This document shows positions 1-64,000 of a DNA stretch of 64,000 bases, piece by piece. The notes under the pieces are model-generated. The model made no database searches. It had not been told where the DNA came from and was given only the letters and a program-made list of their open reading frames with translations. A program made the translations under genes and the position numbers. This stretch comes from Oscillospiraceae bacterium (GTDB lineage Bacteria; Bacillota; Clostridia; Saccharofermentanales; Saccharofermentanaceae): assembly GCA_902788505.1 (NCBI GenBank), contig CADAKH010000010.1, positions 62,001-126,000 on the forward strand. Direction: 5' to 3'. Position 1 is the stretch's first letter, and each line of letters opens with the position of its first letter.

Positions 1-1768
1 TCGAAGAAGATTTAGAAACAGTTATCTGAACCGGGGTTGCCGTAACATCACCGTGAGCCATATCCTGATATGAGCCGTTCCATGTTGTCTCGTATATCTC
101 ACACCACCATCCTGATAGAGTCAGCCCCGGGAGCTTGATGCTGCCGGTACGGACACCGTATATATAATCCATATAATCGAGCAGCAGATCTCCAAAAGCC
201 GAGATGCCCGGCCACGTTGTTGTCTCATCGCAGTAATACCAGTCCATCGCATAGTGAGTTACGATGTACATTGATCTCGCATCTTTTACCAGCAGGACTG
301 AGTCGTTGGGATCGTGAGCTTTCCACCAGGCCAGTCCGTATTCGTACAGAGCACCGCCCGGGCCAAAAGCACCAGCCGCCTGTATCATCTTATATTTCTT
401 ACTGTCTGAATCGATATTATCCAGATATGTATAAGACTGGTAATCGACATTATCCGGTGATGCCTTAAAGTCCTCAATACAGAATAGTGCCTTCTCATAG
501 TAGGACTGCTGGTATTTATTCCCCACCGGTTCATCATCGGCATAGTAAAAACTTCTGGACCAGTCACCGGAACTGGCTACCATGTCATACATATTGATAA
601 GATCATCTTTGTGATAGACATATATATTCTCACCGGCGTGAGAAGAATCCGTTGTGAAACAGACATCATCATTCTCAGCCCTGAATACCAGGTGGAAAAG
701 ATTATCAGGCTCACGTTCAAGAGGAGTTGTAATAAGTTCTGATACTCTTCCTGAGATGATCATTCCAAGACCCTTCGCAGCAGCTTCTGATGTCGAACCT
801 GCTTCTGCATAGTAATCTACCGGATCGCCGTAGTTTGAACAGTCGTTTAATATACCGTCCCCGTTAACGGCTCCAATGGTAATTACTCCATTTATGCACG
901 CGGGAATATAGTACGAAGCATCGGTTCCGTTATTGCCTGCCGAAGCGACTACTGTCGCATTTGTGTTTTCGATAAGTGACTTAAACGCATCGTACTTGCC
1001 GCAGTCTCTTATGGACACAGCCATTAAGATATAGTCGGCGCCCATCTGTTCTGCCATTTGAACGGCTGCGTATACATCCGACATATATCCCTGTCCGTCA
1101 TCTCCAATTGCTTTTATGGAGATGATATAAGCATCGGAAGTCTCTTCAAGAATTATAGAAGACATGGCTGTTCCGTGTCCGTTATGGTCATCAAGGTCGT
1201 CTCCTATCACCGAATACTTCTCGTTAGCGATATCTGAACCTGTATCAATGACTGCAACCTTAACTGATGCATCAGGATTTATATTCGAATGCATTATGCC
1301 CCTATCCGGTATTCCGCAGATTCCAAGCGTTCCGTCTATTGCATATTCATAACCGCAATCGTAAAGCATGCTGACTGTATCAGAAAGCTCGTCATGGGAA
1401 TCAAAGCACAGGATATATGTACCGTCATAATAAACACCGGCTGAAGCACCTATATCTTCAAGTCCTTCTTCTGAATCAACTATGACTCTTTCCGTATCTG
1501 GCAAAGCCGAAACAAGACGAAAATACTCATCAGGACTTTCGGCGAATATGATGTTCGCGTCATCAGTCATTACCTCATCAGAATGATGTTCTCCTGTCTC
1601 ATTCTGATCCTGCGCATCTTCGGTTAAAACTTCAGGCAGCGCTTCCTCTGTAACAGGCTCTGTAACTTCCACAGTCTCATCGGCCGAAACTGTCAAAGCT
1701 GCATGAAGTGAACTCACAGTCACGAGAAAAGCAAGCGTACCTGCGAATAGTTGTTTTCTCCGTATCAT
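1..1768 (-). CDS. Secreted subtilisin-like serine protease (S8), 3' end outside window
   Basis: This exported peptidase is cut by the left edge; 589 codons are visible. The ATG at 1768 follows an AAAGGA ribosome site and opens a signal peptide (MIRRKQLFAG then a hydrophobic stretch and an SADE cleavage area). After an acidic pro-region the S8 triad can be read: Asp in VAVIDTGS, His in HNGHGTAM, oxyanion Asn in AGNNGTDAS, and Ser in GSTSEAAAKG (codon at 788-790), a diverged form of the usual GTSxAxP. About 260 further residues after the Ser are unassigned and rich in Tyr, Trp and Asp. A terminator-like hairpin lies just upstream, so its own promoter is unclear. The protease fold is secure; the substrate is unknown. 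Confidence 0.88.
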   Translation of the reverse strand, partial: MIRRKQLFAGTLAFLVTVSSLHAALTVSADETVEVTEPVTEEALPEVLTEDAQDQNETGEHHSDEVMTDDANIIFAESPDEYFRLVSALPDTERVIVDSEEGLEDIGASAGVYYDGTYILCFDSHDELSDTVSMLYDCGYEYAIDGTLGICGIPDRGIMHSNINPDASVKVAVIDTGSDIANEKYSVIGDDLDDHNGHGTAMSSIILEETSDAYIISIKAIGDDGQGYMSDVYAAVQMAEQMGADYILMAVSIRDCGKYDAFKSLIENTNATVVASAGNNGTDASYYIPACINGVITIGAVNGDGILNDCSNYGDPVDYYAEAGSTSEAAAKGLGMIISGRVSELITTPLEREPDNLFHLVFRAENDDVCFTTDSSHAGENIYVYHKDDLINMYDMVASSGDWSRSFYYADDEPVGNKYQQSYYEKALFCIEDFKASPDNVDYQSYTYLDNIDSDSKKYKMIQAAGAFGPGGALYEYGLAWWKAHDPNDSVLLVKDARSMYIVTHYAMDWYYCDETTTWPGISAFGDLLLDYMDYIYGVRTGSIKLPGLTLSGWWCEIYETTWNGSYQDMAHGDVTATPVQITVSKSSS

Positions 1769-1793
1769 ATGTTTTCCTTTCTTTTAGACCAAT

Positions 1794-1824
1794 AAAAAAG
1801 CAGCCCCATAAGGACTGCTTTTTA
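1794..1824 (-). terminator. Rho-independent terminator after the DUF5688 gene
   Basis: Read leftward, the stem AGCAGTCC pairs with GGGCTGCT around a TTAT loop and is followed by a run of T. It ends the DUF5688 transcript and lies only about 25 bases before the start of the subtilase gene. Confidence 0.85.
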
Positions 1825-1844
1825 GCCGGTCAGAATTATATTGT

Positions 1845-2807
1845 TCATGAAGCATCATCCATCTGCCCTTCAACAAGGTTTATCGACCCGTCGATTATGC
1901 TGTAGCGGTAAACACTGTCGGAAAGCCTGTCTGATACTCTCACATGTTCGGAATTTGTCTCTTTTACGAGCCTTACGAGCTTGTCGCTTTCCTTGAATGT
2001 TTCAGTCGAAAGCACGACCAGGTCGTGAACGGAAGACGGCAGTATGTAGCAGTCAGTTCCGATCATCTTTACGACTTTGCCAATGACATCAGAATAGATG
2101 AGAGCGTTGGCACCGAAGAACTCGTATTCGTTGCTCACAACATATACGCGGTCCTTATCAGGTACGGAATCAATGTCAGGGAAAGACTCTTCGATCTCTT
2201 TATCGTCAGCGCCCCACTTGCGCATCATGCGTCCCATTGTCTCCTCGATCCGCTCGCTCTTAAACGGGAAGAGCCTTTTCGTATTCTTTTTCGCAAGATC
2301 ATAGAGAAGTTTCTCGGACATATCTTCGACATCAGCGATGTCCTGAGTGATAAGAAAACCTGAGACACCGCTGTCATCTATACTTACGATCACTCTGTAT
2401 ACGATAGTAAGATCCATGAAATCCCTGTGAGGACAAAGACTGATCATCTCCTGATTCTCATTGGTATTTACTACCTGAAATACGATCTTGTCTTTGAGTG
2501 CGGCAAGATCCAGGTTCAAAACGTTCTCCGGCAGATACTTCATCGACTCCTCAAGATATACGGCCTGATTAGCCATTACTCTCTCGAAAGAATCGCATTC
2601 CTTATACTGCTCATACATCCTCTCCATATAGAATGTCGGGCTGCAGTAAGATCCCTTGTGGCCTTTGGGCTTGATGACTACGCCCGTAAGGACCGTATTG
2701 ACCTTGGGGACTTTCCTGAGCTCGATCTCACAGCCGGAATATCTCTCGGGCATGTAGTCCAAAAACTCTTTCAAAACTCTCTTCTTGAAACCTTCGTAAC
2801 TTAACAT
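1845..2807 (-). CDS. DUF5688 family protein
   Basis: A soluble 320-residue protein with no signal peptide or membrane segment. Its N-terminus (MLSYEGFKKRVLKEFLDYMP) and the FFGANALIYSDV segment near residue 230 match DUF5688, a family common in gut Clostridia and of unknown function. The ATG at 2807 has a strong GGAGG ribosome site eight bases upstream. It is a single-gene unit lying between the terminator of the def-thiN operon and its own terminator at 1794-1824. The family call comes from recalled family features; no activity can be inferred. Confidence 0.75.
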   Translation of the reverse strand: MLSYEGFKKRVLKEFLDYMPERYSGCEIELRKVPKVNTVLTGVVIKPKGHKGSYCSPTFYMERMYEQYKECDSFERVMANQAVYLEESMKYLPENVLNLDLAALKDKIVFQVVNTNENQEMISLCPHRDFMDLTIVYRVIVSIDDSGVSGFLITQDIADVEDMSEKLLYDLAKKNTKRLFPFKSERIEETMGRMMRKWGADDKEIEESFPDIDSVPDKDRVYVVSNEYEFFGANALIYSDVIGKVVKMIGTDCYILPSSVHDLVVLSTETFKESDKLVRLVKETNSEHVRVSDRLSDSVYRYSIIDGSINLVEGQMDDAS

Positions 2808-2839
2808 GTTCTGATCCTCCGTATAGAAAAATTAGGCAA

Positions 2840-2868
2840 TAAAAAAACGCACCCCGGAGGATGCGTTT
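2840..2868 (-). terminator. Terminator of the def-thiN operon
   Basis: On the minus strand ACGCATCC pairs with GGGTGCGT around a short loop and is followed by seven T. It sits about 70 bases after the thiN stop codon. Confidence 0.88.
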
Positions 2869-2935
2869 ATATGCACTATAAGTTTACAAGGGTTAAGAGT
2901 CTCATTCAATAGCTCAAAGTCTCAATTTTGGCACC

Positions 2936-3604
2936 CTAATCTGCAATTGTTGCGATCACCAAAAGCCGTCCGGCCTTTATTTCAACGGCAATCCGGGCAT
3001 TTTCATCAACGGGATGATTCGAAAATGAAAAAGAGGATCCTGCGGTCAGATCTGCATTATCCAAAGCATAGTAAAGACCTTTTGTCGTTACACCTTTTAC
3101 CTCTTCGCCAAAATTCCACGGAACAAGTGATACTGCAACCGGCTTTTTCAAAGGCTTAAGGTCTATCTTCACACTGTCTTCTCCAAACAACGGATAACAA
3201 TATGTTATGCCGTCAGTCATGACTATCTTCCTGCCTTTACTTCTTAAGTTCAGGATGAGCTGATAGTTTGCAAGCGTATGGTCGGGTCTTCCCGAAAAAG
3301 GAGTAACAAGGAATATCTCGCCGTCTTCTGCTTTTCCCAAAGCGATCTCAGTATCGGTCCAGTCCTTTTCGACGGGATAAGTCTCAACAAAGACATCATT
3401 GAATTTTATGAATTCAAGACCTTTGTCACTTATCGAATCCATATCGCCGACTACAAGATCAGGAACGATGTTATGTCTTGCAAGGATATCACAGCCGCCG
3501 TCACAGGCGATAAGAACTTTATCCTCCGTTTCTTCTGATAATGACCTGATCAAGTCTGCCGCATCATCCGGCAGAGGACCGCCGGTTACGATAATGTACC
3601 GCAT
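2936..3604 (-). CDS. thiN: Thiamine pyrophosphokinase
   Basis: This enzyme transfers pyrophosphate from ATP to thiamine, giving the cofactor thiamine diphosphate. The 222-residue protein shows the family's acidic signatures: ACDGGCDIL near residue 34, DLVVGDMDSI near 49, and KDWTDTEIAL near 80, followed by TPFSGRPDHTLANY. The C-terminal half carries the small beta-sandwich thiamine-binding domain (TKGLYYALDNADL). It is the last gene of the def operon. Its ATG lies 19 bases inside rpe and has no strong ribosome site, so translation is probably coupled to rpe. Confidence 0.93.
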   Translation of the reverse strand: MRYIIVTGGPLPDDAADLIRSLSEETEDKVLIACDGGCDILARHNIVPDLVVGDMDSISDKGLEFIKFNDVFVETYPVEKDWTDTEIALGKAEDGEIFLVTPFSGRPDHTLANYQLILNLRSKGRKIVMTDGITYCYPLFGEDSVKIDLKPLKKPVAVSLVPWNFGEEVKGVTTKGLYYALDNADLTAGSSFSFSNHPVDENARIAVEIKAGRLLVIATIAD

Positions 3605-4248
3605 CTTTTGAGTTCGTCTATGGCTTTAGAAGGATCTTCGGCATGGAAAACGCTGCTTCCTGCAACAAAGAGCCTTGCACCGCATTCGCAGATGTGTCTG
3701 ATATTGTCTTCGGTGACACCGCCGTCAACGGCGATAACCGTATCCGAATCCTGTTCGTCTATGGCTTTCCTTAAAGCTCTTAATCTGTCATCGGACATAT
3801 CAAGATATCCCTGTCCGCCAAAACCGGGATAAACGGTCATGACGAGGATGATGTCAACTTTGCCTATGAACGGGAAAACCTTCTCGACAGGTGTATCGGG
3901 ATGGATTGCTATGCCGGCACTTTTACCAAGTGCCTTGATGGAATCGATAAGTCCAAAAGGATCGTCCGTGCATTCAACGTGGAAAGTGATGTTGTCGGAA
4001 CCCGCATCAGCAAAATCCTTAATGTATTTCTCGGGATTTGTGATCATGAGATGCGTAAAAAACTTCATGTCCGTATATTTGCGGATCGACTGGATAACAG
4101 GAATACCGAATGAGATATTGTTAACATAATGACCGTCCATAACGTCGATATGAAGATAATCGGCATTACTTTCTATTGCCTTGATATCTCTCATAAGATA
4201 GCCGAAATCAGCGGCCAGAATGGAAGGTGCTATCCCAATATCTTTCAT
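3586..4248 (-). CDS. rpe: Ribulose-phosphate 3-epimerase
   Basis: This enzyme interconverts ribulose 5-phosphate and xylulose 5-phosphate in the pentose phosphate pathway. The 220-residue TIM-barrel protein has the expected IAPSILAADFGYL start, the metal ligands in HIDVMDGHYV and FHVE, MTVYPGFGGQGY, and the phosphate-binding IAVDGGVTEDN and FVAGSSVF loops. Its ATG overlaps the rsgA stop by four bases (ATGA). Rpe next to rsgA and thiN is the usual order in Clostridia. Confidence 0.97.
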   Translation of the reverse strand: MKDIGIAPSILAADFGYLMRDIKAIESNADYLHIDVMDGHYVNNISFGIPVIQSIRKYTDMKFFTHLMITNPEKYIKDFADAGSDNITFHVECTDDPFGLIDSIKALGKSAGIAIHPDTPVEKVFPFIGKVDIILVMTVYPGFGGQGYLDMSDDRLRALRKAIDEQDSDTVIAVDGGVTEDNIRHICECGARLFVAGSSVFHAEDPSKAIDELKRCGTLS

Positions 4249-5171
4249 AGCTTTCTCCTGTGCTTGTAGTTATTCCTATTATCGTAAAGCTCTGTGTAAA
4301 AGCTTGTATATCTCTCATAGCGGCCCTGATCCAGAAGACCATCTGCAAGGGCATTCCTGACGACGCATCCGTCTTCCTTGCGGTGTGAGCAGTCGTCGAA
4401 CCTGCAGCCTGTTGCGATCGCCGTGATCTCAGGAAATCCGTATAACACATCCCGGTAATCGACACCCTGATCTTCCAGGGAAAGCGAAGTGAATCCGGGC
4501 GTATCGCAGATAAAACCTTCAAAGAACTCGTGAAGTTCGACATGCCTTGTCGTATGTCTGCCGCGCTTTATCTTGGCGCTGACTTCACCTGTCTCCATCA
4601 GGTCAAACCCGAGCAGCGAATTGCAGAGAGTGCTTTTCCCGACACCGGAAGGACCTGCAAAAGCGGCAATTCCATCACCTATTATATCCCTAAGATCACT
4701 TTTGGTAAGAGGCTTTTGAGGTGAAGAAACCCGAACTTCATATCCTGCCTTAGTATAAACTGAACAAAGCTTTTCGGAGTCGTCTTCATTAAGATCGCTC
4801 TTGGTGAAGATAATGACCGGCCTGATGTTCCTTAAAGAACAGACAAGGAGCATCTTATCCAGAAGCGTAAGATCCGGCGCGGGATCCGTCACGGAAAATG
4901 TAAGCAGCATAAAAGAAAGATTTGCAACCGGAGGACGCGCGATAAAGCTCGTCCTTTCCTCGATATTAGTGATGACATATTCGACATCAGGATCTCCCGA
5001 AGGCATTATAGTTACCCTGTCACCTATTGCAGGCTTGATACCTTTGAGCCTGAACTGGCCTCTTGCCGCACACTGCACATAATTAAGAGTGCCTTCATTA
5101 GAGAAGCGGACGGTATAGATCCCGCCCACTCCTTTAGTTATTACGCCATTAAAAGTCTCTGTCTCTGCCAT
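4245..5171 (-). CDS. rsgA: Ribosome small-subunit-dependent GTPase RsgA
   Basis: A late 30S assembly GTPase (also called YjeQ or EngC). It shows an N-terminal OB fold, then a circularly permuted GTPase domain with the G4-like FTKSDL, the P-loop GPSGVGKST and the G3 region DTPGF, and a C-terminal zinc site made by CRFDDCSH and the following Cys. I chose the ATG at 5171 (308 residues). A TTG at 5180, directly after the prkC stop, would add three residues; neither start has a clear ribosome site, so coupling to prkC is likely. Confidence 0.95.
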   Translation of the reverse strand: MAETETFNGVITKGVGGIYTVRFSNEGTLNYVQCAARGQFRLKGIKPAIGDRVTIMPSGDPDVEYVITNIEERTSFIARPPVANLSFMLLTFSVTDPAPDLTLLDKMLLVCSLRNIRPVIIFTKSDLNEDDSEKLCSVYTKAGYEVRVSSPQKPLTKSDLRDIIGDGIAAFAGPSGVGKSTLCNSLLGFDLMETGEVSAKIKRGRHTTRHVELHEFFEGFICDTPGFTSLSLEDQGVDYRDVLYGFPEITAIATGCRFDDCSHRKEDGCVVRNALADGLLDQGRYERYTSFYTELYDNRNNYKHRRKL

Positions 5172-5180
5172 CTTTATCAA

Positions 5181-7280
5181 TTAACCCGGCTGATTCGGAT
5201 CGCCCTGATCCGGCGGCGGAGGTGCTTCCGTCGGTGTAGGTACAGGTGTATCCGTCGGCGGAGGAGGTTCCGGTGTAGGAGTCGGCATCGGCGTGCTCGT
5301 CGGGAGCGGCGAGAATACAGCCGTAAATGTCGTCGATTCCTTAACTACAAATGTGTATGTGGTTGATACGGCAAGTGTGTTTCCGTACTGATCCTGCCAG
5401 CAGTCAAACTTGAATCCTGTTGCAGGTGTAGCTGTAAGCGTTACCTGGGTATTGAGTTCATACTGACCGCCGCCAGTTACGGTACCGCCTGTTCCGCTTC
5501 CACTGATAAGGACTTTTACTTCCGCCTGCGGTGGTGTAGGTGTAGGCGTTCCGCCGTTCTGATAGTCTTCATATGTTCCGACATAGAGTTTGACTGTGGA
5601 CTTTCTTGCAACAGTCGTACCGGAAATAGGATTTGTCAGTATTACGATCTGCTGTTCCTCAGGAAGTGCCAGTACTTCAGGTGAGCCTTCGACTACATAG
5701 TTGAGGCTGCTCTCTGAAAGTGACTCGACTGCTTCGGATACGCTCTTGCCTACCACGTCAGGAACAACGCTTGATGTAGGCTCTGTAGCGTAGATGATGA
5801 TGATCGTATCGCCTCTTAACACCTGTGTATTTGCTTCAGGTTCGGTCCTGATAACAAGACCCGGCTCAACATCATCCGAAGGCTCAGGTCTGAGCGAGAA
5901 CTTGAGACCGAGATTCTGCAAAGACTTGTAGCAGTTCTCATAATTTGTATTCGCATAATCCTGCAGGATGATCGATTCATCTGCTGCAGATACTGTGATG
6001 ACAAGATTGCTGAGCTTGCTCGTTGTTGAGATGACCATGCCCTCCTGGATATTCTGGGCAATAACGATGCCGGGTTCGTAAGCATCTGTTACACGGTACT
6101 CAACGGAATAGAATACCTGTGCATTATCAAGTTTCTTGATTACCTCATCCGCAGTAAGGCCGACATAATTCTCGACCGTGTAATCGGTATTCTCCTCGAT
6201 CTGAGTAGCATTGCCGACGGCTCTTACAACAAGGATCCCGATACCTACGAGAACACCGACGATAACAACGATTATGAGAGCTAAAAGAATATTGTCCCTG
6301 AATCTTGAGATACGTCTGGATTCGGCGCTCTTCTCGATCTCAGTGATCTTCTCGTATTCAGGATCCTGTCTGAAAGAGATATTGGTATCCGTGCTCGTGG
6401 TCTTTTCGGGCACGTTGGTGATAACACCGTAAACACCGTTAGGATCGACAAGGAGTGAATCAAGCTCTGTTACGAGCTGACGCATTGTCTGATAACGTCT
6501 CTCGGGTGATTTCTGCATGCACTTGGCGATGATGGAATCAAGACCTTTCGGGATTCCCTGCATAAGTGATGAAGGAACCGGAGGTGTCTCCTGAAGGTGC
6601 TTGACTGCGATAGCAACATTGGAATCGCCATCGAAAGGAAGTCTTCCCGTTACCATCTCGAAAAGGGATACACCGAGCGAATAAACATCAGACTGGGGAC
6701 CGACATTGCCGCCCCTTGCCTGCTCTGGTGAAAAATAATGAACAGAGCCCATCTGGACACCGGTCATTGTAATCGTCGTTGTTGATGCCGCTCTTGCGAT
6801 ACCGAAGTCTGTGATCTTTGCGACACGGTCACGTGAGATAAGGATATTCTGCGGCTTGATGTCTCTGTGGACAATACCGTTCTGGTGGGCGTAATCCAAA
6901 GCAAGACCGATCTGGATTACTATCGGCACTGCATTTCGCCAGTCCAGATGACCATTCTGGTTGATGAGATCCTTAACGGTGATACCTTCGATATATTCCT
7001 GAACGATATATCTGAAATTGCCTTCATGGCCTACACCATAGACCTTAACGATATTAGCGTGATTAAGCGACGCAACGGACTTTGCTTCCGCATCGAATCT
7101 TCTGATGAATTCCTCGTCTGATGAGAATTCAGGCTTCAAGATCTTTATGGCGACATTAACACCCGTGTTCATATCGATTCCGAGATATACGTTAGCCATA
7201 CCGCCTGAGCCTATAAGCTTGACGATCCTGTACTTATTCGCAAATATCATGCCCTCAGGGCCGTGAACCTGATTTGCCAT
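5181..7280 (-). CDS. prkC: PASTA-domain Ser/Thr protein kinase with an added InlB-type repeat domain
   Basis: A membrane kinase that in Firmicutes senses muropeptides or lipid II and phosphorylates cell-wall, translation and division proteins. The kinase domain (residues 18-275) is complete: IGSGGMANVY loop, Lys46, HRDIKPQN at 138-145, DFG at 158-160. One transmembrane helix lies at 331-352, then three PASTA repeats at about 366-432, 433-500 and 501-570. Unusually, a Thr/Pro linker leads to a divergent InlB B-repeat-like domain (about 587-657, with GTGGTVTGGGQYELNTQ) and a Pro/Thr tail. At 699 residues it is somewhat longer than a typical three-PASTA kinase. It follows its phosphatase gene stp by eight bases. 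Confidence 0.95.
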   Translation of the reverse strand: MANQVHGPEGMIFANKYRIVKLIGSGGMANVYLGIDMNTGVNVAIKILKPEFSSDEEFIRRFDAEAKSVASLNHANIVKVYGVGHEGNFRYIVQEYIEGITVKDLINQNGHLDWRNAVPIVIQIGLALDYAHQNGIVHRDIKPQNILISRDRVAKITDFGIARAASTTTITMTGVQMGSVHYFSPEQARGGNVGPQSDVYSLGVSLFEMVTGRLPFDGDSNVAIAVKHLQETPPVPSSLMQGIPKGLDSIIAKCMQKSPERRYQTMRQLVTELDSLLVDPNGVYGVITNVPEKTTSTDTNISFRQDPEYEKITEIEKSAESRRISRFRDNILLALIIVVIVGVLVGIGILVVRAVGNATQIEENTDYTVENYVGLTADEVIKKLDNAQVFYSVEYRVTDAYEPGIVIAQNIQEGMVISTTSKLSNLVITVSAADESIILQDYANTNYENCYKSLQNLGLKFSLRPEPSDDVEPGLVIRTEPEANTQVLRGDTIIIIYATEPTSSVVPDVVGKSVSEAVESLSESSLNYVVEGSPEVLALPEEQQIVILTNPISGTTVARKSTVKLYVGTYEDYQNGGTPTPTPPQAEVKVLISGSGTGGTVTGGGQYELNTQVTLTATPATGFKFDCWQDQYGNTLAVSTTYTFVVKESTTFTAVFSPLPTSTPMPTPTPEPPPPTDTPVPTPTEAPPPPDQGDPNQPG

Positions 7281-7288
7281 AATTCCCC

Positions 7289-8035
7289 CTATAGTTCGGC
7301 TGCGGGCTCTGCCCTGCCGACGGTTACCGTAATATTGTCACTGCTCTTTCCTTCAAGAGCCTGCTTTATCAGTTTGACGCAAATACCTTCAAGGTTATTG
7401 CGTTCAGCGGCGCATGACCTGAACTGCTCATTGCTCATGAAGGAATATAGTCCGTCAGAGCAAAGAAAGACAAGATCGCCGTAACTTATATTATAACTGT
7501 AAATATCAGGATTAAGATACTGATTCTCTCCTAATACCTTGAACAGCCTCGACCTTCCCGGATGACGCTTGGCCTGATCTTCTGTCAGAAGCCCCTGTTT
7601 TACAAGTTTTCCGGCTTCATTGTGATCCTCGGTGAGCTTGATGAGCTCAGATCCGTGAAGCATATAGCCTCTCGTATCACCGATATGCGCTATCGTAAGC
7701 TCGGTGCCTTTAAGGAGTGCAACGGTAAGTGTCGTGCACATACCCATGCGCTCCCTGTGTTCCAGACAGTCATGCAGGATCCTGATATTGGCCTTATTGA
7801 AGACCGTCTTGAGATATGTGGGCAGAGCTTCCCTGTCCTTAACAAAAGGAAGGCTGTCCTTAAATTCCTCCATACAGGATTCGACAGCGATCCGGCTTGC
7901 GATCTCGCCGCAGGCCTCTCCGCCGACACCGTCAGCAACAGCCATGCAAAGGCAGTTACCGACCATCTGGTAAGCGAAGCTGTCTTCATTCATGTCCCTG
8001 ACAGGACCTTTGTCACTCATTCCGAATGCAGTCAT
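7289..8035 (-). CDS. stp: PP2C-family Ser/Thr phosphatase (PrkC partner)
   Basis: This metal-dependent phosphatase removes phosphate from the PrkC kinase and its substrates. In 248 residues it carries the canonical Mg/Mn-binding motifs: RDMNEDSF, VADGVGG, HIGDTRGY, LCSDGLYSFM and SSDNITV. It has no membrane segment. Its ATG overlaps the rlmN stop by four bases, and prkC follows after eight, so kinase and phosphatase are made together. Confidence 0.95.
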   Translation of the reverse strand: MTAFGMSDKGPVRDMNEDSFAYQMVGNCLCMAVADGVGGEACGEIASRIAVESCMEEFKDSLPFVKDREALPTYLKTVFNKANIRILHDCLEHRERMGMCTTLTVALLKGTELTIAHIGDTRGYMLHGSELIKLTEDHNEAGKLVKQGLLTEDQAKRHPGRSRLFKVLGENQYLNPDIYSYNISYGDLVFLCSDGLYSFMSNEQFRSCAAERNNLEGICVKLIKQALEGKSSDNITVTVGRAEPAAEL

Positions 8036-9069
8036 CTTGTACCCTCAATAGTTCCTCTTCTGAGCTGTCCGCAGGCAGCCATAATGTCAGAACCCATCTC
8101 GCGCCTTATAGTTGCATTTATTCCGCCTGATTCAAGAATATCCCTGAACTGCTTTACCTTTGCGGGAGATGCCGACTGAAAAATGGTTCCGGGCACCTTA
8201 TTCATTGCAATGAGATTTACGTGATAAAGACCGCCCTTTAAGAGCTTTACAAGTTCTGATGCGCACTGAGGCGTATCGTTGACTCCGGCCAAAAGGCTGT
8301 ATTCAAAAGTTATTCTTCTGTTCGTTGCCTTTGTGTACTCTTTGCAAGCCGTCATAAGCTGCTCAATCGAATATGCCTTTGCAACAGGCATGAGTTTCTT
8401 TCTAAGCTCGTCGTTAGGAGCATGCAGTGACACGGCAAGGTTTACCTGAAGGCCTTCTTTTGTAAACTCTTCTATCTTCGGCACGAGTCCGCATGTCGAG
8501 AGCGTGATATGTCTTGCGCCCAAATTAAGGCCGTCGGGATCGTTTGCAAGCTTAATGAAGCGCATTACGTTCTCATAGTTATCGAAAGGCTCGCCAATTC
8601 CCATTATTACTACACTGTGGACTCTCTCACCCAGTTCCTTCTGTGTAACGGAAACCTGTGCAAGAAGCTCTCCTGCTAAGAGATTTCTGCCAAAATCTAT
8701 CTTTGCAGATGCGCAGAAAGCACAACCCATCCGGCATCCCGCCTGTGAAGAAATGCAAACTGAAATACCTGTCTTATATCTCATTGCAACTGTCTCAATG
8801 ATGTTGCCGTCATAGAGCTTATATACGAATTTCTCGGTGCCATCGAGTTTGGATACAAGGTGCTCCATCATCTCGAACCCACCGAAAATAAAGTCTTCTT
8901 CAAGCATTGCCCTTACATTTTTGGGGACATTAGTCATGTCATCAGTGTTTACACAGCCCGATGAGAGCCAGCCGTAAATCTGGGAAGCGCGGTATTTGGG
9001 CACTTCTCTTTTCGCGCACCACTCGGTAAGGTCATTAAGATTCAAATCAAGACAGAACTTTTCTTTCAA
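8032..9069 (-). CDS. rlmN: 23S rRNA (adenine2503-C2)-methyltransferase RlmN
   Basis: A radical-SAM enzyme that methylates A2503 of 23S rRNA and also A37 of some tRNAs. The [4Fe-4S] motif CRMGCAFC is present, as are the acceptor Cys in MAACGQL near the C-terminus and the MGIGEPFDN motif. I place the start at the TTG at 9069, two bases after the rsmB stop and preceded by AAAGGAAG, which gives 345 residues, the family norm. The longer reading from 9123 overlaps rsmB by about 50 bases and adds residues the family lacks. Confidence 0.94.
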   Translation of the reverse strand: MKEKFCLDLNLNDLTEWCAKREVPKYRASQIYGWLSSGCVNTDDMTNVPKNVRAMLEEDFIFGGFEMMEHLVSKLDGTEKFVYKLYDGNIIETVAMRYKTGISVCISSQAGCRMGCAFCASAKIDFGRNLLAGELLAQVSVTQKELGERVHSVVIMGIGEPFDNYENVMRFIKLANDPDGLNLGARHITLSTCGLVPKIEEFTKEGLQVNLAVSLHAPNDELRKKLMPVAKAYSIEQLMTACKEYTKATNRRITFEYSLLAGVNDTPQCASELVKLLKGGLYHVNLIAMNKVPGTIFQSASPAKVKQFRDILESGGINATIRREMGSDIMAACGQLRRGTIEGTR

Positions 9070-9071
9070 GA

Positions 9072-10487
9072 TCAATCTTCCTTTCTGTCTCTTTCCATAC
9101 GGCATATGAAAAAGCCTTCGCACTTATCAAGATGCGGGAGAAGCGTGATCATGCCGTTAGCAACGGATTCCTGTCTTTCCTCATCCATATATATGCCTTC
9201 AGGCAGATACTTATCGATGGGAACCGTATGGAATCTCTTATGCTCGGAAAGGAATGTCTCAACCTGATTCTGATTCTCATCGGAATTCAGGGTACATGTG
9301 CAATATATAAGCGTTCCGCCCGGACGGACCATTTTCGATGCATGATCAAGGATCTGATACTGCAAAGGAAGTATCTCGTCGAGTTCGTCGTATGTGAACT
9401 TCTCTCTTATATCGGGCTTTCTGCCTAAAAGGCCAAGACCGCTGCAGGGCACGTCACAGAGAACTATATCGTAGGATCTCTTGGAATCCCTGTCATCCTT
9501 ATTGATGTTTGAGGCATCGGTGCAAAGTGTATCGATGGATGTAAGGCCCAATCGCTTACAATTGTCTTTAACAAGCTTTAATCTGGCCTCATTGATATCA
9601 ACTGCAAGGATGCTTAAGTCGTCCCTGCACATCTGAGCCATATGAGTGGACTTGCCGCCGGGAGCAGCACAGCAGTCAAGGATCTTATCGGCAACTCTCG
9701 GATGGGCTATGTGCGAAGCGAGCATCGCGCCCTGCCCCTGAACAAACATGCCGTACTTATTGAAGCACTCTGTATTTTCGAGGCCGTTAAGACCTCCTGT
9801 TATCTCAACGCAGTCAGGAATGAACCCGCCCTTAACGGCAGTGATCCCTTCCTTTTTGAGCTCTTTAATAAGAGTATCCTGATCCACCTTGTGGGCATCG
9901 AATCTTACAGTGATATGAGCAGGCTCCAGTAAAGCCTTGCCGATCTCAAATGCCGTCTGCTTGCCGAAATCCTTTTTGAAGATACCGTAGATCTCAGGCT
10001 TTAAGGCAACTCTGATACCGGGCTTAAACTGTTCTAAATATCTCTTAGCCTCAGGCGAATCTGTAAACTTCCTTAATACGGCATTTACATAGCCTGATGC
10101 CTTGTGATTGTATTTCTTTGTAAGCTCAACAGCCGAATCCACAGCTGCATAAGCGGGAATATTATTACCGAACTGGATCTGCCAGACTGCCATCCTTATG
10201 GCGGTCCTTGATACAGGATCCATGGACTCGACTTCTTCCTTGGTAATGTGTCTGATAAGGAAATCGATAGTGAAAGAATATGTAAGCGTTCCGTAGAGCA
10301 TTGCCCTTGCGAAATCTATCTTTCTCCCTGCCTCGCTTGCGATCTTGTCCGCCTTCTTGATAACGAGATTTGAATAGGCATCCTTCTCATATACCCAGTA
10401 GAGCATGAGAAAACAGAGTTCTCTCTCATTATCTTCGGCAATGATCTTTTGCAGTTCTTTCTTCTTGTACTTGATCTCGTCAGACAT
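9072..10487 (-). CDS. rsmB: 16S rRNA (cytosine967-C5)-methyltransferase RsmB
   Basis: This enzyme methylates C967 of 16S rRNA. The 471-residue protein has an N-terminal NusB-like RNA-binding domain (about 15-145) and a C-terminal Rossmann methyltransferase domain with the SAM site DCCAAPGGKSTHMA, the catalytic VPCSGLG motif and the second Cys in IYCTCTLN. An AGGAG site precedes the ATG. It follows fmt by ten bases. Confidence 0.95.
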   Translation of the reverse strand: MSDEIKYKKKELQKIIAEDNERELCFLMLYWVYEKDAYSNLVIKKADKIASEAGRKIDFARAMLYGTLTYSFTIDFLIRHITKEEVESMDPVSRTAIRMAVWQIQFGNNIPAYAAVDSAVELTKKYNHKASGYVNAVLRKFTDSPEAKRYLEQFKPGIRVALKPEIYGIFKKDFGKQTAFEIGKALLEPAHITVRFDAHKVDQDTLIKELKKEGITAVKGGFIPDCVEITGGLNGLENTECFNKYGMFVQGQGAMLASHIAHPRVADKILDCCAAPGGKSTHMAQMCRDDLSILAVDINEARLKLVKDNCKRLGLTSIDTLCTDASNINKDDRDSKRSYDIVLCDVPCSGLGLLGRKPDIREKFTYDELDEILPLQYQILDHASKMVRPGGTLIYCTCTLNSDENQNQVETFLSEHKRFHTVPIDKYLPEGIYMDEERQESVANGMITLLPHLDKCEGFFICRMERDRKED

Positions 10488-10497
10488 AGGGCTGCTC

Positions 10498-11457
10498 CTA
10501 AATTATCGGACTTCCTACAGCGAAATTATGTGCGCAGTCCCTTGCATTAAGTCTCTTGCCGCCGGGCTGCTGAAGTTCTTTTACTTTGAGGAAACCGTTG
10601 CCGCACTTAACGATGAGATTCTCGCCTTTTGCTTTTACAACTGTACCTGGCAATGAATCCTTAAGATCATCAGGAATAAGCGACTCATCTTCAACGACTT
10701 CGGAATCAAGGACCTTGAGCTTTTTATCTTCTTTCAGCACAAAAGCTCCCGGCCAGGCACTTAATGCCCTGACTCTGTTATGAATATCTTTTGCATCCTG
10801 ATTCCAGTCAAACTCACCTTCCTCAGGTCTGATCGGCGGACATGCAGTTGCTTTTGAATCGTCCTGCTTTGTTGTTGTCAGCCCGCCTTTGACCCAGCTG
10901 TCGATGATTTCAGGAAGCTTTGCAGCGGATGCTTCGGCAAGCCTCATCATGAGTGATTCTGTATGTTCGTTGGGATCGATCGCAACTTCAACCTTGTCGA
11001 TGATGTCACCGGTATCCATTCCGGCATCCATCTTCATGTATGTAACGCCTGTTACCTTATCACCTTCAAGGATCGCACGCTGAACAGGAGATGCACCTCT
11101 TCTTGCAGGAAGAAGGCTTCCGTGGCAATTAATACAACCATACTTCGGAAGATCCAATACTCTCTGGGGAAGGATCTTTCCGTATGCGGCAGTAACGATA
11201 AGATCAGCCTCATAAGAAGCAAGCTTCTCATATACCTCATCTGTTCTCAAAGTATCAGGCTGATAGACTTCTATTCCCTTCTCCTGTGCAAAAACCTTAA
11301 CCGGAGGCGACGTAAGAATATGCTTTCTTCCGACAGGCTTATCAGGCTGGCAAAGAACCAGGGCAACATTAAAACCTGCATCTGTTAAAGCCTGAAGGTT
11401 TGTACATGCAAACTCAGGCGTACCCATGAATATTACTTTAAGATCGTTACGTTCCAA
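10498..11457 (-). CDS. fmt: Methionyl-tRNA formyltransferase
   Basis: Transfers a formyl group from 10-formyltetrahydrofolate to initiator Met-tRNA. The 319-residue protein begins VIFMGTPEFA, has the catalytic NCHGSLLPARRG segment (SLLP loop and catalytic Asn/His), the folate-binding Asp in KMDAGMDTGDI, and a C-terminal beta-barrel tRNA-binding domain. It starts three bases after the def stop. Def removes the group that Fmt adds, so the pair is functionally as well as physically linked. Confidence 0.96.
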   Translation of the reverse strand: MERNDLKVIFMGTPEFACTNLQALTDAGFNVALVLCQPDKPVGRKHILTSPPVKVFAQEKGIEVYQPDTLRTDEVYEKLASYEADLIVTAAYGKILPQRVLDLPKYGCINCHGSLLPARRGASPVQRAILEGDKVTGVTYMKMDAGMDTGDIIDKVEVAIDPNEHTESLMMRLAEASAAKLPEIIDSWVKGGLTTTKQDDSKATACPPIRPEEGEFDWNQDAKDIHNRVRALSAWPGAFVLKEDKKLKVLDSEVVEDESLIPDDLKDSLPGTVVKAKGENLIVKCGNGFLKVKELQQPGGKRLNARDCAHNFAVGSPII

Positions 11458-11460
11458 ATC

Positions 11461-11946
11461 TTATTCCTCGTCGTCATCGCCTGCTTTATAGACCTTGCCG
11501 TCAACGGACTTGTCGATAAAAAGAATTCCGTTGAGATGATCGTTCTCGTGGCAGATACATCTTGCAAGAAGACCTTCTGCCTCAAGCTCGAACTCATTGC
11601 CGTCACGGTCTGTCGCCTTGATCTTAACGTATTCAGGTCTTTCAACTGCACATGTCTTGCCGGGAACGGAAAGGCATCCCTCATTATCTGTCTGTGAACC
11701 TGATGTCTCAATGATCTCGGGATTGATGAACTCTATCTTGCCGTGTTCGTCGCCGACATCGATTACGAAAACTCTTCTCAATACACCAACCTGGGGAGCT
11801 GCAATACCGATACCTCTGCCTTCGAAGTACATCGTATCAGCCATATCATCCAGAAGCTTTATGATCCTCGGAGTGATCTCATCTACGGGTCTGCTTGTTT
11901 TCCTGAGGAGCGGATCGCCCTCCAAAACCAAATTTCTTAAAGCCAT
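11461..11946 (-). CDS. def: Peptide deformylase
   Basis: A metalloenzyme that removes the N-formyl group from nascent proteins. It has all three signature motifs: [18 protein letters not shown] with the metal-ligand Cys, and HENDHLNG with the two metal-ligand His and catalytic Glu. I start it at 11946 (MALRNL, 161 residues), where GGAGG lies eight bases upstream; the reading from 11976 adds ten residues upstream of that site. It is the first gene of the nine-gene leftward operon and has a good promoter about 35 bases upstream. Confidence 0.95.
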
Positions 11947-11978
11947 ATGCGGCCTCCAATCAATATTTTTACACATAT

Positions 11979-12006
11979 ATTATAAATTATATATTTTAGT
12001 AAACAA
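11979..12006 (-). promoter_or_regulatory. SigA-type promoter of the def operon
   Basis: On the minus strand TTGTTT (12006-12001) and TATAAT (11984-11979) are separated by 16 bases, with an AT-rich spacer. The predicted start lies about 25 bases before the def ATG. Confidence 0.72.
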
Positions 12007-12050
12007 GTTGAGTCCGTGAGGGCATATTGCTGTCATTATTATCGGTTCTA

Positions 12051-12235
12051 TACCGCCCCAAACGTGAAAATCACAATTAAGGCGGTATCATAAGCCACTT
12101 TTGGGCTCAAATCTCCGAATAAAACACCGCCACAAACACGAAAATCACAATTAAGGCGGTATCATAAGCCACTTTTGGGCTCAAATCTCCAAATAAAATA
12201 CCGCCACAAACACGAAAAGCGCAATTGGGGCGGTT
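12051..12235. repeat. Tandem array, 74-bp period, of 37-bp units with inverted ends
   Basis: Three 37-bp units at 12051-12087, 12125-12161 and 12199-12235 each begin TACCGCC (CACCGCC in the second) and end GGCGGTA or GGCGGTT, so each can fold into a 6-7 bp stem with a loop of about 23 bases. Between them lie two nearly identical 37-bp spacers, giving an exact 74-bp period. The array fills most of the 313-base gap between ahcY and def. No ORF or U-tract terminator is seen in the gap. The same unit type recurs at 34916-35206. Confidence 0.9.
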
Positions 12236-12259
12236 TAAGCAACTAATTTATAACAGATA

Positions 12260-13519
12260 TCAAAGATCCCAGGAACTGATGTACTTCTCCTGTTCGGGAG
12301 TAAGCTTGTCAATTGAGATTCCCTTTGTATTAAGCAGTATCTCTGCAACACGGTTGTCGATGACCTCAGGTGTCTGATAAACATCGATGGGAAGTCTCTC
12401 AGGGTTATTAGCGATATACATAGCGGACTGTGCCTGGAGAGCAAAGCTCATGTCCATGATCTCAACAGGGTGTCCGTCACCTGAAGCAAGATTTACAAGA
12501 CGGCCTTCTGCGATAACACATACGGTATTACCGTTATTGAGCTTGTAGCCGATAATGTTATTTCTGAGCTCAGTGCTATCTACACACATCTTCTTTAATT
12601 CGGCAACGCTTACTTCGCAATCGAAATGGCCTGCATTGCAGCAGACTGCGCCATCTTTCATGGCTTCGAAGTGTCTTCCGATGATAACGTCCTTGCAGCC
12701 TGTAACGGTTACAAAGAAGTCGCCCAAAGGAGCAGCCTCGTCCATCGTCATTACCTGATAGCCTTCCATGATGGCTTCGCATGCCTTAACAGGATCGATC
12801 TCTGTAACGATAACCTTGGCGCCAAGGCCTTTTGCTCTCATAGCAACGCCTCTGCCGCACATTCCGTAGCCTGCTACTACAACTGTCTTTCCTGCAACAA
12901 CAAGATTTGTTGTTGCCATTATTGCTGTCCATACGGATTGACCTGTGCCGAATCTGTTGTCGAAAAGATGCTTGCATCTTGCATCGTTTACTGCGATTAC
13001 GGGATAAAGGAGCTTATTCTCGCCCTTAAGGATCTCAAGTCTGTGGACGCCGGTTGTAGTCTCTTCACAGCCGCCCCTGAGGTTTTTTGCAAGATCCTGC
13101 ATCTCGGAGTGAAGGAGCAAAGCAAAGTCTCCGCCGTCATCGATTACGATGTCAGGTTTGAAGGCCAAAGCACTTCTTAATCTGTTCCAGTAATGATCTT
13201 CATCGTCACCATGAACAGCATAGACATTCATGATATCAAGAGAAGCCAGGCCAGCTGCTACGTCATCTTGTGTGGATAACGGGTTACATCCTGTAAGCGC
13301 AACTTCAGCGCCTCCCCTGGCAAGTGCTCTGGCAAGGCATGCTGTTTTCGCTTCTACGTGAACTGAGACAGAAATCTTAAGACCGGCAAACGGCTGCTTC
13401 TCGATAAGCTCAGCCTCAATAGCTCTTAATACGGGCATGTTGCGGTAAGCCCATTCGATCTTTTCAAGACCGGTCTTAGCGAGATTGATATCTTTTACTT
13501 CGTAATTAAACTTTCCCAT
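12260..13519 (-). CDS. ahcY: S-adenosylhomocysteine hydrolase (short form)
   Basis: Hydrolyses S-adenosylhomocysteine, the product of SAM methyl transfer, to adenosine and homocysteine. The 419-residue protein has the substrate motif GGCEETTTGVHRL, the SVWTAIMATTN segment and the NAD-binding VVAGYGMCGRGVA loop. It lacks the insertion and the Lys/Tyr tail of the long bacterial and eukaryotic enzymes and ends LTPEQEKYISSWDL, like archaeal and Thermotoga-type enzymes. AAGGAGA precedes the ATG. It follows pnp by ten bases. Many Firmicutes use Pfs/LuxS instead. Confidence 0.94.
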   Translation of the reverse strand: MGKFNYEVKDINLAKTGLEKIEWAYRNMPVLRAIEAELIEKQPFAGLKISVSVHVEAKTACLARALARGGAEVALTGCNPLSTQDDVAAGLASLDIMNVYAVHGDDEDHYWNRLRSALAFKPDIVIDDGGDFALLLHSEMQDLAKNLRGGCEETTTGVHRLEILKGENKLLYPVIAVNDARCKHLFDNRFGTGQSVWTAIMATTNLVVAGKTVVVAGYGMCGRGVAMRAKGLGAKVIVTEIDPVKACEAIMEGYQVMTMDEAAPLGDFFVTVTGCKDVIIGRHFEAMKDGAVCCNAGHFDCEVSVAELKKMCVDSTELRNNIIGYKLNNGNTVCVIAEGRLVNLASGDGHPVEIMDMSFALQAQSAMYIANNPERLPIDVYQTPEVIDNRVAEILLNTKGISIDKLTPEQEKYISSWDL

Positions 13520-13529
13520 TATTATCTCC

Positions 13530-14375
13530 TTAGAGGTTTATACGTCTTATGAATTCTTTAACCACTGCACAGCTGTTCTCGGATGCCAGCGCAGCATTAT
13601 CGAGAACTTCCTGCTCTGAAAGCGCCTGACCTGTGATGCCTGCCGCCATATTGGTAATGCAGGACATTGCGGCAACTCTAATGCCCATATGGGATGCGGC
13701 AATTGCCTCAGGTACAGTAGACATGCCTACGCAGTCTGCACCAAGTATTCTCCATGCCCTGATCTCAGCAGGTGTCTCATACTGAGGGCCCTTGGAATAT
13801 GCATAAACGCCGCGGCTTATCCTTATCTTGAGGTCGCGCGCGCAATTGACCAGAGTATCAGTAAGCTCAGGATCGTAAACATGGCACTGATCCGGGAATC
13901 TCGTACCGAATTCAGCAATGTTGGGACCTCTTAATACAGGCTCCGCATGGAAAGAAAGGTGGTCAGTGATTGCTACGAGTTCAGGTACTTTCATATCGAG
14001 ATTAATGCCGCCTGAAGCGTTGGTCAGAAGAAGTGCCTTAACACCCAATCTTCCCATTACCCTGACATAGAAAGTAACGGTCTCGATCGGATAACCTTCG
14101 TAGTAGTGGAATCTGCCGTTCATCATGAAAACGGGCTTTCCTGAAAGCGTTCCGATCAAAAGAGAGCCCTTGTGGCCCGGTGCAGTTGAGACCGGGAATC
14201 CGGGAATGTCCTTATAAGAGATTTCAATGGCATCTTCAGCCATTGATGACAAAGGACCAAGACCGGAACCCAGGACTATGCAAACAGAAGGGATCTCTTT
14301 TCCTGCCAAGACACCTCTGATATATTCAGCGGCGCCGTCTACGGTTTTAATAAACTCAGAAATATCGGTAATCAT
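13530..14375 (-). CDS. punA: Purine nucleoside phosphorylase, class II trimeric
   Basis: Cleaves purine nucleosides with phosphate to base and ribose 1-phosphate. The 281-residue protein has VLGSGLGPLS, GHKGSLLIG, GRFHYYEGY, LTNASGGIN, GPQYETPAEIRA, VGMSTVPE and TNMAAGI; the Asn of the last motif fits 6-oxopurines such as inosine and guanosine. The ATG at 14375 has no ribosome site: GTTTTC lies directly before it and a TATAAT box ends seven bases upstream, suggesting a leaderless mRNA. Upstream in-frame starts would lie inside the secA terminator. It forms an operon with ahcY. Confidence 0.92.
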   Translation of the reverse strand: MITDISEFIKTVDGAAEYIRGVLAGKEIPSVCIVLGSGLGPLSSMAEDAIEISYKDIPGFPVSTAPGHKGSLLIGTLSGKPVFMMNGRFHYYEGYPIETVTFYVRVMGRLGVKALLLTNASGGINLDMKVPELVAITDHLSFHAEPVLRGPNIAEFGTRFPDQCHVYDPELTDTLVNCARDLKIRISRGVYAYSKGPQYETPAEIRAWRILGADCVGMSTVPEAIAASHMGIRVAAMSCITNMAAGITGQALSEQEVLDNAALASENSCAVVKEFIRRINL

Positions 14376-14412
14376 GAAAACATTATATATTATTCTTCTG
14401 CATTTTACCGAG

Positions 14413-14450
14413 TAAAAAACGGAGTATCTTTCATCTCGAAAAATACCCCG
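14413..14450 (-). terminator. Terminator after secA
   Basis: On the minus strand a 13-bp stem (CGGGGTATTTTTC with GAAAGATACTCCG, containing G-T pairs) closes a GAGAT loop and is followed by six T. It ends the secA transcript about 25 bases after the stop codon. Confidence 0.88.
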
Positions 14451-14473
14451 CAAAAATTTAAATCAAATTGTTA

Positions 14474-17269
<2,796 letters not shown>

Positions 17270-17281
17270 TTTGTACCTTCA

Positions 17282-17704
17282 TCATTCCTGTTCTTTATTT
17301 TGTTCGGCAGCTTCCTTGAGTCTGTTCAGTGCCGTTCTGTATCCGCCGTCCGGATTCACATAGCAGTTCTTGACTCTCGAAATCGTCGTGGAGCTGACCT
17401 TTGTGGAAGATCTGGCTTTGCCACGTGCTCTGCCTGTTGATTTCTTGCCATCATCCGCTTTTGAGTCTGCTTCAGCCTCAGCGGGAGAGATCTCTTTGAT
17501 TATCTCCTCGTAACTTTTACCCTGTTCGATCCTTCTTACGATCTGCCAGCGGTGAAGGAAGGAATGCAGCTCATTTATCGAGCAGAGATCCACAAAGAAC
17601 TTATGCATCTCGGAGCTGTCCCTCATCGTCAGCATGGCGTTATAAAGATCGGTTAATTCCTCCAATTCACTCTCAGTAAAATGAGCGTCCTTAATGTCAT
17701 CCAT
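17282..17704 (-). CDS. yerC: YerC/TrpR-like DNA-binding protein with a basic insert
   Basis: Resembles the YerC/YecD branch of the TrpR family, small dimeric helix-turn-helix regulators. Residues 12-72 fit the family (MRDSSEMHKFFVDLCSINEL then RRIEQGKSYEEIIKEIS) and so do residues 104-132 (STTISRVKNCYVNPDGGYRT). Between them, in the turn of the helix-turn-helix, sits an insert of about 30 residues rich in Lys, Arg, Ala and Ser (17396-17488), which raises the length from about 100 to 140. There is no frameshift. It lies between a small membrane protein gene and secA. Confidence 0.8.
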   Translation of the reverse strand: MDDIKDAHFTESELEELTDLYNAMLTMRDSSEMHKFFVDLCSINELHSFLHRWQIVRRIEQGKSYEEIIKEISPAEAEADSKADDGKKSTGRARGKARSSTKVSSTTISRVKNCYVNPDGGYRTALNRLKEAAEQNKEQE

Positions 17705-17723
17705 CTTGTTACCTACCCCGAAA

Positions 17724-17957
17724 TCACGAAACGACTCTCATGATATAATCCCAAAGCGGCTTGGTATAACCCATGTAAACCGCAATAAAGAAAGCAGTAA
17801 GGATAACCACTGCAAGAATACCCAGAAGCAATCTGGAGAAAATGAGATTGGTCTTTGCTTTTCTAAGCGAATCCCCAATAGATAGCGACGCGGTCTTGTC
17901 CGTAGTGATCTTGGAATTAGCAAGACTCGGGCGCCTTACGCTGTTATCATGTCTCAA
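17724..17957 (-). CDS. Small single-pass membrane protein
   Basis: A 77-residue protein with a polar N-terminus, one transmembrane helix at about residues 44-64 (LLLGILAVVILTAFFIAVYM) and a short C-terminal tail. I recognise no family. The start is the TTG at 17957, where GGAGG lies eight bases upstream. An ATG out of frame inside that gap is one base from GGAGG, too close, and opens only five codons. It is the first gene of the transcript leading into yerC and secA, with its own promoter. Confidence 0.7.
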   Translation of the reverse strand: MRHDNSVRRPSLANSKITTDKTASLSIGDSLRKAKTNLIFSRLLLGILAVVILTAFFIAVYMGYTKPLWDYIMRVVS

Positions 17958-17984
17958 TGTTCATACCTCCAAACATACTCATAC

Positions 17985-18013
17985 ATAATAACGCATTCTT
18001 TATTTTAATACAA
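17985..18013 (-). promoter_or_regulatory. Promoter of the yerC-secA transcript
   Basis: On the minus strand TTGTAT (18013-18008) and TATTAT (17990-17985) are spaced by 17 bases, about 30 bases before the TTG of the small membrane protein gene. Confidence 0.65.
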
Positions 18014-18022
18014 TAAAGGGAA

Positions 18023-19045
18023 CTACCCGGCCTGATACTTCTCAGAGGTGCCGCATTCGTATATATCAAGTATAACACCCTGAACAAAGGCATATCCTTT
18101 GAGATCTTCTACAGCTTCTCTGCCTGCCGGTCCTGAGTTTTCGGGTATTATCACCGTAAGATGTCTGGAATCCACATGATCCACCGTATAAGTCTTACCG
18201 TTGATCACCGCTGACTGTGGCTCAAACGCACTTATCGAACGGATATCATCCTTGATCTTCTTTTGGATATTTGAGATGTCCTGATAGTATGGAGACGTAA
18301 GATCGATACTTCTGATGGCCGTAATCTCGCCGCCTTCAACCGAATCTATCACAGGGAATGTCTTGGGAAGATTGGCCCCGTACCTTTCCCGGAACGCATC
18401 TCCCCTGTCGAAATTGCTCAATGACCATATATCGTCCTGTGAGTTTTCCCCTTCAGACTGTTTGTGTTCTTCATTTTGAAGCATCAGCACGGGATCACCG
18501 TAAAGCGGTATCACCGAGTAAATACTCCGGTATCTTCTTCCTGCGATCGTTACCACCGAGTATTCCGTAGTAACTTCGATTATGTGGTGTTCGTCGCTGA
18601 TCTCAAAAAACACATCTATCTCGTCAGGAACGAAAAACTCGGAACCGCCATTTCTCTCGATATATCCGCTCCTTATCTGTTCTTCCATTGTATGCGAGAA
18701 AACACCCTGAAGGATCAGTTCTTTCATTGTGTGTCCCGTAGCATCGTCTATTCCCATACTGACGGACAGAACCTTTGAGACGACATCAGCACCCTTCGTA
18801 TCACCTATCCCGAGATCAGGGAAAGCATTGACCGCAGTCGACATAAAGTCACCCGCAGGCACTGAAACGGGATATAGCAAAGACATCTTCTCGCATGTCT
18901 GCTCGACAGATCTTCTCATAAGTATATCCGTGCGGTAGTAATCAATGGCACTTATAACAGATGCAAGAAATACCAGCGTTATTGTAAATGCTATTGCAGC
19001 TTCTATCGTCACCTGTCCCCTTTTACTGTTCCTGTAAGTCCTCAT
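18023..19045 (-). CDS. TadE-like pseudopilin protein
   Basis: A 340-residue membrane-anchored protein with the TadE/TadG-type start: a short basic stretch (KRGQ), then TIEAAIAFTITLVFLASVIS, whose EAA-phenylalanine pattern resembles the pilin-like helix. The remaining 300 residues are extracytoplasmic and of unknown fold. I prefer the ATG at 19045 (MRTYRN), which has AAAGGAG seven bases upstream, over the ATG at 19051, which is one base from that site. It is the last of three genes; the upstream stop codon overlaps its ribosome site. Confidence 0.7.
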   Translation of the reverse strand: MRTYRNSKRGQVTIEAAIAFTITLVFLASVISAIDYYRTDILMRRSVEQTCEKMSLLYPVSVPAGDFMSTAVNAFPDLGIGDTKGADVVSKVLSVSMGIDDATGHTMKELILQGVFSHTMEEQIRSGYIERNGGSEFFVPDEIDVFFEISDEHHIIEVTTEYSVVTIAGRRYRSIYSVIPLYGDPVLMLQNEEHKQSEGENSQDDIWSLSNFDRGDAFRERYGANLPKTFPVIDSVEGGEITAIRSIDLTSPYYQDISNIQKKIKDDIRSISAFEPQSAVINGKTYTVDHVDSRHLTVIIPENSGPAGREAVEDLKGYAFVQGVILDIYECGTSEKYQAG

Positions 19046-19057
19046 TGTCATGCTCCT

Positions 19058-20419
19058 TTATTCGTACAGCTGATAAGATTTTGTGACAGAATAGGTCTCT
19101 CCCCTGTAATCTGCTTCCAGCGTAATTCCCTTATAAAGCGTTCCGTAATCCCGGTTAATGACTTCCAGGCTTCTTTCAAGAAGTTCATCTGAAGGCGTGC
19201 ATAAACAGAACAGATAAAGGAAATCCCTGTAACTGAAAGTAACCATCTGAACTTTCTCATACTCGAAAATGATTACACGCTTACCATTAGTGAGCGCTAT
19301 ATAGTCCTTATAAGACTGAACGATTGCGCAATAATAAGTAAGTCCTGCCGCGATCAGCTTCGGATCGATATTGACGGCGCCTTCGCTCACTGCCGATATG
19401 ATCGTTGAGATTATCTCGCCTAAGACCAGCATTGTGTTTCTGAACTTTTCGTCTGCGAAGTCCTTCAGCATGTTCGATACGATAAGGACCTGAACTATCA
19501 TGAAATCAACCTTGAAACAGGCGGGATACTCATCGAGACCTGTGATAATGTATTCGACATCAGCCCTTTTATCACCGTGGATATCCTTGAATCCGGTGCC
19601 CGTGATGGACGAATCTCCTTCAGGAGCAAAACAGCAGTCGAAGTTATATGCACAGTAATGAGAGATATTCATCTTGCTCATTAAAGGATCCGAGGAGTCA
19701 GAAAGATGGTCCATTGTGCTTTCCAACATCGACATGGTGTCAAGAAGAGCTTCCCATTCTGCAATATCGATATCTATGTCCAGTTCCAGATTCCTTATGG
19801 CTTCCTTGTAATCAGAGCTTAATGTATCCATATCAGAAGCTTCTTCCAACAGTTCATCGATATTGAGCTTTTCACCTGCTTTCCCTATCCACTCAGATGC
19901 TGATTCGGTGCCTTTGATAATATCGGACACATAACCCGATGCCGGACTTTGCATGAACTCACTGACCTTGCCGAAGACATTGTTCTCATCGATCTCACGG
20001 ATTAATTCAGCATATCCTTCAACAACAGATCTGACGCTGATACCCGTTCCTCTGTACCAGTAATATGAGTTGATCGCTTTTTTCAGATCTTCAGTCGTGA
20101 ATTCGTAAGTCTCAGAGACAAATAACGTTGATCTTGAAGTCAGGCCGTTGATCTCCAAAGCTTTGTTGAAGCAGTCATCATCGATCTGATCCATCGTAAA
20201 TGCATAGATCCCATACACATCGAAAAGCTGTCTGTTGTAGTCGGAAAGAATCGTGTCAATCTGAGTCTTAAGTGCTGTATTCACACTGAGTGCGTAATCA
20301 AGGTTCCAGACAAATGCAACGAAGGTGCATTCGATAAGGATCACGGCCGACATGATCACTGCAAGAAATATGGAAGATGCACCGTGCCTGTTTTTTTTGT
20401 GCTTATCAGTTCTCTTCAT
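19058..20419 (-). CDS. DUF5702-like secreted membrane protein, TadG type
   Basis: A 453-residue protein with an N-terminal anchor (HGASSIFLAVIMSAVILIEC) followed by VNTALKTQIDTILSDYNRQL and FDVYGIYAF, the pattern of DUF5702 proteins found beside TadE genes in Clostridia. The large remainder is predicted extracytoplasmic and contains stretches of acidic helices. AGGAGG lies upstream of the ATG, which overlaps the end of the previous gene by 14 bases. Function unknown; probably part of a surface or pilus-like structure. Confidence 0.65.
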   Translation of the reverse strand: MKRTDKHKKNRHGASSIFLAVIMSAVILIECTFVAFVWNLDYALSVNTALKTQIDTILSDYNRQLFDVYGIYAFTMDQIDDDCFNKALEINGLTSRSTLFVSETYEFTTEDLKKAINSYYWYRGTGISVRSVVEGYAELIREIDENNVFGKVSEFMQSPASGYVSDIIKGTESASEWIGKAGEKLNIDELLEEASDMDTLSSDYKEAIRNLELDIDIDIAEWEALLDTMSMLESTMDHLSDSSDPLMSKMNISHYCAYNFDCCFAPEGDSSITGTGFKDIHGDKRADVEYIITGLDEYPACFKVDFMIVQVLIVSNMLKDFADEKFRNTMLVLGEIISTIISAVSEGAVNIDPKLIAAGLTYYCAIVQSYKDYIALTNGKRVIIFEYEKVQMVTFSYRDFLYLFCLCTPSDELLERSLEVINRDYGTLYKGITLEADYRGETYSVTKSYQLYE

Positions 20420-20708
20420 TGTTCTCCTCCTGTCCTAATTCGAAAACAGCGCCGTATATAAGTCTGAAGTTGTCGGATACACCCGAAAGATAAGTACAGA
20501 GCTTCTCGGGAGAAGTGTCGTAGCAGTAAACTCCGCCAACTATGTTCTTATCCATGACATCCCTGTCGCTTTCCATATAGAAAAGCTCATTGCCGCCGTC
20601 TTTTGCGCATTCGAAACTGTCCAGAGCGATCTTCTCCGGGCCTGTTACCATGAATGTGAGCATAATGAGTATCAGTGAAAATGTAATTGCTGCTTCTAAT
20701 GTCGACAT
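20406..20708 (-). CDS. Small TadE-like pseudopilin protein
   Basis: A 100-residue protein beginning MSTLEAAITFSLILIMLTFM, a TadE-like N-terminal helix without a preceding basic leader, then an extracytoplasmic domain with two Cys. GGAGG lies upstream of the ATG. It is the first gene of the three-gene pseudopilin operon. The upstream gap contains a 14-bp inverted repeat with ACCGAC motifs and no obvious -35 box. Confidence 0.65.
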   Translation of the reverse strand: MSTLEAAITFSLILIMLTFMVTGPEKIALDSFECAKDGGNELFYMESDRDVMDKNIVGGVYCYDTSPEKLCTYLSGVSDNFRLIYGAVFELGQEENNEEN

Positions 20709-20772
20709 ATTGCACCTCCGTATGAAATTGCCATGATCCGGACATTTATATTTTGGAAATCATACAACAGGT

Positions 20773-20826
20773 CTTTGTCGGTTTTTCCATACAAAACCCG
20801 ACAATTACCGACAAAAACCGACAAAG
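20773..20826. repeat. 14-bp perfect inverted repeat with ACCGAC motifs
   Basis: CTTTGTCGGTTTTT at 20773-20786 is the exact reverse complement of AAAAACCGACAAAG at 20813-20826, with 26 bases between. Inside lie further CCCGACAATT and ACCGACAAAA units at a ten-base spacing. It lies upstream of the pseudopilin operon and next to the pheT terminator. A similar element is found at 37625-37687. Confidence 0.85.
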
Positions 20827-20850
20827 AAAAACGCCCGGTCTCCCGGGCGT
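20827..20850 (-). terminator. Terminator of pheST
   Basis: On the minus strand ACGCCCGG pairs with CCGGGCGT around GAGA and is followed by TTTTTC. It lies about 95 bases after the pheT stop. Confidence 0.9.
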
Positions 20851-20944
20851 CAAATGTGCTTCAAGCACTTGTGTTTATTGGGTTTCAGGCTTTTCGCCTA
20901 GTGTCTGATTTCATTATAAACTTATTAAAAGAATAGTTTTCTGA

Positions 20945-23362
20945 TCAGGCACGGAGCGTTATCTGATACTTCTCTTTGAGATTATTCAGGATCGTGTTGA
21001 CGAAGCCGTCAATGATCTCAGGTGTGAATTCCTCATCCTTAGGCGTAAATACAACACTGAAAGCAAGGCTCTTTTTATTTAGACCAAGCTGAACTCCCTC
21101 ATATATATCGAAGAGTTCGATCTTGGTGATGTATTCACAGGAAGACTTGATCTCCTTTTCGACCATGTCACATGTGATCTGCTTATCCATAACGAAGCAG
21201 AAGTCACGCTTCTCTTCAAGGAACTTCGGGAGCGGAATGAACTTTCTTTCCTTGCCGTAGTACTTTGAAAGAGCTCTGAGATCGATCTCAGCAACATAAG
21301 CATTTACTCTCATATCGAGTTCATCGCAGATCTCATAGAGGACCTGGCCGAGATAGCCTACTTCCTCACCGTTGCAGATAACCTTTGCGGTTCTTCCCGG
21401 GTGGAGGAATGTCTTCTCCGCCTTTTCGAAATCGAATTCAACATCAAGAGCATCTGCAATTACAGAGACAAGTCCCTTCAGTGAATAGAAATCCTCGTCC
21501 TCGCCGAATACACCGATGCAGATCGTCTCGCGCTCATCAGGATATTCTGTAAGCGGCAGGCTCTTGGGAAGGAACTTGTTGCCCATCTCATAGATTCGGC
21601 CTGAAAGGATACCGTTCTTCTGGTTTCTTGCCATTGCCTTGATCATCTGGGGAGCAAGCGTCGTACGCATAAGTGAAAGATCGATATTGATCGGATTCAT
21701 GATCTTGATCGCAAATCTCTCCGGTGCATCTTCGGGGAGCTTCAAAAGATCGAAATCAGAAGGCGAGAAGAATGAATAGTGAACGCCTTCGCTCGCACCT
21801 GCTGCACAGAGAGCCCGCTTGATCTTAAGTTCAGAACGCTGCTTTAAGTTATATCCGCCGCTCGTAACCTTTGCAGTCGGGATAAATGTGGGAACTATGT
21901 GCTCATAGCCGTACATACGGATAACTTCTTCTGCAACATCCTGATAGGATTCCATATCAACACGGTAACCGGGGATCTGAATCTTAAGCTCATCGCCGTT
22001 AAGTTCGGGAGCAAAATTGAGGTTTCCGAGAATACGTACGATATCTTCGTCAGGAACCGTGATACCGAGAACACCGTTGACCTGCTTAACGCTTACAGTC
22101 ATCTCACGGGGCTCAACGGAGTTGCCTGTGTTGATATCAAATGCTGTGCTGCTTACTTTGCCGCAGCCGAGTTCCTCGATAAGATGAAGAGCTCTCTTCA
22201 TAGCCATGACAGTCGTATATTCATCAACACCTTTGGAGAATCTCTGACTTGAATCGGATACCTGGCCCAAAGCCTTTGAACTCTTACGGATATTGTCATG
22301 AGCGAACTTGGCAGCTTCGAACATAACCGCATTTGTTGAATCAAGGATCTCTGAATTGAGACCGCCCATAATGCCCGCAAGTGCAACAGGCTTCTTGCCG
22401 TCGCAGATAACGAGATTCTCAGATGTAAGAGCGAACTCCTTCTCATCAAGAGTTACGATCTTCTCGCCTTCTTCGGCACGGCGGACATGGATCTCACCGC
22501 CTTCAAGGTAAGAGAAATCGAATGCGTGCATCGGCTGACCGAGTTCATAGAGAACATAGTTAGTGATATCTACAACATTTGAGATTGCAGAGCAGCCTAC
22601 CAAAGCAAGACGGCGCTTCATCCAAAGAGGAGATTCGGCGATCTTAACGTCAGATACATAATGTCCGATATAACGGGGGCAAAGATCGGGAGCTGAAACA
22701 CGGATGTTAAAGTCGATCTTATCGCCGGATTCGGTGTAATCAAGCGCAGGCTCCTTAAGAGGCTTGCCGAGTACGGCAGCAACTTCCCTGGCGATACCGA
22801 AGATGCTCTGGCAGTCAGGTCTGTTTGCTGTAATCGAAACATCGAAAATATAATCGTCAAGGCCGAGGATAGGCTTAACATCGCTTCCGGGAACGCTGTC
22901 TTCAGGAAGGACAAGGAGTCCGTCATAGCCAGCACCGGGGAACATATCCTCAGTAACGCCGATCTCAACGCCTGAACAGAGCATACCGAATGAATCGTAA
23001 CCTCTGAGCTTGCCCTGACCTATTGTCATTAAGCCTTCAACAGTCTTGTGATCCTTTGCTGTCGCATAAACCTGTGCGCCGATGAGAGCTAAAGGATACT
23101 TGCCGCCTGCTGCAACATTATCGGCACCGCAGCAGATCTGGAGTATTCCGTTCTCACCTGCATCTACTGTGCAGAGATGAAGATGTGTGCCTTCAATTGC
23201 TTCGCATGTCTTAACTTCACCGACAACGACCTTGCTGATGTCCTTGCCTACTTCGTATTTTTCCTCTACTTCAAAACCGCAGCTGAAGAGCTTTTCTTCG
23301 AGCACGTCCGGAGTAACGTCAATATCTACATAATCTTTAAGCCAACTTAATGGTACTAACAT
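20945..23362 (-). CDS. pheT: Phenylalanyl-tRNA synthetase beta subunit
   Basis: With PheS it forms the alpha2beta2 enzyme that charges tRNA-Phe. At 805 residues it has the expected order: N-terminal domain with an inserted EMAP/tRNA-binding module (about 40-150), B3/B4 editing domain (about 215-370, ending near GIMGG), B5 domain, catalytic-like core and the C-terminal FDX-ACB anticodon-binding domain (FLEEKRDFCFVMDK). It starts 18 bases after the pheS stop and shares the T-box leader. Confidence 0.98.
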   Translation of the reverse strand: MLVPLSWLKDYVDIDVTPDVLEEKLFSCGFEVEEKYEVGKDISKVVVGEVKTCEAIEGTHLHLCTVDAGENGILQICCGADNVAAGGKYPLALIGAQVYATAKDHKTVEGLMTIGQGKLRGYDSFGMLCSGVEIGVTEDMFPGAGYDGLLVLPEDSVPGSDVKPILGLDDYIFDVSITANRPDCQSIFGIAREVAAVLGKPLKEPALDYTESGDKIDFNIRVSAPDLCPRYIGHYVSDVKIAESPLWMKRRLALVGCSAISNVVDITNYVLYELGQPMHAFDFSYLEGGEIHVRRAEEGEKIVTLDEKEFALTSENLVICDGKKPVALAGIMGGLNSEILDSTNAVMFEAAKFAHDNIRKSSKALGQVSDSSQRFSKGVDEYTTVMAMKRALHLIEELGCGKVSSTAFDINTGNSVEPREMTVSVKQVNGVLGITVPDEDIVRILGNLNFAPELNGDELKIQIPGYRVDMESYQDVAEEVIRMYGYEHIVPTFIPTAKVTSGGYNLKQRSELKIKRALCAAGASEGVHYSFFSPSDFDLLKLPEDAPERFAIKIMNPINIDLSLMRTTLAPQMIKAMARNQKNGILSGRIYEMGNKFLPKSLPLTEYPDERETICIGVFGEDEDFYSLKGLVSVIADALDVEFDFEKAEKTFLHPGRTAKVICNGEEVGYLGQVLYEICDELDMRVNAYVAEIDLRALSKYYGKERKFIPLPKFLEEKRDFCFVMDKQITCDMVEKEIKSSCEYITKIELFDIYEGVQLGLNKKSLAFSVVFTPKDEEFTPEIIDGFVNTILNNLKEKYQITLRA

Positions 23363-23380
23363 ATTCTTTCCTCCTGTTCC

Positions 23381-24424
23381 TTAGTCATCGATCTGTTCAA
23401 GCACGCGGAGATCAGACTCAAACAATAACTTAATGTTGTTGATGCCGTACTTGAGCATTGCAATACGATCGATACCGATACCGAAAGCAAGACCGCTGTA
23501 TTTGTTGCTGTCAATGCCGCAGCCTTCAAGAACCTTCTTGTTGACTACACCTGCACCCAATACTTCGATCCAGCCTGTTCCCTTGCAGAGCTTGCAGCCC
23601 TTGCCACCGCACTGGAAGCAGCTGACGTCAACCTCGACGGAAGGCTCAGTGAACGGGAAATAAGAAGGTCTTAAACGTGTCTTTGTCTCTTCGCCGAAGA
23701 TCTTCTTTACGAACACGTCGAGCATGCCCTGAAGGTCGCAGAGTGTGATGCCTTCGTCAACAACGAGTCCTTCCATCTGGGAGAACATCGGAGAGTGTGT
23801 TGCATCGTCATCGGATCTGAAAACCTTACCTGGTGAGATGATCTTGATAGGCGGCTTCTGAGCCTCCATTACATGGATCTGGCCTGCTGATGTCTGTGTC
23901 CTGAGCAGGAACTCAGAACTGAGATAGAATGTATCCTGCATATCGCGCGCAGGGTGATCCTGAGGAATATTGAGAGCCGTGAAATTATAGTAATCTGTCT
24001 CGATCTCGTTGCCTTCGTAGATCTGGAAACCCATAGAACCGAAGATATCAACGATCTGGTTCCTGACCTGTGTATTGGGATGGAGATAACCCTTCTTAAG
24101 CTTCTTGGCAGGAAGCGTTACATCGATAGTCTCAGCCTCATAACGCGCCTTCTGCTCTCTTGCCTTGAACTCGGCATCAAGAGTATCGAACTTATCCTGA
24201 GCCCAGTTCCTGATCTCGTTGACCATCTTGCCGTAATCAGCCTTAAGCTCCTTCGGGATCTTGCCCATCTCCTTCATGAGAGAGCCGATCTTACCTTCCT
24301 TTGAGTCCATGACACTCTTTCTGTACTCAAAGATGCCCTTTGAACTGTTGATCTCCGTAAGATCACTTTCGATCTTGTTCCTGATCTCGGACAGCTTCTC
24401 TTTTAATTCATTAAGTTCAGCCAT
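23381..24424 (-). CDS. pheS: Phenylalanyl-tRNA synthetase alpha subunit
   Basis: The catalytic subunit of phenylalanyl-tRNA synthetase (347 residues). It has an N-terminal coiled coil, then the class II core with motif 2 around [18 protein letters not shown] and motif 3 [11 protein letters not shown]. It carries a Cys cluster ([16 protein letters not shown]) near the C-terminus. The ATG at 24424 follows AGGAGG. A longer reading from 24565 would run through the T-box terminator and is rejected. Confidence 0.97.
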
Positions 24425-24460
24425 GTTTTCCTCCTTGCTCTTCGCGCAAACCTTTGAAAA

Positions 24461-24495
24461 TAAAAAGCCCGCGGCAATAGTCTCATTGCCACGGG
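24461..24495 (-). terminator. T-box regulated terminator before pheS
   Basis: On the minus strand CCCGTGGCAATGA pairs with TATTGCCGCGGG and is followed by CTTTTTA. Binding of uncharged tRNA-Phe to the leader should prevent its formation. Confidence 0.9.
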
Positions 24496-24745
24496 ACGAA
24501 TTAGCATTATATCTGCACCTTCGCGGTACCACCCATGTTCGGAAAAACATTATGCTCTTCCGCACTTAATATCCGCCTGTTTTGTGCCCGGCGAAAGGCA
24601 TCTGCTTAGTCAGTATAAATACCGTTTCCGTCAGAAGCTCCGGTGTTGAAATTCATCCTGCTACACTTCGTATCGTGCTTTCAGCCCAAGACACGACTCT
24701 CTTTGCCGGTTATATGCAAAACTACTTACGCACCTTCATCGCAAG
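24461..24745 (-). promoter_or_regulatory. Phe T-box riboswitch leader
   Basis: The leader of pheST senses uncharged tRNA-Phe. The T-box GGGTGGTACCGCG lies at 24534-24522, the Stem I AGAGA motif is near 24700, and a specifier UUC followed by A can be read in GAATTTCAACACCGG (24650-24648), matching Phe. A terminator at 24495-24461 competes with the antiterminator. The transcript would start near 24745. Confidence 0.93.
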
Positions 24746-24752
24746 TTATATT

Positions 24753-24781
24753 TTTATATACTTTGAATGGATAAAAGTCAA
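24753..24781 (-). promoter_or_regulatory. Promoter of the pheST T-box transcript
   Basis: On the minus strand TTGACT (24781-24776) and TATAAA (24758-24753) are spaced by exactly 17 bases. It lies immediately after the stop of the metallo-hydrolase gene. Confidence 0.85.
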
Positions 24782-24789
24782 GCAAACAC

Positions 24790-25449
24790 TTATATTTGAA
24801 AGAACGGATTGTGTTTTATCTCGTCTCCTACTGTCGAATCAGGACCGTGACCCGGATATATCTTCAATGAAGGATCGAAAGTACGTATACGCTTTACGGA
24901 TTCTGTCATATCCTTCATGGATCCGCCCGGCATGTCAGTTCTTCCGACAGAACCGCAAAAGACTGTATCGCCCGTAAACAGCATCTTTTCGCCGCAGTTA
25001 TTTACAAGATAGCAGACACTTCCCATAGTATGTCCGGGTGTCTCGAAAACCTTGATCTCAAATTCATCATCTTTACAGATGGCCATGCCGTACATACCGG
25101 CAATATTCACAAACCTGAAATCGTATATTATCTCTGAGCCTTCCATATAGGAACAGTTCATGTATCCGTTTGAGAGAAGGGCCTTATCATTGCCTGAAAA
25201 GTATATCTTTGCATCAGGATATGTATCCTGCCACTCATCCACATACTTGATATGGTCGTGATGGCCGTGTGTCAGAAGGAGCCCTGTGACATGGCATTCT
25301 CCCTTTGAAAGACCCGGCATACCACAATAAGATTCCGCCTTTTCCGGTGAAACAGAAGGATCCACGACAAAAACACCGGAAGGACCGGTAACAATATACA
25401 TATTAGATTGGAGAGGTCCTAACGGAACTGTTATCAGCCTGCGTTCCAT
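24790..25449 (-). CDS. MBL-fold hydrolase, glyoxalase II-like
   Basis: A 219-residue metallo-beta-lactamase-fold protein with THGHHDHIK (metal site), FETPGHTMGSVCYL, FTGDTVFCGSVGRTD and YPGHGPDSTVGDE. This set is typical of glyoxalase II-like (GloB-like) hydrolases that cleave thioesters such as S-lactoylglutathione or related adducts; no specialised C-terminal domain is present. It overlaps the methylglyoxal-synthase-like gene by 16 bases, which suggests a link to methylglyoxal chemistry, though the exact substrate cannot be read from sequence. Confidence 0.85.
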   Translation of the reverse strand: MERRLITVPLGPLQSNMYIVTGPSGVFVVDPSVSPEKAESYCGMPGLSKGECHVTGLLLTHGHHDHIKYVDEWQDTYPDAKIYFSGNDKALLSNGYMNCSYMEGSEIIYDFRFVNIAGMYGMAICKDDEFEIKVFETPGHTMGSVCYLVNNCGEKMLFTGDTVFCGSVGRTDMPGGSMKDMTESVKRIRTFDPSLKIYPGHGPDSTVGDEIKHNPFFQI

Positions 25450-25826
25450 TCGCGGTAATCAAGAGCTCCGCTGTCAACAGCAGTGATAAGGATCTCTGCA
25501 GAAGCAATATTGGTAGCGTAAGGAATAGTATTCTGGTCGCAAACGTCCAAAAGCTCAAAGGGATTGGACTCGCCTACCTGGCGGCCGTCTCTTAAATAAA
25601 TAACACAGTCAATACCATTATATTCAGCTCTGGAAGCAAGCTGCTCAAAGCCGCTGGAGTAATCAACGGAAAGACCGGATACATCAAGATCAGCAGCAGA
25701 CTTGAGGAGTTTAGCGGTGTTGTAAACTGAAATCAGCTGATGTTTCTCAAGCAAAGGCTTATAGGCAATGCAGAAATTGACCAAGAGCTCAGTCTTTCTA
25801 TTGTCAGCCATCAAAACAATTTTCAT
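25434..25826 (-). CDS. Methylglyoxal synthase-like protein lacking catalytic residues
   Basis: The 130-residue protein follows methylglyoxal synthase along its length (MKIVLMAD, CVIYLRDG, IPYATNIASAEILI, ALDYREW). The motifs for activity are altered: the phosphate-binding TGTTG is SVYNT at residues 34-38, the GGDQQ loop with the catalytic Asp is SSGFEQ at 57-62, and the PHxPD His is absent (VGESNP at 84-89). It is therefore probably not a methylglyoxal synthase and may bind a ligand. I start it at 25826, with GGGAG eight bases upstream. The downstream hydrolase overlaps its end. Confidence 0.82.
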   Translation of the reverse strand: MKIVLMADNRKTELLVNFCIAYKPLLEKHQLISVYNTAKLLKSAADLDVSGLSVDYSSGFEQLASRAEYNGIDCVIYLRDGRQVGESNPFELLDVCDQNTIPYATNIASAEILITAVDSGALDYREWNAG

Positions 25827-25857
25827 CCGAAATCTCCCATTAAAAACTAATAAACAG

Positions 25858-25886
25858 ATTGTACAGTAAAATACCGTTTCAGGCAA
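25858..25886 (-). promoter_or_regulatory. Promoter of the methylglyoxal-synthase-like gene
   Basis: On the minus strand TTGCCT (25886-25881) and TACAAT (25863-25858) are spaced by 17 bases, about 30 bases before the ATG. Confidence 0.78.
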
Positions 25887-25937
25887 CTACTCTTTGTTAC
25901 AAATCAACAATGCCAAAATCGGCTTTTTGACAAACGG

Positions 25938-28250
25938 TTAAATAGACGGCAGATAATCACCATAAATAGGATTAGGCGAATAAAGAGGTTCTGAGGAATC
26001 AAACTGCTCATTAAAGTAAGCGGACATTATCTTTTTCGCAATGACGATCGAAGAAGAACCCCATTTACCCTTCTCAACCACGAGAGCAAGAGCTACTTCA
26101 GGATTATCCTTGGGCGCGTAGCAGATGAACAGACCGTTGGAATACTCCTTACGTGAATCCTCGAATCCCGTCTCCGCAGTACCAGTCTTACATACCATCT
26201 CAACAGGATAATTGTAGAACTGGTCACCCGCACTGGTTCCCCAGCGTGTTGTACCTGTCGCAACGCATCTCATAGCCTCCCTGACAGCATTTATACTGGG
26301 TTCTGAGATTCCGATATCAACAGATTCTGTCTGGCCCTGATATAGTATCGACCCGTCGCTTCCTACTACCCTGTCAACAACATAAGGCGTACAGAGTTTA
26401 TTTGTAGCTATACCGCATGTGTATCTGCAAAGCTGGAGGATCGTAAAACAATTATCGAACTGACCGATAGATGCCTGTGCCGTATTTGACGGGAACCAGG
26501 TCTTATCGTAGACGGATTGTCTTGTAAGTCGCTTATTCTCACGGCTCGACATAACGCCCTTGATCTCACCCGGAAGATCGATTCCGGACTTTACTCCCAA
26601 ACCGAATCTGTAAGCCATGGCAGAGATATTATCGATACCGGTCTGAATTCCCAAGATCATGAAATAGATATTGCAGGACTGGGCCATAGCATCGTTAAGA
26701 GTGAGATCACCATGACCATAATCAGGATACTCAAGGCATCTGAAGATCCAGCCGTCAACATTCAAAGGTCCGCCACATCTGATCGTATTCTCCTCAGGCG
26801 TGATGTCACCGTTTTCGAGAGCGGCCAGAGCCGTACAGGGCTTAAATGTTGAACCGGGCGCATACATTGACATTATCGCACGGTTCCAGAGCGGAAGGTC
26901 AGCCGCCGTAATATCTTGATATTCATCGATTCCCAGATAATACTTAACCTGTTCCTTAGCCTGAACGTCACCGTAGTTGGACAGGATGAAATCGTTAGGA
27001 TCGTAGTTAGGGTATGAGCCCATCGCGATAACAGCACCGGTATTTACGTTCATCATAACGAACGCTCCGGCTGAAGCTGCGGTATAACCGGTCTGGTTTG
27101 CCTGCTCCTCCTCCGTCTGCTGGAGAATGTATTCTTTCAGAGCCTCTGTGCCGACTTCCTGAATATGCGAATCAATCGTCAGATAGACAGTCGCACCTTC
27201 TTCGGCAGGAATACCGTAACTGTTGGGCACAAAAAGGCCTTCCTCGCCGTTCATTGTCCAGATACTGTAAGGCGTAATGCCGTTTCTGCCGTGGAGATAC
27301 CTCTCCATCTGGGACTCTATTCCGGCTTTGCCGACGACATCGTCACTCGTATAACCGAATGGTGCAAGATCCTGATACGTTACACTGGAAATCTTTCCTA
27401 CATATCCCAGAACATGGCTCGCATAAAGAGCTTCCGAAGAATATGTCCTTGCATATTCTTTGCCGGCCACAAGTCCCATGTAATGATAATTCTGTTCTTC
27501 AAGCTTCCTGATGAGCTCATCCGGAACATCTGTTGCGATCTTAACCGGGGTTCCCTTGATAAATGCCCAGTTATCCGTAAAGATCTGATATCTGATCCTT
27601 ATGATCCTGTATGCTTCTTCTATCGTGTAATTGTTATCGATGTTGAATTTGCGGCGCAGATAAAGGAAAAACACATTAGGATCCGTCTTAACATAATCAT
27701 CGGAGAACGTAACGATAACGCCCGATGAATAGTCTTTGAGATCGAAAAGATTGGCATCTGTCTGCCAAAGTCTGATCTTATCCTCAGACTTTACAAATCT
27801 CGCCTTCGGATCAAGAACAAAATACTGGTCGAGATCGGCTACATCTATGCAGTGATATTCATCGAAAAGATAACTCAATTCAAGGCAGAGCGAGTTCAAC
27901 GATGCATCATCCAGATAAGCGTTGGCGATCATTACACTGTTATACTCAACGCTCGATGCGAGAAGGACTCCCCTGCTGTCATATATATCGCCTCTGGGGG
28001 CAGGCGCGGAATACTGTCTTATAACACCTGATGAACTCTGGGACAACGTATTCTGGTAATTTGAGAATTGCAGTCTCGTTGTCATCACAAGGATTGCAAT
28101 ACCAAAAGTCACAAATCCTACAGCAAGAACCAAATACCTGTTGGTAAGGAATGTGAAAACACGCTTAAGAAGAGAACCGGCATCATTCTTGCCGCCTCTT
28201 TCGGCATTATTGTCAAATGCACCGTAATCGTCTATCAGATTCCCAGCCAT
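25938..28250 (-). CDS. mrdA: Penicillin-binding protein 2, cell elongation transpeptidase
   Basis: A class B PBP that crosslinks peptidoglycan in the elongation complex. The 770-residue protein has one N-terminal membrane helix (about 42-62), a PBP dimerisation domain starting at APRGDIYDSRG, and a transpeptidase domain with the active-site APGSTFKPC (SxxK), SCNIY (SxN) and CKTGTAE (KTG). It overlaps mreD by 16 bases. No RodA gene is in the window. Confidence 0.95.
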   Translation of the reverse strand: MAGNLIDDYGAFDNNAERGGKNDAGSLLKRVFTFLTNRYLVLAVGFVTFGIAILVMTTRLQFSNYQNTLSQSSSGVIRQYSAPAPRGDIYDSRGVLLASSVEYNSVMIANAYLDDASLNSLCLELSYLFDEYHCIDVADLDQYFVLDPKARFVKSEDKIRLWQTDANLFDLKDYSSGVIVTFSDDYVKTDPNVFFLYLRRKFNIDNNYTIEEAYRIIRIRYQIFTDNWAFIKGTPVKIATDVPDELIRKLEEQNYHYMGLVAGKEYARTYSSEALYASHVLGYVGKISSVTYQDLAPFGYTSDDVVGKAGIESQMERYLHGRNGITPYSIWTMNGEEGLFVPNSYGIPAEEGATVYLTIDSHIQEVGTEALKEYILQQTEEEQANQTGYTAASAGAFVMMNVNTGAVIAMGSYPNYDPNDFILSNYGDVQAKEQVKYYLGIDEYQDITAADLPLWNRAIMSMYAPGSTFKPCTALAALENGDITPEENTIRCGGPLNVDGWIFRCLEYPDYGHGDLTLNDAMAQSCNIYFMILGIQTGIDNISAMAYRFGLGVKSGIDLPGEIKGVMSSRENKRLTRQSVYDKTWFPSNTAQASIGQFDNCFTILQLCRYTCGIATNKLCTPYVVDRVVGSDGSILYQGQTESVDIGISEPSINAVREAMRCVATGTTRWGTSAGDQFYNYPVEMVCKTGTAETGFEDSRKEYSNGLFICYAPKDNPEVALALVVEKGKWGSSSIVIAKKIMSAYFNEQFDSSEPLYSPNPIYGDYLPSI

Positions 28251-28870
28251 GTGCCTTCACCCTGTTTCTCAATAATCTCATCTCTTCCGGATCTGCCTCT
28301 GAAAGATACAGGACCCAAAAACCTGAGAAGGAATATAATCGGAATAGCCGTCAAAGTATTCAAAAGAAGCTGTGGCAGCAACGAATATACCAGAGCCGTC
28401 AAAGGCTGGTAAATCGTTGAAGTAGTTCCTGCCATTGAGCTCCATCCGAATATGATCAGATATCCGCCAACCTTATAGCAGAAAGTCGTAAATATAACAG
28501 CAACTATCGAAAAAGGAATATTCCTGTGCATTCTCTTCGTAAAGAAAGATGCCCCCGTAATGCCTGCCGCAAAGAGCGTGAAAACACCGATAAAAGCAGT
28601 AACCCTGACTTCACCGTCAAGTCCCAGTACTGCCGGCGGCGAGAAGACATCTCTTACCATTCCGCATATAAATCCGACTATGGCACCGTCCCAGAACCCG
28701 TTGAAGTAACCGGATAAGACTACAAATACAAACACGAGATCTGCCGTCTGCCCGAGAAGGCTGATAGTATCCGGGAATGAGACCTGGAAAGACGAAAGCA
28801 GGATAATATAGATCGCGTAAACAACGATCTTTCTTACCCTTGCATTTGTAGTCTCATTGACGATACGCAT
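28235..28870 (-). CDS. mreD: Rod shape-determining protein MreD
   Basis: A 211-residue integral membrane protein with about five to six helices, located between mreC and mrdA in the standard order. MreD scaffolds the elongation complex together with MreC and MreB. The sequence is weakly conserved, as usual for the family; the GAIVGFICGMVRDVFSP segment fits. It ends with a polar Arg/Glu-rich tail (RGRSGRDEIIEK). Confidence 0.88.
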   Translation of the reverse strand: MRIVNETTNARVRKIVVYAIYIILLSSFQVSFPDTISLLGQTADLVFVFVVLSGYFNGFWDGAIVGFICGMVRDVFSPPAVLGLDGEVRVTAFIGVFTLFAAGITGASFFTKRMHRNIPFSIVAVIFTTFCYKVGGYLIIFGWSSMAGTTSTIYQPLTALVYSLLPQLLLNTLTAIPIIFLLRFLGPVSFRGRSGRDEIIEKQGEGTWLGI

Positions 28871-28881
28871 ATCAAACCGCC

Positions 28882-29769
28882 TTAACCGACAGCTGTTTCT
28901 GCTGTTTCTGCCGTCTCCTCAGTCTCCTCAACATAAGGGATCATGATGAATACGTCTTCCAGTTTTCCGATCTGCGAATAAGGCCTTATCGTAGCCGTTA
29001 CTTCCAAAGGATTGGAATAATCTACTGTCTCGATAACACCGATCGGGATACCTTCAGGGAACAGACCGCCGTCTCCTGAAGTAACGATCTCCATACCGGG
29101 CTCAAGATGAACATCAGGATCAATGTCTTTTGCAAGGCAGAGTCCCTGTCTCTTAAGTTCGGCATCACCTACAACCATGAATGTTACACCGTTAACCTCA
29201 TTGACTTTGCCCGCAACGGCAAAACCTTCATGAAGCAAAGGCAAAACACGAGATTCCGTATCAGAAGACTCGATTACTCGTCCTACAAGGTTCATCTCAA
29301 CGTCAAGAACCGGATAAGAGTTGCCTTCAGCAAGCTCAATTCCGTCAACAGCGCCGGCATTGAGCCTTATGGTTGAGAACCATTCGTCTGACTCTCTTGA
29401 GAGGATCGACGCACCATAAATAACGTAGTTGCTGAAAGTATCCTTAATGTGTAGCGCATCCTTAAGCTCTTCGTATCTTAAAGCTGCCTCTTCACTTTGC
29501 GTAAGCTGATATCTTAAATCTGCGATCTGCTCTTTAAGGGCTCTATTCTCTTCCCTTATTGCAATTCCGTCTGTTATGGCAGACCAGAAATCAGTAATGG
29601 TATCACCTGCTCTCTTTACCAGGGATTGTGCAGGCGATGTAACGAGCTGTACCGGGGAAAGCGCCTTTTTGACAGGGCTTCCCGGAAGCAGGCTCAACAC
29701 AGCACATGCCGCCAGCAAGAGCAGTACAACAAGTGCTATGAACCATTTTGACTTAAGAAGTTTTTTCAA
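28882..29769 (-). CDS. mreC: Rod shape-determining protein MreC
   Basis: A 295-residue cell-shape protein with an N-terminal membrane anchor (residues 9-29), a coiled coil at about 65-105 (EENRALKEQIADLRYQL), and the periplasmic-type beta-barrel domain with the family's GxVIESSDTESRVLPLLHEG and MEIVTSGDGGLFPEGIPIG motifs. Translation begins at a TTG (29769) with AGGAG seven bases upstream. It is followed by mreD after 11 bases. MreB is not adjacent; a SEC-C protein gene is. Confidence 0.94.
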   Translation of the reverse strand: MKKLLKSKWFIALVVLLLLAACAVLSLLPGSPVKKALSPVQLVTSPAQSLVKRAGDTITDFWSAITDGIAIREENRALKEQIADLRYQLTQSEEAALRYEELKDALHIKDTFSNYVIYGASILSRESDEWFSTIRLNAGAVDGIELAEGNSYPVLDVEMNLVGRVIESSDTESRVLPLLHEGFAVAGKVNEVNGVTFMVVGDAELKRQGLCLAKDIDPDVHLEPGMEIVTSGDGGLFPEGIPIGVIETVDYSNPLEVTATIRPYSQIGKLEDVFIMIPYVEETEETAETAETAVG

Positions 29770-29795
29770 GAATAGTCTCCTGACGTCTTAAGGGA

Positions 29796-30320
29796 TCAAC
29801 CCTTCTTACCGCAGCAGTTCTTATATTTCTTTCCTGAACCGCACGGACAGGGATCATTACGGCCGATCTTGTCGGAATGAGCCATATTATCCTCACGGTA
29901 CTTACGTGTTATCTCATTGATCTTCTCTTCAGGAAGGATATTCTTCCATGCCTTGATGCTGTAAAGCCAGTCAGCCTTTGCATCACGCATGTTGTAGTAG
30001 AGTTTCTCGTAATCGATAACGAGCTTGAGCTCATAGTTGTCATCGATAGATTCAAGATCGATGTCATCGCCGTTTGTAAGGCTTGACTTGATACCGTCAA
30101 CGAAACCTACGAAAACATCCATTGAATCCTTGGGGAATTCAAGCTTCTTCGCAAGCTCGGCTGCTGTTCCGGTAAGGAACTCCTCATTGTCAGGGTAAGC
30201 GCCAAGGATCTTCTCGTAAGCAACCTTTTCAAGAGCATAGTATCTTTGGATATACTGCATATATTCCTGTCTGTTGGAAGCATCCTCTGATTTATCCATC
30301 CAGGTCTTGTAATAACTCAT
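29796..30320 (-). CDS. SEC-C motif protein
   Basis: A 174-residue soluble helical protein ending in [19 protein letters not shown], a zinc-binding SEC-C motif almost identical to the tail of SecA in this window. The N-terminal 145 residues are acidic and helical, with no recognised enzyme domain. SEC-C tails in SecA bind SecB or ribosomes; whether this protein does so is inference. GGAGG precedes the ATG. It lies between icd and mreC on the same strand. Confidence 0.8.
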
Positions 30321-30346
30321 TTCGTTTCTCCTCCGTAGTATTTCAA

Positions 30347-31543
30347 TTAGAGCTTGGCAGCTACTGCCTTGAGGAATTCCTCAGTAGTAACTGTCTTCTT
30401 GTTGTCGTTATCAATGAGATTGTTGAGGTCGCCTGTGATAGTTCCCTCTTCGATCGTCTCGATAGAAGCCTTCTCGATCCTGTCGGCAAATTCCTCAAGA
30501 TCCTTGAGGCCGTCGAGCTGTGCTCTCTTTCTGAGCGCACCTGACCAGGCGAAAAGCGTTGCCATAGGGTTTGTAGATGTCTGCTCACCCTTGAGATGTC
30601 TGTAGTAATGTCTTGTAACCGTTCCGTGAGCAGCCTCATACTCGTAAACACCCTTAGGTGAAACGAGAACGGATGTCATCATGGCAAGTGAACCGCAAGC
30701 GGAAGCAAGCATATCGCTCATAACATCGCCGTCATAGTTCTTGAGTGCCCAGACAAAACCGCCGGAAGAACGCATAACTCTTGCAACAGCATCATCGATA
30801 AGTGTGTAGAAATATGTGATTCCTGCAGCTTCGAACTTATCCTTGTACTCTGTGTCATAGATATTCTGGAAGATCTCCTTGAAACGTCCGTCGTACTTCT
30901 TGGAGATAGTGTCCTTTGTGGCAAACCAGAGATCCTGCTTAGTATCAAGAGCATACTGGAAGCATGATGTTGCGAATGCCGAAATGGACTTATCCGTGTT
31001 ATAGAGTCCCTGAACAACGCCGGCGTCCTTATACTCAAAGATCGTCTGGCTCTCCTGTCTTCCGTCAGGATATGTGATAACAAGGTCTGCTCTTGCAGGA
31101 CCGTCAACCAGGAACTCAGTATCTCTGTAAACATCACCATAAGCATGTCTGGCAATGGTGATAGGCTTTTCCCAGCATGAAACAAAAGGCTTGATGCCCT
31201 TAACAAGAATGGGCGCTCTGAAAACGGTACCGTCAAGGATAGCTCTGATCGTGCCGTTGGGGCTCTTCCACATTGTATGCAGATTGTATTCTGTCATTCT
31301 CTGGGCATTGGGAGTGATGGTAGCGCACTTAACTGCAACTCCAAGCTCGTTTGTCCTGTTGGCAGCATCGATAGTAACCTGATCTGCTGTCTCATCTCTG
31401 TGCTTGAGTCCGAGATCGAAATATTCGGTCTTCAAGTCAACGAAAGGTAAAATGACAATGTCCTTGATCTGCTTCCAGATTATTCTGGTCATCTCATCCC
31501 CGTCCATTTCTACAAGCGGGGTCTTCATCTGAATTTTAGCCAT
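30347..31543 (-). CDS. icd: NADP-dependent isocitrate dehydrogenase, eukaryote-like type II
   Basis: Oxidatively decarboxylates isocitrate to 2-oxoglutarate, supplying NADPH and carbon for glutamate. The 398-residue protein resembles the dimeric eukaryotic IDH1/IDH2 subfamily rather than E. coli Icd: [51 protein letters not shown] and [10 protein letters not shown] are all present. GGAG lies five bases before the ATG and a 17-spaced promoter is upstream. Confidence 0.96.
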
Positions 31544-31575
31544 AAGAACTCCATTCTTCTAAATAATACTAGAAG

Positions 31576-31604
31576 ATTTTAAGACATAAGCCCCTTAACG
31601 TCAA
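31576..31604 (-). promoter_or_regulatory. Promoter of icd
   Basis: On the minus strand TTGACG (31604-31599) and TAAAAT (31581-31576) are spaced by 17 bases, about 30 bases upstream of the icd ATG. Confidence 0.78.
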
Positions 31605-31643
31605 ATCCGATAATGGGGAAAAAACTAATGAAATCGTACGGAA

Positions 31644-32684
31644 TCAGACGCCCGATTTTGCACTTGCTTTCACAAGGATTATCTCAAGTGAATATCTCTC
31701 GTCTATAAGCCCGTGCTTGAAATCACTGTCAGAGTCAGAAGCCGCAAGATACAGATTGATAAGAGACTTCATGTCAAAATTCGATGCCTGGCTTACGAGC
31801 TTTTTGGCTCTGAACTCGTTCATACCGGTGCGTTCGACCAGAACATTGGCATTTCTGGCTTCTTTTGCCATTATCAGGGCCTTTATATGATTGACGATGG
31901 ACACTCTGATCTTAGCCAGAGGTTCCTTGTTCGAGATAAGCTTATCAAGCGTTCCGAGAGCGACATTGGCATTACCGGTGCCGCAGGCATCCATGATATC
32001 GAAGATCTTGCCGCTCAGATCAGGCGGACAGCAAAGCTCGACTATATCCGGTGTGACCTCCGAACAGCCCTTGCCCTGACAGTAAAGCGTCAGCTTGTTT
32101 ATCTCGTTTACAAGCTCCATCATGTTGCCCGAACACCTTGAAGCCATTGAATTGGCGGCTTCAAAGCCAATACTGATATTCTCTTTGGCAAAGCGCTTGT
32201 TTATCCAGCCGGCAAGCTCGTCTTCTTCAAAACCGCTCATCGATGCGACTGTTCCATACTGCAGGAACGCCTTAAACGACTTCTTCCTGCTGTCAACAGT
32301 ATCTTCGAAGAAGACTACCACAACAGACGAAGGTATATTCTTCAGCACTTCTGTATCCTTATCGGACAATTCCCTATTCGGGAAACCTGACTGCTTTATA
32401 ACCACAAGTCTCTTGGGAGACATCCACGGCGGCATCGAGATAAGTTCTTCTAGCTTACCCATATCGAACTTATCACCTGTTCTCGTATCGATAACGGCGT
32501 AGTCCATGTCTTCGGCGCCTTCGCCGAGGCACGCCTTTTTGAGCATCGCCACGGCACCATCGATCATATAATTCTCGGTGCCATACAAAAGCACAAGCCC
32601 TAATGAATCAGGCTCTTTGTTGATCTTTGCGAGCATCTGACGGGAATTCAGGACTCCCTTTGGTAGTGCTTTTGCTTTAGCCAA
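31644..32684 (-). CDS. holA: DNA polymerase III delta subunit
   Basis: A clamp-loader subunit that opens the beta clamp. The 346-residue protein has the HolA N-terminal pattern (LVLLYGTENYMIDGAV), a degenerate AAA core (LVVIKQSGFPNR, VVVVFFEDTVDSRKK) and a C-terminal helical collar domain (LGTLDKLISNKEPLAKIRVS and AREARNAN-like segments). It starts six bases after the GH25 lipoprotein stop, so the two may share a transcript. Confidence 0.9.
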   Translation of the reverse strand: MAKAKALPKGVLNSRQMLAKINKEPDSLGLVLLYGTENYMIDGAVAMLKKACLGEGAEDMDYAVIDTRTGDKFDMGKLEELISMPPWMSPKRLVVIKQSGFPNRELSDKDTEVLKNIPSSVVVVFFEDTVDSRKKSFKAFLQYGTVASMSGFEEDELAGWINKRFAKENISIGFEAANSMASRCSGNMMELVNEINKLTLYCQGKGCSEVTPDIVELCCPPDLSGKIFDIMDACGTGNANVALGTLDKLISNKEPLAKIRVSIVNHIKALIMAKEARNANVLVERTGMNEFRAKKLVSQASNFDMKSLINLYLAASDSDSDFKHGLIDERYSLEIILVKASAKSGV

Positions 32685-32690
32685 TTGCCG

Positions 32691-33878
32691 TTAACCTCCT
32701 CCGAAAAGGTGTGGATACTTACTCTTAAACAGAATATCAGTATCGCAGTCCTCTGAAATACCGTCTATTCTTCCGATAGAGCCGGTCTGCCACATGGTGT
32801 AATCGCCTTCATAAGAAGTCTCTTTAACATAGTGGGCAAGCCATACATCATAGCCGGCAGGCTCCCAGATGATCTCAAGATAATACTTACTTCCGTAAAG
32901 GATAGTGCTGTATCCGTTCTCTTCCATGATACCTGCGAATTCATAGAAGAGATTGTTGATATCAATTATACTCATCTGATACTTCTGGAAATGAGACCAG
33001 CTCTCCCAGTCAAATGCTACAGGAAGATCTATCTCCTTGCCTTCAAGGACAGCCAGGAGCTCATCGCAGTGCTCATGAAGTTCTTCCAGGTTGCTGTCAG
33101 TAGAATAGTAATAAACACCGATCAGAAGCCCCGCTTCCTTGGCATCAACATAGTATTCTTCAAACTTTCTGTCTTCGCCGAGCTCACCGTTGTTGTAGAT
33201 CATGGCTCTGAGCATTACAAACTCACATCCTGCAGCCTTAACCGCATCAAAGTCGATATCACCCTGATATCTTGAAACATCGATACCATAAGCAATATCC
33301 GAATCAGGATATCTGGCCATAAAATCACTATAGGCAAGAGTCGTGTGCTCATTGGAGCCGCCTCCTCCGCCACCGCCGCTGCTGCTCGGGACATAGACAT
33401 TAACTGTCATGCTTCCTGACTTGGAATTGCCGGCATCATCGGTCAAAGTAAGTGTAAGCGGATAGCTTCCCGATTCGGAAGTATCAACATCACCGTCAAC
33501 CGTCAGGTCAACATCACTGTCGCAATCATCAATGTAACCGATATATCTCTGTATATCGAATTCAGATCCGATCTCTACACTGACACTCTCAGGCAGATTC
33601 AAAAAGAACGGCGCTGTCGTATCCTCATCAGGCATATCCATGTGCGGGATAGACGGCGTGGGACTGGGTGTCGGTGTCGGAGTATTCGTCGGTGTAGGCG
33701 TAGCTTCCGGCTCTGTCTCTTCCGTAGTCTCAACGGTGTTTATATCATTCCCGTCTCTCATGCCGTCTGTGGGATGTGTCGGCTTTGAATCACATCCCGT
33801 AAAGGACGCTGTCATCACCGAAGTCACCAGGACTGCGGCAAGCAGGGATCTGACTGTCTTGTTAATCTTAGTATGCAT
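32691..33878 (-). CDS. GH25 lysozyme-like lipoprotein with an Ig-like domain
   Basis: A cell-surface muramidase candidate. I use the ATG at 33878 (395 residues), nine to ten bases after CGGAG. A lipoprotein signal ends in SFTGCDS (Cys29), followed by an acidic and Thr/Pro linker, a DUF5011-like Ig domain (about 85-165), a Gly linker, and a GH25 domain (about 190-390) with GIDVSRYQGDIDF and the catalytic pair in VAFDWESW. Other GH25 lysozymes are phage endolysins, but the lipobox makes a housekeeping wall enzyme more likely. Its promoter is flanked by a 10-bp inverted repeat. Confidence 0.9.
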   Translation of the reverse strand: MHTKINKTVRSLLAAVLVTSVMTASFTGCDSKPTHPTDGMRDGNDINTVETTEETEPEATPTPTNTPTPTPSPTPSIPHMDMPDEDTTAPFFLNLPESVSVEIGSEFDIQRYIGYIDDCDSDVDLTVDGDVDTSESGSYPLTLTLTDDAGNSKSGSMTVNVYVPSSSGGGGGGGSNEHTTLAYSDFMARYPDSDIAYGIDVSRYQGDIDFDAVKAAGCEFVMLRAMIYNNGELGEDRKFEEYYVDAKEAGLLIGVYYYSTDSNLEELHEHCDELLAVLEGKEIDLPVAFDWESWSHFQKYQMSIIDINNLFYEFAGIMEENGYSTILYGSKYYLEIIWEPAGYDVWLAHYVKETSYEGDYTMWQTGSIGRIDGISEDCDTDILFKSKYPHLFGGG

Positions 33879-33916
33879 AATCTCCATTCTCCGGTCATAA
33901 AGCCGGACCTTTCCTA

Positions 33917-33996
33917 TTTGTCCCATATATTTCCCAATATACACTCCCCGATTATAACAAACTAAGCGTGAAATCAATCGCGGTTTATGGGACAAA
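33917..33996 (-). promoter_or_regulatory. GH25 gene promoter flanked by a 10-bp inverted repeat
   Basis: An extended -10 element TGTTATAAT (TATAAT at 33956-33951) lies 15 bases after TTGATT (33977-33972). TTTGTCCCAT at 33917-33926 and its exact reverse complement ATGGGACAAA at 33987-33996 flank it, 60 bases apart: one upstream of the -35, one in the leader. The arrangement suggests paired operators for a looping repressor. Confidence 0.65.
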
Positions 33997-34045
33997 ATAA
34001 GGCAAAGGGATGAGATACACCGTCTTTACTGAATTCCCGATCCTG

Positions 34046-34849
34046 TTATTCAAGCAGATAATGCCTGATTATCTGCTCCAACAGTTTCACGTCAAGAGGC
34101 ATCGTACTTGTCTCCCAGGTAGTTATCAGGTTGTCTCCGGGAAATACACCGTTCTTCTGATAGACATTAATCCTGAAGGCATTGTCTCGAGCATACCCGG
34201 GATCATCCAGCTTTCCAAGATGTTCCCAATAGATTAGCTTTCTTCTCTTTATATTCAGAGCAGAAAAATCCGGATGTATAACGCCCAATTCTTTCATATA
34301 TATCGGGCATTCATACTTATACGGCACTTTATGCTTAGCTAATGCATTGGCAATGATTATTTCAGACTTCGATCGTACACGTTCACCGTTATCAGTATAA
34401 AATTCAGCTGTTCCAAACGGGATGCTGCTTCTCTCATATGGTTCATTAAGCCATGTTTCAACAAACTGCTTATCGGTAAGTTTTAAGGGTTCTACCAGAT
34501 TCTGTCGTCCTACACTTAATGATTCATAGTAATCTTCCGGAAGAAATGTTCCCATGTTTTTTTCAAGAGAATCGATATATTTGATTTCTTTGTCAATTAA
34601 CTGAATTGTTTTATTTAAATATTCGAAGCTGGCTACCTGTTTAGCAATATACAGCTTATTTTGAGGTATGTATTTGCCTTTACCAATTGTATCCCCGGTT
34701 CTCAGATAGAATTGCTTTTTCTTAGAATCAACACTGATATGATACTGTGGTTCTCCCTTATATCTCAGCATCTTCAGTCTTCTAACCGCTTCTTCTCTAT
34801 ACGTAAGCAATTCTTCATTTCTTTTATTCAGGATATCCTTTATGTTCAT
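34046..34849 (-). CDS. Hypothetical protein with a nuclease-like C-terminal domain
   Basis: A 267-residue protein with a coiled N-terminal half (residues 1-110) and a C-terminal half showing RSKSEIIIANAL, GVIHPDF and YWEHLG. This Glu ... PDF ... E-x-L pattern resembles the PD-(D/E)xK nuclease superfamily, and similar hypothetical proteins are common in Firmicutes. The gene is more AT-rich than its neighbours and sits in an isolated stretch beside a repeat array, which suggests an acquired or fast-evolving locus. The upstream sequence has a TCCTTTC-type weak ribosome site. Nuclease activity is inference. Confidence 0.6.
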   Translation of the reverse strand: MNIKDILNKRNEELLTYREEAVRRLKMLRYKGEPQYHISVDSKKKQFYLRTGDTIGKGKYIPQNKLYIAKQVASFEYLNKTIQLIDKEIKYIDSLEKNMGTFLPEDYYESLSVGRQNLVEPLKLTDKQFVETWLNEPYERSSIPFGTAEFYTDNGERVRSKSEIIIANALAKHKVPYKYECPIYMKELGVIHPDFSALNIKRRKLIYWEHLGKLDDPGYARDNAFRINVYQKNGVFPGDNLITTWETSTMPLDVKLLEQIIRHYLLE

Positions 34850-34915
34850 ATATCTTTCCTTTCAAATTTAGTGGGCTTTTTACATACTGTGGAATAAGCA
34901 TTTCAGTTACATAAA

Positions 34916-35206
34916 TAACCGCTATAAACAACAAATATGCATTTTGGACGGTATTAAATATTGACTATGAATACAACTGTTACCGCCAAAACTAATAGAA
35001 AACGAATATTGACGGTATAAATTTGGAAATAGAGCGAAAAAACAGCCGTCAAAACGATAGATTCTCTTAATTTAGCGGTACAACAAAATGGTAAATCGAA
35101 TTCTGATACCGCTAAAAGTAGAAAAATCATATTTTTCGCGGTTGAAAAACATTCTTAGAACCAAATCTCAACCGCCAAAATCTATAATATTGACTTTAAT
35201 ACGGTA
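34916..35206. repeat. Array of five 37-38-bp units with inverted ends
   Basis: Units at 34916-34953, 34981-35017, 35044-35080, 35106-35143 and 35170-35206 begin with ACCGC or a close variant, usually followed by YAAAA, and end with CGGTA or CGGTT. They repeat every 62-65 bases. Unlike the 12-kb array the unit centres and spacers differ in sequence; only ends, length and spacing are conserved. The array fills the 381-base gap between comEC and the nuclease-like gene, which holds no ORF. Confidence 0.85.
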
Positions 35207-35230
35207 TACAAGCAATTAGATTTCAACAGA

Positions 35231-37603
35231 TCAATACTCCAGCATCACCGCCCCTTCTATGTCAGTTCTGAATATGGAACAACCGTAGTTTTCAATGCGT
35301 TCGAGCGTGGACGGGGCCGGATGCCCGTAGAAATTATTGGCACCTACCGAGATTACTGCGATATCAGGCGAACAGGCATCGATAAATTCCGAAGTTGAAG
35401 AGTATTTGGAGCCGTGATGGGCCACTTTTAAAATGTCGCAGTCAAGGTCTGTTCCGTCTTCGACGAGGCGGGATTCCGTCTCTGAACCGATATCACCTGT
35501 AAAAAGGATCTTTGTCTCTTCAGCGCCTTCAATATGGAGCTTAAGAACAAGGCTTGATTCATTGCCGCCGTCTATATTTTCAGACGGATAAAGGACTTCT
35601 ATATATACAGAATCGGAAAGAATGATCAGATCGCCTGAATATGCCGGTTTTAAAACAGATAAATAATCAGATTCATCTATTTCAGTAGATTTAAAGAAAT
35701 CTTCCACATCTTTATCCTTAATGCCGGGATCAGGTATATAAGATGTGTATATGTTATTGAGCCTGCCCTGTTCGTATAGAGCTGCAATGCCGCCTGCATG
35801 GTCAACATCCCAGTGGCTCATGATGCCATAGTCTACATATGAAAGACCGTAGTGATCAAGCAGATTGCTGACCGCAGTGCTTCCTTCTTCCCATGTTCCG
35901 CCGTCTATCAGGCATGTTTTGTCAGGCGTGATCACGAGGCAGCAATCTCCCTGACCGACATCGGCAAAAATGACACAGCATACAGGCGCCTTAAAGTATG
36001 TAAAAGCTTCTAAAACGGTAAACAATGCCAGGATCAGAACAAAAGGCTTTAACATGATACGCCTTAACATGCATGGCGGGAGCATATAAAGAAATACAGA
36101 AATCCCAAGCACCAATAGTATTGAAGGGTTCAGATGGACAGGTTTTCCTCCGGATTCACTTAAACGGCTGCCGAAAGATACAAGTCTTCTAATGATCTTG
36201 AGACACAAAAGCAAAGGAGATGACAGATACTCCGTCAAAAAAGGAAGAAGCCGGCACAGCAAAACACAAGGAATAAAGAATGTGCAGGAAGCTCCTGCAA
36301 CAGCTGTTCCTGCAATCTGAACCACAAGATGAGCAGGATCAGTCCTCATTGAGATATCTGTCCAGAACGGGATAAGGCCGAGACCTGCTGATATAGGAAG
36401 ACTGATCAAAGAAGCAAGTTTCTCGCCTAAATGCAGTTTAATCAGCCAATCAGAGATTTTCTCACCATATACTTTTATTGCGATAACCGCACAAAAACTC
36501 ATTTGAAAACCTGAGGACATCGGGCAAAAAGGATCTGCCAGCACCATGACAGAAGAGGCAAGACTTATGGCAGACAGCCATTCCCGGTCCGCAAATACAC
36601 AAATGCTCATTATCGAAGCCCTTGTTACCGACTCACTCCATCCGGTAAGACAGCCTATAAGGATACATAGAGCTGCATGAGTTATAAAAGCCTTATCACG
36701 TTTGATGTGAAGGATATTTAACAGCATGGGAAGGCATGCGAGAAACCCTGCAAAATGCGTACCCGATACCGCAAGAAGATGCGAGCAGCAAGAAAGGCTG
36801 AAAGAACGCTTAACATCAGAAGATATAAGGGATTTGTCACCCAGACAAACAGCCGCTGTTAAAGCTTTCTCCGGTTCATCGAAAAAGACTGAGACAGAAT
36901 CAAAAGAATCCTTTCTCAGCTTGAAGAAAAATCTCTGAATTATACCCATCAGACTGAAAGGAAATCCGGCTGTTCTTACAGTCTCATAATCTTTGCACGA
37001 AATTGTATATAGAATGCCCTGTTTTCTTAGGTATTCGCGGTAATCGAATTCTCCGGGATTGCCGGCTTTATCCGGTTCTTTCAGCTTGCCGTATATCTTA
37101 AGGACATCACCGGGATTAAAGGAATCATATTCGCAATAAAACCGCACTTTGCAGAGCGCACCGTCCTCAAGTTTTACGGTCATATCAAGATCGCCCGAAA
37201 GATCAGCTGATACTTCGGTTATCTCACAGATATAGCTGTCCGCTGTATCACATCCTGCATTTAATCTTGAACTGATAAATATACCGATATAAACAAATGA
37301 TATGCACAGTATAAGGTCAGTTAACATCAAGGCTGTTTTGTTAACTTCAGAGCGCTTTGCAAAAAACAGAGTAAACACAAAAATAACAACTGATATGACA
37401 AGTGAAGGTATAAATGAAGCTGAGATATAACACAAAGCACTGCAGCTTATCATCAAAGTGGCAGGCAGAACCAAAGGACGAATGGAAAGCGCCCTGCCGA
37501 GATTAAAGAAATCTGACACAAGAGAATCAAGCCTGCCGAACAATCCGTTCAAAAGGTCTGAAAATCTGTTATTCCTGTATGTTTTGCCATAAAAGTCCTT
37601 CAT
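35231..37603 (-). CDS. comEC: DNA uptake channel protein ComEC/Rec2
   Basis: The membrane channel that carries single-stranded DNA into the cytoplasm during natural transformation. The 790-residue protein has an N-terminal OB-like domain between early helices, a central Competence domain with many helices (including LAVSGTHFAGFLA), and a C-terminal metallo-beta-lactamase-like domain (about 530-790) with SHWDVDHAGG and VAHHGSKYSS. The metal-ligand pattern looks intact. No other com genes are in the window, so competence is not proven. Confidence 0.92.
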   Translation of the reverse strand: MKDFYGKTYRNNRFSDLLNGLFGRLDSLVSDFFNLGRALSIRPLVLPATLMISCSALCYISASFIPSLVISVVIFVFTLFFAKRSEVNKTALMLTDLILCISFVYIGIFISSRLNAGCDTADSYICEITEVSADLSGDLDMTVKLEDGALCKVRFYCEYDSFNPGDVLKIYGKLKEPDKAGNPGEFDYREYLRKQGILYTISCKDYETVRTAGFPFSLMGIIQRFFFKLRKDSFDSVSVFFDEPEKALTAAVCLGDKSLISSDVKRSFSLSCCSHLLAVSGTHFAGFLACLPMLLNILHIKRDKAFITHAALCILIGCLTGWSESVTRASIMSICVFADREWLSAISLASSVMVLADPFCPMSSGFQMSFCAVIAIKVYGEKISDWLIKLHLGEKLASLISLPISAGLGLIPFWTDISMRTDPAHLVVQIAGTAVAGASCTFFIPCVLLCRLLPFLTEYLSSPLLLCLKIIRRLVSFGSRLSESGGKPVHLNPSILLVLGISVFLYMLPPCMLRRIMLKPFVLILALFTVLEAFTYFKAPVCCVIFADVGQGDCCLVITPDKTCLIDGGTWEEGSTAVSNLLDHYGLSYVDYGIMSHWDVDHAGGIAALYEQGRLNNIYTSYIPDPGIKDKDVEDFFKSTEIDESDYLSVLKPAYSGDLIILSDSVYIEVLYPSENIDGGNESSLVLKLHIEGAEETKILFTGDIGSETESRLVEDGTDLDCDILKVAHHGSKYSSTSEFIDACSPDIAVISVGANNFYGHPAPSTLERIENYGCSIFRTDIEGAVMLEY

Positions 37604-37624
37604 GTTAAAATTCTAATGCGGACC

Positions 37625-37687
37625 CTTGTCGGTTTTAGTCTCAATAATCGAACAAATACCGACAGAAAAACCGACAAAACCGACAAG
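37625..37687. repeat. 12-bp perfect inverted repeat with ACCGAC direct repeats
   Basis: CTTGTCGGTTTT at 37625-37636 is the exact reverse complement of AAAACCGACAAG at 37676-37687. Three ACCGAC motifs start at 37658, 37670 and 37679. The element lies between the divergent comEC and engB genes and resembles the element at 20773-20826. Confidence 0.85.
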
Positions 37688-37714
37688 TTGAACACTGTAA
37701 ACAGAGTTATCTAC

Positions 37715-38323
37715 ATGGCTATAAATTACGGAAAAATAAGACATTTAATGACTTGCGGATCCATAAAGGATCTGCCCGATGACAAACTTCCTGAGATCGT
37801 TCTCGCAGGACGCTCAAATGTCGGAAAGTCTTCTCTGGTCAATGCTTTGGGAAGCAACAGGAAACTTGCAAGAGTATCTCAGACACCGGGCAAGACTCAG
37901 CAGATCATATATTTTGACATGGACGGCCAAGCTATCCTTGCAGATCTTCCGGGCTACGGATTCTCGAAAGCATCCAAAGACAAGTCCAGAGGCTTTTCCG
38001 AGCTTTGCGATAACTATTTCAGAGTCAGAAAAGGCATAGATCTCGTGCTTTTGCTCATAGATATCAGGCACGAACCTTCCAATGACGATATAGGGATGCT
38101 GAATTTCCTTAACAGTGCTGATCTTCCCTATTTTCTTGTGTTTACCAAATGCGACAAGCTCTCTGCCCAGCAGGTCAGAAAACAATTGCAGATGATGTCA
38201 AATTGTCTTGATTTCAAAGAGGATGCAAGGGTTTTCGCGGTTTCGAGCAGTGAGACCAATCCGCAAAAATCAGGAATAAATGATTTAAAGCAGGCTATCT
38301 CCGATGAGGTATGCAAAGATTGA
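37715..38323 (+). CDS. engB: Ribosome biogenesis GTPase YsxC/EngB
   Basis: An essential GTPase needed for assembly of the large ribosomal subunit. The 202-residue protein has G1 GRSNVGKSSL, G2 area TPGKTQ, G3 LADLPGYGF, G4 FTKCDKL and G5 SSET. The ATG at 37715 (MAINYGKIRH) gives the family length; the reading from 37616 would extend across the ACCGAC repeat element and is rejected. It opens the only long rightward block of the window, divergent from comEC. Confidence 0.95.
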   Translation: MAINYGKIRHLMTCGSIKDLPDDKLPEIVLAGRSNVGKSSLVNALGSNRKLARVSQTPGKTQQIIYFDMDGQAILADLPGYGFSKASKDKSRGFSELCDNYFRVRKGIDLVLLLIDIRHEPSNDDIGMLNFLNSADLPYFLVFTKCDKLSAQQVRKQLQMMSNCLDFKEDARVFAVSSSETNPQKSGINDLKQAISDEVCKD

Positions 38324-38431
38324 ACATAATTTTATAAACTTTTCGTGCATTTTTTTACATATATTCACTTTGAATTGTTTTGTTACTCCGATATCATTTA
38401 ATTAACTTTTATTGGAGGGGTTCGAGCGGCC

Positions 38432-39640
38432 ATGAGCGACTTATATGTCAATACAGGCTACAAGGATACATATTTGGCACCTTTCGGCCCTATTGGCATA
38501 ATTGCACACACTTCCAACAAGGCATTTGTTAAGCAGGTTTCTGACGTACTCTCCTCCAAGAGAAAGATCCGTGCGCAAAGACCCGGAAACAAGTATGCAA
38601 ACGACCCCGGATACTCCCGTGAGAACTATATAATCGACTCTGAACTCGTAAGATTCCAGACAGGAGAAGGCAAATTCTCCATTCTCGAAAGTGTCAGAGG
38701 ACATGATATTTATGTAATTACCGATGTCCTTTCCAGAAATATGGATATCGATCTTATCGAAGGCACACAGGTCATCTCACCTGACGACCAGTATATGGAT
38801 CTTTTGAGGATAATTTCCGTACTTAAGGGGAAAGCTAAGAGAGTTAATGTCATCATGCCTTTCGTTTACGAAGGCAGACGCGAAAAACTCGACTCACACA
38901 GAGAATCCTACGATTGCGCCGATATGCTCAAGAAGCTCTATAAACTCGGTGTATCCAATCTCATTGTTTTCGATCCCCACGATGCCAGAATCGCAAATGC
39001 GGTTCCTCTTATGTCTATCGAGATGCCCCGCTGCCAGTTCAAGATGACATCCACTCTCCTGAACCGCTTCGGCTCAATAAAGATGGATAAAGATTCCACG
39101 CTCGTGGTAAGTCCTGATGAATCAGGCATATCACGGGCTATTTTTTACTCTTCACATTTAAATCTCCCTTTAAGCTTCTTCTACCGCTATTACTCCAATC
39201 AGGGCGGCCAGGTCGTAAAGGGATTTAAATATCTCGGTGATGATGTCACAGGCAAGGATATCCTCCTGATAGACGACATGATCAATTCCGGCGAGACCAT
39301 GATCCGCACGGCAAACAAACTTAAGAACAACGGCGCTAAGGACATTTACTGCCTTGCACCGTTCGCCCTCTTCACCAACGGGCTCGAAATTTTCGATAAA
39401 GCTTATGCAGACGGGATCTTCAAGTGCATCTGCACCACAAATCTTATTTATGCCCCTGATGAACTGAGGTCACGCGACTGGTATCTGTCCGCGGACATGA
39501 TCCCTTATGTCGCAAGAATTATCGACGCACTTAATTCTGACGAATCCATATACGACCTAATCAACTCGACGGCAAGACTTCAGGATCTTGCGAGCCAGAT
39601 AAGACTCGGAGAGGTTTTCGATGAATTTAATGAAGTATAA
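38432..39640 (+). CDS. Ribose-phosphate pyrophosphokinase, long form, copy 1
   Basis: A PRPP synthetase, which transfers pyrophosphate from ATP to ribose 5-phosphate. At 402 residues it is about 85 longer than the classical enzyme, with extra residues at the N-terminus and around residues 210-260. Recognisable parts are TGEGKFSILESVRGHDIY, PFVYEGRREK at the ATP site, FDPHDARIANAVP and the PRPP loop DILLIDDMINSGETM (about 275-290). GGAGGGG precedes the ATG. A paralogue follows 36 bases downstream. Confidence 0.87.
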   Translation: MSDLYVNTGYKDTYLAPFGPIGIIAHTSNKAFVKQVSDVLSSKRKIRAQRPGNKYANDPGYSRENYIIDSELVRFQTGEGKFSILESVRGHDIYVITDVLSRNMDIDLIEGTQVISPDDQYMDLLRIISVLKGKAKRVNVIMPFVYEGRREKLDSHRESYDCADMLKKLYKLGVSNLIVFDPHDARIANAVPLMSIEMPRCQFKMTSTLLNRFGSIKMDKDSTLVVSPDESGISRAIFYSSHLNLPLSFFYRYYSNQGGQVVKGFKYLGDDVTGKDILLIDDMINSGETMIRTANKLKNNGAKDIYCLAPFALFTNGLEIFDKAYADGIFKCICTTNLIYAPDELRSRDWYLSADMIPYVARIIDALNSDESIYDLINSTARLQDLASQIRLGEVFDEFNEV

Positions 39641-39676
39641 AGAAACAAATAAAGGCATGAAAGGCAGGCTGCAATT

Positions 39677-40882
39677 ATGACATCAGCATCTGACGAAAAA
39701 GCATACTCCCGCTACGACCAATACGGCGACAACCCCATGGCGCCGGTAGGACCTATCGGACTTATTGCACTCAGGGGCAGCGAAGACTTCACTGAGAAAG
39801 TCAACTTCTACCTCAACAAGAGACGTAATGAGTATCAGAAAGAGCAGATCGTAAATACTTATCCCGGATTCTTCAGAGAGGATTACAGGATCCCCGTTGA
39901 GAACGCAAGATTCTCATCCGGAGAAGGTAAAGCTGTCGTAAAAAATACCGTAAGAGGCCATGATCTCTATCTTGTAAGCGATGTCATGAACTGTTCCTGC
40001 ACTTACAAGATGTTCGGCACAGACAACCGCATGAGTCCTGACGATCACTATCAGGATCTTAAGCGAGTCATCCTCGCATGCTCCGGTAAATCAAGAAGAA
40101 TCAATGTCATCATGCCTTTCCTTTATGAGAGCCGTCAGCACAAGAGAAATGCCAGAGAGTCACTGGACTGCGCTTTCGCTCTCGAAGAGCTCTATGAACT
40201 CGGTGTAGCAAACATCATCACTTTCGATGCACACGACGAGAGAGTTGCAAACGCTATCCCTCTTGCCGGCTTCGAGAGCCTTCCTACAACATATCAGATC
40301 ATCAAGGAAATGTACCGCCAGGTACCTGACCTCTCATTCTCGAGCGGCAAGTTCATGATCATCTCACCTGATGAAGGCGGTATTGGCAGAGCAATGTACT
40401 ATGCTTCGATCCTCGGTGTCCCTCTCGGAACATTCTACAAGAGGAGAGACTACACAAGAGTCGTCGACGGCAGAAACCCGATCGTTGCTCACGAGTTCCT
40501 CGGCGAATCCGTTGAAGGGATGGACATCCTCATCGTAGATGACATGATCTCCTCCGGAGATTCCATGATCGACATCGCAAGAGAGATGAAGGAGCGCGGC
40601 GCGAGAAAAGTATTCTGCGCTGTTACTTTCGCACTCTTCACAGAAGGTATCGACAATTTTAACGCAGCATACGAAGACGGCGTAATCGACAAGGTATTCG
40701 GCACAAACCTTATCTACAGAAGACCTGAACTCTTACAGGCTCCATGGTTTGCAGATGTTAACCTCTGCAAGTTTGTAGCACTCCTGATCGATGCCATCAA
40801 CCACGATGCTTCACTTTCAAGTCTTATCAATCCTACAGAGAAGATCAAACGTCTCCTCAAGGAAAAAGAAGGTATCGGCTGA
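39677..40882 (+). CDS. Ribose-phosphate pyrophosphokinase, long form, copy 2
   Basis: The second of two tandem 400-residue PRPP synthetase paralogues. It shares the layout of copy 1: SSGEGKAVVKNTVRGHDLY, PFLYESRQHK, FDAHDERVANAIP and the PRPP loop DILIVDDMISSGDSM (about 281-296). The two copies differ across most of their length, so the duplication is old. Two possibilities are a hetero-oligomer or one catalytic and one regulatory subunit. It is followed after two bases by a small membrane protein gene. Confidence 0.87.
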   Translation: MTSASDEKAYSRYDQYGDNPMAPVGPIGLIALRGSEDFTEKVNFYLNKRRNEYQKEQIVNTYPGFFREDYRIPVENARFSSGEGKAVVKNTVRGHDLYLVSDVMNCSCTYKMFGTDNRMSPDDHYQDLKRVILACSGKSRRINVIMPFLYESRQHKRNARESLDCAFALEELYELGVANIITFDAHDERVANAIPLAGFESLPTTYQIIKEMYRQVPDLSFSSGKFMIISPDEGGIGRAMYYASILGVPLGTFYKRRDYTRVVDGRNPIVAHEFLGESVEGMDILIVDDMISSGDSMIDIAREMKERGARKVFCAVTFALFTEGIDNFNAAYEDGVIDKVFGTNLIYRRPELLQAPWFADVNLCKFVALLIDAINHDASLSSLINPTEKIKRLLKEKEGIG

Positions 40883-40884
40883 TA

Positions 40885-41292
40885 ATGGCTAATACTTCGA
40901 GGTCACGTTCAGGTTCCTCAAGGAGCTCCAAGAGCAGCACTGCGAAAAGGACTTCGCGTTCCAATTCAACGCGTTCGGGTTCGACTCGCTCAAATGCTTC
41001 ACGCTCCGCTTCAAGAAGGACTGAGGTACCTCAGGAGACAGGATCCGGTTTTGCCGATGCTTTTAAAAAGTTCGCTTCAACAAGAGCTGCAATGCCGCTC
41101 ATCTTTCTGGGCGCAGTATTACTGATCGTCGGACTCGACCTTCTTATCAGCTGGAACAAATATGAGATGTTCTTTAAGATTCTCGGCATCGAGGTGCTTC
41201 TCGCTGTAATCGTTTGGGTCGTACTTACCCTTGTTTTCTCAGGGAAAAAGAATAAAGATACGGACGGCGAACCTTCAGAAGACGAGGTGTAA
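40885..41292 (+). CDS. Membrane protein with an Arg/Ser-rich N-terminus
   Basis: A 135-residue protein whose first 45 residues are almost only Ser, Arg, Thr, Asn and Lys (SRSRSGSSRSSKSS and similar), giving a strongly basic cytoplasmic arm. Two transmembrane helices follow (about 70-88 and 97-116), then an acidic tail (TDGEPSEDEV). I know no family for it. It starts two bases after the second PRPP synthetase and ends three bases before rqcH, so it is tightly coupled to both. Confidence 0.72.
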   Translation: MANTSRSRSGSSRSSKSSTAKRTSRSNSTRSGSTRSNASRSASRRTEVPQETGSGFADAFKKFASTRAAMPLIFLGAVLLIVGLDLLISWNKYEMFFKILGIEVLLAVIVWVVLTLVFSGKKNKDTDGEPSEDEV

Positions 41293-41295
41293 ACC

Positions 41296-43224
41296 TTGAC
41301 TCTCGACGGCATTACCTGTCAGCTCCTTTCAGACGAGCTAAACAAAGAACTTGAAGGCAAGCGTGTAGACAAGATCTACATGCCTGACAAACATACAGTT
41401 ATTCTCCACATAAGATCTACCGGCGGATACCAGAAGCTCCTGATATCTATAGATCCCGGTGCCCCCAGGATCTGTTTTGCCGAAAACACCATAGAGAATC
41501 CTTCCATACCTCCCTCATTCTGCATGCTGCTGAGAAAATATCTGGCGGGCTCCAGGATCGAGAGCATAACAAATCCCGGATATGAAAGGATCATCGAGAT
41601 CACCGTAACCAAATACGATGAACTTAAAGACAGAAAGACTTACACGCTTATTGTTGAATTAATGGGACGGTTCTCAAATCTTGTCCTGATAAACGAAGGC
41701 AGAAAGATACTTGATTCGGCTATCCATGTTGATTTCTCCGTGTCTCGTGTCAGAGAAGTCATGCCTGCCCGTGTTTATGAATATCCGCCGGCACAGGATA
41801 AGCTCGTGCCAGAAAAGGCTTTGGAGACTGCTTTGAATGGCGATCTCCCGATTCTTGATACCGAGCTCTCACGTCCGGTCGCCAAAGCACTTGTAGGATC
41901 TGTCAAAGGTCTCTCCCCAATTCTTGCTGCATACATAACCGACAAAGCCGATATCGATGACAGAAAGACTCTTTCGATGCTGTCTTCTGAAGAAAAGGAA
42001 CGTCTGAACCATATCACCAGTGAATTCTTAAGATCGATCGTTGAAAGAACTTATACACCTTATGTCTTCTATGGAGAAACAGGCGAACCCGAAGATGCTT
42101 CGATAGTCGGAATAAAGGGCTATGCAAAAGCAAAACAGGTATCTTCGATCTCAGAAGCGATCGACACGTGCTATGAAGCAAGGGATTCAAGACTGATTCT
42201 GGATAAAGGCCGCGACAGATTAAGCCAGATAATCGGGAGCGCCCTTGCAAGGATCGTCAAGAAAAGAGAGATCCACGAACAGGACTTCGAAGAAGGTCAA
42301 AAAGCTGATGCTTTGAAGCATTCGGGCGACCTGATCCTCACCTACAAGTATCTGATAAAACAGGGCGATTCAAGTGTCACGCTAACAGACTATACGACTG
42401 AACCGCAAAAAGATATAACCATACCTCTCAATCCTACGCTCGATGCTTCCGGCAATGCACAGGAATACTACAAGCGTTTCCATAAGGCAAAGAGAAAAAT
42501 GGAACTTGCAGAAAACTATCTCAAAGAAGATGAGATGGCTGCCCGTTATCTCCGTTCACTGACTGCGGCAGTCAATGCTGCAACATGCCTTGAAGATCTC
42601 CAGGCGATAAACGAAGAGATAAAGGCCGAGATCACGGGTGATTCGGGATTCAAAAAGAGCCAATCCAAAAACAATAACCAGAATAAAGGCGACCCGAACA
42701 AGATGGTCGGCGTATCGAAGTCCGGAAAGGCATCTTCAAGAGCTTTAAGAGAAGCTGCGAAAAGAGCCGGCATGGGCAAAGGAAACAAGGATAAGAACAA
42801 GGAAAAAGCCCTTCCCTGCCGACATTACATGACATCCGACGGCTATGAGATCCTTGCAGGAAGAAACAACATCCAGAACGAGCAGCTCACCTTCCATACG
42901 GCTTCCAGACGCGACTGGTGGTTCCATGTAAAAGGGCTTCCCGGAACACATGTAATCCTAAAAACAAAGCCTAATGAAGAGATGCCTTCTGATAATGCTG
43001 TTCTTGAAGCTGCAAGCCTTGCCGCATTCTTTTCGAAAGCAATAATACTTGAAGAGCATATGACATCCGGCGATTCAAAGCCCGGCCAGCTCAAAGCCGA
43101 AGTCGATTACTGCCCCGTCTCACATGTAAAAAAGATACCGGGAGCAAAGCCCGGCATGGTAATCTACGAAGGTTATTATTCAGTTCTCGTCGAAGCCAAA
43201 GAACCTCATTCGAAAGATTTATAG
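41296..43224 (+). CDS. rqcH: Ribosome quality control protein RqcH (NFACT family)
   Basis: RqcH binds stalled 50S-peptidyl-tRNA complexes and recruits tRNA-Ala to add C-terminal Ala tails. The 642-residue protein starts MTLDGITCQLLSDELN (NFACT-N), passes through a HhH region and a coiled-coil middle, and ends in the NFACT-R domain with RRDWWFHVKGLPGTHVIL. It uses a TTG start (41296) with GAGGTG eight bases upstream. Its 3' end overlaps convergent queH by 19 bases. Confidence 0.95.
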   Translation: MTLDGITCQLLSDELNKELEGKRVDKIYMPDKHTVILHIRSTGGYQKLLISIDPGAPRICFAENTIENPSIPPSFCMLLRKYLAGSRIESITNPGYERIIEITVTKYDELKDRKTYTLIVELMGRFSNLVLINEGRKILDSAIHVDFSVSRVREVMPARVYEYPPAQDKLVPEKALETALNGDLPILDTELSRPVAKALVGSVKGLSPILAAYITDKADIDDRKTLSMLSSEEKERLNHITSEFLRSIVERTYTPYVFYGETGEPEDASIVGIKGYAKAKQVSSISEAIDTCYEARDSRLILDKGRDRLSQIIGSALARIVKKREIHEQDFEEGQKADALKHSGDLILTYKYLIKQGDSSVTLTDYTTEPQKDITIPLNPTLDASGNAQEYYKRFHKAKRKMELAENYLKEDEMAARYLRSLTAAVNAATCLEDLQAINEEIKAEITGDSGFKKSQSKNNNQNKGDPNKMVGVSKSGKASSRALREAAKRAGMGKGNKDKNKEKALPCRHYMTSDGYEILAGRNNIQNEQLTFHTASRRDWWFHVKGLPGTHVILKTKPNEEMPSDNAVLEAASLAAFFSKAIILEEHMTSGDSKPGQLKAEVDYCPVSHVKKIPGAKPGMVIYEGYYSVLVEAKEPHSKDL

Positions 43225-43766
43225 ATCTTGTCCCTGAACTTGGATTCCTCCAAAGAGAAGATGCATCCGCAGTATTTCTGCCTGTAAAGGCCGATCTCTC
43301 TTGCCATGTCCTGCCCCTGACGAAAACCCGGACGGAAGTCGATATAATCAAACTTCACTCCGTATTTAGAAGCTTTCATATCGCTTATCTGAGCGATCTT
43401 GTCGTGCTGCTGATACGGACTTACAAGAAGCGTTGTACAGAAAGATTCGTAACCGTTCTCAGATGCGAACTTAGCGACATATTCCATTCTGATGTCGTAG
43501 CACATATCACATCTTGAAGCAAACTCTTCAAGATACTTCTTGGAAATCCAATATTCTTCCATGCACTTATCGCCTTCAGATATCAGTCTGAAACCGTAGT
43601 GATCACATGCTTTTGCAAGATTCTCATGACGTCTGTCAAATTCAAACTGAGGCTGGATATTCGGGTTATACCAGAAGCAGTCCAGGTCACGGCCTTCTGT
43701 CTTCAGAAGATCCAGAGGATACATGGCGCAGGGACCACAGCAGCAATGAAGGAGCATCTTCCCCAT
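43206..43766 (-). CDS. queH: Epoxyqueuosine reductase QueH
   Basis: Reduces epoxyqueuosine to queuosine in tRNA wobble position 34, as a non-homologous alternative to QueG. The 186-residue protein shows the metal and cluster Cys motifs HCCCGPCAMYP at the N-terminus, RCDMCYDIRM near residue 88, and KYCGCIFS near the C-terminus, with VSPYQQHDKI between. Its ATG overlaps the ruvB stop by one base. No other queuosine genes are in the window. Confidence 0.93.
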   Translation of the reverse strand: MGKMLLHCCCGPCAMYPLDLLKTEGRDLDCFWYNPNIQPQFEFDRRHENLAKACDHYGFRLISEGDKCMEEYWISKKYLEEFASRCDMCYDIRMEYVAKFASENGYESFCTTLLVSPYQQHDKIAQISDMKASKYGVKFDYIDFRPGFRQGQDMAREIGLYRQKYCGCIFSLEESKFRDKIYKSFE

Positions 43767-44890
43767 CAGTTGTTACCGCCATCCTTATTGGAGTTCTGCC
43801 AGTCCTCTATAGAGATATTCTCATATCTCGGAGCATTCTGTTCATTGCTCTTCATTCCAGCTATAAAAGACGGCGGAGGAGTCATGCCGAGATGCTCGAA
43901 AGCTCTTAATGTAAGCATTCTTCCTCTAGGTGTCTTATGAAGGAATCCGTTCTGGAGTAAGAAAGGCTCATAGACATCTTCAATAGTCACGGGATCTTCA
44001 CCCGTGCATGCAGCCAGAGTCTCAAGTCCTACAGGACCGCCCTTGAAAATATCGGCTATTGCAGTAAGCATCCTCCTGTCAACGGCATCAAGACCTATAT
44101 CGTCGATATCCAAAGCCTTAAGACCATAGTCGGATACCTCTTTATCGATCGTATCCTTATCAAGATAAGAGGCGAAGTCTCTCATACGCTTAAGAAGTCT
44201 GATCGCGATTCTGGGTGTGCCGCGGGACCTTGATGCAATATTCCTGAGACCTTCCTCATTGATAGCTATACCGAGAAGACCTGCATCACGCTTCAGGATC
44301 TGCATAAGATCTTCAGTCTCATATAATTCAAGGCGGTGAATCATGCCGAAACGGTCTCTTAAAGGAGCAGACAACATACCTGCTCTTGTAGTCGCACCGA
44401 CCAGAGTAAATCTTGGAAGATCAAGACGGACCGACCTTGCAGCAGGACCCTTGCCGATCATGAGATCAAGGCAGTAGTCTTCCATAGCAGGATAAAGGAC
44501 TTCTTCAACACTCTTATTAAGTCTGTGGATCTCATCGATAAAGAGAACTTCATTCTCATTCAGGTTTGTAAGGAGCGCTGCCAGATCACCGGCCTTCTCA
44601 ATAGAAGGACCTGTCGTGATATGCATGGCAACACCCATCTCTGATGCAATTATGCCCGCAAGAGTAGTCTTTCCTAATCCCGGAGGGCCGTATAAAAGAA
44701 CATGATCTAAAGCCTCGCCGCGCTTTTTGGCAGCATCGATAAAGATCTTGAGATTAGTCTTGACCTTGGTCTGACCGGAATAGTCTTCGAAAGTGACAGG
44801 CCTTAAAGCCTTCTCCTCCGTATCACCCGGCTGTCTGAGACGGCCTAAGACGCGCTCTTCCTCGTTCTCCTGTTCGTTAAAGTTCATCAT
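43766..44890 (-). CDS. ruvB: Holliday junction branch migration helicase RuvB
   Basis: The AAA+ motor that drives branch migration with RuvA. The 374-residue protein shows Walker [11 protein letters not shown], Walker [10 protein letters not shown], sensor 1 [10 protein letters not shown], sensor 2 [10 protein letters not shown] and the C-terminal winged helix ending TPRGR. It has a longer polar C-terminal tail than usual ([18 protein letters not shown]). Confidence 0.97.
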
Positions 44891-44905
44891 CTGTTATAAG
44901 ATCCC

Positions 44906-45532
44906 TTAAGAGAATTTCTTGCCTGCGGCTAACTTCAAAGCCTTGCGGATAAGGTCTTCAAGACCTATACCCTCCTCATAGGCAGCTGCAACAGCTTCTG
45001 CTGCCTCCTGGTCTTTATATCCTAACACAACCAAAGCTCCGACAGCATCCTGCATGACACCTGAATCAACACTTCCGGAGGCAGCAACGGGAACCCGGGA
45101 AATACTTGCCTGTGATGCACTTCCAAGCTGTGATTTGAGCTTGTCCTTGAGTTCAAGAATTATCCTTTCGGCTGTCTTCTTGCCAAGGCCTTTAACACCC
45201 GTAAGAAGAGCGATATTGCCGCTCATGACTGCTGCCGCGATCTGTTCGGCAGACAAAGAAGCACAGATAGTATGTGCAACCTTGGGTCCTATACCGCTGA
45301 CCGTAATGAGCTTTAAGAACATCTCCTTCTGATCTCTTGATGCAAAGCCGTAAAGAGAGATATCGTCCTCTCTTACACTCTGATAAAGCCATACGGTTAC
45401 CTCTTCACCGAATCCTCCGAGCTCTGCCGAGATACCGAGAGGACAGTTGATAAGATATCCGATTCCGTTGTTCTCTATAACGATCTGCTGGTCATCGCGG
45501 TCAGTGATAATGCCTTTGATATATGCGTACAT
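44906..45532 (-). CDS. ruvA: Holliday junction DNA-binding protein RuvA
   Basis: Binds four-way junctions and loads RuvB. The 208-residue protein has the N-terminal OB fold (MYAYIKGIITDRDDQQIVIE), two helix-hairpin-helix motifs (TVSGIGPKVA and GVKGLGKKTAERI) and the C-terminal RuvB-binding helical domain (MQDAVGALVVLGYKDQEA). It lies 15 bases upstream of ruvB. Confidence 0.97.
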   Translation of the reverse strand: MYAYIKGIITDRDDQQIVIENNGIGYLINCPLGISAELGGFGEEVTVWLYQSVREDDISLYGFASRDQKEMFLKLITVSGIGPKVAHTICASLSAEQIAAAVMSGNIALLTGVKGLGKKTAERIILELKDKLKSQLGSASQASISRVPVAASGSVDSGVMQDAVGALVVLGYKDQEAAEAVAAAYEEGIGLEDLIRKALKLAAGKKFS

Positions 45533-45574
45533 CTAATCTCTCCTAAAAACTGATAAAGATATTCTATCAATAAA

Positions 45575-46141
45575 TCAGATAAAACCCTCATTACGCTTCT
45601 GATATCCGTATCTGCCGTACTGATAACCCGATACGGCCTTTCCGGCAAATGCTATTCCCGTATTAGCCAATGTTATCGCAAGTGCCAGAGCATCTGCAGC
45701 ATCATCAGGCTTGGGGATCTCCTTAAGTCCTAAAATGGATTTGGTCATTATCTGAACTTGCTTCTTCTCTGCCTTGCCGTAGCCCGTGATAGCGAGCTTG
45801 ACCTGTCCCGGCGTAAATTCATATACTTCAACGCCTGCTCTGGCTGCTTCAACAAGAACAGCACCTCTTGCCTGAGCAGTACCGATAACAGTTGTGTGAT
45901 TATGTCCCATGAAGAGCTCCTCAATAGACATAAGGTCGGGCTTATACTGCTCTAACAGGAACCTGATCTTGTCATTGATGGCAAGAAGTCTTAACGGGAA
46001 ATCCACCCCTGCCTTAGTCTCAATAACACCGTAATCTATGACCTCAAACTTTGAACCGACCTTATCGATGATACCGTAACCCGTGATAGCATAGCCCGGG
46101 TCGATACCGATTATTCTCTTCTTAGCGGGTTCGTTAGCCAT
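45575..46141 (-). CDS. ruvC: Crossover junction endodeoxyribonuclease RuvC
   Basis: Resolves Holliday junctions. The 188-residue protein keeps the acidic catalytic set: Asp in IGIDPGYAITG, Glu in SIEELFMGHN, and the Asp pair in PDDAADALALAI. AGGAG precedes the ATG. It leads the ruvC-ruvA-ruvB-queH operon and has a promoter whose -35 box overlaps the stop codon of the upstream phosphorylase gene. Confidence 0.96.
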   Translation of the reverse strand: MANEPAKKRIIGIDPGYAITGYGIIDKVGSKFEVIDYGVIETKAGVDFPLRLLAINDKIRFLLEQYKPDLMSIEELFMGHNHTTVIGTAQARGAVLVEAARAGVEVYEFTPGQVKLAITGYGKAEKKQVQIMTKSILGLKEIPKPDDAADALALAITLANTGIAFAGKAVSGYQYGRYGYQKRNEGFI

Positions 46142-46173
46142 AGATCTCCTATACTATATAAACATTTGTTCGT

Positions 46174-46201
46174 ATTATACAGCAAAGTGACTTTAAATCA
46201 A
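46174..46201 (-). promoter_or_regulatory. Promoter of the ruvC operon
   Basis: On the minus strand TTGATT (46201-46196) and TATAAT (46179-46174) are spaced by 16 bases. The -35 box shares bases with the stop codon of the pyrimidine-nucleoside phosphorylase gene. Confidence 0.75.
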
Positions 46202-47523
46202 GAGATGACACCCAGGATGGAAGGAGTCTTCTCAGGCGGATTTGGGCCAACCTCATATGCTTCAAGAATAAGATCCATGACATCGTAAAGACGCTCTTCC
46301 GATATCTCACTTTTCAAGCCGTGATATAAGGCACAAAGCGAATCACCGCGCTCGACCCTGTCACCGACTTTGACAAAGAATCCTATGCCTGCACCGTAAT
46401 CGATGGCATCTGTCTTTTTAAGACGGCCGGCGCCCAGCAGAACAGAAGCCTGTCCTATCAGGTCAGTCCTGATGCTCTGTACATAACCTGCATCAGGAGA
46501 ATTAACATGCATGCAGTCGAAAGGCTCGTCCACATAAACCGGCACACCGGAAGGAGAAAGCCTTCCTCCCTGTGATGCGATAAGCTGCTTATACTTCTCA
46601 TAGCATGTGCCGTCAGCAAGTCTTGCCCTTATCTCATCTCTTAAAACATCAGGACTCATGCCGGCATCTTTTCCGGCGATCGTAATAAGGTGAAATGCCA
46701 GCTCGGTAACTACTTCGATAACGTCTTCCTCACCTCTGCCGGTTACGGTGTTAAAGACTTCCTGCATCTCAAGAATATTGCCGCAGAATCTTCCCAAAGG
46801 CTGATCCATATTTGTGATAACGGCAACAGTCTTACGGCCGGCAAGATTACCTATCTTGATCATGGCTTCGGCAAGCTCTTTTGCCATAGCATAATCTTTC
46901 ATGAAAGCGCCCGAACCGCATGTAACATCAAGGACGATGCCCTTGGCTCCGCCCGCGATCTTTTTGCTCATGATACTTGAAGCTATAAGCGGAATAGAAT
47001 CTACCGTGCCGGTAACGTCTCTTAATGAATAAAGGATCTTATCGGCAGGTGCCAGATCAGGTGTCTGACCGGATATTACCATTCCGGTCTGTTCGACGTA
47101 CTTTTCGAAATCATTGGTATCGACTTCAACATTGAATCCTTCGATTGATTCAAACTTATCAACCGTTCCGCCTGTAAATCCCAGACCTCTTCCGCTGAGC
47201 TTAACAACTTCAACGCCGAAAGATGCAATGAGAGGAAGCAGGACCGGTGTTATCTTGTCTCCTACACCGCCTGTACTGTGCTTATCTACTGCCACGCCTT
47301 TGATAAAGGGGAGTTCAAGCTGTTTGCCGGATGCTGCCATCTCAAGTGTGAGAGTCGTCATCTCGCGCTCATCCATGCCGTTTAGAACAATTGCCATAAG
47401 AAGAGCCGATGTCTGATAATCGGGAATACTGCCGTCAGTTACGCCCTGCACAAAGTACTTGATCTGTTCATCCGTAAGGCTCTGTCTGTCTCTCTTGGCA
47501 ATGATAATGTCACGCATGTTCAT
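46198..47523 (-). CDS. pdp: Pyrimidine-nucleoside phosphorylase
   Basis: Cleaves uridine, thymidine and deoxyuridine with phosphate into base and pentose 1-phosphate. The 441-residue protein has the family pattern KHSTGGVGDKITPVLLPL, the LSGRGLGFTGGT segment, DVTCGSGAFMKD and the C-terminal GDRVERGDSLCALYH domain. GGGGAGG lies upstream of the ATG. It is a single-gene unit, divergent from the Gfo/Idh/MocA gene. Confidence 0.94.
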   Translation of the reverse strand: MNMRDIIIAKRDRQSLTDEQIKYFVQGVTDGSIPDYQTSALLMAIVLNGMDEREMTTLTLEMAASGKQLELPFIKGVAVDKHSTGGVGDKITPVLLPLIASFGVEVVKLSGRGLGFTGGTVDKFESIEGFNVEVDTNDFEKYVEQTGMVISGQTPDLAPADKILYSLRDVTGTVDSIPLIASSIMSKKIAGGAKGIVLDVTCGSGAFMKDYAMAKELAEAMIKIGNLAGRKTVAVITNMDQPLGRFCGNILEMQEVFNTVTGRGEEDVIEVVTELAFHLITIAGKDAGMSPDVLRDEIRARLADGTCYEKYKQLIASQGGRLSPSGVPVYVDEPFDCMHVNSPDAGYVQSIRTDLIGQASVLLGAGRLKKTDAIDYGAGIGFFVKVGDRVERGDSLCALYHGLKSEISEERLYDVMDLILEAYEVGPNPPEKTPSILGVIS

Positions 47524-47634
47524 GGAAGAATACCTCCCCGTCAGATTCCATATATTGATATTATAATCATTAATAGTGCCAAATTTTCCTTTTGTGCTAA
47601 ACTATTTCAAATCAAAACCTTACGGAGGCTTTAA

Positions 47635-48765
47635 ATGGCCGATAATACAAATCAATCTTCACCGCTTACGGTCGTACTTATCGGCTGTGGCAGAGTTGCC
47701 GAAAAACACTTAAAGGCTATATCCAAGCTTAAAGGACTGGAACTCAAAGCCGTTGTTGATGTTAATCCCGAATCTGCAAAAAGACTTCTCGGATCCGTTA
47801 AGGGTTTTGCAAATGTAAAGATCTATAACGACTATAAGCTCGCAATAGAAGAGATCAAACCATCTATCGTATCTGTCACGGTACCTTCAGGCCTTCATTT
47901 CCAGATTGCCAAATATGCTATGGAAAACGGCTCTAACCTGCTTCTCGAAAAGCCTATGACAATGTCCGTGTCAGAGGCAAGAGAGATCTTTGAACTCTCA
48001 CAAAAGACAGGACTCAAGATCGCTATGGGCCATATTTACCGTTACCTTCCCATCGTCGGTCTTGTAAGAGAAGATATTGCCGAAGGCAAATACGGCAAAG
48101 TCACTCACGGAACGATCTATGTACGCTGGGGACACGGTGAGGATTACTATTCAAGTGCGGCCTGGCGCGGAACATGGAAAAGCGACGGCGGCGCACTTAT
48201 GAATCAGACTATTCATGCGATCGACCTTCTCGTATGGCTTATGGGTTCAGAACCTGAGCAGGCTTCCGCAATGATCGCACAGCGCGTAAGAAATATCGAA
48301 GCGGAAGATCTTGGTATGGCGGTCTTAAGACTTGAGAACGGTGCCCTTGCACAGATTGAAGGAACAACTGCTACCATTCCTTCAAAGCACACGGCCGAAT
48401 TCTCTGTTTTCTGTGAAAACGGCCAGCTCTCTATGGGACTTGATTCAGGCAAACCCCATCTCAACATCTTTACCGTCAAGCCCAACGGCAAGACAAAAAA
48501 ACTCAACGGTTACTATATCCGCAAGCAGCTGAAAGAAGGCGGCTTATTCTCATATAAGTGCGCTCTTAATCCCCACCTTGGCATCTATAAAGATCTTCAG
48601 GATTCCATTATCTCCGGTAAGGATCCTATAGCAGATGCTTACGCCGGATTCTCTTCTGTAGATACCCTGCTTGGAATCTACAAGTCCGCAAAAGAAGGCA
48701 AACCCGTATCACTTCCTCTTGAAGATGACTTCAATTCAGTTGACATGACAGGATTCTTCAACTGA
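47635..48765 (+). CDS. Gfo/Idh/MocA-family oxidoreductase
   Basis: An NAD(P)-dependent sugar or cyclitol oxidoreductase of 376 residues. The N-terminal Rossmann domain shows LIGCGRVAEKHLKA, the VTVPSGLHFQIAKYAMENG strand-helix and the conserved LLEKPMTMSV motif; the C-terminal substrate domain has GGALMNQTIHAIDLLVWLMG with the catalytic His. Related genes often serve sugar-amine or inositol pathways, but no pathway genes lie nearby, so the substrate is unknown. Confidence 0.87.
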   Translation: MADNTNQSSPLTVVLIGCGRVAEKHLKAISKLKGLELKAVVDVNPESAKRLLGSVKGFANVKIYNDYKLAIEEIKPSIVSVTVPSGLHFQIAKYAMENGSNLLLEKPMTMSVSEAREIFELSQKTGLKIAMGHIYRYLPIVGLVREDIAEGKYGKVTHGTIYVRWGHGEDYYSSAAWRGTWKSDGGALMNQTIHAIDLLVWLMGSEPEQASAMIAQRVRNIEAEDLGMAVLRLENGALAQIEGTTATIPSKHTAEFSVFCENGQLSMGLDSGKPHLNIFTVKPNGKTKKLNGYYIRKQLKEGGLFSYKCALNPHLGIYKDLQDSIISGKDPIADAYAGFSSVDTLLGIYKSAKEGKPVSLPLEDDFNSVDMTGFFN

Positions 48766-48812
48766 TCAGCAAAAAAATCTTCAAGTTTAAGCAAAACACG
48801 TGAAAATAAGTG

Positions 48813-48841
48813 TTGACTTGTAAAAACCTTATGGCTATAAT
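48813..48841 (+). promoter_or_regulatory. Promoter of tRNA-Lys
   Basis: TTGACT (48813-48818) and TATAAT (48836-48841) are spaced by 17 bases, a near-consensus SigA promoter 17 bases before the tRNA. Confidence 0.9.
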
Positions 48842-48858
48842 AACTGACGTTGCTTAAC

Positions 48859-48934
48859 GCACCTCTAGCTCAGATGGTAGAGCAACTGACTCTTAATCAG
48901 TGGGCCCAGGGTTCGAGTCCCTGGAGGTGCACCA
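48859..48934 (+). tRNA. tRNA-Lys (anticodon CTT)
   Basis: A 76-base tRNA that folds into a full cloverleaf: acceptor GCACCTC pairs with GAGGTGC, the D arm is GCTC AGATGGTAGA GC, the anticodon arm ACTGA-CTCTTAA-TCAGT gives anticodon CTT, and the T arm contains GGTTCGAGTCC. The 3' CCA is encoded. A consensus promoter precedes it and a terminator follows within seven bases, so it is transcribed alone. Confidence 0.97.
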
Positions 48935-48940
48935 ACAAAA

Positions 48941-48975
48941 AGAAGGATGTCTTAGATGACATCCTTTTTGTTTTT
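48941..48975 (+). terminator. Terminator after tRNA-Lys
   Basis: AAGGATGTC pairs with GACATCCTT around TTAGAT and is followed by TTTTGTTTTT. Confidence 0.9.
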
Positions 48976-49034
48976 ACTCAGAATCATTCCTATTCGCCAG
49001 TCAGGCTTTATCTAAAACAAATAAACAATCAAAA

Positions 49035-49065
49035 CAAAAATGGGGCGCCTCATCTGAGACACCCC
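49035..49065 (-). terminator. Terminator of the kinase-VWA-PP2C operon
   Basis: On the minus strand GGGGTGTCTC pairs with GAGGCGCCCC (with G-T pairs) around AGAT and is followed by ATTTTTG. It lies about 25 bases after the coiled-coil gene stop. Confidence 0.82.
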
Positions 49066-49091
49066 GACATTAATACTCTGTATTAAAATAT

Positions 49092-49892
49092 TTACTCATC
49101 ATCATCAAGGAATTCCTTGAAGTCATCGAAAGCCTCAGAATCAGATACCATCTTAGCGGTCTTCTTTGCAATGGGCATCTCCTCAGGAGCATCAGGTCTT
49201 GCAGAAGGAGCCTTCTTCTCTGCTGCCTCAGTCTTATCGGCATGAACTTCAGGTTTAACTTCATCCTTAACCTCTGCCTTAACTTCAGCTGTCTCTTTTT
49301 CAGATGTCTCAGGACATGAAGAGATAAGCTTCTCTGCCATCTCCTGAGCAGCTCTCTTGATCTCCTCTTCTTCTCTTGCAGCAGCTTCTCTTTCAGCCTG
49401 TTCTCTGGCTTCCTTCTCCTTTGCAGCCTTTTCTCTGGACTCTTCAAGGAGTCTCTGTTGAAACTGACGACGTTCTTCACGTGCCTTATTCTTTGCATCC
49501 TCTTCAGCCTGAGCCTTCTCGGCTTCCTTCATATCTTCCTCGAGCTGCTTACGCTTCTCTTCATTAAGCTGGGCAATATGAGAAGTCTTAAGGTCGAAAA
49601 TGGATTCAGGAGCCTGAACCGCCTTGCTCATGATCTTATCCATCCTTGCTCTGCTCTCAGCCTTGGACTTCTCTTCATCCTCGGCAACTTTATCACCAAG
49701 CTGCTGTAATTCATTAAGATCACCGGGATTAACTGAAGACGCCACAGTCTGAACAACAGGCTGTAAAGTTATATTTCTGGTCTCAACTTCTCCGACTTCT
49801 GAAATGCTGAAGTCAGAAGCAGCTTCCTGGATCTTTTTGATATCAGGAATCTCGACACCGGGCAGTACTTCATACTTTTTCTCTTCTCTCAT
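49092..49892 (-). CDS. Acidic coiled-coil protein of the TerY-P-like operon
   Basis: A soluble 266-residue protein of unknown family. Residues about 105-190 form a long Glu/Lys/Ala/Arg-rich coiled coil, followed by an acidic Lys/Glu/Val/Pro region and a C-terminal tail ending SEAFDDFKEFLDDDE. This end matches the end of the VWA protein two genes upstream (VELDDFMKFINEDE). It starts seven bases after the PP2C stop. It could be a scaffold or phosphorylation target of the kinase and phosphatase in the operon; that is inference. Confidence 0.72.
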   Translation of the reverse strand: MREEKKYEVLPGVEIPDIKKIQEAASDFSISEVGEVETRNITLQPVVQTVASSVNPGDLNELQQLGDKVAEDEEKSKAESRARMDKIMSKAVQAPESIFDLKTSHIAQLNEEKRKQLEEDMKEAEKAQAEEDAKNKAREERRQFQQRLLEESREKAAKEKEAREQAEREAAAREEEEIKRAAQEMAEKLISSCPETSEKETAEVKAEVKDEVKPEVHADKTEAAEKKAPSARPDAPEEMPIAKKTAKMVSDSEAFDDFKEFLDDDE

Positions 49893-49899
49893 AACACAC

Positions 49900-50973
49900 T
49901 CATCCTTTAAGCGAAAGCACTAATTCAATTGCGCCGATAACACAAAGCACGATACCGGCAATAAGCAAAATAATCGAAATCTTACTGATCCTTGAAGGTT
50001 CCTTTGTCTCCTTCTCTGGTTCCTGTTTTTCAGCAGACACAGTATCCGGAACTTTCTCCGGTTCAGGCTGTGTCTCAACGGTCTCTCCTGCACACTTTGA
50101 AATGATCTCATGCGCTTTTATAAGTTCCGGTTTGATAGCCAGTGACAGTTCCTTGAAAGACTCTGAAGATGAAGCAAACTTTGCCGCTTCACTCTCAAGG
50201 CAGGACGGATCAGGTGCTTTTGTCCCCTCGAAAAGCATTACTCCGAAACTTGCGTCATCACTTACATTGCTTGAACCTACGATATATTTCTGAACTGTTT
50301 CAAGAACGGACTTCTCGCCTTCTTCCCTGCCGGAAGCAAAGGTCTCTGCCATCTTCGCAACAACGGGCTTTACAAGTCCTGCCTCTTCATTGTAAACGCT
50401 GTCCTGAACGCCGTCAGTCATAAGAGCTATTGCGTGAACATCATCAACAGTGGTCTTGAGCAGACGCATATAGTTATCAGCATGCGCTGCCGTAACAAAA
50501 TATGTCTTGCCGTCCTTGTCATTCTGAGGCATAGAAATAGGACTTACACCTGAAGGTGAGATCCTGACGATAAGACCGTCTCCGATGTGACCGATCATCA
50601 TTCTTCTGTCCTTAACTGCAACGAAAAGCAATGTGCAGGAAAGTCTGTCGATAACATCAAGTGTGCGCTCTTCCATAATATCAGCAAAAGCCACACGGAG
50701 TTTTGCCATCAGATATCCTCTGACAGCAGCTTCTCTGTTTTCACTGTACAAAGCATCGAAATGCTCGCAGAGAGTATCTGTAATTACATGGACAGCACAA
50801 TCAGATCCGAATCTTGCATCTGTGTATTGCTTACCGCCGGCACCATCAGCAATACAAACAACGGAAACACCGTTCTTTGTAACAGCAAAAGACGCGTCCT
50901 CACAGGGAGTTCCGCGGTTTACATGTTTATTGCCGATCGTTGTGACCGCTCCGACAGTAATACCCTTATACAT
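49900..50973 (-). CDS. Membrane-anchored PP2C phosphatase of the TerY-P-like operon
   Basis: A 357-residue PP2C-family phosphatase with metal motifs PCEDASFAV, CIADGAGG, HIGDGLIV, LMTDGVQDSVY and SDDASFGVM, so it should be active. A variable acidic linker (about 260-325) leads to a single C-terminal transmembrane helix (about 330-352), placing the catalytic domain in the cytoplasm. It is distinct from Stp at 7289-8035. Its ATG overlaps the VWA stop by one base. PP2C, VWA and kinase genes together match the TerY-P triad. Confidence 0.87.
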   Translation of the reverse strand: MYKGITVGAVTTIGNKHVNRGTPCEDASFAVTKNGVSVVCIADGAGGKQYTDARFGSDCAVHVITDTLCEHFDALYSENREAAVRGYLMAKLRVAFADIMEERTLDVIDRLSCTLLFVAVKDRRMMIGHIGDGLIVRISPSGVSPISMPQNDKDGKTYFVTAAHADNYMRLLKTTVDDVHAIALMTDGVQDSVYNEEAGLVKPVVAKMAETFASGREEGEKSVLETVQKYIVGSSNVSDDASFGVMLFEGTKAPDPSCLESEAAKFASSSESFKELSLAIKPELIKAHEIISKCAGETVETQPEPEKVPDTVSAEKQEPEKETKEPSRISKISIILLIAGIVLCVIGAIELVLSLKG

Positions 50974-51704
50974 TACTCATCCTCGTTAATGAACTTCATG
51001 AAATCATCCAATTCAACAGCCTTGCCCTGAGGCGCAGTGTTGATGTTATAAAGAGCATCATCACTCATACCGGAAGATACGATCGAAGATGAAGAAGAGC
51101 CGAGGAATTCAAAGAGTTTGCCGAAATCTGCCGAGTTAACGGAAATCGGTTCAGCACGCTTAACGGAAAGTCTCTTCAAAAGATCGAGATCGACTCCGTT
51201 ACCGACGCCGATATTAAATACAACGAGTTTATCTTCACGCTCAAGCTCATTACATGCTTCAATAGCACGTTCCATATTCTGTATGGCGTTAGGACCCTGA
51301 GGAGCACCGTCGGTAATAACTACAAGCCAGGGCTGGAAATACTTGATTCCCATCTCCTTATAGCCTTCTTTACGTGCATTCAAAAGTTCCAAAGCAGTAA
51401 GAACGCCTTCACCGATAGGTGTAAGTGTTGTCGATGCTGTGATCTCGGGAATACCCTTCTCCTTGGAGATCTTACCGAAAGGCATAAGGATATCAACTTT
51501 GGAACCGAAAGTGATAATAGCAATATCTGTGGAATTTCTTGTATCGTCATTATTCTTGATCGAGCTGATAAAGTTATTGAGACCCATGTTGAGCTGTCTT
51601 ATCGGGTTGCCCATCATTGAACCGGATGTATCAAGAGCAAAACAAATCGGAAGTCTTCTTCTTGTACTTGTACCAAAATCTGAACTGGAAAAACTATCCG
51701 CCAT
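50973..51704 (-). CDS. VWA-domain protein, TerY-like
   Basis: A 243-residue von Willebrand A protein with an intact metal-ion-dependent adhesion site: DTSGSMMG (DxSxS), the Thr in LTPIGEG and the Asp in ITDGAPQG. It has no signal peptide, so it works inside the cell, like TerY. Its last residues are VELDDFMKFINEDE, matched by the coiled-coil protein at 49092-49892. GGAGG lies six bases before the ATG. It lies between kinase and PP2C genes. Confidence 0.87.
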   Translation of the reverse strand: MADSFSSSDFGTSTRRRLPICFALDTSGSMMGNPIRQLNMGLNNFISSIKNNDDTRNSTDIAIITFGSKVDILMPFGKISKEKGIPEITASTTLTPIGEGVLTALELLNARKEGYKEMGIKYFQPWLVVITDGAPQGPNAIQNMERAIEACNELEREDKLVVFNIGVGNGVDLDLLKRLSVKRAEPISVNSADFGKLFEFLGSSSSSIVSSGMSDDALYNINTAPQGKAVELDDFMKFINEDE

Positions 51705-51766
51705 AAAAATCCTCCGGATTATCGAGAGTTTATTCTAGAAGTATAACAAACTATGAATAATAATGC

Positions 51767-53527
51767 TTAAAACAACCCGAAAAACTTCTTCTTTTTTGCA
51801 GGTTCTTCGATAGGATTACTATTGACCGGAGCAGACGAAGGACGTGACTCATTTAATCCGGTTCCGGAAGGCTTTGCAAAAGGAGAAGGTTCAGGTTCTT
51901 TATCAAAATTCACAGGCCTGTAACTGTTGGCTCCGCCTACACTTGAAGAAACAAATCTGCCTGAGGGAACATTACCGAAAGCCTTTTTCTCGGTCTGGGA
52001 AACAGCTTCAGTATGAGCTTCTCTTGCTTTCTTTGCTTCAAGCTTAGCCTTAAGCTGAGCTCTAACAGCTTCAACATCAACACTTGCCTGCTTATAATTC
52101 TCGCACGGGAAAAGCTTATATGCTTCCGGATCATCATAAACGAAATTCTCAAGATCACGCATATACTCTTCGACAGCCGCACGCCAACATACTGCTTCAT
52201 AAGATTTGCCTTCACGGAAAGTCTTATAGAGCATAATGCGGAGATTCTCAGGGAGATATTCCCAGATATGATCGTAGCCGCCAAGCGGAATATGCTCGGT
52301 ATCTGAATTATCCAATGTATAAGGGAAGTTGCGGTTAACTATCTCTTCTCTTAAAGTCTCAGCGCCCTTTCTGGTTGCATACGGATGAAGTCCGCAGAAA
52401 AGGACCGTGAACACAAGCATTGCAATAGAATAATCCTCATCTTCAAGTGTTCTTACAAAACCTGAGAAATCCCTTCCCCAGAGTCTCGGATCAGTGAATT
52501 CTTCCGTACCGACAGGACAAGGAAGATTGCCGACCTGAACGCTGTCCATATCGATAAGATACTGTGTTGAAGATGTATAGATCAAAGCATTCTTAAGCTG
52601 GATATCACCAGCAATAATGTTATGCATATGGAGATAAAGATACTTACCGATAAGGGAAAGCAGTGTCTCACATACATCAAGTCTGGTCCAGTCGGGAAAG
52701 TTCTCTAGGATAGCATCCGGGCCGTCGAAAACATTGCTTAATGTTGTTCCCTTGCCGATAAACATCGTGTAACCGACCGGAACACCACGGAAATAAAGCA
52801 GATGCTGAGGTGTGCAGAAGCCGTGCGACGTAATGCCGAGTTCTGTAAGTTTCTTGAGCTTAGCCCATCTCAAAGGTGTAATAACGCCCTTGTGATATAT
52901 CTTTGCAACATACTTCGGATTGCTGGTGGTAAATACCATACCCTCAGCACCGCCGCTGAGTCGCTTCTCGAGAACAAATTTATCACCTTCAGTGGAAATT
53001 ACGATATCATCAATACTTGCTCTGCCGTCTGAATCAATGAATGTATTGTTTCCGGCAAGCCCGCTAATCGAAGGCAAAGGATATGTCTCGATTAGTTCAG
53101 CAACCGAATGGAATATCTTAACGCCCGTGTTAGTAACAATTGCTACATCGCCATTAAACTCAGGCGCCTTCTCATATAATCTCTTGGTAAATATTCCGGT
53201 TTTGGTAGTGAGAATGCAGCATTCAGGAAGGTCTTTTACCTGTTCGATAAAATACTCAGTATTGCATGTATGAACAACATGAAGAGTGTTTGTAGACATC
53301 AGACTCTGCATAAGAGATCTGATCGCATTCTGAACATGATAGTCTTTGGGATCCTGCTGCTGAACTACACACTTGTGAAGAATCTTAAAGGTATCATCGA
53401 TATAACAATCGATTCCCTTATCTTCTACCAGGTTGGTTAATTCATCAAACCATACTCCGTTTGAATACTCCAAAACAACGGAGTAATCAAGCACTATCGA
53501 CAGATACTTGCTGAGTCCTTCGAACAT
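51767..53527 (-). CDS. Atypical protein kinase of the TerY-P-like operon
   Basis: A 586-residue soluble protein. Residues 1-180 form an uncharacterised domain. A kinase fold follows: glycine loop LSGGAEGMVF, Lys in YVAKIY, catalytic IIAGDIQLKNAL (HRD changed to AGD but Asp and Asn kept) and LIDMDSV in place of DFG. This pattern fits the TerY-associated kinase group. The C-terminal 130 residues are low-complexity (Lys/Ala/Glu then Ser/Pro) and end in KKKKFFGLF, a basic-aromatic tail that could touch membrane. It heads the operon with its own promoter. Confidence 0.8.
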   Translation of the reverse strand: MFEGLSKYLSIVLDYSVVLEYSNGVWFDELTNLVEDKGIDCYIDDTFKILHKCVVQQQDPKDYHVQNAIRSLMQSLMSTNTLHVVHTCNTEYFIEQVKDLPECCILTTKTGIFTKRLYEKAPEFNGDVAIVTNTGVKIFHSVAELIETYPLPSISGLAGNNTFIDSDGRASIDDIVISTEGDKFVLEKRLSGGAEGMVFTTSNPKYVAKIYHKGVITPLRWAKLKKLTELGITSHGFCTPQHLLYFRGVPVGYTMFIGKGTTLSNVFDGPDAILENFPDWTRLDVCETLLSLIGKYLYLHMHNIIAGDIQLKNALIYTSSTQYLIDMDSVQVGNLPCPVGTEEFTDPRLWGRDFSGFVRTLEDEDYSIAMLVFTVLFCGLHPYATRKGAETLREEIVNRNFPYTLDNSDTEHIPLGGYDHIWEYLPENLRIMLYKTFREGKSYEAVCWRAAVEEYMRDLENFVYDDPEAYKLFPCENYKQASVDVEAVRAQLKAKLEAKKAREAHTEAVSQTEKKAFGNVPSGRFVSSSVGGANSYRPVNFDKEPEPSPFAKPSGTGLNESRPSSAPVNSNPIEEPAKKKKFFGLF

Positions 53528-53558
53528 AACCCTTATTTATACCTTCCCTCCAATTCCG

Positions 53559-53587
53559 ATTTTACTCATCTTATATATATAAATCAA
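53559..53587 (-). promoter_or_regulatory. Promoter of the kinase-VWA-PP2C operon
   Basis: On the minus strand TTGATT (53587-53582) and TAAAAT (53564-53559) are spaced by 17 bases, about 30 bases before the kinase ATG. Confidence 0.75.
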
Positions 53588-53664
53588 GGAAATAACCACA
53601 AAAGATTAACAAAAATACAAGGAATCGAATATCAAAAATATATTTCTATGTAAATCACAAAACG

Positions 53665-55527
53665 TCAGCCGATTCCGACGAGTTTCATTAGATATTTAGC
53701 ATTAGATTCCCTGCTGATGCCAGATTTCAATACATAATCGAAGGTTATACCCGTGTCGGTATAGAATTCGGAGAAATGGTAATACCTGATATTGTTGAAG
53801 TCTTCAGTAGTCTTATCGATCATTGCATAATCATGAGTAGTCATAAGACCGCAGATATATGGCCTTGAGAGCTTTCTTAAGACTGTAAGAGCACCCTCTG
53901 TTCTGTCATCTGAATTGGTACCTCTGAAGATCTCGTCGATGAGGAAAAGCAAAGGCCTGTTATCCCCTGCAGCTTTGACGATACCGGATATTCTTATAAG
54001 TTCAGCCTTAAAGGTGCTCATGTTCTCCTCAAGGCTGTCAACAATCCGCATCGAACTCATGATCCTCATACGGCCGAGCTTAAGTCCGGTTGCAGGAACA
54101 AGTCCGCCGGTCATTGCAAGAACCGTGCACACACCAACAGTCCTGATAAGAGTTGTCTTACCGGACATATTTGATCCTGTGATTATTGCTATATCCTTAT
54201 CGATCTTAACCGAATTGCTGACAACCGTCTCATGCTCCAAAAGCGGATGAGAGAGATCTTTGCCGTCGAAAAATGCGTTTTGATCAGCATCATCAGATTC
54301 AACAAATTCAGGGAAGGAACTCTGAGGCAGGACAAGACCGGTCTGAGCAGCACACATCAATGCTTCAAGCTCAGCCAGCTTATCAATGTATGAAGGAAAT
54401 TCCTTGCCGTATTTAACAGCCCAATTACCCATAAGATATGAGATCAGGAAATCCAGAGGAGCAATTGCATTCAGTATCAGTGCAAATAGGGGCTGGCTTC
54501 TTAATGCAGCAAGTCTTAAAACAGAATTCAGTTCCTTTAATAATTCAGAAGCACTCTTGGACTTGTCTTCACCTTTTATCAGTGAAACGACAAGTTCATT
54601 TTCAAAGCCGCTGTTTTCGAGGATTGAATAAAGTCTCAATATCGTTCTGACCTGGTTAGGCATTCCTTCACAGGCTTTGATATAAGGTTCGTTAAACGCA
54701 CGTCCGGCTATCCAGAGAATGAAATTGATGATCAGGCATGTCAGTATCATCGCGGTTCCGTATTCCGGGAACAGAATAAATGCAAAAGGAACGGAAAGCC
54801 AGATTGCAATTCCTATTATTGCCATAACATTTGCTGCAGTCTTTGTTTTCGATCCGCCGGCAGCAAATTCAAGCAGTATCTTGGGATCTTTGATCATCTT
54901 TCCTGCTCTTGCAGTTGCCTGATAATCCATGAGTACATCAGGCTTTGAGCAAAGCTCAGAAACTGCCGCCTGCTTAACTTTCAATTCTTCGGAAGTAAAA
55001 CCCGATACATGGCCGTTCAAAAGACTTCCGGCAAATCTTCTTCTTCCGAAAGAAGTCTCTGAAACATTGAAAAGCGAGAATAAGGATTTCTTACCGAAAA
55101 TATCAAGATCTGCGCAGTAATCGTGTTCCGGCACATCAAACTCTTTGCCATACAGCCTGTTCTTGGCAGCACCTATATCTTCTGCTCTCTTAAGACCTTT
55201 TACGGCAATATTCCGAAGTTCATTAAAGTCGCCTTTTATCCTTGCGATATAGGATAAATTGACCTTGGAAAGTTCATTGAGATAATTGACCCTGTCGATG
55301 ATCTTACCGTGAACTATGCAAAGGATAACAAACAGTGAAAAAACCAGACCGGCAACAATATAGAGGACAGGCATCTTGCCTGCATATCCTGCAATGATAA
55401 GTGCAACAGTTCCAAAGAAAGAAACAAATCTCAAAAATGACAAAATGCCGCTCTGCCTTTGATATTTGGCAAGATCGGCAATTATCTTCTGAGACTTATC
55501 TTCGTAGAACTTAAGATTTGCTTTCAT
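53665..55527 (-). CDS. Membrane-associated MutS-like ATPase
   Basis: A 620-residue protein that has only the C-terminal half of MutS: lever and clamp helices, then an ABC-type ATPase with Walker A TGSNMSGKTTL (450-460), the DSLEENMSTFKAEL segment, Walker B LLFLIDEIFRGTNS and the TTHDY switch. It has no mismatch-binding domain. Four predicted transmembrane helices (about 26-46, 52-73, 231-252, 257-275) tie it to the membrane. It starts at 55527, inside the 3' end of sir2. Its role is unknown; DNA mismatch repair is unlikely. Confidence 0.82.
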   Translation of the reverse strand: MKANLKFYEDKSQKIIADLAKYQRQSGILSFLRFVSFFGTVALIIAGYAGKMPVLYIVAGLVFSLFVILCIVHGKIIDRVNYLNELSKVNLSYIARIKGDFNELRNIAVKGLKRAEDIGAAKNRLYGKEFDVPEHDYCADLDIFGKKSLFSLFNVSETSFGRRRFAGSLLNGHVSGFTSEELKVKQAAVSELCSKPDVLMDYQATARAGKMIKDPKILLEFAAGGSKTKTAANVMAIIGIAIWLSVPFAFILFPEYGTAMILTCLIINFILWIAGRAFNEPYIKACEGMPNQVRTILRLYSILENSGFENELVVSLIKGEDKSKSASELLKELNSVLRLAALRSQPLFALILNAIAPLDFLISYLMGNWAVKYGKEFPSYIDKLAELEALMCAAQTGLVLPQSSFPEFVESDDADQNAFFDGKDLSHPLLEHETVVSNSVKIDKDIAIITGSNMSGKTTLIRTVGVCTVLAMTGGLVPATGLKLGRMRIMSSMRIVDSLEENMSTFKAELIRISGIVKAAGDNRPLLFLIDEIFRGTNSDDRTEGALTVLRKLSRPYICGLMTTHDYAMIDKTTEDFNNIRYYHFSEFYTDTGITFDYVLKSGISRESNAKYLMKLVGIG

Positions 55528-56485
55528 CCTTCTTCGCCTTAGAAGATGCAGGCTTCTTTGAAGCAGCGGCAGAAGGTTTCTTTGCCGGAGCCTTCTTCGA
55601 AGAAGTCTTTGAATCTGCTTTGGCAGTCTCCTTCTTTGCTGTTGTGGTATTTGAAGCCGTCTTCCTGGCAGTGGTCTTCTTTGATGAAGATTTGGAAACC
55701 GAATTCTTTCTGGATACTCTCTTCGGAACACACTTATCCAATACATCACCGACATTATCGTGAATCGTAAGGAGTGCCTTGAGATCCATATAAGTAGAAC
55801 TCTTATTGATGATTACTATTCTGTCATGCTTCAGGAACTGTGCAAATGTTGCCGCAGGATAAACAGTAAGTGATGTTCCCGCAATGATCATGAGATCACA
55901 TTTTTTAACAGCCTTGATAGCATTATCAACATTCTCATGCTCAAGATTCTCTTCATAGAGAACGATGTCCGGCCTTACAATGCCGCCGCAGCGGTCACAG
56001 TGAGGAACACCTTCCTGAGCTGCAATATATTCGATATTGAACTTCTTGCCGCAGTCCATGCAGTAATTCCTGAACACTGAACCGTGAAGTTCGATAACGC
56101 ACTTGCTTCCGGCTTCCTGATGAAGATTGTCGATATTCTGGGTAATGATCGCCTTAAGCTTGCCCTGTCTCTCAAGTCTTACCAAAGCCTTGTGAGCCTT
56201 ATTGGGCCTTGCATCAGGATATATAAGCTTACGCTTGTAAAAGTCATAGAAATCTTCAGGATGCTCAATAAAGAAGTCGTGGGCAATGATATCGATCGGT
56301 CTGTACTTCGTTCCGCTCTCAGTGTTGTAGATACCGGCTCCGCTTCTGAAGTCAGGAATTCCGCTCTCAGTGGATACACCTGCACCGCCGAGAAAAACAA
56401 TATTGTTGGACTCAGCAATCAGCTCTTTAAGCTGCTTGATTTTGTCCTCACGAACACTGCCGAATCTGTCAATTCTCGTCTCCAC
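55511..56485 (-). CDS. cobB: Sir2-family NAD-dependent deacetylase with a histone H1-like tail
   Basis: A sirtuin (324 residues) that removes acyl groups from lysines using NAD. It has the NAD site GAGVSTESGIPDFRS, TQNIDNLHQEAG, the catalytic His in ELHGS, four zinc Cys (CMDC and CDRC) and GTSLTVYPAA. Residues 258-324 are an added tail of Lys, Ala, Ser and Thr (KKAPAKKPSAAASKK and similar) like histone H1 or bacterial HU-like tails, absent from typical CobB. It lies between a PH-domain gene and the MutS-like gene and overlaps the latter by 17 bases. Confidence 0.93.
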   Translation of the reverse strand: METRIDRFGSVREDKIKQLKELIAESNNIVFLGGAGVSTESGIPDFRSGAGIYNTESGTKYRPIDIIAHDFFIEHPEDFYDFYKRKLIYPDARPNKAHKALVRLERQGKLKAIITQNIDNLHQEAGSKCVIELHGSVFRNYCMDCGKKFNIEYIAAQEGVPHCDRCGGIVRPDIVLYEENLEHENVDNAIKAVKKCDLMIIAGTSLTVYPAATFAQFLKHDRIVIINKSSTYMDLKALLTIHDNVGDVLDKCVPKRVSRKNSVSKSSSKKTTARKTASNTTTAKKETAKADSKTSSKKAPAKKPSAAASKKPASSKAKKDESKS

Positions 56486-56498
56486 TAAAACACCTCAA

Positions 56499-56954
56499 TC
56501 AATGAACATCAACGATTCCGTCACCGTCAAGATCCACACCTTCAAGATCACCGTGATCATGGAACATTCCGGCTGCACCGAACATTTCCTTACCGGTAAC
56601 ACGCTTCTCATCACGTCTCTGCTCAACAAGAGTACTCAGAGCCTTTCGTACTCTGTCAGGAGTCTTGATATTCTTTATTTCAAGAACAGGTGTAGATTTG
56701 TCGGCCGTAGTAAGAATGACCGAACCCACACCGAAGATCTTCTGCCAGAGTGACTGCTTAAAAGTAAGATCCAGGATCCTGTAAAGCAGGATCTCTTCAG
56801 AGCTTACATTGACGATACCTTTTTTAAGGTAAAACTTATTGGCACTGAAACTGTAGATAGTGAAAGAAATGGGCAATCCAAGATATCTCTTTTTGTCTTG
56901 CCAAAGGATCTCTTCCTTTTCGGTAAGATTTGTAAGTCTGTCAATTCTGCCCAT
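56499..56954 (-). CDS. PH-domain protein with a DxDGDG tail
   Basis: A 151-residue protein whose residues 20-115 fit the bacterial PH (DUF304/YdbT-like) fold, with the pattern SANKFYLKKGIVNVSSEEILLYRI. It has no clear membrane helix. The C-terminus ends in VDLDGDGIVDVH, a calcium-loop-like sequence resembling dockerin or thrombospondin type 3 loops, unusual for a cytoplasmic protein. AAAGGAG precedes the ATG. It is the first gene of the PH-Sir2-MutS operon. Confidence 0.72.
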   Translation of the reverse strand: MGRIDRLTNLTEKEEILWQDKKRYLGLPISFTIYSFSANKFYLKKGIVNVSSEEILLYRILDLTFKQSLWQKIFGVGSVILTTADKSTPVLEIKNIKTPDRVRKALSTLVEQRRDEKRVTGKEMFGAAGMFHDHGDLEGVDLDGDGIVDVH

Positions 56955-57002
56955 AAATCAAGCTCCTTTCGGACCGGCTTCATTTAGTCCTTCACATCTA
57001 TC

Positions 57003-57032
57003 ATTATAATAAAAAACTGATTTTATGCACAA
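57003..57032 (-). promoter_or_regulatory. Promoter of the PH-Sir2-MutS operon
   Basis: On the minus strand TTGTGC (57032-57027) and TATAAT (57008-57003) are spaced by 18 bases, about 50 bases before the ATG of the PH-domain gene. Confidence 0.6.
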
Positions 57033-57072
57033 ACAAATCAAAAATGAAATGTAATAGAAATATTCCGCCCTG

Positions 57073-58959
57073 TCAGGTATCCTCATTCTGCTTTCTTGCG
57101 GGGTCGATTATCTCATTGTAATCAAAGAGTTCCTGATAGACTTTACGGTTCAGTGTGACGTAGCTCATCATGGCACGGTCAAGATACAGATAGTTATCAC
57201 CGTATGTGTAATAAGGAGTTGAGCCGCCGCCAAAGAAGATCCTGAATCCTAGATTCTTATAGTAGACTGCCCTGTCATCAGTTCCGGGAATATAATTGCC
57301 GTTTGGATATACGAGCATATGCACCTCACCGAAAAGGCTTCCTATCTGATCAAGCCACTTATCGGTGTCGTCCATCAGAACCTGCTTCTCGGTATTCGTG
57401 CAGTCCTGAATATAGTTATATGTGCAGTTTGCAAACTTCCATCCGTTATCAGAAAGGACATTTGCGATATCGGTAACCCTGTCTCTGTTATACTGGATCT
57501 CTTCTGCCGAAGGATTGATCTGGGGATAATTAGCAGCAACCAGAGCGGCATTTCTGTCATCCACTTCATCCTGGCTTATAACATAACCGAAACAGGATTC
57601 GTAACCGCTGACAGAGATTATTCCCTTAGCACCGTCGTATGTAAAATCAGGATGCTTTTCCACAAATGAATCAAGGATACCGATAGATTCTGCCGTTCTG
57701 CTGACAACAGTCTCTCCTGCCGCATTGATATACTCACCGCACACCTGGCTCTCATCGTTTAATACAAGTCTTCTGCATGTGCCGACGTTATAAGCTGATG
57801 CCGAATACTGAAGATTCTCGATTACAACCACAAGCGGCTTTTTACCTTTGGGTACTTTGAGATTGCGCTCAAGAAGGAATGTCGGATCACTTGCTTCTAT
57901 AAGATTCTCAGGATCTACGAGGACATAGTCTCTCTCATAAAGATTTTCGAGGATCTTCTCAAATTCATATGTCGTTAGATAAAGACTTGTATCACCTGAT
58001 CGGATGCGGCTTGAGAATGCAATATCCGTATCGGCTATGAGAGATCTTACACAGATTACTTCTATCTGGCCTCTGTATTCCCTTACCTCGCTTGTATATG
58101 ATGTCGCAGTAAGAAGATTACTCTTGATCATCTCGTCTTCAGGAAAGATTACCGCCAGATCAGAGAAAAGCTGCTCAGCAGAATAGAACTTGCTTGTCTG
58201 AAGCATATGCTCACCTTCTGCCATCATCGGCTGATACATCAGTTCCTTGATCGCAGTGATCCTCTTATAGCAGTAATCACCGACAAAACCGTCGTAATTT
58301 GAATCTACAAGTGTATATCTCTTAACAGCGGCAATATAATCACCTTCGCTGAACGCTTTCTCAGCTGTCTGGACATCACCTGTCGCAGTCTCGATAAAAT
58401 CAAGCTCTCTGAGCAGCGGATTGGCAGTCGCGGAGAAGTTTCCTACAGGCTGAAGCTGCTCGAAAAAGTACATTACAACCGGCTTTTCGATCTTACCCAA
58501 AAGGAAATCTTCGCAGATTCTGTACATTCTCTCAGATACGACAGAGCTCGTAAGTTCTTTCATTGAGTTAAGGAAATTGATATCGCTTGCTGTCAGAACA
58601 TATCTGTTCACGATGATATGGTCGCAAAGCGAATCAACACGGACACGGACGATATTCTCCATATCAGTAAGCATCTGAAGTCTTTTGGCATTGGATGCCT
58701 GATCTTCAGGCGAAGCCTTCAGGACCTCATCCTGGATGCCGCGGTATATCTCCAATGCCTCCGTGTATCTGCCTTCGTCAATTGCATTTTCAAAACTCGG
58801 AACAGTATCCAGTTCATATGCATTTTTTCTTCCGATGAAGAACGTTGTTACACCGAGAACAATAAGCATAACAGCACAAACTGCAGCTGCGGCATAATAA
58901 CCCTTGCCGCCTTTGCGCTCGTCTTCTCCGACGTGATACTCGGAAGAAAATACCGTCAC
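57073..58959 (-). CDS. Membrane protein with a degenerate polysaccharide deacetylase (NodB) domain
   Basis: A 628-residue protein with one N-terminal membrane helix (21-43), a helical TPR-like region (about 55-290) and a C-terminal region (about 296-606) following the NodB fold: YLTTYEFEKILENLYERDYV, KGKKPLVVVIENLQ where active enzymes have TFDDG, NCTYNY where they have SHTxxH, and MLVYPNGNY where they have FAYPYGxY. The catalytic Asp and both metal-ligand His are replaced, so it is probably a wall-binding pseudoenzyme. It uses a GTG start overlapping the parC stop (GTGA). Confidence 0.75.
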   Translation of the reverse strand: MTVFSSEYHVGEDERKGGKGYYAAAAVCAVMLIVLGVTTFFIGRKNAYELDTVPSFENAIDEGRYTEALEIYRGIQDEVLKASPEDQASNAKRLQMLTDMENIVRVRVDSLCDHIIVNRYVLTASDINFLNSMKELTSSVVSERMYRICEDFLLGKIEKPVVMYFFEQLQPVGNFSATANPLLRELDFIETATGDVQTAEKAFSEGDYIAAVKRYTLVDSNYDGFVGDYCYKRITAIKELMYQPMMAEGEHMLQTSKFYSAEQLFSDLAVIFPEDEMIKSNLLTATSYTSEVREYRGQIEVICVRSLIADTDIAFSSRIRSGDTSLYLTTYEFEKILENLYERDYVLVDPENLIEASDPTFLLERNLKVPKGKKPLVVVIENLQYSASAYNVGTCRRLVLNDESQVCGEYINAAGETVVSRTAESIGILDSFVEKHPDFTYDGAKGIISVSGYESCFGYVISQDEVDDRNAALVAANYPQINPSAEEIQYNRDRVTDIANVLSDNGWKFANCTYNYIQDCTNTEKQVLMDDTDKWLDQIGSLFGEVHMLVYPNGNYIPGTDDRAVYYKNLGFRIFFGGGSTPYYTYGDNYLYLDRAMMSYVTLNRKVYQELFDYNEIIDPARKQNEDT

Positions 58960-61217
58960 TTCAAATCATCAAAGCTTACCTGCTTTGCCTCCAAAGAATT
59001 CTCTCTGATGTAGTAGCCGATAGCCGGAACCTTACGGATCCTGTAGTACTCAGGATCCTGAACTTCAACTTCTGCAAGGCGTGCAAGAGACTTGAGCACA
59101 GAACCTTTCTTTGATGCCAGAAGCTGTACGCCCTGTGTCGTTCTTGTGGTCTTGAGCGGGATCAAAGATGCCTTGAATACAGCAGCCTTATCAAGACTGT
59201 TGGTTACGATAAGATCCGGATCCTCATCTTCTGAAAGAAGTATGAAGCCGATGGCCTTGCTTCCGTCAAAATATGCGTTTACAAGTTTCTTTCTGTTCTG
59301 CTTTGTCTCATACGAAGCAATCGGGAATCTGGCAGCTTTGCCGTTCTCGAATGCGATGAAGAGAATGCCCTTGTAATCTGTTGTGGAGATCATGAACATG
59401 GGCTTCTCGCCGTCTTCCATCTCAAGCTCGCTTGAAAGGAAGTGTCCGAGATCACCGGGCTTAGTATCCGTGAAATCATAGACATGAGTCTTATAGAGAT
59501 TGCACTTATCGGTGAAGATCAGAAGATCCGATCTGTTCTCACATTCAAATCCCATGAAGATCTCGTCATCATCCTTTGTCTTAAGTTCGCCTGCACTCTG
59601 AAGCGACTTCATTGTGTGCTTCTTAAGATAACCGTGACGTGTAAGCATGAGGTGAAGTCTGTAATCGGGAATGACTGCCGCTTCAACAAATGTCTCAGTC
59701 TCTTCCATTCCGACAAGCTCAGATCTTCTGGGCTGACCATACTTCTCTGCAACCTCTCTCAATGTCTTAACAATAAGGCTGTTGATCCTTCTGGGGCTTC
59801 CAAGGATATCTTCTGTATCTGCGATATCAGCCTTGAGCTTATCCCTGTCAGCGATCCTGTTCAGAATGTACTGCTTATTGATATTACGGAGCTTGATCTC
59901 TGCAACATATTCAGCCTGCTCTTCATCGATTCCGAAACCTTTCATGAGGTTGGGAATAACGTCTGCTTCAAGTTCAGTCTCTCTGATGATCTTGATTGCC
60001 TTATCGATATCAAGAAGGATAACGGCAAGACCGTCCAAAAGGTGAAGTCGCTTCTTCATCTTGTCAAGGTTGAACTGAAGTTCTCTTGAGACGCAGAGTC
60101 TTCTCCACTTAAGCCATTCGTCGATGATCTGGGGAATGCCCAGAACCTTAGGTGTACCGTCGATAAGAATATTAAAATTGCAGGAGAATGTATCTTCAAG
60201 CTTAGTAAATCTGAAGAGCTTTGTCATGAGCTGCTCATGATCGGTTCCTCTCTTGCAGTCGATCGTGATCTTAAGACCGTCAAGGTCTGTCTCGTCTCTG
60301 ATATCGGCGATCTCTCTGGCCTTACCGCTCTTAACGAGATCTGCGATGTTGTCGATGATAGCTTCCACGCTTGTCGAATAAGGGATCTCGGTGATCTCAA
60401 TCAGGTTGTTGGCCTTATCAACCCTGTAATTAGCTCTTACCGAGAATGAACCCTTGCCGCTCTCATAGATAGCTCTCATTTGTTCCTTGTCATAAAGGAT
60501 CTTTCCGCCTCCCGAAAAGTCAGGCGCCGGCATGATCTCCAGAAGATCACAGGCAGGATCCTTCATATAAGCTTCAGTAGCTGCGCATACTTCTGCAAGA
60601 TTAAATGAACAGATATTGGATGCCATTCCTACGGCGATACCCTGGTTGGCATTAACGAGCACCGCAGGGAAAGTTGTAGGAAGAAGTGTGGGTTCCTTGA
60701 GAGTGCCGTCATAGTTGTCGACCATGTCAACGGCATCCCTGTCGATACCCTTGAAGATCTCTTCACAGATCTTCTCAAGTCTTACTTCCGTATAACGGGG
60801 AGCTGCGCACTGCATATCCCTTGAATACTGCTTACCGAAGTTACCCTTTGAATCCACGAAAGGATGGAGCAATGAACCGTTGCCTCTGGTAAGTCTTACC
60901 ATCGTATCGTAGATAGCCTGGTCACCGTGAGGATTGAGCTTCATGGTCTGACCGACTACATTGGCTGACTTGGTTCTGTTACCGCCGAGAAGGCCCATCT
61001 TATACATCGTGTAAAGGAGCTTTCTGTGGGAAGGCTTAAAGCCGTCTATCTCTGGGATCGCACGTGATACGATGACACTCATCGCATACGGCATATAGTT
61101 GATCTCGAGCATATCGGTAATGGGCTGGTCAACAGCCGGCATATCCTTGGCATTAATGTCTGTAAGCCTGCTCTTAAGTGAATTTGAATTGATATCGTCT
61201 TTCTTCTTACGTGCCAT
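58956..61217 (-). CDS. parC: Type IIA topoisomerase A subunit
   Basis: The DNA-cleaving subunit of a gyrase/topoisomerase IV-type enzyme (753 residues). It has the MLEINYMPYAMSVIVSRAIP start, the quinolone region around NPHGDQAIYDTMVRL, the active Tyr in DMQCAAPRYTEVRL, the coiled-coil tower and a C-terminal pinwheel (about 520-753). No classical GyrA box (QRRGGKG) is seen, which favours a ParC-type enzyme, but the family split in Clostridia is unclear. It starts five bases after the B subunit. Confidence 0.85.
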   Translation of the reverse strand: MARKKKDDINSNSLKSRLTDINAKDMPAVDQPITDMLEINYMPYAMSVIVSRAIPEIDGFKPSHRKLLYTMYKMGLLGGNRTKSANVVGQTMKLNPHGDQAIYDTMVRLTRGNGSLLHPFVDSKGNFGKQYSRDMQCAAPRYTEVRLEKICEEIFKGIDRDAVDMVDNYDGTLKEPTLLPTTFPAVLVNANQGIAVGMASNICSFNLAEVCAATEAYMKDPACDLLEIMPAPDFSGGGKILYDKEQMRAIYESGKGSFSVRANYRVDKANNLIEITEIPYSTSVEAIIDNIADLVKSGKAREIADIRDETDLDGLKITIDCKRGTDHEQLMTKLFRFTKLEDTFSCNFNILIDGTPKVLGIPQIIDEWLKWRRLCVSRELQFNLDKMKKRLHLLDGLAVILLDIDKAIKIIRETELEADVIPNLMKGFGIDEEQAEYVAEIKLRNINKQYILNRIADRDKLKADIADTEDILGSPRRINSLIVKTLREVAEKYGQPRRSELVGMEETETFVEAAVIPDYRLHLMLTRHGYLKKHTMKSLQSAGELKTKDDDEIFMGFECENRSDLLIFTDKCNLYKTHVYDFTDTKPGDLGHFLSSELEMEDGEKPMFMISTTDYKGILFIAFENGKAARFPIASYETKQNRKKLVNAYFDGSKAIGFILLSEDEDPDLIVTNSLDKAAVFKASLIPLKTTRTTQGVQLLASKKGSVLKSLARLAEVEVQDPEYYRIRKVPAIGYYIRENSLEAKQVSFDDLK

Positions 61218-61222
61218 TTACA

Positions 61223-63217
61223 TCACCCTAAATCAAGCATATCGAGATACTTCTTGCCGTCCATCTCGATATGGAGTTTTCTTCCTGCAAGGTTGTCGCC
61301 TAAGAGCAGATCAAAGACTTCCGCAGTTCTCTGTGCGTCTTCAGGACAAGCCTTGATGAGTCTTCTGCTCTTGGGGTTCATGGTCGTCTGCCACATCATC
61401 TCAGGCTCGTTCTCACCCAGACCTTTTGATCGCTGTATCGTGCAGAGCTTGGGATCGACTTTGGCGAGGATCTCCGCCTTTTCCTTCTCATTGAATGCAA
61501 AATATGTCTCTTCCTGAGCGTTCTTACCCTTAGGTCTGTATGTGATCTCGAACAGCGGGGATTCAGCTACATAGACATAGCCCTTCTCGATCAGAGTAGG
61601 CGTAAGTCTGTAGAGCATTGCAAGGATCAGAGTCCTGATCTGGAATCCGTCGACATCGGCATCGGTACAGATTATGATCTTGTTCCATCTCAGGTCATCA
61701 AGATTAAAGGCACTCATATCCTTTGTGTGCTTATTCTTGATCTCAACACCGCATCCCAAAACCTTAAGAAGGTCGGTTATGATCTCACTCTTAAAGATAG
61801 TTGCATAATCAGCCTTAAGGCAGTTTAAGATCTTACCTCTGACAGGCATTACAGCCTGGAACTCCGCATCTCTTCCGAGCTTAACTGAACCCAAAGCGGA
61901 ATCACCCTCAACGATATAAAGCTCACGCTTTGCAACATCCTTGGTCCTGCAGTCAACAAACTTCTTGATCCTGTTGTTGATATCGACCTTACCCATAAGG
62001 GTCTTCTTGATGTTGACCTTAGCCTTCTCGGCATTCTCACGGGCACGCTTGTTAATAAGGATCTGCTCGATCGTCTTGGCAGCAAAATCTTTATTCTCGA
62101 TGAACCAGATCTCAAGATTATCTCTGATAAGCTGAGTCATGAAGTCCTGGATAAACTTGTTGTTAATGGCCTTCTTTGTCTGGTTCTCATATGAAGTCTG
62201 TGTAGAGAATGTATTGGTTACAAGGATCAGTGAATCTGCAATATCCTGGAATGTGATCTTGGATTCGTTGGCCTTATACTTGTCCTTGAGCTTGATCTGC
62301 TTATCGATCTCGGCTACAAATGCATTCCTTACGGCCTTATCAGGTGAACCGCCGTGTTCAAGGAAACTGGAGTTATGGAAATACTCGAGAACATTCACTT
62401 CGTTATTGAAGCAGAATGCAACCTCTGCCCTGACCTTATATTCGTCACGGTCTTCCTTATCTCTGCCCCTGCCTTCTCCCGAGAAAGTGTAAGTCTCAGT
62501 AAAGCCCTTCATGTCATTCAGTTCATCAACATATCCCTTGATTCCTTCAGGATAGATATATGAGAATTCCTCGCTTGACTCGGCATCCTTAAGGATAAAC
62601 TCAATACCGCTGTTGATAACTGACTGACGCTTGATGATCTCCTTAAAAGTATCAAGAGGGATAAGTATCTCAGTAAATACTTCAGTATCAGGCTTCCAGC
62701 GCTGAACCGTACCTGTCCTCTTGAATCTGTAAGGCTCCTGCATAAGTTCCGTAACAGGCTCACCCTTCTTAAAGGACATGCTGTATTTTGTATGATCTCT
62801 ATATACGGTTACTTCGAAAAACTCAGATGCATACTGCGTTGCGCATGCACCGAGACCGTTGAGGCCAAGCGAAAACTCATAGTCACCGGATGAATTATTA
62901 TTGTACTTGCCGCCTGCATAAAGCTCGCAGTAAACAAGCTCCCAGTTGTATCTGCCTTCCTTGGCATTATAATCCATAGGGATACCACGTCCGAAGTCCT
63001 CGACTTCGATCGTACCGTCGGCAAATCTCGTAATGATGATCTTATCGCCGTGACCTTCCCTGGCCTCGTCGATAGAATTCGAAAGGATCTCAAAGAACGA
63101 ATGAATACATCCTTCAAGATTATCAGAACCGAAAATAACAGCCGGACGGAGTCTTACTCTGTCCGCACCTTTGAGCATTGAGATGCTCTCATTGCCGTAA
63201 TCTTTCTTACCCGGCAT
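61223..63217 (-). CDS. parE: Type IIA topoisomerase B subunit
   Basis: The ATPase subunit (664 residues) that pairs with the A subunit. It has the GHKL ATP site (FEILSNSIDEA, DFGRGIPMD, LNGLGACATQY), transducer domain, and TOPRIM domain with EGDSALGSVKLGRD and TDADVDGFQI. The TOPRIM motif reads EGDSALGS instead of the usual EGDSAGGS, an atypical variant. It is related to GyrB/ParE proteins but not classical GyrB. GGAG precedes the ATG, and the upstream promoter has an extended -10. Confidence 0.85.
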   Translation of the reverse strand: MPGKKDYGNESISMLKGADRVRLRPAVIFGSDNLEGCIHSFFEILSNSIDEAREGHGDKIIITRFADGTIEVEDFGRGIPMDYNAKEGRYNWELVYCELYAGGKYNNNSSGDYEFSLGLNGLGACATQYASEFFEVTVYRDHTKYSMSFKKGEPVTELMQEPYRFKRTGTVQRWKPDTEVFTEILIPLDTFKEIIKRQSVINSGIEFILKDAESSEEFSYIYPEGIKGYVDELNDMKGFTETYTFSGEGRGRDKEDRDEYKVRAEVAFCFNNEVNVLEYFHNSSFLEHGGSPDKAVRNAFVAEIDKQIKLKDKYKANESKITFQDIADSLILVTNTFSTQTSYENQTKKAINNKFIQDFMTQLIRDNLEIWFIENKDFAAKTIEQILINKRARENAEKAKVNIKKTLMGKVDINNRIKKFVDCRTKDVAKRELYIVEGDSALGSVKLGRDAEFQAVMPVRGKILNCLKADYATIFKSEIITDLLKVLGCGVEIKNKHTKDMSAFNLDDLRWNKIIICTDADVDGFQIRTLILAMLYRLTPTLIEKGYVYVAESPLFEITYRPKGKNAQEETYFAFNEKEKAEILAKVDPKLCTIQRSKGLGENEPEMMWQTTMNPKSRRLIKACPEDAQRTAEVFDLLLGDNLAGRKLHIEMDGKKYLDMLDLG

Positions 63218-63268
63218 ATTCCACCTGACTCCTTATAAATAAATAATATATATGTGTTTGACTTTTCG

Positions 63269-63299
63269 ATTATAACACAAAGATTTCAATATCCTTCAA
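63269..63299 (-). promoter_or_regulatory. Promoter of parE-parC
   Basis: On the minus strand an extended -10, TGTTATAAT (TATAAT at 63274-63269), follows a weak TTGAAG (63299-63294) at 19 bases, about 50 bases before the parE ATG. Confidence 0.6.
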
Positions 63300-63311
63300 G
63301 CCTAAAGGCGG

Positions 63312-63349
63312 CAAAAAACAAGGTTGTCCCAAAAACGGACAACCTTGTC
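63312..63349 (-). terminator. Terminator of the right-edge gene
   Basis: On the minus strand AAGGTTGTCC pairs with GGGACAACCTT around GTTTTT and is followed by GTTTTTTG. It ends the transcript coming from the right edge, upstream of parE. Confidence 0.88.
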
Positions 63350-63371
63350 ACATAAACTAAAATGTCTTTGA

Positions 63372-64000
63372 TCAAATCTCAGGAACTTCCTCAGGTGCGC
63401 ACTGTACGAGTTCCAAACCGGCCGAAGCGCTGTATCTGTATACGATACTGAGTTTGAAAGCCAGATTATTGCTCTGCGGACCTATAACTATCTGGAACTG
63501 ATTGCTGTGGTTAGGACGGTAAGGCCAGGACGGTTTGCTGGTCATACCGATAACATGTGTTCCGTTGCTGAGCATGATCCTAACTGACTCCCTGTTATTA
63601 ATCTCACCATAAACAAGACCGTCGATCGTGATCTCAACATGGAGCATAGCACAACTGGGCATTCCGTTTCCCATTCGGTAGATCAGAACCTGGCCACCAT
63701 AGGCATATGCCTTTTTGCAGACAGGACACGGGAAACCTGCAGTCGCATCTCTCTTAATATCATCAGAAAGATGTCTGCAGTCAGGACAATAAACTCTGAA
63801 TTTACGTCCAACGGGAATGATTATATTATTCGCTGCATCAACCATCGGCGGAGCATAAGGAATTACCGGTGCTTTAGGCGGAGGCGGAACCTGTGCCTGA
63901 GCCTGTGCCTGTGCTACGGTCTGAGGATTGATCTCAACCGGTGCGAGCGGAACCTGATCCTGCGAAGGACCGGGGGCCGGAGCCGTACCGGGGACTGCTG
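63372..64000 (-). CDS. Zinc-ribbon protein with a Pro/Gln/Ala-rich linker, 5' end outside window
   Basis: The open frame reaches the right edge; at least 208 residues are visible. A low-complexity linker rich in Ala, Pro and Gln (QAQAQAQVPPPPKAPV) is followed by a globular region with a zinc ribbon (YCPDC and FPCPVCKKAYAYGG) and a beta-rich domain with HVEITIDGLVYGEI and SNGTHVIGMTS. The last part may be an FHA-like or other beta-sandwich domain; I cannot assign it. A shorter ATG reading starts at 63845 but the linker continues upstream in frame. Confidence 0.65.
   Translation of the reverse strand, partial: AVPGTAPAPGPSQDQVPLAPVEINPQTVAQAQAQAQVPPPPKAPVIPYAPPMVDAANNIIIPVGRKFRVYCPDCRHLSDDIKRDATAGFPCPVCKKAYAYGGQVLIYRMGNGMPSCAMLHVEITIDGLVYGEINNRESVRIMLSNGTHVIGMTSKPSWPYRPNHSNQFQIVIGPQSNNLAFKLSIVYRYSASAGLELVQCAPEEVPEI

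Follow-up and report, generated by a model that had tools for sequence, protein, structure and literature searches.

Organization of the locus

The window analyzed here, a stretch of 64,000 nucleotides, carries on its minus strand an operon of four genes in the order kinase (586 aa, 53527..51767), VWA protein (243 aa, 51704..50973), PP2C phosphatase (357 aa, 50973..49900), and coiled-coil (CC) protein (266 aa, 49892..49092). The VWA protein (PF00092, E 5.4e-15) is YegL-like, with 33% identity to E. coli YegL (E 2e-33), and keeps the MIDAS residues (DxSxS...T...D), D25, S27, S29, T95, and D132 being invariant; the phosphatase is recognized by PF13672 (E 5.7e-34). The CC protein of the window matches no Pfam family, and the alignment of its relatives reveals a conserved N-terminus followed by a charged middle that varies in length and sequence.

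The AF2 model of the kinase, with pLDDT values mostly of 80-97 over residues 1-500, comprises an N-terminal alpha/beta domain of PIN-like appearance (about 1-150), a Ser/Thr-type kinase domain (about 180-480), and a disordered tail. The kinase fold was assigned by Foldseek (PknB, 5u94, E 2.4e-9), the Pfam Pkinase model matches 17 of 38 relatives, and the catalytic residues K209, D308, N313, and D326 are invariant. The likeness of the N-terminal domain to a PIN domain is suggestive and lies in the order of the modeled elements alone: Pfam gives no PIN match for this domain in the window kinase, and a profile comparison with the PIN region of the kinase at another kinase/VWA/PP2C locus (L274) returned a probability of 0.1%.

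The phosphatase carries a C-terminal TM-like hydrophobic segment (about 49915-49980), which hydropathy shows in all loci examined. At the C-terminus of the kinase lies a basic-aromatic tail, KKKKFFGLF (51770..51796, minus strand; the same or similar in the rest of the genus), which the tails of relatives and their hydropathy mark as a probable membrane anchor. Hydropathy at this end is TM-like (2.7-3.4) in 14 of the 16 sister-genus kinases (L244-L259) versus a median of -0.14 in the genus of the window, and since the sister genera have a TM helix at the same end, KKKKFFGLF is probably an alternative anchor. In keeping with such probable membrane ends, E. coli YegI has been reported to be a Ser/Thr kinase bound to the membrane and to be dephosphorylated by PphC (PMC13232886).

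The immediate neighbors of the operon are housekeeping genes (MutS-like, Sir2, and Ruv). The gene order Sir2, MutS-like, kinase, VWA, PP2C, CC is stable in most of the genus, which argues for vertical inheritance of the operon rather than for a mobile island, and PP2C stays beside VWA in nearly all relatives. Some loci have an extra gene before the kinase, diaminopimelate-decarboxylase-like where it was read (L123, L246, and L248). In one genome (G053, L078:4172-9801), a six-ORF cassette encoding a response regulator, a histidine kinase, a small protein, two membrane proteins, and an ABC ATPase sits between the VWA and PP2C genes, and in another (G018, L124) the VWA gene is read as two overlapping frames, either from an assembly error or from a frameshift. 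Around the operon of the window, the Sir2 protein (55511-56485) has a long lysine/alanine-rich tail with a weak match to the histone H1-like HC2 model (E 2e-4), and a tRNA-like sequence, tRNA-Lys by eye, lies at 48858-48932 between an oxidoreductase gene and the operon.

Two proteins with similar C-terminal tails

A first-pass annotation of the locus had noticed that the VWA and CC proteins end alike. Read directly from the DNA, the VWA protein ends in ...VELDDFMKFINEDE and the CC protein in ...EAFDDFKEFLDDDE, just as it had stated. The putative docking tails are LDDFMKFINEDE in the VWA protein (50976..51011, minus strand) and FDDFKEFLDDDE in the CC protein (49095..49130, minus strand). Directly ahead of the latter lies a Ser/Thr-containing patch (49131..49145, minus strand), which is SDSEA here and S/T-D-E-E-T in most relatives.

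In sequence logos, the VWA tail reads P-x-G-x-[AS]-V-x-V-D-D-F-[MF]-K-F-[IML]-x-E and the CC tail [ST]-D-E-E-T-phi-D-D-F-[SK]-E-F-L-D-D, the latter with S/T at -8 in 70 of 77 and T at -4 in 61 of 77 sequences; the window CC protein has Ala at -4. Both logos have in common the hydrophobic positions -3, 0, +3, and +4 together with the DD pair. The pattern [LF]DDFxxFxxxDE first proposed thus holds for its core, phi-D-D-F-x-x-F-phi, the final DE not being conserved. As judged from the alignments, the two tails are alike but not identical: position +2 differs systematically, with K in 66 of 80 VWA proteins and E or D in 77 of 77 anchored CC proteins, a count on which the anchor of the CC logo, itself F-x-[DE]-F, has a bearing (one further CC protein, L082, has FMAF). 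Both tails are strongly acidic, with median net charges of -5 (16 residues) and -6 (20 residues), and span no more than about three turns of helix. AF2 modeling of the VWA protein (38 sequences, mean pLDDT 78.5) yields the VWA fold, a disordered segment (225-232), and a low-confidence helix (232-241) that shows no confident docking onto the protein's own VWA domain; this would be the appearance expected of an undocked recognition helix and is not evidence of a partner.

Conservation and specificity of the motif

The genus consists mostly of rumen and gut Clostridia, with named records largely under 'Saccharofermentans', 'Mageeibacillus', 'Clostridiales', or 'Ruminococcaceae'. Of its 70 genomes, about 64 yielded the VWA protein and 63 the CC protein, several of the genomes without a match being incomplete. 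In the 61 operons read (the window and 60 relatives, L065-L124), DDFxx[FY] occurs within the last 16 residues of every VWA protein (61/61), and FxxF is present near the C-terminus of every CC protein (61/61), within the last 16 residues in 58 of them; the strict form [DE][DE]FxxF is found in the last 20 residues of 43 of the 61 CC proteins. In the three remaining CC proteins the motif is internal, followed by an extension of about 20 residues in L098 and by longer ones in L099 and L102 (EFGDFVD/EFGEFID). The earlier placement of the motif at the very end of each chain therefore has to be relaxed, and a PDZ- or degron-like tag read at the free chain end does not fit a motif that is not always terminal. 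One long CC protein (L121) has additional internal FDDF-like copies (FDDFITEV, FEDLISG, and IEDFFASL) beside its tail.

With shuffled tails the motif is met at rates of 0.54% (VWA) and 0.25% (CC), and it is found in the last 20 residues of none of the 633 other ORFs of the same loci. A matrix built from the VWA tails places the best window of the median CC protein 13th against 228,086 windows of these 633 other proteins, and the best CC window falls in the last 20 residues for 50 of the 61 CC proteins. In the genome of the window (2.57 Mb), DNA encoding [LF]DDFxxF occurs four times and the reversed control pattern never; two of the four matches are the VWA and CC tails, a third falls at the N-terminus of a MurD-like protein, and the fourth lies in a frame with no evident gene. 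No convincing third protein ending in the motif was found in the genomes examined: in three relatives (G005, G007, and G011), the in-frame C-terminal matches that were checked, among the matches listed, proved to be short frames with no convincing gene behind them.

The motif is short and had been spotted by eye, which speaks for a chance resemblance, and the first-pass annotation had itself regarded the match as chance if homologous VWA and CC proteins did not keep it. They do keep it across the 61 operons, and conservation and shuffle controls together refute chance within the genus, leaving this explanation a negligible probability. Moreover, F258 and F261 are invariant in the CC alignment, and the retention of the CC tail while the rest of the protein drifts identifies a selected linear motif. 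On these sequence comparisons, the resemblance of the tails is real and selected, and the short linear motif first suspected behaves as one, belonging to a dedicated VWA/CC pair.

Origin of the two tails

Related VWA ends are found far outside the genus. The VWA tail includes a segment, PQGKAVEL (51009..51032, minus strand), that corresponds in the alignment and in the tails of relatives to the G-x-x-V-x-L segment of YegL and TerY. VWA proteins of the YegL/TerY type encoded in E. coli, Deinococcus, Pseudomonas, a cyanobacterium, Photobacterium, Fusobacterium, other Bacillota, and Ter plasmids carry a related segment at their C-terminus, typically (P)G-x-x-[VI]-x-L, which in most of them is followed by an aromatic residue, often KGW-like (L302:3470-4129, L314-L326, L274, and L291). 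A pattern of the G-x-x-V-x-L type, chosen post hoc, is present in 19 of 21 tails (three of them from this family, and the sequences partly related to one another) against an average of 4 in shuffled tails. The YegL/TerY loci of other phyla encode the VWA protein and PP2C, usually with the kinase, and no CC gene was seen in them. From these sequences, the VWA tail looks ancestral to the YegL/TerY triads and the CC protein looks like a local addition, which points to a core subunit as the reader of the tail. At locus L274, a helix-turn-helix (HTH) protein encoded upstream of the triad (G372, L274:2050-3015) ends in TAGLKGWESID, resembling two VWA tails there (GIKGWGEL and GIKGWAEL); this single instance is possibly a second case of tail sharing. 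No close relatives of the YegL-like VWA protein of L274 were found in viral contigs.

Within the family, the VWA tail is present in all five genera, and the CC protein is without the tail in three of them, which makes a core subunit, rather than the CC protein, the expected partner. The VWA proteins of these three sister genera (g27-g29) retain the tail, as DEFFKYLE or DDFFKYLE, and the CC homolog is short (about 117-139 residues) and tail-less; in g30, the VWA protein has mostly DDFFKAI (EDFFRTI in some) and the CC protein mostly DDDFLDF. The CC tail is thus found in two of the three family branches only, alongside the older VWA tail. In a tree of the three core proteins, g1, g30, and g27-29 form well-supported groups, three in all; the root between them is not fixed, so that the CC tail may have been either gained or lost.

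A proposed docking model and its alternatives

We favor, as somewhat more likely than not, a model in which the tails are docking peptides for one core subunit of a membrane-bound switch, most likely the kinase, with the CC protein as an added subunit that copies the tail. The operon would encode a kinase/phosphatase switch of the YegI-PphC-YegL kind, with the kinase and PP2C held at the membrane and the VWA and CC proteins soluble. Each tail would form a short amphipathic helix, acidic and aromatic, tethered by a flexible linker, and both would fit into a single groove on one of the core subunits; the kinase is the likeliest, ahead of PP2C and the VWA domain. Of the two, the VWA tail would be the ancestral ligand, and the CC protein a lineage-specific subunit whose copy of the VWA end recruits it to, or lets it compete for, the same site; it may be the regulator of the switch, a substrate scaffold, a substrate, or a competitor. 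Once docked, the S/T-D-E-E-T patch ahead of the CC motif could be phosphorylated (the window CC protein has SDSEA). The common partner proposed at the outset, perhaps the kinase or phosphatase, accordingly gains from the pattern among relatives, which points inside the kinase/VWA/PP2C core; as to which member it is, we infer rather than observe. Several observations weigh against the model: in every core subunit the globular part has a net acidic charge, so that none offers itself as an obviously basic partner; the VWA tail does not dock with confidence onto its own domain; the CC tail may have been lost in some branches rather than gained in others; and the systematic difference at +2 means that the pockets for the two tails may differ.

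That same difference lends some appeal to another explanation, in which the tails would instead bind one another or attach to the VWA domain and the two proteins assemble without a separate common partner, since K in one tail could pair with E or D in the other. VWA domains also commonly bind ligands at the MIDAS through an acidic residue. We nevertheless consider such an assembly rather unlikely, for both tails are strongly acidic over their three or so helical turns and the VWA tail is conserved where the CC protein has none. Attraction of opposite charges has also been considered for the kinase's own tail: KKKKFFGLF could receive the acidic-aromatic tails by virtue of its charge and aromatic content, and the genus conserves each of the three tails, but the sister genera have a TM helix in its place and still keep the VWA tail, which makes this pairing very improbable.

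If the tails served the kinase as sites of phosphorylation or as tags on its substrates, the S/T at -8 and the T at -4 that CC proteins conserve, set in an acidic context right before the motif, would suit that role. The idea of a substrate tag, raised in the first-pass annotation, finds no support for the VWA tail of the window, as LDDFMKFINEDE contains no Ser, Thr, or Tyr; T(-4) is Ala in the window CC protein, and what is conserved at the core is D-D-F-x-x-F, so that we regard this explanation as improbable. We give equally little weight to a generic tail for turnover or solubility that two co-expressed proteins would share independently of the triad. Many bacterial proteins do have short acidic C-termini, but here the F-x-x-F spacing is conserved, neither the 633 neighbors nor the genomes examined supply a convincing third bearer, and in three CC proteins the motif lies inside the chain.

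Extended beyond this family, the docking model would imply that signaling by VWA proteins of the YegL/TerY type generally proceeds through docking of the tail into the triad kinase (or phosphatase), and that the CC protein is a tail-mimicking competitor that sets the switch; we put this forward as a tentative proposal, of lower probability than the model for the operon itself. How the VWA protein is coupled to the kinase and the phosphatase in YegI and TerY-P triads appears unsettled in the sources found, and a short tail that the VWA protein conserves and a second subunit copies offers a concrete and cheap handle on which core protein reads it.

Comparison with known triads

This chromosomal operon is related to the kinase-PP2C-VWA triads represented by E. 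coli YegI/PphC/YegL and by TerY-P. With the TerY-P triad (TerY VWA, PP2C, and kinase) it shares the three protein classes in one operon, and TerY tails have a V/I-x-(G)-L segment in common with the window VWA protein. In TerY-P systems, however, the C-terminus of the kinase is fused to a zinc ribbon or OB-fold (PMC11090510). Pfam detects neither at the C-terminus of the window kinase, whose residues 511-586 are predicted to be disordered. Unlike TerY-P, the operon stands in a stable housekeeping neighborhood; its immediate neighbors include no Ter or restriction/defense genes, and PADLOC gives no match for the four proteins. As neither the fusion nor, next to the operon, the Ter/defense setting was found, we do not assign the operon to TerY-P in the sense of PMC11090510.

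Other Bacillota and Fusobacterium loci (L274, L291, and L320-L323) likewise have the kinase, VWA, and PP2C genes in line and a VWA tail of the form PGESVKLDVEGIKGWGEL, and in L274 and L291 a domain precedes the kinase domain as well. They differ from the window in that no CC gene was seen, and L274 further in that it adjoins restriction-modification genes and that Pfam PIN_4 is recognized in its kinase but not in that of the window.

The E. coli triad of YegI, PphC (YegK), and YegL also has neighboring VWA, PP2C, and kinase genes, and YegL ends in a related tail, PGTEVVLEAPKGW, which contains KGWxxV where the window VWA tail ends in DDFxxF. To this arrangement the window operon adds a fourth gene, that of the CC protein with its VWA-like tail, and a PIN-like domain at the N-terminus of the kinase. 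With a YegL-type VWA protein keeping its MIDAS, an adjacent PP2C, and an adjacent kinase with its catalytic residues, we classify the operon, by analogy, as one that would work like the YegI-PphC-YegL triad, and since the segment of the VWA tail is met again in YegL/TerY proteins from several phyla, a result obtained on E. coli YegL could carry over to them.
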